From: Anaerobranca gottschalkii DSM 13577
Lineage (GTDB): Bacteria > Bacillota > Proteinivoracia > Proteinivoracales > Proteinivoracaceae
Length of the DNA: 32,067 nt
Direction: 5' to 3'
Assembly (NCBI RefSeq): GCF_900111575.1
Contig: NZ_FOIF01000013.1
Location: forward strand, 1-32,067
Position numbers and translations under genes: made by a program. The notes beneath the pieces are model-generated. The model worked only from the letters and a program-made list of their open reading frames with translations, did no database searches and was not told the origin of the DNA. Numbering within the stretch: the stretch's first letter is position 1; the number at the start of each line of letters is the position of its first letter. This document shows positions 1-32,067 of the stretch, piece after piece.

Positions 1-443
1 TCCTTTTTGAGGAAGAAAAATTCCAACAAATAGCCCCTATTCAATATTATAAGGAGCCAGAAAAATTGGTATACCGCTTTATAAGTAATAGATTAACCTT
101 TGCTTATGATGATACTAAAACATTAACTTTAAATAGTGCCAATATACTTATACCTAAAAGTACTTTTAATATTAAATACATATTAGCCTTGCTAAATTCC
201 GCTCCATTGCAATTTTACTTTGAAAACACATTTTCCAGTTTTAAAGTTTTAAGACACCATATCGAAGCTTTTCCAATACCAATAATTGATTTTAGCAAAG
301 AAAAGGAGATAGAAGGGCTAGTTAATTTAATTTTGCAAGAGGATAAAGAAGAAATTCTAAATAACTTATATCAAGAACTTGATGAAGAGGTTTGTAAATT
401 ATTCTGTTTAAGTAAAAAAGAAATAATATGTTTAATAAAATAA
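1..443 (+). CDS. C-terminal end of an N6-adenine DNA methylase / type IIG-like restriction-modification protein (5'-truncated by window)
   Basis: The reading frame is open back to the left edge (in frame from base 3), so the gene starts outside the window and only about 147 codons are seen. The visible part resembles the TaqI-like C-terminal target-recognition domain: a YRFISNRLTFAYDD segment, then TLNSANILIP, an ILALLNSAPLQFYF helix and the IEAFPIPII motif. In this family that region reads the DNA target, while the methylase (and sometimes nuclease) domains lie upstream. A methionine-less start at base 66 is possible on paper but would cut through the conserved domain and has no ribosome binding site, so I treat this as a fragment. 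It converges on hcp and shares a hairpin with it. It could belong to a stand-alone methylase, a type IIG enzyme or a BREX-like PglX; the window cannot decide. Confidence 0.75.
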   Translation, partial: LFEEEKFQQIAPIQYYKEPEKLVYRFISNRLTFAYDDTKTLTLNSANILIPKSTFNIKYILALLNSAPLQFYFENTFSSFKVLRHHIEAFPIPIIDFSKEKEIEGLVNLILQEDKEEILNNLYQELDEEVCKLFCLSKKEIICLIK

Positions 444-464
444 AGAGCTCGTTTTATGAGCTCT
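444..464 (-). terminator. Hairpin between convergent genes, probably the hcp terminator
   Basis: AGAGCTC and GAGCTCT form a perfect 7-bp stem with a 7-base loop. Read on the minus strand it is followed by a T-rich run (TTATTTTATT), so it should end hcp transcripts. On the plus strand no T run follows. Confidence 0.6.
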
Positions 465-489
465 CAGATTGAAAAGAATCCCTTTGTCC

Positions 490-1779
490 TTATCCTAACA
501 TTGCTTTTAAATCTTCTTGAGGATCTCCCGTTAATTTAAGGTTAAAGGTTTCTTGCAGAACCTTTAGCACTCCTGGAGAAATAAATTCTGGTGGTTTAGG
601 ACCAATATAGATGTTTTGTACACCTAAACTAAAGAGACCTAAAAGAATTGCTACAGCCTTTTGCTCAAACCAAGAAAGAACAATACTTAATGGTAGTTCA
701 TTAACTGAGCAGTTAAAGGCTTCTGCCAATGCTAAAGCGATTTTCACAGCAGAGCCGGAGTTGTTACACTGGCCTAAATCAATATATCTAGGAATACCAT
801 CAATGGTACCAAAATCGATATCATTAAACCTAAATTTACCACAAGATGTTGTTAAAATTACACAATCCTTAGGTAATGATTGGGCTAGTTGGCGGTAATA
901 CTCTCCCCCTTTACCGGGAGCATCACAACCGGCAATGACAAAGAATCTTCTAATTTTACCCTCTTTAACAGCACTAATGATTTCAGGAGCTAATTTTAAA
1001 ACATTTTCATGGTGATAACCTGTTATTAGTGTTTTATCAGAATCAATATTAGCTTCAGGTAGCTCCAAAGCCTTGTTAATTAGAGGAGTAAAATCATTAT
1101 TGATAATTTTTGTTACCCCCTCCAAACCAGCGACACCGTATGAAAACATCCTATGGCCGTAGGACCCTTTTATTGGCATTACACAATTAGTGGTTGCTAA
1201 GATGGCACCGGGAAACTCTTCAAATACCTTTCTTTGATCATACCAAGCTTTACCGATATTACCTTTTAGGTGGCTATATTTTTTAAGCTGAGGATAGCCG
1301 TGGGCTGGCAGCATTTCAGAGTGGGTATAAATATTAATACCTTTTCCTTCAGTTTGTTTAAGAAGTTCTTCTAAAGCAAAGAGGTTATGACCTGTTACAA
1401 TAATAGCTTTACCTTCAATTTTATCGGCAGAAACCACTACAGGCTGAGGAATTCCCAATCTATCGGTATGGGCTTTATCTAGAACCTCCATTATTTTAAC
1501 TGTAGCTTGTCCTACTTTCATCGCCATTTGAATGTGTTCTTCTAAGTTAAAATTAGAATTTGTTAATGTTAAGTACAGTGCTTCATGGGTTAATTTATCA
1601 ACTTCTTCACTAGAAGCACCTAATTCTCTAGCATGGGTAGCATAGGCGGCAATACCCTTTAATCCTAAAATTATTGTATCTTGCAAACTGGAAATTTCAG
1701 AATTTTTACCACAAACACCTATAGGACCAGTACAGCCCCCTTTCTTAGTTTGCTCGCATTGGTTACAAAACATTTCCAT
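490..1779 (-). CDS. hcp: Hybrid-cluster protein (hydroxylamine/NO reductase type), short class III-like form
   Basis: Hcp carries a cubane cluster and a hybrid Fe-S-O cluster, reduces hydroxylamine in vitro, and in vivo is linked to nitric oxide and nitrosative stress. The N-terminal cubane ligands are C5, C8, C16 and C23. All hybrid-cluster ligands are visible by motif: H131 (GHNL), E155 (THSEML), C199 (TTNC), C285 (AGCDAP), C313 (TTSCGKFRF), C338 (LGQCNN) and E372 (WFEQKA). At 429 residues it is about 110-120 shorter than the usual 540-550; the missing part is the helical segment between the N-terminal cysteines and the GHNL region, as in the short class known mainly from archaea and thermophiles. 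The start at 1779 has AGGAGG about 9 bases upstream. The gene is monocistronic here; two palindromes lie in its leader. Confidence 0.95.
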   Translation of the reverse strand: MEMFCNQCEQTKKGGCTGPIGVCGKNSEISSLQDTIILGLKGIAAYATHARELGASSEEVDKLTHEALYLTLTNSNFNLEEHIQMAMKVGQATVKIMEVLDKAHTDRLGIPQPVVVSADKIEGKAIIVTGHNLFALEELLKQTEGKGINIYTHSEMLPAHGYPQLKKYSHLKGNIGKAWYDQRKVFEEFPGAILATTNCVMPIKGSYGHRMFSYGVAGLEGVTKIINNDFTPLINKALELPEANIDSDKTLITGYHHENVLKLAPEIISAVKEGKIRRFFVIAGCDAPGKGGEYYRQLAQSLPKDCVILTTSCGKFRFNDIDFGTIDGIPRYIDLGQCNNSGSAVKIALALAEAFNCSVNELPLSIVLSWFEQKAVAILLGLFSLGVQNIYIGPKPPEFISPGVLKVLQETFNLKLTGDPQEDLKAMLG

Positions 1780-1801
1780 AAACTACTACCTCCTTAATAT
1801 A

Positions 1802-1820
1802 TATTATGTATATCATAATA
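1802..1820 (-). promoter_or_regulatory. Candidate operator palindrome in the hcp leader
   Basis: Seven-base arms TATTATG and CATAATA flank a 5-base centre, 23 bases upstream of the hcp start. A perfect dyad here fits a transcription-factor site, but the region is very AT-rich and no factor is identified. Confidence 0.3.
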
Positions 1821-1841
1821 ATCTAGAATATAATAAAAATC

Positions 1842-1857
1842 TGTGATATAAATCATA
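1842..1857. promoter_or_regulatory. Candidate CRP/FNR-type half-symmetric site upstream of hcp
   Basis: TGTGATATAAATCATA resembles the 16-base CRP/FNR-family pattern (TGTGA-N6-TCACA and relatives). hcp genes are often controlled by FNR-family regulators such as HcpR, so the placement makes sense. The right arm is imperfect, and the site also lies upstream of plsC, which diverges from hcp. Confidence 0.3.
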
Positions 1858-1952
1858 TTGGAAGGAAAAAATTAAAAAATAAAAGGTTTTAGACTTATAA
1901 ATGTAGAATTATTTACTCAGAAAAAATTAAAAACAAGACGGGGTGAAAAGCT

Positions 1953-2678
1953 TTGATTAAAAGTCTCATTGTAGCGGCTTATGTAATAATTATGTTAATT
2001 TTATCTATTCCTTATCTGCTAATTATAAAATTATGTAAGTTTTTAGGTTTGAAAAAAGTTTACTCTACTCTTTTAAACTCCTTTCTAATCTTTTTTTGCC
2101 GATCCGCTTTTTGGTTAGCAGGAGTTAAAGTTGAAGTAGAAGGTCTAGAAAATTTATTAGACAGAAATATGATATTTGTAGGAAACCATCAAAGTATGGT
2201 AGATATCCCGGTCATGTTAGGTTATATTCCTGGAATAAAAGGGTTTATCGCTAAAAAGGAAACCAAAAAATTACCAATTATTAATTGGTGGATGGAAGAA
2301 ATAAACTGTGTTTTTTTAGACCGACATAATATTCGCCAAGGGATGAAGGATATGGCAAAAGCCAAGGGATTATTAGAAGAAGGAAAATCTTTAGTAATAT
2401 ATCCTGAAGGAACTAGGAGTAAAAGTGACCAAATGGGTGAGTTTAAAAAAGGTAGTTTGAAAATAGGGGTTCAGGCAGGTGTGCCTATTGTACCAGTTGC
2501 CATTTCAGGTTCATATAAAATATTTGAAGAAGAAAGAAAGATAAAAAAAGGTAAAGTAAAGGTAAAGATTGGCGAACCTATTTTTATTGAAAGGTTAAGT
2601 GAGGAAGAAAAAAAAGATATCTCCCAATTAGCCTATGAAAGGGTAAAAGGCCTTTTAGAAAAAATACAAAAACCTTAA
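1953..2678 (+). CDS. plsC: 1-acyl-sn-glycerol-3-phosphate acyltransferase
   Basis: This enzyme transfers an acyl group to lysophosphatidic acid to give phosphatidic acid at the cytoplasmic membrane. The sequence has the family blocks in order: NHQSMVDIP (the HX4D catalytic pair, about residue 78), the FLDRHN block, and YPEGTRS with FKKGS (about residues 150-172). The N-terminal 55 residues hold two hydrophobic segments that should anchor it. Length (241) is normal. The start is TTG at 1953, with GGGGTG about 7 bases upstream; no better start is seen. It lies 31 bases before the sigma-54 activator gene and may share its transcript, although the functions appear unrelated. Confidence 0.92.
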   Translation: MIKSLIVAAYVIIMLILSIPYLLIIKLCKFLGLKKVYSTLLNSFLIFFCRSAFWLAGVKVEVEGLENLLDRNMIFVGNHQSMVDIPVMLGYIPGIKGFIAKKETKKLPIINWWMEEINCVFLDRHNIRQGMKDMAKAKGLLEEGKSLVIYPEGTRSKSDQMGEFKKGSLKIGVQAGVPIVPVAISGSYKIFEEERKIKKGKVKVKIGEPIFIERLSEEEKKDISQLAYERVKGLLEKIQKP

Positions 2679-2709
2679 ATAAAAGGTATTTGTATTGAGA
2701 GGTGAAAAA

Positions 2710-4614
2710 ATGGAAAAAGGATATATAAGAAAGTCCCACCTTCGATGTTTAAATTATGGTGTTGATAAAGAAAGAAATTTTTCTGCTAAAATTATCGCCG
2801 GTCAACAGCTTGCCGATAGATTAGAGAAAAATAGAACCCTCATAGAAGTAGCAACACCCTTTATGGAACACCTCTATAATTTCGTTAAAGGCTCTAACTT
2901 CTTTTCCATCTTAACCGATGGAGAGGGTTGTATTTTAAAAGTCATAGGGGATCAAGAAATATTACAAGAAGCTTACTCGTTAAAAATGATACCCGGTGCT
3001 TTTATGGATGAAAAGAATATTGGAACAAATGCAATGGGTACTGCACTGGCGGAAGGGAAACCTGTACAAGTTTCGGGGGAAGAACACTATATAAAAGCAT
3101 ATCACCGTTGGACCTGTTCAGCTGCCCCTATTAAAAATCCTGATGGTGAAGTTATCGGTTGTCTAGACTTAACAGGCTACAGTCCCCAAGTCCATTCCCA
3201 CACTCTAGGAATGGTGGTGGCAGCGGTAAAGGCGGTAGAAAACATTTTAACAAAGGATCAAGCGACTTTTAAACTTTCTGTTGTTAATAAATATATAGAA
3301 ACAATAATCAATTCTATAGATGAAGGGATCATAACCGTTGGACCAAAGGGTTACTTAAAACTTTTGAATGCTAAAGCAGAAAAAATTTTAGGTTTATCTA
3401 ACATTGAGATACAGGGGAAAAGAGCCAAAGACTATATTGAAAATTGGGATTTTATTGAAAGGATACTCAAAGAAAAAAATAAGATATCTGAAGAAGAGAC
3501 ATATATAAAAAGTAAAAAAGGAAAGTTTCACTGTATTATAAGTGGCTATTTTATACAAGGTAAAGATAAACCTCAAGGATATGTTTGTATTTTTAAAGAA
3601 ATAAAAACAGCAAGGAAATTGGCAAACAGGATGTATGGTAAACAGGCGGTATACACCTTTGAAAAAATTATCGGTAGAAACAAAGAGTTTATTAAAACAT
3701 TAGAGAAGGCAAAAAATATAGCAGATAGCCCTTCTACAGTTTTAATTTTAGGAGAAAGTGGAACAGGTAAAGAAGTTTTTGCCCAAGCAATTCACAATGC
3801 TTCTTCTAGAAAAGATGAGGCCTTTGTGGCCATCAATTGCGGTGCAATACCTAAAAACTTAATAGAAGCAGAATTGTTTGGATATGAGGAAGGAGCTTTT
3901 ACCGGTGGGAAAAGGGGTGGAAGTATAGGTAAGTTCGAACTAGCCGATGGAGGAACCCTTTTCTTAGACGAAATTGGAGAAATGCCCCTTGATATGCAGG
4001 TCAACTTACTTAGGGTATTAGAAGAAGGGAAGTTTTATAAAGTAGGGGGCAATAGGGAAATATCCGTCGATGTCCGGATAATTGCAGCTACCAATAAAGA
4101 TTTAAAAAAAGAAGTAGAAAAGGGTTTTTTCCGCAAAGACTTATATTATCGTTTAAATGTCTTGACTTTAAAACTTCCTTCATTAAAAGAGCGAAAAGAT
4201 GACATCCCTTTATTAGTAGACTATTTCTTAACAATTAAATCTCTAAAATTAAACAAAAAAACGGTAGTATTAGGTGAAGAAATTTTAGAAAAATTTATGA
4301 ATTATCATTGGCCGGGAAATATTAGAGAATTAGAAAATGTAATTGAAAGTATAGTTAATACTCCTGATTTGTTAGAGTTACCCTTTGAAAAACCAAATAT
4401 AAAATTTAGTTTCGATGAACAACTATTAGAATTAGAAAACCTAGAAGATGTAGAAAAATATACCATTGAAAAGGTATTGAAAAAATATAATTATAATATA
4501 TCCAATGCCGCTAAGGCATTAGGTATTGGTAGGAATACTTTATATCGAAAAGTAGAAAAATATAAAATTAAAGTAGAAGACCATTTTTGTTCCAATTTGA
4601 AACAATTGCCCTAA
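2710..4614 (+). CDS. Sigma-54-dependent transcriptional activator, AcoR-like (GAF-PAS-AAA-Fis)
   Basis: An enhancer-binding protein that uses ATP to open sigma-54 promoters. Domains in order: AcoR-type GAF sensor (about residues 45-180, with the family signature NIGTNAMGTAL at 103-113), PAS (about 195-300), AAA+ core (Walker A GESGTGKE 348-355, Walker B GTLFLDE 415-421, arginine block FRKDLYYRLNV 474-484), and a Fis-type helix-turn-helix (about 594-615). The sigma-54-contacting loop reads GAFTGG rather than GAFTGA (395-400). I chose ATG 2710 over an upstream TTG at 2695 because AGAGGTG sits correctly before 2710. The gene is directly upstream of aor, which has a -24/-12 promoter, so aor is the obvious target. 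The signal is unknown; AcoR relatives respond to small carbonyl compounds, which would suit an aldehyde oxidase. Confidence 0.93.
   Translation: MEKGYIRKSHLRCLNYGVDKERNFSAKIIAGQQLADRLEKNRTLIEVATPFMEHLYNFVKGSNFFSILTDGEGCILKVIGDQEILQEAYSLKMIPGAFMDEKNIGTNAMGTALAEGKPVQVSGEEHYIKAYHRWTCSAAPIKNPDGEVIGCLDLTGYSPQVHSHTLGMVVAAVKAVENILTKDQATFKLSVVNKYIETIINSIDEGIITVGPKGYLKLLNAKAEKILGLSNIEIQGKRAKDYIENWDFIERILKEKNKISEEETYIKSKKGKFHCIISGYFIQGKDKPQGYVCIFKEIKTARKLANRMYGKQAVYTFEKIIGRNKEFIKTLEKAKNIADSPSTVLILGESGTGKEVFAQAIHNASSRKDEAFVAINCGAIPKNLIEAELFGYEEGAFTGGKRGGSIGKFELADGGTLFLDEIGEMPLDMQVNLLRVLEEGKFYKVGGNREISVDVRIIAATNKDLKKEVEKGFFRKDLYYRLNVLTLKLPSLKERKDDIPLLVDYFLTIKSLKLNKKTVVLGEEILEKFMNYHWPGNIRELENVIESIVNTPDLLELPFEKPNIKFSFDEQLLELENLEDVEKYTIEKVLKKYNYNISNAAKALGIGRNTLYRKVEKYKIKVEDHFCSNLKQLP
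4588..4604. promoter_or_regulatory. Candidate upstream activator site 1 for aor
   Basis: TGTTCCAATTTGAAACA is a 17-base dyad (arms TGTTCC/GAAACA, one mismatch) inside the last codons of the activator gene, about 120 bases before the -24 element. It matches the second copy at 4640 in 13 of 17 positions. Assigning it to the neighbouring activator is inference. Confidence 0.4.
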
Positions 4615-4639
4615 AAGGATACAAAAAATATTGACACTA

Positions 4640-4656
4640 TGTTCCAAAATAACACA
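4640..4656. promoter_or_regulatory. Candidate upstream activator site 2 for aor
   Basis: TGTTCCAAAATAACACA shares TGTTCCAA and the terminal ACA with the site at 4588. The two starts are exactly 52 bases apart, near five helical turns, so both would face the same side of the DNA. It overlaps the left arm of the activator-gene terminator. Confidence 0.38.
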
Positions 4657-4702
4657 GCCCCCTTTTTTCTATTAAAGGGATGCTGTGTTTTCTTTATTTA
4701 TA
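4651..4702 (+). terminator. Rho-independent terminator of the activator gene
   Basis: AACACAGC (4651-4658) pairs with GCTGTGTT (4682-4689). After a small internal loop, CCCTTT pairs with AAAGGG. A T-rich tail follows (TTTTCTTTATTTAT). It separates activator transcripts from the aor promoter. Confidence 0.8.
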
Positions 4703-4715
4703 AAATTAGGAATGT

Positions 4716-4730
4716 TGGCACGAACTTTGC
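4716..4730 (+). promoter_or_regulatory. Sigma-54 (-24/-12) promoter of aor
   Basis: TGGCAC-N5-TTGC matches the sigma-54 consensus exactly, with the invariant GG and GC ten bases apart. It lies 43 bases before the aor ATG and directly downstream of a gene for a sigma-54 activator. Confidence 0.92.
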
Positions 4731-4773
4731 GTATTATTATACTGTGAAAAAATATAAGGGAGGCGGTAGAAAG

Positions 4774-6564
4774 ATGCATGGTTACAGAGGGAAGATTCTA
4801 AGGGTTAACCTCACAGAGAGAACTTGTAAAGTGGAAGATTTAGATTTAAACTTGGCAAAAAAATATCTCGGCGGTAGAGGTTTAGGGGAAAAACTCTTTA
4901 TGGATGAAGTAGACCCTAAAGTAGACCCTTTTAGCCCCGAAAACAAGTTTTTAGTAGTAACGGGTCCTTTAACAGGTACACCTACCCCTACAGGGGGCAG
5001 GTACATGGTTGTAACAAAATCTCCCCTTTCTGACACCATAGCCTGTTCAAACTCCGGTGGTTTTTGGGGAGCAGAACTTAAATTTGCCGGTTATGATGTA
5101 ATTATAGTAGAAGGTAAAGCAGATAAGCCAGTATATATCCATATTGAAGATGATATGGTCGAAATTAAAGATGCCCAACATTTGTGGGGTAAAGTTGTAT
5201 CTGAAACTACAGAAGTTTTAAAGGGAGAATTAGGAGAAAAAGTTAAAGTTTTAACTATAGGACCGGCCGGTGAAAAACTTTCTAGAATCGCAGCGGTAAT
5301 GAACGATCTTTATAGAGCAGCAGGTAGATCGGGAGTAGGGGCAGTTATGGGTTCTAAAAACTTAAAGGCTATTGTAGTTAAAGGAAGTGGCAAGCCTCAA
5401 ATCGCTGCCGAAGATAAACTTAAAGAAGTAGTAGCTAGTTGTATGAAAAAAATAAAAGAAAATGGGGTTACAGGTCAAGGATTACCTACTTATGGTACAG
5501 CAGTATTGGTAAATATTATTAACGAAAATGGAGTATTCCCCACTAACAATTTCCAAAAAAGTGTATTTGCCAATGCAGAGGAAATCAGTGGTGAAACTTT
5601 AGCGGAAAAATATTTAATTAAAAAAGATGTTTGCTATCGCTGCCCTATCGGTTGTGGCCGTTACTGTAAAGTAGATGACATTGAAGGTGGAGGGCCAGAA
5701 TATGAAACTATCTGGGCCTTTGGTGCCGATTGTGGAGTTTCAGATTTAGGAGCTATCATTAAAGCTAACTTCTGGTGTAATGAATTGGGATTAGATACCA
5801 TTTCTGCAGGAGCTACTATTGCTGCAGCTATGGAACTTTATCAGAGGGGTTATATTAAGGAAGAAGACACCAATGGTATTCCTTTAGAATTTGGTAATAG
5901 TGAAGCAGTGATCCAGTGGACTAAGCGGATAGGTTATAGGGAAGGCATAGGAGATAAAATGGCGGAAGGGTCTTATAGGCTTGGGGAAAGCTACGGAGTT
6001 CCTGAGTTGTCTATGAGTGTTAAAAAACTAGAATTACCAGCTTATGATCCTAGGGGTATTAAGGGTCAAGGATTACAATATGCTACATCTAACCGTGGAG
6101 GTTGCCATGTTAGAGGTTATTTAATTTCACCAGAAATTTTAGGACTACCTGAAAAATTAGATAGATTTTCTTTAGAAGGTAAAGCCCAATGGGCCAAGAC
6201 TTTCCAAGATTTAACAGCGGCTATTGATTCTTTAGGATTATGTCTGTTTACTTCCTTTGCCTTAGGACCACAGGAATATGCTGATCTGTATAATGCCGTA
6301 GTAGGCACTGATTTTAGCGGAGAAGATATTTTAACTGCTGGGGAAAGGATTTGGAATATTGAAAAGTTGTTTAACTTAAAGGCAGGCTTAACTAAAGGAG
6401 ATGACACATTGCCTAAGAGATTATTAAATGAGCCAATTCCCGATGGGCCTTCTAAAGGTAATGTACATCAGTTAGAAGAATTACTACCCCAATATTACCA
6501 AGTAAGGGGATGGGATGAAGAAGGGGTACCAAAGGAAGAGACATTAGCGAAATTAGGGATCTAA
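4774..6564 (+). CDS. aor: Tungsten-containing aldehyde:ferredoxin oxidoreductase
   Basis: Oxidises aldehydes to carboxylic acids with ferredoxin as electron acceptor, using a tungsten bis-pyranopterin and one 4Fe-4S cluster; cytoplasmic. The sequence begins with the typical GYRGKILRVNLT strand. Cluster ligands are C287, C290 and C294 (CYRCPIGC) plus C490 (SLGLC). The pterin-binding regions GGRYMVVTKSPLSD, AAGRSGVGAVMGSKNLKAI and DPRGIKGQGL are all present. At 596 residues it is a normal length. An in-frame upstream ATG at 4639 is rejected because the sigma-54 promoter would then lie inside the gene; ATG 4774 has GGGAGG ten bases before it. In amino-acid fermenters AOR handles aldehydes from 2-keto-acid breakdown; the exact substrate cannot be read from sequence. 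A maturase and a MoaD-like gene follow. Confidence 0.95.
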   Translation: MHGYRGKILRVNLTERTCKVEDLDLNLAKKYLGGRGLGEKLFMDEVDPKVDPFSPENKFLVVTGPLTGTPTPTGGRYMVVTKSPLSDTIACSNSGGFWGAELKFAGYDVIIVEGKADKPVYIHIEDDMVEIKDAQHLWGKVVSETTEVLKGELGEKVKVLTIGPAGEKLSRIAAVMNDLYRAAGRSGVGAVMGSKNLKAIVVKGSGKPQIAAEDKLKEVVASCMKKIKENGVTGQGLPTYGTAVLVNIINENGVFPTNNFQKSVFANAEEISGETLAEKYLIKKDVCYRCPIGCGRYCKVDDIEGGGPEYETIWAFGADCGVSDLGAIIKANFWCNELGLDTISAGATIAAAMELYQRGYIKEEDTNGIPLEFGNSEAVIQWTKRIGYREGIGDKMAEGSYRLGESYGVPELSMSVKKLELPAYDPRGIKGQGLQYATSNRGGCHVRGYLISPEILGLPEKLDRFSLEGKAQWAKTFQDLTAAIDSLGLCLFTSFALGPQEYADLYNAVVGTDFSGEDILTAGERIWNIEKLFNLKAGLTKGDDTLPKRLLNEPIPDGPSKGNVHQLEELLPQYYQVRGWDEEGVPKEETLAKLGI

Positions 6565-6584
6565 TAACTAAATTCTAATATATA

Positions 6585-6616
6585 AATATAGGCAGAGCCA
6601 GGGCTCTGCCTATATT
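6585..6616 (+). terminator. Long perfect hairpin after aor (terminator or attenuator)
   Basis: AATATAGGCAGAGCC pairs over 15 bases with GGCTCTGCCTATATT, with only two unpaired bases between. The T run after it is poor (TTCCTC), so it may act as a partial terminator or as an mRNA-stabilising 3' end that raises aor over the downstream genes. Confidence 0.65.
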
Positions 6617-6634
6617 CCTCTAAATAAAATAGGG

Positions 6635-6648
6635 AAAGCTTAAGCTTT
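6635..6648. promoter_or_regulatory. 14-bp perfect palindrome just upstream of the maturase gene
   Basis: AAAGCTTAAGCTTT is self-complementary without a loop, 10 bases before the ribosome binding site. It could be a dimeric repressor site. No promoter is obvious around it and the AT content makes chance plausible. Confidence 0.2.
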
Positions 6649-6669
6649 TCTTAAGACAAGGTGATAAGT

Positions 6670-7725
6670 ATGAAAAAATTAGGGATTGAATTTAAATTTA
6701 CAGAAAGTTCTCCTGAAAAGGTCTATTTAGAATTAACTAATGGTTGTAATCTAAATTGCCAGTTTTGTTTTCGCCACGGTTGGAATGAAGGGATATTTGA
6801 ATTAGATGGGGAAATTTTAGAAAAGATTAAAAGAGGATTAGAGGGAACAAGGGTTAAAGAAGTGATTTTAGGAGGAATAGGTGAACCAACAACGGCGAGT
6901 AATTTTGAAACTGGAGTGAAGCTCTTTAAGGATTATAATTTAACATTAACTACCAATGGAACTTTGCTTAAAGAAAAAGGGGAAATTATCAGTCAGGGGA
7001 TTAAGAAAATAATAGTTTCTGTAGATGGAGATGAGGATAAATTTTTTCAAATTAGGAATACTCCATTAGAACAGGTCCTTGATGGAATTAAGTATATCAA
7101 AGGGATAAACAAAGGAATAGAAGTTCTCCTTCAGTTTGTGATTGGAAGAGAAAATGTGGATAAAATGAAGGCTGTTGTGGATATCTGCGAAAAATTGAAT
7201 TTACAAGGGGTAATTTTTTCTAATATAATACCTGGCCAGCAAAGGGATAAAGATAAATACCTTTATACCCTTGGGCCTAACCCTTATTTAGATAGGGTTT
7301 TTAATGAAGTGAGAAATTACTCCTTTAAAAAAGGTGTTAACATAATTTATCCACAAACCAAAATAAAAACCCTTAGAAAATGTGGATTTATCGAAGAAGG
7401 ATCAATATTTATCAACAGTTTAGGGGAAGTTTGCCCTTGCTATCGCTTTGCCCATAATTCTAAGGAGTACGTTTTTGGTAGAGAAAAAAGGATTAGTAAA
7501 CACAGTTATGGAAGTGTAAAAGATGGGGATATCTTAACAATTTGGAATTCTAAAAGTTATTTAGATTTTCGCTTAACATTAATTACAGAAAACTACCCTT
7601 CTTGTTTAGATTGTGATTTAGTTGATGGTTGTGATATAGTTAACCAAACTACCTGGGATTGTGAGGGGATGTCACCTACCTGTGGAGATTGCCTTTGGTC
7701 TAGGGGGATAACAATTTGTCCATAA
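6670..7725 (+). CDS. Radical SAM/SPASM protein, probable tungsten-cofactor oxidoreductase maturase
   Basis: A radical SAM enzyme with the SAM-cluster motif CNLNCQFC (C26, C30, C33) and the GGIGEP block that contacts SAM. The C-terminal third is rich in cysteines (CPC, CLDCD, GCD, CEG, CGDC), as in SPASM domains that bind extra Fe-S clusters. This length (351) and cysteine layout, together with a position directly after a tungsten aldehyde oxidoreductase, match the family annotated as tungsten-cofactor oxidoreductase radical SAM maturase, whose reaction has not been established as far as I know. ATG 6670 is preferred over GTG 6661 because AAGGTGAT lies 4-5 bases upstream and overlaps that GTG. 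The moaD-like gene follows 26 bases later, so the two are probably co-translated with aor or from a weaker local promoter. Confidence 0.85.
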   Translation: MKKLGIEFKFTESSPEKVYLELTNGCNLNCQFCFRHGWNEGIFELDGEILEKIKRGLEGTRVKEVILGGIGEPTTASNFETGVKLFKDYNLTLTTNGTLLKEKGEIISQGIKKIIVSVDGDEDKFFQIRNTPLEQVLDGIKYIKGINKGIEVLLQFVIGRENVDKMKAVVDICEKLNLQGVIFSNIIPGQQRDKDKYLYTLGPNPYLDRVFNEVRNYSFKKGVNIIYPQTKIKTLRKCGFIEEGSIFINSLGEVCPCYRFAHNSKEYVFGREKRISKHSYGSVKDGDILTIWNSKSYLDFRLTLITENYPSCLDCDLVDGCDIVNQTTWDCEGMSPTCGDCLWSRGITICP

Positions 7726-7751
7726 AAGGAACTTACGAAAGGGGAATAAGG

Positions 7752-7979
7752 ATGATTAACTTAACAGTACGGTTATTTGCTACCTTGAGGGAAAACAGAG
7801 GGAAAGAACTCCATTTACAGTTTGATAAACCAGTAACTCCAAGGGATATAATAGAAAGGTTAAATATCCTTGAAGAAGATGTAGCTATATTATTGGTCAA
7901 TGGTAGAGATGGCAGTTTAGATACCCACCTTGAAGATAATGATATTATTTCAATTTTCCCTCCCGTTGGCGGGGGCTAA
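7752..7979 (+). CDS. MoaD/ThiS-family sulfur carrier protein
   Basis: A 75-residue beta-grasp protein ending in PPVGGG; the terminal diglycine is the residue pair that is adenylated and thiocarboxylated in MoaD and ThiS. The first strand, LTVRLFATLRE, is typical of MoaD rather than ThiS. It probably delivers sulfur for the dithiolene of the pyranopterin that holds tungsten in the neighbouring AOR. A longer reading from TTG 7716 would overlap the maturase gene; ATG 7752 with GGGG seven bases upstream gives the normal family length. The partner MoaE is not in the window, whereas MoaA and MoaC are encoded 11 kb downstream, so this could be a dedicated carrier for the tungsten enzyme or the only MoaD. 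Confidence 0.85.
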   Translation: MINLTVRLFATLRENRGKELHLQFDKPVTPRDIIERLNILEEDVAILLVNGRDGSLDTHLEDNDIISIFPPVGGG

Positions 7980-8024
7980 AGCAGGATTTTTCCTAAACAA
8001 TGTAGAATGTAAAAATTAAGATAA

Positions 8025-8048
8025 AAACACCGGTAAATACCGGTGTTT
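8025..8048. terminator. Hairpin between the moaD-like gene and the yhaO-type gene
   Basis: AAACACCGGTA pairs over 11 bases with TACCGGTGTTT. The T run is weak on the plus strand but good on the minus strand (TTTTATCTTAATTTTT). It ends 21 bases before the next start codon, so it may end the aor unit or shape the yhaO leader. Confidence 0.55.
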
Positions 8049-8069
8049 CCATTATAGGAGGGAAAATTA

Positions 8070-9296
8070 TTGGTAAAATTTATCCATTGTGCAGATATCC
8101 ATCTAGATAAACCTTTTTCAGGTTTAGGAACTATTGATGAAAGGATACAACAAAAGGTATTGGAAGGGAATAAAAAGGCCTTTGAACAGATAATAAATAT
8201 AGCATTGGAAGAAAAAGTGGATTTTCTGTTAATAAGTGGGGATCTTTTTGATGGCACAAAGGTCAGTTTAGAAAGTCAAATGCTATGTGTAAGGCTTTTT
8301 AGAATGTTAGAAAAGGAAAACATTAAAGTTTACATTGCTAGAGGTAATCATGACCCTAAGGGAACAGTTCTTAATATTAACTTCCCTGAAAATGTCCATT
8401 TTTTTTCGGAGAAGGAACCGGAAACTATCCCTTTGGAGAAATTTGGGGAAAAGGTTTTTATCCATGGTATCAGTTACCCTAAGGAAAAGGTAGAGGAAAA
8501 TTTAGCATTAAAATTTCCCGTTGCTAAAGAAGGAATAAATATAGGGGTTTTACATTGTGAAGTAGGGACAGGGGAAGGATACAGTCCTTGTACTTTAAGG
8601 GATCTCAAAGAAAAAAATTACCACTACTTTGCTTTAGGACATATCCATAAAGGAGAAGTTTTATCAGAAGATCCTTATATAGTTTATTCTGGGACCCATC
8701 AAGGTAAAAACATTAAAGAAACTGGAGAAAAGGGTTGTTTTTTGGTATCGATAGAAAATGGACAAGTTCAAATAGAATTTTATAAAACCGGTGTTATCCA
8801 GTGGATTTGTGAAGAAGTAGAAGGAGCTGACTTGACTAGTATAGATGACCTAAAGGATATATTGGAACAAAAGATCAAAGAAGTAACAGAAAAAATAGAA
8901 ACACAAGGGGCAATAATAAGGTTCCTTTTGAATGGCCAGAGCAAGCTAGCTGGAATCGATACAGAAGAACTAAATGGTTTAGTAGCAGGTTTTAATGAAG
9001 AATTTGCCTATAAATTGCCCTTTATTTGGGTTGAATCCATTGAAAATAACCTTAAATCCCCAATAGATATAGAAAAGTTAAAAGAGCAGGATTTCTTTTT
9101 AGCTACTTTGTTAGGGATACTTGAAGAGAGCAAACTTTCTTTTAAATTACAAGAGGAAATATTTCAAAACCTAAAACTTTTATCAAAATCAGAAATTAGA
9201 AAAATTGTCGGGGAACTAAACAAAGTTGAAATTCTACAAAAGACAGAGAATCTTTTGATACAATATTTTGCTGGAGGATTGGATAATGTGGATTAA
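8070..9296 (+). CDS. yhaO: DNA-repair-type metallophosphoesterase (YhaO/SbcD/Mre11-like)
   Basis: A calcineurin-like phosphoesterase with every metal-binding motif in order: D9-x-H11 (CADIHLD), ISGDLFD, RGNHDP, VLHCE and GHIHKG. This arrangement is that of the SbcD/Mre11 nuclease family, which with an ABC-type ATPase partner opens and trims DNA ends. The C-terminal 170 residues are less conserved and would carry the partner-binding region. Length (408) and the partner downstream fit Bacillus YhaO better than classical SbcD. The start is TTG 8070, with AGGAGGG seven bases upstream. The stop overlaps the next gene by 11 bases, a sign of tight translational coupling. The biochemical role of the YhaO/YhaN pair is less clear than that of SbcCD. 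Confidence 0.87.
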   Translation: MVKFIHCADIHLDKPFSGLGTIDERIQQKVLEGNKKAFEQIINIALEEKVDFLLISGDLFDGTKVSLESQMLCVRLFRMLEKENIKVYIARGNHDPKGTVLNINFPENVHFFSEKEPETIPLEKFGEKVFIHGISYPKEKVEENLALKFPVAKEGINIGVLHCEVGTGEGYSPCTLRDLKEKNYHYFALGHIHKGEVLSEDPYIVYSGTHQGKNIKETGEKGCFLVSIENGQVQIEFYKTGVIQWICEEVEGADLTSIDDLKDILEQKIKEVTEKIETQGAIIRFLLNGQSKLAGIDTEELNGLVAGFNEEFAYKLPFIWVESIENNLKSPIDIEKLKEQDFFLATLLGILEESKLSFKLQEEIFQNLKLLSKSEIRKIVGELNKVEILQKTENLLIQYFAGGLDNVD

Positions 9297-12108
9297 AGGG
9301 ATTAAAATTGATGGTTTTGGTATTTTGAGAGATTTTGAAATAAATAATTTGTCTCCAGGGTTAAATATAATCTACGGTTATAATGAAAATGGAAAGACGA
9401 CATTGAAAAATTTCATTACTTCAATTCTCTTTGGCTTTAAAGATAGGAGGAATGTAATTAAACGGTATGAACCGGTGAATGGAGGAACCCACGGAGGTAA
9501 ATTAGTATTTAATTATAAAGATCAAAGATGTGAAGCCTCTAGATTTTATAAGAAAAAATCAGAAGGTGATTTAGAAGTAATTTGTAGTGGACAGTTAAAA
9601 TTTACTTTATCAGAAATTTTAGCAGGGATAAATAGAGATGTATATGAAAATGTATTTTCCTTTGGGTTAGAAGAGCTAGGGAGTTTAAACAGTTTGACAG
9701 ATAAAAAGGAAATAGTGGAACAAATATACACTGCCAGCTTTGGAGTAAAAACTGATTTAATTAAAAATGTAAAAAAAGAATTAGAAGGGCAGCTAGATAA
9801 TATCTATAAGGATGGTAATAATAGTAAAAAGCTGTTAAATCAAAACTTAGAAGAATATAAGGTAGTAAAAAAAGCTATCTTAGAGGCAATGAAAAGGGAA
9901 GAAAAATACGGGGAATTAAAGGAAAGGTTACAAGGATTAGCAATTCAAAGGGAAGAAATAGAAAAGGAAAAATTAGATCTTGAAAGGGAACTAATAAAAT
10001 CTGAAACCTTATATAACTATTTCCCAACCTATCAACAATACTTAGAAATAGAGAGGAAAGTAAAGGAATTAAGTTATAAAGGAGAGTACAGTGAAGGTGA
10101 CTACAATAGTCTACAAACCCTTATTGGAGAATTGGAAAAGCTAAGGGAAGAAAAGGAAGAAAAAGGGTTAGAATTAACAAAAATTCAAATTAATCTAGAT
10201 AATATTACCTTAGATAATCGACTCCTCGAAAAAAAAGAAAAGTTAAAAAAATTAGGGGAGTGGGCTATAAGTATAAAAGAAATTAACAAAAACTATCAAG
10301 ATAATAGGAACAAATGGGAAGAGTTAAATAAAAGAATTTCAACAGCTAAAATCAGCTTAATTGGCAAATTACAAAAAGAGGTAGAAGAAATTTTCCTCCC
10401 CATAGGTTTTAAAAAGAAACTAGAAGAGTTAGAAGAAAAAATTAATAACAAGATGAAAGAAGAAGAGCAAAAAGGGTGGGAAATCAGTCAGTTAAAGGAG
10501 AATTTCCACACTATCAAAGGTGAAGATATAGGGGAAACCCTTTCTATGTTATATCAGCTAAAGGATTGGGAAAATAAAAAAGGAATATATTTGCCAAAGG
10601 TTTTACTCCTATTGAATACCTCTATCCTTTTCTTTTTAGTTTGGCAAGGGGATTACCCATTTTTAACTATATTTTTTGCCTTAAGCATTATCCCATTAAA
10701 TTTTTGGTTGATTTATAATTGGGTAAAAGATAAAAATAATAGGATAAAGATTAAAAGTGCTCTAAAGGATAAGGGAGTTATAAATTTTAACAATATTGAT
10801 TTAGAAATAAATAAGTTTCAAACTTTAGAGAGTAACTATCAAAAATTACAAAGGATCTTAGAGATATATAATTCTATAGTAGAAGATCTTAGAGATTTAG
10901 AAGGGGAAAAAGAACAACTTTTTTCTGAAGTAGGTTTTAAGGGAGATTTGTCCATAAAGGAAGGTTTGGATTTAGTAGAAGAGATTTCTAAGATTCAAGG
11001 ATTATTAGGTGAAGCTGAGGAATATAAGTTAAAGTTCAATGGAGAAAAAGAAAAAATAAATAATTTTATTCAAATATGTAAGATAGAGATAGATGATAAG
11101 CTAACATCCTTAGAAGATGCTTTAATAACTGTTAATCAAAAACTAGAGTTATTAAAAACAGAAGAAGAAAAAGTGGAGAAATATAAAGGGTTGAAGGGTC
11201 AATTGGAATTTGTTTATAGGGATATTCAAAGGATTTTAAAGGAAGAAAGGGAGAAGGAAGAAAAATACAAGGAGTTATTAGATAAAGGAGGAGTAAAAAC
11301 ACCACAGGAGTATGAAGAAAACTATCAGAAGTATTTAGAAGGAAAAAAATTATTGGAGATGAAAAATACTTATTTAGCCAAGTTAGAAGGTGTTAATCTT
11401 GGGTCAATCCAAGAGGTACTTAAAATCTATAGTGAAATAAATGAACAACATCTTACTAGAAAGATTAGGGATTTAATAGAAATGTTACAAGATAAAAAAG
11501 AAAAAATAGAAGAAATTTCTAAGGAAATAGGAAAGCTAGAAAAAGAAATCGAAGACTTAGAAAAAAATAGTTCATTACAACAATTGGCTTTAACAGAAGA
11601 GAGAATAAAAAATCAAATAATCGAAAACGTTAAAAGGTGGGCTATCTATAAATCAAGTTTAACAGTTTTAGAAAAGGCTATTAAAGAGTATGAAGAAAAA
11701 ACCCAACCAGATGTATTAAAAAGGGCTGCAGAATATTTTACTATAATAACTGATGGTAGATATAACAATATCAAAGTTAAAGATAATGAACTGATAAATA
11801 TGTTTGTTGTCCAGCCAAATGGTAAAGAGATTCCAGTGGAAGCCTTAAGTAGAGGGACCCAAGAACAGCTGTATATTTGCATAAGATTAGGACTGATTAA
11901 AGAATTTTCCGATAAAAAAGGTCCCTTGCCTTTACTTTTTGACGATATTTTTGTCAATTTTGATGAACAAAGGATGGCAAAAGGTTTTAATGTTTTACAA
12001 CAATTGGCAAAGGAACAGCAAATACTCTTTTTTACTTGTCATCAAAGGGTACTAGATCTTTTACAAAAGGAAAAAGTAAATACCGTAAATCTTGCCTTTT
12101 TATCATAA
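9286..12108 (+). CDS. yhaN: YhaN-like SMC/SbcC-type ATPase with central membrane hairpin
   Basis: A 940-residue split-head ATPase. The N-terminal half has Walker A GYNENGKTT (31-39). The C-terminal head has the ABC signature region LSRGTQEQ (about 855) and Walker B LPLLFDDIF (about 880), followed by a late TCHQRV switch. Between them are long Glu/Lys-rich coiled coils. At the point where SbcC and Rad50 carry a CxxC zinc hook, this protein has two hydrophobic segments (about 438-452 and 457-480), as in YhaN; no CxxC is present there. It should pair with the upstream phosphoesterase, apparently at the membrane. ATG 9286 is chosen over TTG 9268 because GGAGG lies eight bases upstream of it and overlaps the extra codons. 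Confidence 0.85.
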   Translation: MWIKGIKIDGFGILRDFEINNLSPGLNIIYGYNENGKTTLKNFITSILFGFKDRRNVIKRYEPVNGGTHGGKLVFNYKDQRCEASRFYKKKSEGDLEVICSGQLKFTLSEILAGINRDVYENVFSFGLEELGSLNSLTDKKEIVEQIYTASFGVKTDLIKNVKKELEGQLDNIYKDGNNSKKLLNQNLEEYKVVKKAILEAMKREEKYGELKERLQGLAIQREEIEKEKLDLERELIKSETLYNYFPTYQQYLEIERKVKELSYKGEYSEGDYNSLQTLIGELEKLREEKEEKGLELTKIQINLDNITLDNRLLEKKEKLKKLGEWAISIKEINKNYQDNRNKWEELNKRISTAKISLIGKLQKEVEEIFLPIGFKKKLEELEEKINNKMKEEEQKGWEISQLKENFHTIKGEDIGETLSMLYQLKDWENKKGIYLPKVLLLLNTSILFFLVWQGDYPFLTIFFALSIIPLNFWLIYNWVKDKNNRIKIKSALKDKGVINFNNIDLEINKFQTLESNYQKLQRILEIYNSIVEDLRDLEGEKEQLFSEVGFKGDLSIKEGLDLVEEISKIQGLLGEAEEYKLKFNGEKEKINNFIQICKIEIDDKLTSLEDALITVNQKLELLKTEEEKVEKYKGLKGQLEFVYRDIQRILKEEREKEEKYKELLDKGGVKTPQEYEENYQKYLEGKKLLEMKNTYLAKLEGVNLGSIQEVLKIYSEINEQHLTRKIRDLIEMLQDKKEKIEEISKEIGKLEKEIEDLEKNSSLQQLALTEERIKNQIIENVKRWAIYKSSLTVLEKAIKEYEEKTQPDVLKRAAEYFTIITDGRYNNIKVKDNELINMFVVQPNGKEIPVEALSRGTQEQLYICIRLGLIKEFSDKKGPLPLLFDDIFVNFDEQRMAKGFNVLQQLAKEQQILFFTCHQRVLDLLQKEKVNTVNLAFLS

Positions 12109-12197
12109 GTAGGTTATTATACATTTATTGAAAATAATATTGAACTAAATATCCGAGAAAATACAGAATACATATAACTTTATAAGGAGGAAAGAAG

Positions 12198-13583
12198 ATG
12201 TCTGAAGTAACTATGGATAAAATAGTAGCACTATGTAAATCCCGGGGTTTTATTTTCCCAGGTTCAGAAATATACGGAGGTTTAGCAAATACTTGGGATT
12301 ACGGACCTTTGGGGGTAGAGTTAATAAACAATATTAAAAAAGCTTGGTGGAAAAAATTCGTACAAGAAAATCCCCACAATGTGGGAATGGATTCAGCAAT
12401 ACTTATGAATCCCGAAGTTTGGGTAGCCTCTGGCCATGTAGGAGGCTTTAGTGACCCTCTCATTGACTGTAAAGAATGTAAAAGTAGATTTAGAGCAGAT
12501 AAGCTAATAGAGGAATATTATAAAGGTCAAGGGGAAGAAGTAGTAGGTATTGATGGTTGGACAAATGAAGAAATGTTAAACTTCATTAAAGAAAAAGAGA
12601 TTAAATGTCCTGATTGTGGTAAACACAATTATACCGATATTAGGCAGTTTAATTTAATGTTTAAAACCTTTCAAGGTGTAACGGAAGATTCAAAATCTGA
12701 AATTTACTTAAGACCTGAAACAGCCCAAGGAATCTTTGTAAATTTTAAAAATATCGCTAGAAGCTGTCGATGCAAGGTGCCCTTTGGGATTGCCCAGATA
12801 GGTAAGAGTTTTAGAAACGAAATAACTCCCGGTAACTTTATCTTTAGAACTAGGGAATTTGAACAAATGGAACTTGAGTTTTTCTGCAAACCTGGTGAAG
12901 ATTTAGAGTGGTTTAAATACTGGAAAGAGTTTTGCTATAACTGGTTAGTGGAATTAGGAATGAATCCTGAAAAACTTAGATTAAGGGACCATGAAAAAGA
13001 GGAACTTTCCCACTACAGTAATGCAACAACAGATATAGAATTCCAGTTTCCCTTTGGTTGGGGAGAACTTTGGGGAATTGCCGATAGAACTGATTTTGAC
13101 TTAAAACAACATCAAGAACATTCAGGAAAAGATTTAACATATCAAGATCCCCACACCAATGAAAAGTATATCCCTTATGTTATTGAGCCTTCTGTAGGGG
13201 TAGCGAGACTGGCTTTAGCTTTCTTGATTAGCAGCTATGAAGAAGAGGAATTGGAAAATGATAGTAGAACAGTATTAAAGTTACATCCATATTTAGCACC
13301 TTTTAAAGCTGCAGTTTTACCACTATCTAAAAAGCTTTCTGACGATGCTTTTAAAATCTATCAAAAATTGGCTAAGAAATTCATGGTGGATTTTGATGAT
13401 AGTGGAAGTATTGGTAAGAGATATAGAAGACAAGATGAGGTAGGAACACCATTCTGCATTACCTTTGATTTTGACTCATTAGAAGATAATTGTGTTACTG
13501 TAAGGGATAGGGACACTATGGAACAACAAAGGATCAGCATTGACCAGTTAGAAAACTATTTAGAAGAAAAACTACAATTTTAA
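12198..13583 (+). CDS. glyQS: Glycyl-tRNA synthetase, homodimeric class II type
   Basis: Charges tRNA-Gly with glycine. Class II core blocks are visible: the N-terminal [14 protein letters not shown] and [19 protein letters not shown], motif 2 around [21 protein letters not shown], and motif 3 [14 protein letters not shown]. Two CxxC pairs (CKECK and CPDC, in the first 150 residues) sit in the insertion that often binds zinc. The C-terminal anticodon-binding domain begins near [14 protein letters not shown]. Length (461) is normal for the alpha2 enzyme. The start has AAGGAGG about 8 bases upstream. The 89-base leader is too short for a T-box, which many Firmicute glyQS genes carry. It is followed by its own hairpin. 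Confidence 0.97.
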
Positions 13584-13586
13584 TTT

Positions 13587-13615
13587 AAGGGACAAAGAGT
13601 CATTCTTTGTCCCTT
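13587..13615. terminator. Terminator hairpin after glyQS
   Basis: AAGGGACAAAGA pairs perfectly over 12 bases with TCTTTGTCCCTT around a 5-base loop, starting three bases after the stop codon. The T run that follows is weak. Confidence 0.7.
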
Positions 13616-13641
13616 ATTAAAAGGTTAAAGTAGGTGAAAAA

Positions 13642-14256
13642 ATGAATATACAGCAGATTGAGGAATTAGCCTTTAATATAATGAAAGATCGGAAAATCCC
13701 TGGTAGGGAAAAGGGATTTATTTACTATCACGGTAAAAGGACAGCAAATATAGCGTTAAATATTTACAACCAATTAGTAGAAAAAGGCAGTAAAGAAGAG
13801 ATGGATCTTCTATATTGTGGATGTCTTTTTCACGATGTAGGTAAAGGAATAGAACCCCATAATGAAACGGGGAAGGAGCTAGTTAATTACTATTTACGGG
13901 ATATATGTAATGTTGAACAAAGGGAGATAATTTCCCGGATAGTTTATGAACATAATTTAAGGGGAGAAAAATATGGAGGAAACTCTTTCTTAGGTAAAAT
14001 TGCCCAAGATGCAGACATTTTAGATCATATGGGAACTATGGATATTTGGATTGCCTTTCAATGGCATGCCAATTTTGATGAAAGGGTAGAAGACTCTTTA
14101 AAGTTTTTTTTAGGAGGGCAGTGGGAAGAAATAACAGAAAAACTGAGAAGCCTACTAAATTTTTCCCCTTCTATAGATGCCTTTGATCGGAGAAAAGCTT
14201 TTACAGAAGAATTTTTAAGGCGTTTTAAAAGGGAAAGTGAAGGAAGATTATATTAA
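13642..14256 (+). CDS. HD-domain phosphohydrolase
   Basis: A small metal-dependent phosphohydrolase of the HD superfamily. The ligands are visible as H30 (YYHGKRT), H64-D65 (LFHDVGKG), H104 (YEHN) and the late aspartates in DADILD (123-128). This domain hydrolyses phosphate esters or nucleotides; the substrate is not predictable from what I see, and I do not recognise a named subfamily. It is 204 residues long and is preceded by AGGTGA at a good distance from ATG 13642. Only 14 bases separate it from the JAMM-helicase gene, which suggests one transcript, so a role connected to nucleotide or nucleic-acid metabolism is possible but unproven. Confidence 0.85.
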   Translation: MNIQQIEELAFNIMKDRKIPGREKGFIYYHGKRTANIALNIYNQLVEKGSKEEMDLLYCGCLFHDVGKGIEPHNETGKELVNYYLRDICNVEQREIISRIVYEHNLRGEKYGGNSFLGKIAQDADILDHMGTMDIWIAFQWHANFDERVEDSLKFFLGGQWEEITEKLRSLLNFSPSIDAFDRRKAFTEEFLRRFKRESEGRLY

Positions 14257-14270
14257 GGAAGATGGGAACT

Positions 14271-16748
14271 ATGAGGGAGAAAAGTGTTAAATTTACCGAA
14301 GATGTAAAAAAAAGAATAAAATATGCCATTGAACAGGCGAAAGGGAATGAAGTTTTCTTTAAAGGTTTAGTTAATGAACAAAAAATAATCTGGGATGTTG
14401 AAGTATTGGCAAGGGGTAACCAGTTCAGTGTCCCCGCATGTTTATGTGATTTAGAACCGGGGGATGTAGTTATCCATAACCATCCTTCAGGGGAGCTAAC
14501 CCCTTCAGCGGCTGATATCAATATAGCAGCAAAACTGGGGGCAGATGGTATAGGATTTTTGATTATAGATAACTCTGGAGAAGAACTTTATGTGGTAGTG
14601 GAACCTTATTTTCCTTCTGAGGATATCCCAATTTCCTTAGAATCTATTCAAAAAATTTTGGGTGAAGGAGGAAGGATAGCCTGTCATTTAGAGAATTATG
14701 AGTATCGTCAAGAACAAATCAAAATGGCGGAAAAAATAGCGTTATCCTTTAATAATCAGCAACATCTTTTGGTAGAAGCAGGTACTGGAACAGGGAAAAG
14801 TTTAGCCTACTTAATTACTGCAATATTATGGGCGGTAAAAAATAAAAAACGGGTAGTCATTTCAACAAATACCATCAACTTACAAGAACAAATAATGTTT
14901 AAAGATATCCCCTTTTTGCAGAGGGTATTGGCAGATAAGTTTAAAGGTGTATTAGTTAAAGGGCGGAGTAACTATTTGTGTTTAAGGAAATTAGAGAGTT
15001 TAGAAACAGATAGTTTGTTGGAAGATGTAGATGAAGATTTATCCCAGTTAAAGGCCCTTAAAGAATGGGGCTTGAAGACTACCGATGGGAGTAAAGCTGA
15101 TTTATCTTTTTTGCCCAAAGAAACAAATTGGGAGCAGGTTTGCAGTGAAGGGGATTTATGTTTAAAGGTCCATTGTCATCATTATAAAGATTGTTTTTTC
15201 TTTAAAGCTAGGCGGGAAAGTGCTACGGCCGATATCTTGGTAGTAAATCACCATCTCCTTTTTGCCGATATAGCCCTAAGGAGTAAAGGGTTAGAGAGTG
15301 GAGTCCTTCCTAAATATCATTGTATAGTATTTGATGAAGCCCATAACATAGAAGATACCGCCACGACCTATTTCGGGTATAAAATTAATAAATACTTGGG
15401 GATTAAACAATTCACCCGACTTTTTTATACTAAAGGTGGAAAACAGAGGGGTTTTTTAATAGATCTTAATTATAAAATTAGTAGTGATAAACACATTACC
15501 CCTATAATCAAAGGAAGGGTAAATGACCTGATTATATTGGAGTTAATTCCCCAGTTAGGAGAAATGGTTAAAAAAACCCATCTGTTTTTTGATAATGTCT
15601 ATACTTTATTAAATGGCAATTCAAAGGTTAGATTAACGCCGGCATTTATAGAAACAGCAGAATATAAAGATGTAGAAAATCAATGCGTAATTTATATCCA
15701 AGAACTTACTAAATTTATAGAAACCCTCAAGAAGTTACTATCGACTTTAGAGGAAATGCCTAGTAAAGCCTTTGAAGGATTATTACCTCAAGTGATGGAA
15801 TTAAATGCTTATATAAAAAGGTTAGAAGGGGTAGCGGAAACATTAGACTACCTTTTCTTAAAAGAGGTTAAGGGAGATGTAAAATGGCTTGAGTTAAGTG
15901 GCACATCTAAGAATAGATATGTAACGGCAAATTCTGCTCCATTAGATATTTCTTATCAATTAAATGAAAATATCTATACTGTCTATCAATCAGTAATCCT
16001 GACCTCTGCTACTTTGACAACTGGAGGGAACTTCCACTATATTAAAAATCGCTTAGGTTTGAATTTATGTCAATATAAATTAGAGGAACTGATTTTACCT
16101 TCCCCCTTTAATTATAAAGAACAGGTGTTGTTTTGTGTGCCGACAAATCTACCGGAACCTACTCAAAGGGATTTTGAACTAGAAATTATTGACAATTTAT
16201 ACCAGCTGATTATGGCTACAAGGGGTAGAGCCTTTGTCTTATTTACTTCCTTTAAATTATTAAATGAAACCTATGAAAAATTAAAACCCCTACTGGAAGA
16301 TAGGGGAATTAACTGTTTTAAACAAGGGGAAATGCAAAGACATTTACTATTACAAAACTTCAAAAAAGATATTTCCTCTGTCCTTTTTGCAACATCTAGT
16401 TTCTGGGAAGGGGTAGATGTACAAGGAGAGGCCTTGAGTAATGTAATATTAGTCAAGTTACCCTTTAGTGTTCCAGATGAACCAATTGTAGAAGCAAGGC
16501 AAGAGTTAATTCAACAAAAAGGTGGCAATCCCTTTATGGAATATCAAGTACCCCAAGCTGTTCTGAGGTTTAAACAAGGATTTGGACGGCTGATAAGGAG
16601 CAAAGAAGATAGAGGGGTTGTTGTAGTAACTGATAAGCGGATATTAACTAAAACATACGGTAAAATATTTTTAAAATCCTTACCCCAATGTAATGAATTA
16701 GCCGGTGATTTAAATAGGGTAACAGAAACTATTGTAGATTTTCTGTAA
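14271..16748 (+). CDS. DinG/XPD-family helicase with N-terminal RadC-like JAMM domain
   Basis: Two modules in one 825-residue chain. Residues about 1-115 form a JAB/MPN domain with a complete zinc-peptidase motif: H69-x-H71, S79, D82 (VIHNHPSGELTPSAADI), nearly the RadC signature. From about residue 140 comes a superfamily 2 helicase of the DinG/XPD type: Walker A EAGTGTGKS (169-177), iron-sulfur-like cysteines (NYLC, CSEGDLC, KDC), VVNHHLLF, DEAH box FDEAHNIED, TSATLTTGG, SSFWEGVDVQG and the motif VI block RFKQGFGRLIRS. DinG unwinds 5'-3' and removes R-loops and G-quadruplexes; Bacillus-type DinG instead carries an exonuclease domain at this end. ATG 14271 is preferred over ATG 14262, whose ribosome binding site would be too close. 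The function of the fusion is unknown to me. Confidence 0.88.
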   Translation: MREKSVKFTEDVKKRIKYAIEQAKGNEVFFKGLVNEQKIIWDVEVLARGNQFSVPACLCDLEPGDVVIHNHPSGELTPSAADINIAAKLGADGIGFLIIDNSGEELYVVVEPYFPSEDIPISLESIQKILGEGGRIACHLENYEYRQEQIKMAEKIALSFNNQQHLLVEAGTGTGKSLAYLITAILWAVKNKKRVVISTNTINLQEQIMFKDIPFLQRVLADKFKGVLVKGRSNYLCLRKLESLETDSLLEDVDEDLSQLKALKEWGLKTTDGSKADLSFLPKETNWEQVCSEGDLCLKVHCHHYKDCFFFKARRESATADILVVNHHLLFADIALRSKGLESGVLPKYHCIVFDEAHNIEDTATTYFGYKINKYLGIKQFTRLFYTKGGKQRGFLIDLNYKISSDKHITPIIKGRVNDLIILELIPQLGEMVKKTHLFFDNVYTLLNGNSKVRLTPAFIETAEYKDVENQCVIYIQELTKFIETLKKLLSTLEEMPSKAFEGLLPQVMELNAYIKRLEGVAETLDYLFLKEVKGDVKWLELSGTSKNRYVTANSAPLDISYQLNENIYTVYQSVILTSATLTTGGNFHYIKNRLGLNLCQYKLEELILPSPFNYKEQVLFCVPTNLPEPTQRDFELEIIDNLYQLIMATRGRAFVLFTSFKLLNETYEKLKPLLEDRGINCFKQGEMQRHLLLQNFKKDISSVLFATSSFWEGVDVQGEALSNVILVKLPFSVPDEPIVEARQELIQQKGGNPFMEYQVPQAVLRFKQGFGRLIRSKEDRGVVVVTDKRILTKTYGKIFLKSLPQCNELAGDLNRVTETIVDFL

Positions 16749-16760
16749 AAGATATTAAGG

Positions 16761-18923
16761 CTATTGACCAGTATGGATAGGACATTGGAAATTAGGTACC
16801 CATTGACCAGGTGAAAACCTAAATCTTCTCACTAATGTAGAAGGACAATATTCAGTTGCTATACCCCAAGATTGAAGACAAACATTTAATTCTGTAACAT
16901 TATTTTGGTGTAAATTACAACTGGATTTAGGTTCTGTGCCAATGATAAAGTATTCTGTAAAGGTAAGGGGGCATTGGGGACTAGCCAGTAATAGGGTTTC
17001 ACGGCAAATATTTTTTTGAACTATGCCAGGGGGAGGGGAAAAGACTCCCCCTATATTTTCACCAAACATCCGATTTAAAGCTGTATTTGTAAAGGTAGCC
17101 CAAAGCCTTCCAGCATCTCTTCCCCCAAGGAGCTCTAATTTTCCTGTAGGGTTATTAAAGCCTATATAGGTTGTTGTAACCATTTCAGGAGTATATCCAG
17201 CAATAAAGGCGTAATGTTCAGTAGTTCCAGTTTTTACAGCAGCATCTCTAGAGGGAATTAAATTACTAACACTACTGGCTGTTCCCCTTCTTAAGACATC
17301 CCTTAAGGCATCGGTGATCAAAAATGCCGTTTCCTCTGAAAGGACTTTAGTTGGTATTTGTGGTGGCCTACGGTAGATAATATTACCGAATCTATCATGG
17401 ATTTCTTCAATAATATATGGTTCCCTTAAATAACCGCCATTGGCAAATACAGCGTAGACACTAGCCATATTATTTAGATTAACTCCATTAGGACCAAGGA
17501 CCATTGCAGGGACAGGCTGTAAAGGACCTTTATAACCTAAGTGATATGCAAATTTTTGGGTGTTTTCAGGTCCTAAATGGGAATTTGTTAAAACAGCATA
17601 AACATTACAAGAATCAATTATAGCTTCCCGCATAGTTAAGTATCGATTATGATATCTGCTACCATAATCTGAAACGTCATAACCAGGAGCTTGAGGTATT
17701 CTCCCTAAAGTTTCGCCACAAAAATGTTCTGTTGTCAATGTATAAACCTGTGATTCTAAACCATAAGCATAGACAAGGGGTTTCATAGCAGAACCAGGCT
17801 GAGGAATCCCTTGAAATGCGTTGATCCCTCCAGCCATTGCTAAAATTCCCCCAGTTTTAGGGTCTAAAGCTACTAAAGCTGCTGAAATATTTTCATCTTC
17901 TTTCTTATCTTGAGGCAAAATATCCCTAAAATTACCTATTACCTGTTGAGCGACAATTTGAGCCTGATAATTTATGGTAGTAAAAATATTATAACCTGAA
18001 CGGAGCTGACCATTAACAAAACCTAATTCCTTTTCTAGACGATCTAGTTCAGTTAATACAAAGAGAGGGATCTGGGGTTGTTCTAACCTCTCTTCCCTAG
18101 TAACTACAGTTATTGGTTGTTCTTTTGCCCTTTCTCCTTCTTCTTCACTAATGTATCCTTGTTGGACCATTCTTGTCAGAACAAAAGCTCTGCGGGTGTA
18201 GGTTCGGGATTGTCCTGTATTTGGTTGGGGTTCTAAGTTTGCTGGTCTTAGGGGTGTATAAAGATAAGGGCCTTGGATAATTCCCGCTAACAAAGCTGCT
18301 TCTTCTAATGTAAGTTCTCTAGGGTGTTTGTTGAAATAAAATTCACTGGCTGCACCAATACCATAGTTGCCATGACCGTAATAGATATTATTTAAATAAG
18401 CTTCTAAAATTTCATCTTTACTATAATTTAACTCTAATTTTAAGGTATAAACTAACTCTCTCAGTTTACGGTCAAGGGTCCTTTCACTTGTTAAAAATAT
18501 GTTTTTAGCTAATTGTTGGGTAATAGTACTACCCCCTTGGGTAATTCTCCTTTCTCTAATGTTTGTGTATAAAGCCCGGAGGATACCTAAAGGATTTACC
18601 CCTATATGGGAATAAAAGACATTATCTTCTACTGCGATAACGGCATTAATAAAGTAAGGGCTTATATCCTTTAAGGGTACGTAAATTTTACTACTAGCCT
18701 CTACTGTACCAATAGGCTCTCCTTTATTATCAAAAATAGTTGTAGGGTAAATATTACTTTCTAGTTGTACATCATTTATTATATATGCTAGGTATAATAA
18801 GTAACCGGAAAAAGTTAAAGAAGCTATTAGGAAAACAGCTAAAAAGCCAGTTATAAAGATCTTTAAATAATAGAATCTTAATTTTTTTTTCATGCTTCTT
18901 TCTTTGCGACTTTCATTAACCAT
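16761..18923 (-). CDS. Class A penicillin-binding protein (bifunctional transglycosylase-transpeptidase)
   Basis: Polymerises and cross-links peptidoglycan outside the membrane. A basic N-terminus leads to one membrane anchor (about 22-46). The glycosyltransferase domain has the catalytic AVEDNVFYSHIG block (E99) and GGSTITQQLAKN (130-141). The transpeptidase has S378-x-x-K381 (GSAMKP), S438-C-N440 and K564-T-G (KTGTTEHYAF). Length is 720 residues. The last 80 residues hold six cysteines in a pattern that includes SPQCP and EYCP and could form disulfides or bind metal. AAGGAGG lies seven bases before ATG 18923, so that start is preferred over the internal M11. The gene converges with the JAMM-helicase gene, leaving only 12 bases between the stops and no hairpin. 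Confidence 0.93.
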   Translation of the reverse strand: MVNESRKERSMKKKLRFYYLKIFITGFLAVFLIASLTFSGYLLYLAYIINDVQLESNIYPTTIFDNKGEPIGTVEASSKIYVPLKDISPYFINAVIAVEDNVFYSHIGVNPLGILRALYTNIRERRITQGGSTITQQLAKNIFLTSERTLDRKLRELVYTLKLELNYSKDEILEAYLNNIYYGHGNYGIGAASEFYFNKHPRELTLEEAALLAGIIQGPYLYTPLRPANLEPQPNTGQSRTYTRRAFVLTRMVQQGYISEEEGERAKEQPITVVTREERLEQPQIPLFVLTELDRLEKELGFVNGQLRSGYNIFTTINYQAQIVAQQVIGNFRDILPQDKKEDENISAALVALDPKTGGILAMAGGINAFQGIPQPGSAMKPLVYAYGLESQVYTLTTEHFCGETLGRIPQAPGYDVSDYGSRYHNRYLTMREAIIDSCNVYAVLTNSHLGPENTQKFAYHLGYKGPLQPVPAMVLGPNGVNLNNMASVYAVFANGGYLREPYIIEEIHDRFGNIIYRRPPQIPTKVLSEETAFLITDALRDVLRRGTASSVSNLIPSRDAAVKTGTTEHYAFIAGYTPEMVTTTYIGFNNPTGKLELLGGRDAGRLWATFTNTALNRMFGENIGGVFSPPPGIVQKNICRETLLLASPQCPLTFTEYFIIGTEPKSSCNLHQNNVTELNVCLQSWGIATEYCPSTLVRRFRFSPGQWVPNFQCPIHTGQ

Positions 18924-19025
18924 GATAGTTCCTCCTTAAGAGGTGTTTTTTGTTAGATGCTTTTTATTTATTATGTCTTTTTCTCCGTATGTTATTAGGA
19001 AAGAAGTGTATTAATTGAAGGAATA

Positions 19026-19034
19026 TGATATAAT
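19026..19034 (+). promoter_or_regulatory. Extended -10 promoter for moaA-moaC
   Basis: TGATATAAT is an extended -10 element (TG-N-TATAAT), 38 bases before moaA. No good -35 lies 17 bases upstream, which is typical of extended -10 promoters. Confidence 0.6.
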
Positions 19035-19071
19035 GGGATTGTAAATTACTCTGACCCTAGGAGGCAGTAAA

Positions 19072-20043
19072 ATGCTGAAAGACAATTTTGGGAGAAAAAT
19101 TAATTATTTACGGATCTCTTTAATAGATCGTTGTAATCTTAGATGTAAATATTGTATGCCCCCAAACGGTGTTGATTTATATGGACATGATAAAATTTTA
19201 ACATATGAAGAACTCCTTTTAATTATTAAAGCCAGTGCCCAATTAGGGATTAACAGTATTCGTTTAACTGGTGGTGAGCCATTAATAAGGAGGGGATTAA
19301 TCCCTTTTATAAAAACAGTGTCTAATATAGATGGAATAGAAGATATAGCTATAACAACTAATGGTGTTTTGCTAGAAGGTATGGCAGATGATTTAAAAAG
19401 AGCGGGGGTAAAGAGGGTAAATATTAGTTTAGATACTTTAAAGAGAGATAAATTTCAAAAAATTACTGGGAAAGATGATTTTGATAAAGTATTTAGAGCT
19501 ATAAATAAATCTATACAAGTAGGGTTTAACCCTGTAAAAATAAATGTGGTTTTGTTAAAAGGGTTCAATGAAGATGAAATCTTAGATTTTGTTAAATTGA
19601 CAAAGGATAAACCTCTACATGTTCGTTTCATAGAGATAATGCCTTTAGGGGAAAGTAAAAATAGTTGGACAGCAGGATATATTCCTTGGACAGATGCTTT
19701 AGAGTTAGTAAAAAGGGAATTTGAAGTTCGAGAAAGTTTCGGTCCTAAAGGAAGTGGACCTGCCAAATATTATACTATACCTGATTTTATAGGAACCTTT
19801 GGGTTTATAACCCCAGTAGGAGAACATTTCTGTGGACAGTGTAATAGAATTAGGTTAACCAGTGATGGATTTTTAAAAACATGTCTTTTTGGAAACAATG
19901 AAGTAAATTTAAAGGAATTGAGTAAAACTGGAGATATTGAGAAAATAAAAAAAGCTATAGTAAAAGGAATTAACGAAAAGCCGGAAAAACATCAAATATC
20001 CAATCATGAAGTTTCTAGGTTTATGTCACAGATAGGGGGATAA
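19072..20043 (+). CDS. moaA: GTP 3',8-cyclase MoaA
   Basis: First step of molybdenum/tungsten cofactor synthesis: a radical SAM enzyme that rearranges GTP to 3',8-cyclo-GTP. The SAM-cluster cysteines are C21, C25 and C28 (CNLRCKYC). The second cluster that binds GTP is given by HFCGQCNRIRL plus a later cysteine in LKTCLFG. The C-terminus ends in the diglycine of the family (SQIGG), needed for catalysis. Length (323) is normal. AGGAGG lies seven bases before ATG. moaC follows two bases after the stop, so the two steps that make cyclic pyranopterin monophosphate form one operon. The likely consumer in this window is the tungsten aldehyde oxidoreductase. Confidence 0.97.
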   Translation: MLKDNFGRKINYLRISLIDRCNLRCKYCMPPNGVDLYGHDKILTYEELLLIIKASAQLGINSIRLTGGEPLIRRGLIPFIKTVSNIDGIEDIAITTNGVLLEGMADDLKRAGVKRVNISLDTLKRDKFQKITGKDDFDKVFRAINKSIQVGFNPVKINVVLLKGFNEDEILDFVKLTKDKPLHVRFIEIMPLGESKNSWTAGYIPWTDALELVKREFEVRESFGPKGSGPAKYYTIPDFIGTFGFITPVGEHFCGQCNRIRLTSDGFLKTCLFGNNEVNLKELSKTGDIEKIKKAIVKGINEKPEKHQISNHEVSRFMSQIGG

Positions 20044-20045
20044 AA

Positions 20046-20519
20046 ATGGCTGAATTCACTCATTTTAACCAAGCTGGTAGGGCAAAGATGGTAGATGTAT
20101 CGGAAAAAAAAAGTACCCAGCGAATAGCAGTAGCTAAAGGTAAAATTTATATGGATAAAAGTACATTAGAAAAAGTGAAAGAAGGGTCTATGAAAAAGGG
20201 AGATGTCCTTTCTGTAGCTCAAGTAGGTGGGATACTTGGCGGAAAAAAAACCTGGGACTTAATTCCTATGTGTCACAATATAATGATTTCCGGACTAGAT
20301 ATCGATTTTGAAATAAATGAAAATGAAAATTATATAGAAGCAACTTGTACAGCTAAAACAGTTGGTTCAACAGGGGTAGAAATGGAAGCTTTAACTGGAG
20401 TTTCCGTAGCTTTATTAACTATTTATGATATGTGTAAGGCAGTGGACAAAAAAATGGTAATTAAAGATATTAGATTAGTGGAAAAAAGAGGTGGAAAAAC
20501 TGATATCATCCTAGAGTAA
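20046..20519 (+). CDS. moaC: Cyclic pyranopterin monophosphate synthase MoaC
   Basis: Converts 3',8-cyclo-GTP to cyclic pyranopterin monophosphate, directly after MoaA. The family blocks are visible: THFNQAGRAKMVDVSEK at the N-terminus, IPMCHNIMISG in the middle (active site), and TVGSTGVEMEALTGVSVALLTIYDMCKAVDK near the end, the last carrying the conserved lysine. Length (157) is normal. AGGGGGA, at the end of moaA, acts as ribosome binding site. moaE, mogA and moeA are not in the window. Confidence 0.97.
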   Translation: MAEFTHFNQAGRAKMVDVSEKKSTQRIAVAKGKIYMDKSTLEKVKEGSMKKGDVLSVAQVGGILGGKKTWDLIPMCHNIMISGLDIDFEINENENYIEATCTAKTVGSTGVEMEALTGVSVALLTIYDMCKAVDKKMVIKDIRLVEKRGGKTDIILE

Positions 20520-20558
20520 AAATTTTTATCAATACAAATACTAATTTTAAACAAAATA

Positions 20559-20586
20559 TTGATTTTCTCAGTATTTTTGTTATAAT
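20559..20586 (+). promoter_or_regulatory. Sigma-A-type promoter for speE-speB
   Basis: TTGATT and a consensus TATAAT are separated by 16 bases, in the gap after moaC. The leader that follows carries a small GTACC-AAAA-GGTAC hairpin (20611-20624), directly before the AGGAGG of speE. Confidence 0.7.
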
Positions 20587-20642
20587 CCTTTAGGAAGTAT
20601 TATGAAGTTTGTACCAAAAGGTACTAGGAGGTAGATTAAATA

Positions 20643-21479
20643 ATGGAAATGTGGTATACGGAGAAACAAACCCCTTCCGTAAGTTTGTCTTTAAAAACAA
20701 CAAAAACCCTTCATGTAGAACAAACAGAATTTCAACATTTAGCAATGATCGAAACAGAGGCCTTTGGCAGAATGTTAGTATTAGATGGTATGGTACAAAC
20801 ATCTGTAGTAGATGAATTTGTATACCACGAAATGATAGCTCATCCTGCCCTCTACACCCATCCAAACCCAAAAAATGTACTTGTAATTGGTGGTGGAGAT
20901 GGAGGTACAATCAGGGAAATAATTAAACATCCTTCTGTTGAGAAAGCAACTTTAGTAGAAATAGATGGTAGAGTTATTGAGCTAAGTAAACAATACCTAC
21001 CAGAAATCGCAGTAGCATTAACAGGTGAGGCTAAAGTAGAAGTAAAAGTAGAAGATGGTATTAAGCATATCAATGAATCTAAAAATACCTATGATATTAT
21101 ACTAGTTGATTCCACAGAACCAGTGGGACCAGCTGTAGGACTTTTCAGTCAAGATTTTTATCAAGGAATTTATGAAGCTTTAAAAGAAGATGGGTTAATG
21201 GTAGCTCAAACAGAATCTCCATTCTTTAATGGTGATTTAATTACAAATGTTAATAAGAGATTGAGAAACATCTTCCCATATGTTAAGACATATTTAGCTA
21301 GTATACCAACTTATCCCAGTGGATTATGGAGTTTTACCATGGGTTCTAAAAAATACAAAATAGAAGATGTTGATATCAATAACTTATATCCTATCGAAAC
21401 TAAATATTTCACACCAGAGTTAATGTTAGCTTCAACTAAACTTCCAAAATTTGTTCAAGATTTAGTTAAAGGTGAGTAA
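20643..21479 (+). CDS. speE: Spermidine synthase (polyamine aminopropyltransferase)
   Basis: Transfers an aminopropyl group from decarboxylated SAM to putrescine or a related amine. The sequence shows the family order: N-terminal strand domain with [24 protein letters not shown], the nucleotide-binding [31 protein letters not shown], and the active-site [14 protein letters not shown] with the conserved aspartates. Length (278) is standard. AGGAGG lies before ATG 20643. The speB-like gene begins one base after the speE stop, so the pair is translationally coupled. In Thermus a SpeE homologue acts on agmatine and SpeB then removes urea; the speE-speB order here allows that route as well as the usual putrescine route. 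Confidence 0.95.
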
Positions 21480-21480
21480 A

Positions 21481-22347
21481 ATGGGATTATTTAATAATGT
21501 TGAATATACAAGTAATTTTATTGGAGCCAAGGATAATTATCACCAAGCTAAAGGTGTTCTCCTTGGAGCACCTATGGATTATACTGTAAGTTTCAGACCG
21601 GGATCCCGTTTTGCTGCAAAAAGAATTAGAGAAGTATCATATAACTTAGAAGAATACAGCTTTTATTGCCATAAAGACTTAACGGATTGTCCCTTTTTTG
21701 ATGCTGGGGACTTGGCTTTACCCTTTGGTAATGTAGAAAAATCCCTAGATATTATATATCAATCAGTTGGGCAAATTACTAAAGATGGTAAAATACCCTT
21801 TGTTATTGGGGGAGACCATTTAATTAGTTACGCCTGTATCAAAGGAGTTAAAGAAAAATATCCAGACTTAGCAGTACTCCATTTTGATGCCCATGCAGAT
21901 TTAAGGGAAGACTATGCCGGAGAAAAGCATTCCCATGCAACTGTTATTGGTAAAGTAGTAAGGGACTTAGGGGTCAAAGATGTCTATCAATTTGGTATAA
22001 GATCTGGTACCAAAGATGAATGGGAATTTGCCCAAAAACATACTAAGCTATTCCCCTTCACAGCCAAAGAACCTTTGCTAAAGGTTTTAGAAGAACTTAA
22101 AGGAAAACCAATTTACATTACCATAGATATTGATGTGGTAGATCCAGCCTTCGCTCCAGGGACAGGAACCCCTGAAGCCGGTGGGATAACCTCAAAAGAA
22201 TTATTAGACTGTTTAAAAATAATGTCATCTTTAAATGTAGTTGGATTTGATATAATTGAGGTTGCCCCTGTATATGATGTCAGTGACATAACTTCAGTAT
22301 TAGCAGCTAAGGTTATCAGGGAAAGTTTATTGATGTATATAAAATAA
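21481..22347 (+). CDS. speB: Agmatinase / ureohydrolase-family enzyme
   Basis: A binuclear manganese ureohydrolase. Metal ligands are visible as the H in IGGDH, the HFDAHADL block (D-A-H-A-D), and DIDVVDP near residue 220. The region GTGTPEAGGIT fits agmatinase better than arginase. Agmatinase yields putrescine and urea; an aminopropylagmatine ureohydrolase is the alternative given the speE neighbour. Length is 288 residues. I chose ATG 21481 over GTG 21472 because AAGGTGAG sits at the right distance from the ATG and contains the GTG. Confidence 0.9.
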   Translation: MGLFNNVEYTSNFIGAKDNYHQAKGVLLGAPMDYTVSFRPGSRFAAKRIREVSYNLEEYSFYCHKDLTDCPFFDAGDLALPFGNVEKSLDIIYQSVGQITKDGKIPFVIGGDHLISYACIKGVKEKYPDLAVLHFDAHADLREDYAGEKHSHATVIGKVVRDLGVKDVYQFGIRSGTKDEWEFAQKHTKLFPFTAKEPLLKVLEELKGKPIYITIDIDVVDPAFAPGTGTPEAGGITSKELLDCLKIMSSLNVVGFDIIEVAPVYDVSDITSVLAAKVIRESLLMYIK

Positions 22348-22375
22348 TAAAATAAATTTTAAAGTGGTGGTATTT

Positions 22376-22792
22376 ATGCGAGCTGCACAAATATTAATAA
22401 GATCTAGCCAACAAACAAGTTCTGGTCGCTCTGATTTGGCCATAGAAGTAGAGGGTTCGGTAACCTCTAAAGAAGAAACTACTTATCTGACCTATAAAGA
22501 GCCAGAAGGAACTGGTCTAGATAATACTACCACCACTTTAAAATTAGAAAAAGATAAAGTAACCCTTATCCGTACCGGTTCTACTACTTTAAGGCAGGTT
22601 TTTAAAGCCGGGGAAATTACTACTGGAGTTTATCAAACTCCATATGGTAACTTTGCTTTAGAAGTAGATGCAAAAGAAGTAAAGGTAGAACTTATTAAAG
22701 ATAAAGGTAAAATTACTTTACAATATGATTTAATAATAGCTGGAGAAAAAATTGAAGATCAAAAATTAAATATATTTTATTATTCGATTTAA
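22376..22792 (+). CDS. DUF1934-type small beta-barrel protein
   Basis: A protein of about 138 residues resembling the DUF1934 (YwiB-like) family, whose members are lipocalin-like beta-barrels of unknown function. The recognisable stretches are YLTYKEPEGTGLDNTTTTLKL, KVTLIRTG, and TGVYQTPYGNFALEV; the rest alternates polar and hydrophobic residues as expected for strands. No signal peptide is seen, so it is probably cytoplasmic. ATG 22376 is preferred to GTG 22364, since GGTGG lies just before it. It follows speB by 28 bases and is probably the last gene of that transcript. In many Firmicutes this family lies near argS or rpoE; here it does not. Confidence 0.75.
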   Translation: MRAAQILIRSSQQTSSGRSDLAIEVEGSVTSKEETTYLTYKEPEGTGLDNTTTTLKLEKDKVTLIRTGSTTLRQVFKAGEITTGVYQTPYGNFALEVDAKEVKVELIKDKGKITLQYDLIIAGEKIEDQKLNIFYYSI

Positions 22793-22809
22793 CAAATTTG
22801 TGGGTGGGC

Positions 22810-22825
22810 GTGGAGAAAACTCCAC
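22810..22825 (+). other. Small hairpin in the leader of the XapX-type gene
   Basis: GTGGAG-AAAA-CTCCAC gives a 6-bp stem with an AAAA loop, 32 bases before the start codon and after a G-rich stretch (GTGGGTGGGCGTGGAG). It does not match a riboswitch class I know. It could also be a weak terminator for the upstream gene, but no T run follows. Confidence 0.35.
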
Positions 22826-22857
22826 ATGAGGGGCTATATCGAAAGGAGGACTAACCT

Positions 22858-23013
22858 ATGAAAGATATTATCCTAGCCTTAGTAGCAGGGGGCTTAGTAG
22901 GAGCTATTTTTGGTAAGGTTGGTTTACCTATACCCGCTCCAGCTAATATTGCCGGTTTAATGGGAATAGCTGGAATAATGCTTGGTTATGTTGCCTCTAC
23001 AAAGTTTTTCTAA
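22858..23013 (+). CDS. XapX-domain small membrane protein (51 residues)
   Basis: A very small hydrophobic protein: MKDIILALVAGGLVGAIFGK, then the LPIPAPANIAGLMGIAGIMLGYV segment. The PIPAP turn between two membrane helices is the hallmark of the XapX (DUF1427) family, whose function is not established. Glycine spacing in both helices suggests tight packing or oligomerisation. AAAGGAGG lies eight bases before ATG, so it is well translated. It sits alone, with a leader hairpin before it and a terminator after it, between the spe unit and the sigma-54 activator of the lysine operon. Confidence 0.82.
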   Translation: MKDIILALVAGGLVGAIFGKVGLPIPAPANIAGLMGIAGIMLGYVASTKFF

Positions 23014-23018
23014 AAAAA

Positions 23019-23049
23019 TTAAAGCAAGCTTAATACAAGCTTGCTTTAA
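23019..23049. terminator. Terminator hairpin after the XapX-type gene
   Basis: TTAAAGCAAGCTT pairs perfectly over 13 bases with AAGCTTGCTTTAA around a 5-base loop. The plus-strand T run is weak; on the minus strand a run of T follows. Confidence 0.65.
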
Positions 23050-23061
23050 AAATACATCAAC

Positions 23062-23077
23062 TGCCCAAAATTGGGCA
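23062..23077. promoter_or_regulatory. Candidate operator palindrome before the PAS activator gene
   Basis: TGCCCAAAATTGGGCA is a perfect 16-bp palindrome ending two bases before the ribosome binding site of the activator. As RNA it would also form a short hairpin. A second, imperfect copy lies at 23373. Confidence 0.45.
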
Positions 23078-23092
23078 AGAGGAGGATAGGGG

Positions 23093-24451
23093 ATGAAGGA
23101 TTTATTAATTAGTATTTTAGAAACCATCGATGAGGGTATTCATGCTGTAGATGAAAAGGGAATCACCATTTATTATAACTCAAAGGCTGCCCTTTTAGAT
23201 GGTCTCCATCCCGAAGATGTTATAGGAAAACATATCCTTGATGTATTTCCATCTTTAGACCGAACTTCTAGTACGTTACTCAAAGTATTAAAAAGCCGTA
23301 AACCTATCTATAACCAGCAACAGAAATATACAAATTTTAAAGGGAAAGAGGTAGTAACTGTCAACACTACACTGCCTATTTTTGGGCAGAAAGGATTTCT
23401 AGGGGCTGTGGAAATTTCCAAGGATATTACCCAAGTTAAGCAGTTATCTGATAAAATCCATTTCTTACAACAATCATTATATAAAAATTTAGGGAAAGGT
23501 GAAGTTGATAAGGAAAAGCTCTATCAATTTGGAGACATTATTGGAAATAGCAAAAAAATCACCGATTTAATTAAAAAAGCACAAAGGGTTTCCCGAAGCA
23601 GTTCTACCCTTTTAGTTTATGGAGAAACAGGTGTGGGTAAAGAATTATTAGTTCAAGCAATCCATAGCAGTTCTCCAAGGCAAAATGGACCTTTTATTGC
23701 TCAAAATTGTGGTGCACTACCTGAAAGTTTATTGGAATCGATTCTCTTTGGTACAGTTAAAGGAAGTTTTACCGGTTCGGAAAATAAACCTGGCCTTTTT
23801 GAGTTGGCAGGGGGAGGGACTTTATTTTTAGATGAAATAAACTCTTTACCATTGAGTTTACAGGGGAAAATTTTAAGGGCAATAGAAGAGAAAAAAATTA
23901 GGAGAATTGGGGATACAAAAGAAATCCCTGTAGATGTTAGAATTATGGCAGCTATGAATACTGATCCTTTAGAAGCGGTGGAAAAAGGTTTGCTAAGGAA
24001 AGATTTATATTACCGGTTAAATGTAGTTACACTATATATCCCGCCATTAAGGGATAGGATAGAAGATATTGAGCCCTTAGTGTTACATTTTTTGGATAAA
24101 TTTAATAAAGAATTTGATAATAAAATTACTGGAGTAAAAAAAGAAGTCATTAATTTATTACACCATTATACTTGGCCCGGTAATGTTAGGGAATTAGCTA
24201 ATGTTATTGAGGCAATTTTTAATTTTAAAGATAGTGGGAAAATAGATATAGATGACTTACCAGGACATATAGTTCAACAAGTTAATGGAAACAAAAACCT
24301 TAATTTACGGGAAAAGTTGTTTCAATATGAAAAGGAGTTAATTAAAGAAGTTTTTCTTGCAAATGACAAAAATATAACCAAAACTGCTCAAATTTTAGGG
24401 ATCCCTAGACAGACTTTGCAATATAAGTTAAAACAATTTAATTTGAATTGA
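23093..24451 (+). CDS. Sigma-54-dependent activator of the lysine-fermentation operon (PAS-AAA-Fis)
   Basis: A RocR-like enhancer-binding protein of 452 residues. A PAS domain (about 5-115, ending in GAVEISKDITQ) is followed by a short linker and the AAA+ core: Walker A GETGVGKE (177-184), Walker B GTLFLDEI (242-249), and the FRKDLYYRLNV-like block LRKDLYYRLNV. A Fis-type helix-turn-helix ends the chain (NITKTAQILGIPRQTLQYKL). The sigma-54 contact loop reads GSFTGS instead of GAFTGA (224-229). AGGAGG precedes ATG 23093 by about 8 bases. The gene is separated by a strong terminator from a consensus -24/-12 promoter that drives kdd-kamA-kamB-kamC-kamD-kamE, so it is very likely that operon's activator. 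The ligand sensed by PAS is unknown; lysine or an intermediate is a reasonable guess. Confidence 0.92.
   Translation: MKDLLISILETIDEGIHAVDEKGITIYYNSKAALLDGLHPEDVIGKHILDVFPSLDRTSSTLLKVLKSRKPIYNQQQKYTNFKGKEVVTVNTTLPIFGQKGFLGAVEISKDITQVKQLSDKIHFLQQSLYKNLGKGEVDKEKLYQFGDIIGNSKKITDLIKKAQRVSRSSSTLLVYGETGVGKELLVQAIHSSSPRQNGPFIAQNCGALPESLLESILFGTVKGSFTGSENKPGLFELAGGGTLFLDEINSLPLSLQGKILRAIEEKKIRRIGDTKEIPVDVRIMAAMNTDPLEAVEKGLLRKDLYYRLNVVTLYIPPLRDRIEDIEPLVLHFLDKFNKEFDNKITGVKKEVINLLHHYTWPGNVRELANVIEAIFNFKDSGKIDIDDLPGHIVQQVNGNKNLNLREKLFQYEKELIKEVFLANDKNITKTAQILGIPRQTLQYKLKQFNLN
23373..23388. promoter_or_regulatory. Second candidate operator inside the activator gene
   Basis: TGCCTATTTTTGGGCA repeats the TGCC-N8-GGCA layout of the palindrome at 23062, 311 bases downstream, and both are preceded by C. 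It lies within codons of the PAS domain, so it may be chance. Confidence 0.25.
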
Positions 24452-24487
24452 CTGTGGTAACTTAAACTATCACAGTCTTTTTTATTT
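24450..24487 (+). terminator. Rho-independent terminator of the PAS activator gene
   Basis: GACTGTGGTA pairs with TATCACAGTC over 10 bases (one G-T) around an 8-base loop and runs straight into TTTTTTATTT. The stem overlaps the stop codon. It isolates the activator transcript from the lysine operon promoter. Confidence 0.9.
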
Positions 24488-24501
24488 GGCACTAAATTTG
24501 C
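24487..24501 (+). promoter_or_regulatory. Sigma-54 (-24/-12) promoter of the lysine-fermentation operon
   Basis: TGGCAC-N5-TTGC, followed by A, is a full consensus match, 40 bases before the kdd start codon. It begins within the T run of the preceding terminator. Confidence 0.93.
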
Positions 24502-24541
24502 ATAATTTAAATAATATAGAAATGAAAAGGAGGAATAATTT

Positions 24542-25576
24542 ATGAAAGGCTGTCCCTACGGAACCCATCGAGTTATAGAAAAAAAAGGTATGCTTCCCCA
24601 ACCTGCTTGGAAAATTTCCAACGACCCTGAAATTTACAGTAATGAAATATTAATCGATGTTAAAACCCTCAATATTGATTCGGCAAGTTTTACTCAAATT
24701 AAAAAACAGGCAAAGGAAGAAAATAGAACCATCGAATCTATAATCTTAGAAACAGTGGAAAAAAGGGGTAAACAACACAACCCTGTTACCGGCTCAGGTG
24801 GTATGTTGATTGGAACTGTATTAAAAATAGGAGAAGATTTAAAAGGAAAAATAGATTTACAAGAAGGAGATAAAATCGCTACATTAGTTTCCTTATCTTT
24901 AACCCCTCTAAAAATAGAAAAAATATTAGCTGTAAAGGAAAACTCTGATCAAGTGGATATTGAAGGGAAAGCTATTTTATTTCAAAGCGGTATTTATGCA
25001 AAACTGCCCACAGATATAGATGAAAAATTAGCTTTAGCTGTCCTCGATGTTGCTGGGGCACCTGCTCAAACTGCCCGATTAGTTAAACCATCAGACATTG
25101 TAGTGGTAATAGGGGCTGGAGGAAAGTCCGGTTTGCTGACTATTTATGAGGCTAAAAAACGGGCGGGAGTAACAGGTAAAGTAATAGGTATTGAGTACAG
25201 TGAAGAAGGGTGTAGAAAATTAAGGGAAACGGGCTATGCCGATATCGTCATTCAAGGGGATGCTACAAATCCAGTGGAGATTTTAGAAAAAGTAAAAGAG
25301 GCTACTGCCGAAAAATTGGCAGATGTGACAATTAACTGTGTTAACATACCGGATACTGAAATGGCTAGTATTTTAGTAACAAGGGATCGGGGAATCGTTT
25401 ACTTTTTTAGTATGGCAACTAGCTTTACAAAAGCAGCATTAGGTGCTGAAGGTATCGGAAAAGATGTAGATATGTTAATTGGTAATGGTTACGCTAAAGG
25501 CCATAGTGAAATAGCGTTACAAATCATTAGGGAGAGCGAAAAGATAAGAAGGATATTTGAAGAGATTTATGTATAG
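24542..25576 (+). CDS. kdd: L-erythro-3,5-diaminohexanoate dehydrogenase
   Basis: Oxidatively deaminates 3,5-diaminohexanoate to 3-keto-5-aminohexanoate in lysine fermentation, with NAD(P) as acceptor. The start MKGCPYGTHRVIE and the 344-residue length match Kdd proteins. A Rossmann fold is visible at about residue 178 (VVVIGAGGKSGLLTIYEAKKRAG), followed by VIGIEYSEEG; the last third has YFFSMATSFTKAALGAEG, also typical. The AAGGAGG site lies before ATG. It is the first gene behind the sigma-54 promoter and is 14 bases from kamA, whose product, with KamDE, makes its substrate. Confidence 0.92.
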   Translation: MKGCPYGTHRVIEKKGMLPQPAWKISNDPEIYSNEILIDVKTLNIDSASFTQIKKQAKEENRTIESIILETVEKRGKQHNPVTGSGGMLIGTVLKIGEDLKGKIDLQEGDKIATLVSLSLTPLKIEKILAVKENSDQVDIEGKAILFQSGIYAKLPTDIDEKLALAVLDVAGAPAQTARLVKPSDIVVVIGAGGKSGLLTIYEAKKRAGVTGKVIGIEYSEEGCRKLRETGYADIVIQGDATNPVEILEKVKEATAEKLADVTINCVNIPDTEMASILVTRDRGIVYFFSMATSFTKAALGAEGIGKDVDMLIGNGYAKGHSEIALQIIRESEKIRRIFEEIYV

Positions 25577-25590
25577 GAGGTGAGTTTAAA

Positions 25591-26835
25591 ATGAGAAGTT
25601 TTAAAGAGGTAGAGAAGTATAAAAATGTAACGGAAGAACAGTGGAATGATTGGCATTGGCAATTGAAAAATCGGATTACCACAGTAGAAGAGTTGAAAGA
25701 ATTAGTGGAATTAACCCCTGAAGAAGAGGAAGGAATTAAACAGTGTTTAAAAACTTTAAGAATGGCTATTACACCCTATTACGGTATACTTATGGACCCT
25801 AAAGATGTTAATTGTCCTGTAAGGAAACAGGGGATACCGGTAATTAAAGAATTGGAAAAGAGTAGTTGTGATATGGAAGACCCTCTATCAGAAGACACCG
25901 ATTCTCCAGTTCCAGGGTTGACCCATCGCTATCCCGATAGAGTTCTTTTATTGGTGACAGATCAATGTGCTATGTACTGTAGACATTGTACCCGCAGGAG
26001 AATGGCAGGGGTTACTGACCAAGCAATGCCACTAGAAAGAATAGAAAAAGCTTTAGAATATATAAGAAAAACAACAGAGGTTAGGGATGTTTTAATAAGT
26101 GGTGGAGATGGGTTATTAGTTTCAGATGATAGGTTAGAATATATAATTAAATCTTTAAGGGAAATACCCCATGTAGAAATAATTAGGATAGGAACTAGAA
26201 CGCCAGTTGTTTTACCCCAAAGAATTACCGATGAATTGTGCAACATGTTGAAAAAATATCATCCAATTTGGATAAATACCCATTTTAATCATCCTAAAGA
26301 ATTAACGGATGAAAGTAAAAAGGCATTAGCTAAATTGGCAGATGCGGGAATTCCTTTAGGAAACCAATCTGTTCTATTAAGGGGTATTAACGATTGTCCT
26401 AATATTATGAAAAAGCTAGTCCATGAATTGGTGTTAAACAGAGTAAGACCATATTATATTTACCAATGCGATTTATCACAGGGGATAGAACACTTTAGGA
26501 CACCGGTGAGTAAGGGAATTGAAATTATAGAAAGTTTAAGGGGACATACATCTGGTTACGCAGTACCCACCTTTGTAGTGGATGCCCCAGGTGGTGGTGG
26601 GAAAATACCGGTGATGCCCCAATACCTAATTTCCCAATCACCTTCAAGGGTAGTATTAAGGAATTTCGAAGGGGTAATGGCAGTTTATTCACAGCCAACA
26701 GATTATAAAGATGGATGTAATTGTGAATACTGTCAAGGGGCGAAGGAATCAATAGGTGTTCAATCATTACTAACCGGTGAGAAAATTAATATAGAACCTA
26801 CTGAACTTAAGAGAGGGACTAGAAGAAGAAAATGA
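25591..26835 (+). CDS. kamA: L-lysine 2,3-aminomutase
   Basis: Radical SAM, PLP-dependent enzyme that converts L-lysine to L-beta-lysine, the entry step of the pathway. SAM-cluster cysteines are C126, C130 and C133 (CAMYCRHC). The PLP lysine is K338 in DAPGGGGK, and the C-terminal GCNCEYC cysteines (about 377-382) match the zinc site of the clostridial enzyme. Length (414) is the clostridial standard. The DMEDPLSEDTDSPVPGLTHRYPDRVLLL stretch separates true KamA from the shorter EpmB. AGGAGGTGA precedes ATG 25591. The stop overlaps the kamB start as ATGA, so translation is coupled. Confidence 0.96.
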   Translation: MRSFKEVEKYKNVTEEQWNDWHWQLKNRITTVEELKELVELTPEEEEGIKQCLKTLRMAITPYYGILMDPKDVNCPVRKQGIPVIKELEKSSCDMEDPLSEDTDSPVPGLTHRYPDRVLLLVTDQCAMYCRHCTRRRMAGVTDQAMPLERIEKALEYIRKTTEVRDVLISGGDGLLVSDDRLEYIIKSLREIPHVEIIRIGTRTPVVLPQRITDELCNMLKKYHPIWINTHFNHPKELTDESKKALAKLADAGIPLGNQSVLLRGINDCPNIMKKLVHELVLNRVRPYYIYQCDLSQGIEHFRTPVSKGIEIIESLRGHTSGYAVPTFVVDAPGGGGKIPVMPQYLISQSPSRVVLRNFEGVMAVYSQPTDYKDGCNCEYCQGAKESIGVQSLLTGEKINIEPTELKRGTRRRK

Positions 26836-27830
26836 GCCAAATTTTAAAGGAAAAACTAATGGATCAGGATATATATTCAGTATCCATAGTTGGTATGGGT
26901 AAAAATACCGGAAAAACTGTAACACTAAACTATTTAATCAGTTTATTAGATCCTTTGACATTAGGGGTAACATCTATTGGGATAGATGGAGAAAAAATAG
27001 ATAATTTAACTTTTACACCTAAACCATCCATTAGCTTAAAAAAAGGAACCGTTGTTGCTACTGGGGAGAAGACTTTAAAGGAATTTACATCAAGTTATGA
27101 AATATTAGAAGGAACAGGAATTTTCAACCCCCTTGGAGAAATAGTAATGGTTAGATTACAAGAAGATGGAGAGGTTTTATTAGGAGGCCCAGAAAGGACG
27201 ACAGACTTAAAGAAAATCATCTCAACCTTTAAAAAATACGGCTGCGGAAAGGTTTTAGTAGATGGGGCTATTGATCGGAGGGCAGCAGCTTCTCCCTATG
27301 TGACCGACGGTATGGTCTTTGTGACAGGGGCTGCATTTAGTAGGGATTTTACTAGACTTGTGGGAGAAACGGTACATCGTTTGAATATGTTAACTTTACC
27401 CCAAACTTCTATTTCTTTAGAAAGGGAAGATAAAATCCAATTGATTTCTGGAGAAGAAATTAATTTTTTGCCTATTAAATCAGCTTTATTAGCTGATCAA
27501 TTGATAGGGTATTTTAAAGGAGATAGAGAAAACCTTTTATATATCCCAGGAGCATTGACAGACTCCTTTTTACAAAAAATAGTTCCTTGGATAAAAAAGG
27601 GATATAAAATAGGTATTATCGTAAAAGATGGAACAAAGGTCTTTCTCTCCCCTAAAGCATATGGACAGTTTACAGATAGTGGCGGGAAAATAGAGGTCTT
27701 AAAAAGTTGTAAACCTTTGGCTTTAGGGGTAAATCCCCTTTCTGAAGAAGGTTATGGTTTTGATAGCACAGCCTTAGTAAATAGCCTACAACAACTAGTT
27801 CCAATTCCAGTATTTGATCCACTAAAATAG
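26832..27830 (+). CDS. kamB: KamB: P-loop NTPase of the lysine-aminomutase operon, function unassigned
   Basis: A 332-residue protein with one clear motif, a Walker A loop near the start (VGMGKNTGKT, about 20-29), followed by a conserved-looking KVLVDGAIDRRAAASPYVTDG segment (about 140-160) that could supply a Walker B-like aspartate. No membrane segment or signal peptide is present. The position between kamA and a MutS-like gene, and the name kamB, follow the conserved lysine-fermentation cluster described for fermenting bacteria, where this gene had no catalytic assignment. A role in assembly or reactivation of the aminomutases is my inference. It begins inside the kamA stop codon. Confidence 0.78.
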   Translation: MSQILKEKLMDQDIYSVSIVGMGKNTGKTVTLNYLISLLDPLTLGVTSIGIDGEKIDNLTFTPKPSISLKKGTVVATGEKTLKEFTSSYEILEGTGIFNPLGEIVMVRLQEDGEVLLGGPERTTDLKKIISTFKKYGCGKVLVDGAIDRRAAASPYVTDGMVFVTGAAFSRDFTRLVGETVHRLNMLTLPQTSISLEREDKIQLISGEEINFLPIKSALLADQLIGYFKGDRENLLYIPGALTDSFLQKIVPWIKKGYKIGIIVKDGTKVFLSPKAYGQFTDSGGKIEVLKSCKPLALGVNPLSEEGYGFDSTALVNSLQQLVPIPVFDPLK

Positions 27831-27841
27831 GGAGGGATTTT

Positions 27842-29482
27842 ATGGAGTTTTTTATAGGTAATACCTCAAACGCCATTGACCTTGAAGAAGTTTTGGATTC
27901 CGTCACTCCCTATTCCCCTTATGGTCAAAGGGAAAAGGAAAAGTTAACCCCTACTCAGTCTAAAGGAAAATTAGAAAAGGAATATAATCTAACATACTTA
28001 ATGTTAGAGATAATTAAAGAAAGTAATGAAGTTAATGAGATAATAGAGTTATTGAGAAATCTTAAGGATATAACTCCGATAATCCAAAAAGCTTCAGCAG
28101 AGTTAGTTTTAGAAGAGTTAGATTTCTTTTATATTAAACAATGGTTAGTAGGGGTAAGAAGATTGGCAGACCTCATAATAAATACCGGGATAAAGGGAAA
28201 GATTGGAATTAAATTAGATAAAATTGAAGACTTTTTCACAATAATTTCCCTAGATAATGAAGGTCCAGGATTTTATTTATCAGGGAAACATAATTCAGAA
28301 TTAGAAAAGGTTAGAATTAGCTATAGAAGGTTAAAACAGGAATTAGATGATCTCCTTGAGAAGAGAAAAAAAGGGATTGAAAGGGAATTTAATGTTTTAT
28401 TTAACATAGAAAACACCTTAAATATTAGTAAGTTTGATAAGGATAAGGTAGAAAAACTATCTAGATGCCCTCAGCTTTTTTATCATGGGGAAAACTATAC
28501 CCATGTTCAGTTTAAAATAAAGGAATGGGAAGAGAGTTTAAAGCTTAAGGGTGAACTAGAAGAACTTAAAAAAAAGATAGAGGATGAAGAAGAAAAGGTA
28601 AGAAAATATTTAACAAAAGAATTCCTTAAATCTTCCTCTAAATTCCAAGGAAATTGTAAAAGTTTAGGGAAATTAGACTGGCTTTTAACAAAGGCAAATT
28701 ATTCCCGGGAAATAAATGGGGTAAAACCAATAATAACCGATGATAATATTATTAAACTCAAAGGGGTGAGAAATCCTGTTTTAGAAAGGGTTTTAGTAAA
28801 TAGGGGGAAAAAGGTGACCCCTATAAGTTTAGAGCTTACCGGTGGAGTTACTGTAATTACCGGCTCTAATATGGGAGGGAAATCCCTGACATTAAAGACT
28901 TTAGGGTTAACAGTTGCCTTAGCTCAACTGGGTTTTTTAGTTCCCTGTGAAGAAATGGTTTTTAATCCCAGAAAATTCATCTATTGTTCACTATATCACG
29001 AACAATCTATCTATGATGGCCTTAGTACCTTTGGAGTAGAAATTAAAGGGTTAAAAAAGGTATTAGGTTACCGGGATAAAAAAGGGTTGTATTTGATAGA
29101 TGAGTTAGGCCGGGGAACCAACCCTATAGAGGGTGGAGCCTTAGCCTATGCTGTAGCTAGGTACTTAAATAAAGGAAATAGTATATCGGTAATGGTTACC
29201 CATTTTGAACAAATGCTGTCCGATGAATTTGGGCAGCTTCGAATTGTGGGGTTAGATAATGTTACAGAAAACAAACTAAAAAAGGTATTGAATGGTAAAA
29301 AGGGAGTAGAAGCAGTAGAAGAGCTCATGGATTATAGGGTAGAAAAGGCTATAGAATTAGGTGTACCTCGGGAAGGACTGAAAATAGCGGCATTACTGGG
29401 TTTGCCAAAGGAAATAATCGAAAATGCAAAAAATAAGCTAGAAAAAGATGTTAGGAAAAGGAGTGAATTTAATGGGGGATAA
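27842..29482 (+). CDS. kamC: KamC: MutS-like ATPase of the lysine-aminomutase operon
   Basis: The C-terminal half is a full MutS-family ATPase: Walker A TGSNMGGKS (about 340-348), Walker B LYLIDELGRGTNPIEG (about 418-433) and the VTHFEQM switch. The N-terminal 300 residues contain a coiled-coil lever-like region but no mismatch-recognition domain (no F-x-E motif) and no connector domain, so it should not work in classical mismatch repair. Similar MutS-like genes lie in lysine and ornithine aminomutase clusters. The gene has AGGGAGG before ATG 27842, follows kamB by 11 bases, and overlaps kamD by 11 bases. Its placement next to the B12 subunits suggests help with their conformational cycle or reactivation; this is inference. 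Confidence 0.85.
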   Translation: MEFFIGNTSNAIDLEEVLDSVTPYSPYGQREKEKLTPTQSKGKLEKEYNLTYLMLEIIKESNEVNEIIELLRNLKDITPIIQKASAELVLEELDFFYIKQWLVGVRRLADLIINTGIKGKIGIKLDKIEDFFTIISLDNEGPGFYLSGKHNSELEKVRISYRRLKQELDDLLEKRKKGIEREFNVLFNIENTLNISKFDKDKVEKLSRCPQLFYHGENYTHVQFKIKEWEESLKLKGELEELKKKIEDEEEKVRKYLTKEFLKSSSKFQGNCKSLGKLDWLLTKANYSREINGVKPIITDDNIIKLKGVRNPVLERVLVNRGKKVTPISLELTGGVTVITGSNMGGKSLTLKTLGLTVALAQLGFLVPCEEMVFNPRKFIYCSLYHEQSIYDGLSTFGVEIKGLKKVLGYRDKKGLYLIDELGRGTNPIEGGALAYAVARYLNKGNSISVMVTHFEQMLSDEFGQLRIVGLDNVTENKLKKVLNGKKGVEAVEELMDYRVEKAIELGVPREGLKIAALLGLPKEIIENAKNKLEKDVRKRSEFNGG

Positions 29483-31052
29483 ATTAAAAATAGATCAAGA
29501 TCTCGTTAGAAGAGCCAGGGAAAGTGCCGATGCCATTGCAGAGCAAGTGATGGCTTTAATAACTCCAAAAACCACAGTAGCTGTGGAACGGACAGTGGGT
29601 AGGTTATTAGGAATAGATGGAGTAGATGGGGAAGGAGTTCCATTAGTAAATGTACTGGTAGATAATTTGTTGGAAAAAGGTGTCCTTTCACAAGGATTAA
29701 TTTACTGGGTTGTCAATGGCTGTGAACAGCTAAATTTAACACCACAAAAATTGGCAGAGGAAGTCAGTGCTGGTAGGTTAGACTTAACAGCCATTAAGCC
29801 ATTACCGGTAGGGAGTTTAAAAGGTAAAATGGAGGAATACGCCCAAAGGGGCTTAGATGTCATTAGAAAGAGGGTACAAGAGAGAAGGGAATTCATTCAA
29901 AGGTTAGGCAAAGGAAAGGCACCAGAGCTTTATGTTATAGTCGCTACCGGTAATATCTATGAGGATGTAATCCAAGCTCAAACGGCAGCTAGAAATGGAG
30001 CAGATATAATTGCTGTAATTAGAACAACGGGTCAAAGTTTGTTGGACTATGTACCCTATGGTGCAACAACTGAAGGGTTTGGCGGAACTTACGCAACCCA
30101 AGAAAACTTTAGGATAATGAGAAAAGCTTTAGATGAAGTTTCTGAAGAAGTAGGAAGATATATTCAATTGGTAAACTACTGTTCAGGGCTTTGTATGCCA
30201 GAAATAGCTGCTATGGGTGCTATGGAAAGATTGGATATGATGTTAAATGACGCCTTATATGGCATATTGTTTAGAGATATCAATATGCAGAGGACTTTAA
30301 TTGACCAGAATTTCTCTAGAATTATTAATGGCTTTGCAGAAATAATTATCAATACTGGAGAAGATAATTATTTAACTACCGCCGATGCCATTGAAGAAGG
30401 CCATACTGTAATCGCTTCTCAATTTATCAATGAAAAATTAGGATTATTAGCAGGGCTTAAACCCCAACAATTGGGATTGGGCCATGCCTTTGAAATAAAT
30501 CCCGATGTAGAAAACGGGTTATTATATGAAATAGCCCAAGCCCAACTATCTAGACAATTATTTCCTCAAAGTCCTTTAAAATACATGCCACCAACTAAGT
30601 ACATGACTGGGAATATTTTTAAAGGATACTTACAAAATGGATTATTTAATCTAACTTCAATAATGACTAATCAGGGGATCCAACTATTAGGAATGTTGAC
30701 AGAGGCAATTCATACTCCTTTCATGCATGATAGGTATTTAGCCATTGAAAATGCTAAATATGTTATGAATACTGCCAGAAATCTAGGTGATGAAATTATT
30801 TTTAGGGAAGATGGAATAATTCAAAAAAGGGCAGAAGAAGTTTTAACTAAAGCAGTATTATTATTAGAAGAAATTAAAGAGATTGGCTTATTCACTGCTT
30901 TAGAAAGAGGGTATTTTGCAAATATAAAAAGGACTATGGATGGTGGTAAAGGATTAGATGGGGTAGTTAACAAAGCTAAGGATTATTACAACCCCTTTGA
31001 AGAAATAATGAAAAGGGAAAATTTTCAAAAGGATAATGGGGGGAGGTTTTAA
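29472..31052 (+). CDS. kamD: Lysine 5,6-aminomutase, alpha subunit
   Basis: The large, PLP-contacting TIM-barrel subunit of the B12- and PLP-dependent enzyme that moves the terminal amino group of beta-lysine to C5. The 526-residue length and blocks such as DIIAVIRTTGQSLLDYVPYG, the GTYATQENFRIMRKAL stretch and VNYCSGLCMPEIA are characteristic. It is longer at the N-terminus than needed only if TTG 29448 is used; ATG 29472 with AAAGGAGTGA upstream is better and gives an 11-base overlap with kamC. The beta subunit follows two bases after the stop, so the two chains are made together. Confidence 0.95.
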   Translation: MGDKLKIDQDLVRRARESADAIAEQVMALITPKTTVAVERTVGRLLGIDGVDGEGVPLVNVLVDNLLEKGVLSQGLIYWVVNGCEQLNLTPQKLAEEVSAGRLDLTAIKPLPVGSLKGKMEEYAQRGLDVIRKRVQERREFIQRLGKGKAPELYVIVATGNIYEDVIQAQTAARNGADIIAVIRTTGQSLLDYVPYGATTEGFGGTYATQENFRIMRKALDEVSEEVGRYIQLVNYCSGLCMPEIAAMGAMERLDMMLNDALYGILFRDINMQRTLIDQNFSRIINGFAEIIINTGEDNYLTTADAIEEGHTVIASQFINEKLGLLAGLKPQQLGLGHAFEINPDVENGLLYEIAQAQLSRQLFPQSPLKYMPPTKYMTGNIFKGYLQNGLFNLTSIMTNQGIQLLGMLTEAIHTPFMHDRYLAIENAKYVMNTARNLGDEIIFREDGIIQKRAEEVLTKAVLLLEEIKEIGLFTALERGYFANIKRTMDGGKGLDGVVNKAKDYYNPFEEIMKRENFQKDNGGRF

Positions 31053-31054
31053 AG

Positions 31055-31801
31055 ATGCAAGTAGATTTAACTAAAATCAAGCCCTATGGTGATACCCTAA
31101 ATGATGGAGCTGTTCAACTATCCTTTACCCTACCAGTTAAATACAGTGATGAAGCTAGGGAAGCTGCTATACTTTTAGCAAAACAAATGAATTTAGATGA
31201 ACCTAGTGTTGTCCATATGTCCGATTTAGGCAGTGGTTTTACCTTTTTTGTACTTTATGGTAAATGTACTAAAACTGTAGACTTTACTAAAATAAAGGTT
31301 ACTAAAGTCCAAGATGAAACAATGGATTTTTATGAAATTAACAAATTTATAAAGGAAAAAATTAAAAGGAAAATTACAGTAGTGGCAGCTTGTACTGGGA
31401 CAGATGCCCATACCGTTGGTATCGATGCTATAATGAACATGAAAGGATATGCAGGAAAATATGGATTAGAAAGATATCCAGAAATTAATGCTATAAATAT
31501 GGGAAGCCAAGTTCCCAATGAAGCCCTTGTCAGAAAAGCCATAGAAACCGATGCCGATGCAATATTAGTATCCCAAGTCGTTACTCAGAAAAATGTTCAC
31601 ATACCTAATTTGACAGAATTAGTTGAAATGCTAGAAGCAGAAGGAATAAGGGATAAAATAGTACTAATAGCAGGAGGGCCTAGAATTACCCATGAACTTG
31701 CATTAGAATTAGGTTATGATGCAGGATTTGGTCCAGGAACAACACCACCAGATGTTGCCACTTTTATAGTAAAGGAAATGGTCAGGAGAAATATAAAGTA
31801 G
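31055..31801 (+). CDS. kamE: Lysine 5,6-aminomutase, beta (cobalamin-binding) subunit
   Basis: Carries the adenosylcobalamin. The base-off B12 motif DxHxxG is seen as D117-A-H119-T-V-G122. The lysine that links PLP across the domains is K130 (IMNMKGYAGKYG); H119 and K130 have the same 11-residue spacing as H133 and K144 of the Clostridium sticklandii enzyme. The remaining Rossmann-like B12 domain includes LVSQVVTQKNVH and IVLIAGGPRITHELALELGYDAGFGPGT. Length is 248. GGGAGG at the end of kamD is its ribosome binding site. It is the last gene of the operon in the window; kce and kal are not found here. Confidence 0.96.
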   Translation: MQVDLTKIKPYGDTLNDGAVQLSFTLPVKYSDEAREAAILLAKQMNLDEPSVVHMSDLGSGFTFFVLYGKCTKTVDFTKIKVTKVQDETMDFYEINKFIKEKIKRKITVVAACTGTDAHTVGIDAIMNMKGYAGKYGLERYPEINAINMGSQVPNEALVRKAIETDADAILVSQVVTQKNVHIPNLTELVEMLEAEGIRDKIVLIAGGPRITHELALELGYDAGFGPGTTPPDVATFIVKEMVRRNIK

Positions 31802-31842
31802 GATATAACATATGGTAAAAATATAAATATTTTAATTAAAAC

Positions 31843-31888
31843 TGTCGTCGATCACCAATAGTGCAAAAATCCCTGGCAATCGACGACA
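31843..31888 (+). repeat. Inverted-repeat hairpin 1 between kamE and the CRISPR leader
   Basis: TGTCGTCGAT (31843-31852) and ATCGACGACA (31879-31888) form a perfect 10-bp stem, GC-richer than its surroundings. After a 2x2 internal loop, CCA/TGG adds three pairs. The 16-base loop contains GCAAAAATCCC, which is complementary to the right arm of the next hairpin. Confidence 0.75.
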
Positions 31889-31897
31889 AACCAAAAC

Positions 31898-31955
31898 AGA
31901 GCAAAAATCCTTTAATATCAGGCTTTAAGGGATTTTTGCTCTTAGTTTTAGTTTA
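31898..31955 (+). terminator. Hairpin 2, probable terminator of the lysine operon
   Basis: Bases 31898-31915 pair with 31925-31942 (about 18 pairs, core AGAGCAAAAATCC/GGATTTTTGCTCT, one G-T), and the stem is followed by TTAGTTTTAGTTT. It lies 96 bases after kamE and before the CRISPR promoter. Confidence 0.75.
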
Positions 31956-32023
31956 CATAATGCTTCAAAAAATAATTATTGACGAAATTCAAAAAATGCT
32001 GTAAAATAAGGATAAGTGATGGG
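31943..32023 (+). other. CRISPR leader region
   Basis: An AT-rich stretch of about 80 bases directly before the first repeat, on the side expected from repeat orientation (ATTGAAAC at the downstream end). It holds the array promoter. Confidence 0.7.
31979..32007 (+). promoter_or_regulatory. Promoter of the CRISPR array in the leader
   Basis: TTGACG and TAAAAT are separated by 17 bases, a strong housekeeping-type promoter, ending 16 bases before the first repeat and pointing into the array. Confidence 0.75.
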
Positions 32024-32067
32024 GTTACTAGCCTACCTATAAGGGATTGAAACCACTATGCTAGCAT
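32024..32067 (+). CRISPR. Start of a CRISPR array: first repeat and beginning of first spacer
   Basis: Bases 32024-32053 read as a 30-base repeat, GTTACTAGCC-TACCTATAAG-GGATTGAAAC, closely like repeats I recall from type I-B/III systems of thermophilic clostridia (usual start GTTTTTAGCC, usual end GGATTGAAAC). Fourteen bases of the first spacer follow before the window ends. Only one repeat is visible, so periodicity cannot be shown here; the call rests on the repeat type, the leader and the promoter. No cas gene is in the window. Confidence 0.8.

What the first reader, a model, noticed from the sequence alone, without database searches (positions are those of the whole stretch)
31843..31942. 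Tandem hairpins before the CRISPR leader that can refold into a mutually exclusive pairing
Hairpin 1 (10-bp TGTCGTCGAT stem) presents in its loop GCAAAAATCCCT (31863-31874, last base at the edge of the inner stem). This is perfectly complementary over 12 bases to 31928-31939, the right arm of hairpin 2. The loop is also a near copy of hairpin 2's left arm (GTGCAAAAATCC versus GAGCAAAAATCC). So the terminator-like hairpin 2 can be disrupted by a loop-to-arm pairing, a layout like an attenuator or kissing complex, located exactly between a catabolic operon and a CRISPR leader. It might control read-through from the lysine operon into the array, or be an independent structured RNA or an integration landmark of the array.
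Basis: partly seen in the sequence, partly recalled or inferred. Interest (0 to 1): 0.62.

Follow-up and report, generated by a model that had tools for sequence, protein, structure and literature searches.

The report
Widespread hairpin motif marking CRISPR leaders
The first hairpin is one copy of a strongly conserved, apparently undescribed DNA signal found just upstream of CRISPR arrays in about a third of the phylum and in four other phyla, probably a docking site for adding new immune memories, while the proposed RNA switch with the second hairpin is a local coincidence.

Summary
In detail: both hairpins and the 12-base loop-to-arm complementarity are at the stated places, and the segment folds far better than shuffles. 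The switch reading fails. Hairpin 2 occurs only in the own genus. Over 209 copies of hairpin 1 the loop is no more complementary to downstream DNA than to shuffles, and the switched fold is much weaker.

Hairpin 1 is the real find. A covariance model of it matches 121 of 398 genomes of the phylum; copies also occur in WOR-3, Chloroflexota, Caldatribacteriota and Bacteroidota and on Geobacillus plasmids. It is not in Rfam, and I found no description of it. It sits on the leader side of the array: about 127 copies in array orientation, 87-154 bp from the first repeat, and 10 inverted copies, mostly 38-72 bp away. It is a 46-bp conserved island (about 73 bits) in leaders that are otherwise unalignable. 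Its stem co-varies. Its distance to the first repeat is quantised in steps of about 12 bp, and this holds for the repeat, not the promoter. It tracks the type I-B Cas1 (94 of 120 genomes, against 9 of 126 with other Cas1 only).

Best explanation: a leader-distal recognition site for spacer integration. Recognition by Cas1-Cas2 or a partner is inferred, not shown.

The parts
31843..31888 (+). Hairpin 1: copy of the conserved leader-distal inverted-repeat element (consensus TGTCGTCGAYCTCCAGTAGTGCAAAAACCCCTGGRGRTCGACGACA)
   Evidence: Fold z -8.5; model R1 match 64.3 bits, E 7e-15; 90 strict-pattern loci; 121 of 398 phylum genomes
31843..31852 (+). Left arm of the outer stem, TGTCGTCGAT
   Evidence: co-varying with the right arm in relatives
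31879..31888 (+). Right arm of the outer stem, ATCGACGACA
   Evidence: co-varying
31859..31869 (+). Conserved loop core TAGTGCAAAAA
   Evidence: Conserved in copies without exact arms (TARYGYAAAAA in most); information profile
31898..31942 (+). Hairpin 2: 18-bp stem, genus-specific leader hairpin (core AAAAATCCYTTAA..TTAAGGGATTTTT); role unknown, possibly a weak bidirectional terminator
   Evidence: alignment of six leaders of the genus; absent from other leaders
31979..32007 (+). Probable array promoter TTGACG-17-TAAAAT
   Evidence: 10 of 12 matches; the same box in C18, C34 and the sister genome
32024..32053 (+). First CRISPR repeat GTTACTAGCCTACCTATAAGGGATTGAAAC; the array continues past the window to about 32867 of contig C13
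   Evidence: (RF01315, reported on the minus strand by Rfam's model)
31895..32023 (+). 129-bp spacing between the 58-position motif and the first repeat, in the 123-129 spacing class

Best explanation
Hairpin 1 is a leader-distal DNA recognition element of type I-B and associated type III CRISPR arrays. Shown: it is an imperfect inverted repeat with a conserved asymmetric centre, sits on the leader side of the array, moves with arrays, is an isolated conserved island, co-occurs with Cas1 of the I-B type, and is spaced from the first repeat in steps of about 12 bp. Inferred: a protein (Cas1-Cas2 with Cas4, or a host DNA-binding or bending factor that partners it) binds the element, and the DNA between it and the leader-repeat junction is looped or folded, so that only certain helical phases let the complex touch both. 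This would mark the leader end for integration of new spacers, in the way that IHF plus upstream motifs (types I-E and I-F) or Csa3a on its leader-distal motif (Sulfolobus I-A) do. Hairpin 2 is a separate, genus-level leader feature. Its complementarity to the hairpin 1 loop follows from the shared string AAAAATCCC and is probably not used.
For: A general array finder found arrays beside the motif downstream in the same orientation in about 127 cases and upstream in reverse orientation in 10, so the motif is on the leader side in both; 3 'upstream forward' cases are at least in part tandem arrays. 176 of 212 distinct copies have a TACCTAT-type repeat within 300 bp. Spacing classes lie near 90, 101-104, 113-115, 125-127 and 136-139. 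Rayleigh R is 0.65 (n 174), and 0.62 for 41 leader clusters that are not alignable with each other, against 0 of 5000 smooth nulls; bootstrap period 12.0 (11.35-12.75). Phasing to the repeat is R 0.62 against 0.28 to the promoter -10 box. Pairwise spacing differences are depleted at 6-7, 18-20 and 30-31. The motif carries about 73 bits, with 0.06-0.07 bits per base on either side. Stem co-variation: T-A to C-G at 9-50, C-G to T-A at 10-49, G-C to T-A at 8-51; 65 double-change cells against 38 shuffled, 0 of 500. Cas1b association: 94/120, against 9/126 for other Cas1 and 18/152 for none. In the own genome the motif follows cas4-cas1-cas2 of a I-B operon. Functional analogue: mutation of the Sulfolobus leader-distal motif (-143..-94) lowers adaptation (PMC9456107).
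Against: No binding or adaptation data. 18 genomes carry the motif without a detectable Cas1; two of these (G150, G298) are single-contig assemblies with many copies. The period, about 12 bp, is longer than the 10.5 bp of relaxed B-DNA; in vivo loops are somewhat longer (own knowledge), but 12 is at the edge or beyond. Cas1b association cannot be separated from association with the whole I-B/III system. Shared ancestry of spacings is reduced but not removed by clustering. Csa3, the one known reader of this kind, is absent above its cut-off from all 398 genomes.
Confidence: 0.6

Rival explanations
1. The element is a binding site for a dimeric transcription factor that controls array transcription, for example inducing it on infection.
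For: An inverted repeat upstream of the promoter is the usual shape of such a site. One-sided changes give G-T and A-C mismatches about equally often, as expected of a double-stranded site rather than an RNA stem. Csa3a does both jobs in Sulfolobus (PMC9456107).
Against: Distance to the promoter -10 box is poorly phased (R 0.28) while distance to the repeat is (R 0.62), and the -10 box itself lies anywhere from 13 to 101 bp before the repeat. The strong centre and the 16-bp half sites are unusual for a single factor (inference).
Confidence: 0.17
2. The element acts as RNA: a structured small RNA or an end-protecting or terminating hairpin of the transcript that enters the leader from upstream (cas operon or neighbour).
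For: Compensatory stem changes; conserved loop; in many leaders a T-rich stretch follows the stem.
Against: No strand bias: G-U no more frequent than A-C, and the minus strand folds slightly better in 28 of 41 leaders. It works in either orientation relative to the array, lies upstream of the promoter, and is phased with DNA far downstream. Many copies lack a T-run, the window copy included. Not in Rfam.
Confidence: 0.1
3. One reading: the hairpin 1 loop captures the right arm of hairpin 2 and so controls termination before the array.
For: 12-base perfect complementarity, 0 of 5000 shuffles; 7-10 bases in the other leaders of the genus.
Against: No excess over shuffles in 209 copies (5.61 against 5.35). 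Hairpin 2 is confined to the genus. The loop changed in the sister genome without a matching change in hairpin 2. Energies favour two separate hairpins by more than 20 kcal/mol over the nested alternative. No T-run after hairpin 2.
Confidence: 0.03
4. A mobile or recombination site that spreads leader-array units (array duplication) rather than one that serves spacer uptake.
For: Many copies per genome, e.g. 13 in G150, which has no detected Cas1; orphan arrays far from cas genes, window included; arrays with the motif on Geobacillus plasmids; a copy cut inside the loop at C49.
Against: Flanks on both sides are unconserved, with no second boundary and no recombinase consistently beside it; a recombination site does not explain phasing with the repeat.
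Confidence: 0.07

Closest known systems
Csa3a leader-distal motif of Sulfolobus islandicus type I-A (PMC9456107)
   Same: DNA motif far up the leader (-143 to -94 from the repeat), needed for efficient spacer acquisition and bound by an accessory factor that contacts Cas1.
   Different: Archaeal, other Cas1 type, other reader: no Csa3 above its cut-off in 398 genomes of this phylum. The hairpin 1 sequence, the hairpin shape and the 12-bp spacing classes have no reported counterpart there.
IHF site plus upstream motif of type I-E and I-F leaders (Santiago-Frangos 2021, cited in PMC12259127; paper itself not held)
   Same: Leader motif upstream of the integration site whose phase matters because DNA is folded back to the integrase.
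   Different: Different sequence and size, no IHF site examined here, and systems and hosts of a different group.
Intrinsic terminator / attenuator hairpins
   Same: Stem-loops between genes; hairpin 2 resembles one.
   Different: Hairpin 1 has a conserved loop and arms across phyla, no obligatory T-run, and is bound to CRISPR leaders in either orientation.
CRISPR repeat family CRISPR-DR2 (RF01315)
   Same: The adjacent repeats belong to it.
   Different: Hairpin 1 lies outside the array and is not a repeat.

Membership tests
Phased leader-distal adaptation motif (functional class) | Lies on the leader side of CRISPR arrays | tested here: met
   About 127 forward and 10 reverse cases, all on the leader side; 3 upstream-forward cases at least in part tandem arrays, 1 unresolved
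Phased leader-distal adaptation motif (functional class) | Spacing to the first repeat under helical-phase-like constraint | tested here: met
   Spacing classes in steps of about 12 bp, R 0.62 in 41 unalignable clusters, 0 of 5000 nulls; the period exceeds 10.5
Phased leader-distal adaptation motif (functional class) | Needed for spacer acquisition | not testable with these tools
   Needs an experiment
IHF-dependent leader (I-E / I-F type) | Motif associated with I-E / I-F Cas1 and IHF | tested here: not met
   Associated with Cas1b, TIGR03641 (94/120), not with other Cas1 (9/126); IHF not tested
Csa3a-bound leader motif | Csa3 (TIGR01884) encoded in the genome | tested here: not met
   0 of 398 genomes over the curated cut-off
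Transcription attenuator with mutually exclusive hairpins | Both pairings conserved or co-varying in relatives | tested here: not met
Transcription attenuator with mutually exclusive hairpins | Terminator hairpin followed by a T-run | tested here: not met
   None found by scan
Rfam structured RNA | Match above gathering score | tested here: not met
   Only the CRISPR repeat matches

The most novel reading that the evidence does not exclude
The element is read as an extruded DNA hairpin or cruciform (arms plus conserved single-stranded loop) by the I-B Cas1-Cas2-Cas4 integrase itself or by a dedicated but unknown partner, making it the unrecognised integration landmark of one of the commonest CRISPR types in bacteria, with an underwound 12-bp-per-turn geometry between it and the repeat.
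Probability: 0.2. Interest if true: 0.85.

Novelty: new variant of a known kind. Interest (0 to 1): 0.66.

Why it matters
How type I-B and type III systems find the leader end of their arrays is, to my knowledge, far less clear than for I-E, I-F and II-A. A 46-bp element shared by leaders with no other sequence in common, and phased with the first repeat, is a concrete candidate that can be tested by deletion, inversion and spacing mutants. It also gives a handle to fish out the missing binding protein, to find and orient arrays, and to spot decayed or unannotated arrays such as those on Geobacillus plasmids.

Tried and rejected
(1) Refolding switch: rejected by lack of conservation, unmatched change in the sister genome, and energies. 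(2) Pairing of the loop with the CRISPR repeat (AATCCCT with AGGGATT): considered; by inspection the loop varies independently of the repeat (e.g. loop TCCC with repeat AGGAATT in L059). (3) Known RNA family: none. (5) Attempt to load the whole genome: not available. (6) Literature: eight searches and the 2024 survey of new RNAs gave no description of the element. Most subscription papers are not in the library, and the Santiago-Frangos 2021 leader survey could not be read, so earlier notice of the motif cannot be excluded. (7) Phage records: no match.

Full report
OBSERVATION. All coordinates in the finding check out. The 100-base segment folds with z -8.5, and the 12-base loop-to-arm complementarity is exact. 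The upstream gene is lysine 5,6-aminomutase beta subunit. A CRISPR repeat starts at 32024, and the array runs on past the window (C13 repeats to 32867), with a gene of no NCBIfam match and pyrG further on. A sigma-70-like promoter lies at 31979-32007, between the hairpins and the array.

HAIRPIN 1 IS A CONSERVED ELEMENT. A strict pattern of its arms and loop gives 90 loci in 84,980 species, in Bacillota, Caldatribacteriota, Chloroflexota, WOR-3 and Bacteroidota. A covariance model built from 65 of them matches 121 of 398 genomes of the window's phylum, in 84 of 266 genera. It is not in Rfam. Because the first set was found with fixed arms, their invariance there is built in. The test of the stem is therefore the 37 distinct copies with other arms, which show T-A to C-G at 9-50 (3), C-G to T-A at 10-49 (5) and others, with few half-changed pairs. 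Outer pairs vary in concert as well (65 double-change cells against 38 shuffled, 0 of 500). G-U and A-C half-changes are about equally frequent, and the minus strand folds as well or better. So the symmetry is that of a double-stranded inverted repeat, or of a DNA hairpin, as much as of an RNA.

IT BELONGS TO CRISPR LEADERS. With a general array finder, arrays lie beside the motif in two arrangements. In about 127 cases the array is downstream in the same orientation (repeats mostly of the GTTTnTAGnCTACCTATnAGGnATTGAAAC family). In 10 cases it is upstream and reversed (repeats of the AATCGAACCA and related families, gap 38-48, 72 or 117). In both the motif is on the leader side. Three apparent exceptions are upstream-forward arrays in clusters where the motif serves, at least in part, the next array, and one is unresolved. 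Of the copies without a repeat in reach, several end at a contig edge or look like decayed leaders. Over 41 leader clusters that cannot be aligned with each other, the motif holds about 73 bits, while the 60 bases on either side hold 0.06-0.07 bits per position.

PHASING. The distance from motif to first repeat falls into classes near 90, 101-104, 113-115, 125-127 and 136-139. For the 41 clusters the best period is 12.0 bp (bootstrap 11.35-12.75), R 0.62, with 0 of 5000 smooth nulls as strong. Spacing differences are depleted at 6-7, 18-20 and 30-31 bp. Distances to the promoter -10 box are not so ordered (R 0.28 against 0.62 at 12 bp). The window copy has a gap of 129 and its relatives in the genome and sister genome 126-127, although that genus has filled the gap with hairpin 2. 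The period is longer than 10.5 bp; I leave its geometry open.

WHICH SYSTEM. In the own genome the four intact copies lie after cas2 of a complete I-B operon (C18), over the stop codon of cas6 in a III-B locus (C54, where the TAG of the motif is the stop), and at two loci without cas genes in the part examined (C13, the window, and C34). Over the same 398 genomes the motif is in 94 of 120 with Cas1 of the I-B family, 9 of 126 with other Cas1 only, and 18 of 152 with none. Csa3 is absent above its cut-off.

HAIRPIN 2 AND THE SWITCH. Hairpin 2 is present in all six leaders of the genus examined and not in the unrelated leaders inspected. Loop-to-downstream complementarity over 209 copies is at the shuffled level, and only the genus reaches 7-12 bases. 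In the sister genome (C4) the loop reads AAAAATCCAT while hairpin 2 keeps AAAAATCCCTTAA/TTAAGGGATTTTT. Energies: hairpin 1 -17.2, hairpin 2 -22.6, loop-arm duplex -16.7, forced nested alternative -18.1 against -40.9. The complementarity exists because hairpin 2 has the arm AAAAATCC(C), which happens to match the conserved loop. It is not evidence of a switch.

MECHANISM. The most economical reading is a leader-distal recognition site used in spacer integration, acting on DNA folded in a set phase to the leader-repeat junction. This is what IHF-folded leaders and the Csa3a distal motif do in other systems (PMC12259127; PMC9456107). Shown: location, conservation, co-variation, phasing, Cas1b association. 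Inferred: binding, folding, role in integration. The main weakness is the set of genomes that keep the motif without a detectable Cas1, some of them complete. Rivals are array-transcription control (0.17), RNA function (0.1), recombination site (0.07) and the switch (0.03).

NOVELTY. Leader motifs that guide adaptation are a known kind. This one appears new in sequence, shape, host range and spacing rule, within a library that lacks most subscription papers.

Noticed in passing
L108 (G000:C49) 1917-1971: A copy of hairpin 1 cut inside its loop: identical to the window copy up to GTGCAAAAATCC, then unrelated sequence. Possibly a recombination or insertion scar.
   Followed up: no
L107 (G000:C54) 11904-11961: Hairpin 1 overlaps the end of cas6 in a type III-B locus: the TAG in the motif is the cas6 stop codon. 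No repeat follows within the about 400 bp left on the contig.
   Followed up: partly
L299 (CP008904.1) 6001-6560 and L300 (NZ_CP017691.1) 6001-6320: Small CRISPR arrays preceded by hairpin 1 on Geobacillus plasmids, with no CRISPR annotation in the gene tables shown; a tyrosine-type integrase gene lies upstream.
   Followed up: partly
L145 (G150:C1:715000-734999): A single-contig genome with about 13 hairpin 1 matches, most of the arrays seen preceded by the motif, but no Cas1 found at E 1e-10; G298 is similar.
   Followed up: no
L151, L152, L153, L060, L159, L275-L277, L285: The motif in reverse orientation 38-117 bp from the leader-proximal repeat in arrays of other repeat families.
   Followed up: partly
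window 31923-31934 and 32037-32048: The right arm of hairpin 2 (CTTTAAGGGATT) resembles the repeat (CTATAAGGGATT); hairpin 2 could hold a repeat-like site.
   Followed up: no
Leaders, about 17-20 bp before the first repeat: A second, weak conserved block (0.5-0.7 bits per base), besides the last five bases before the repeat.
   Followed up: no
L296, L298 (viral contigs): Hairpin 1 between short repeats that look like a small array and what looks like a TnpB-like gene (by eye) on two IMG/VR contigs.
   Followed up: no
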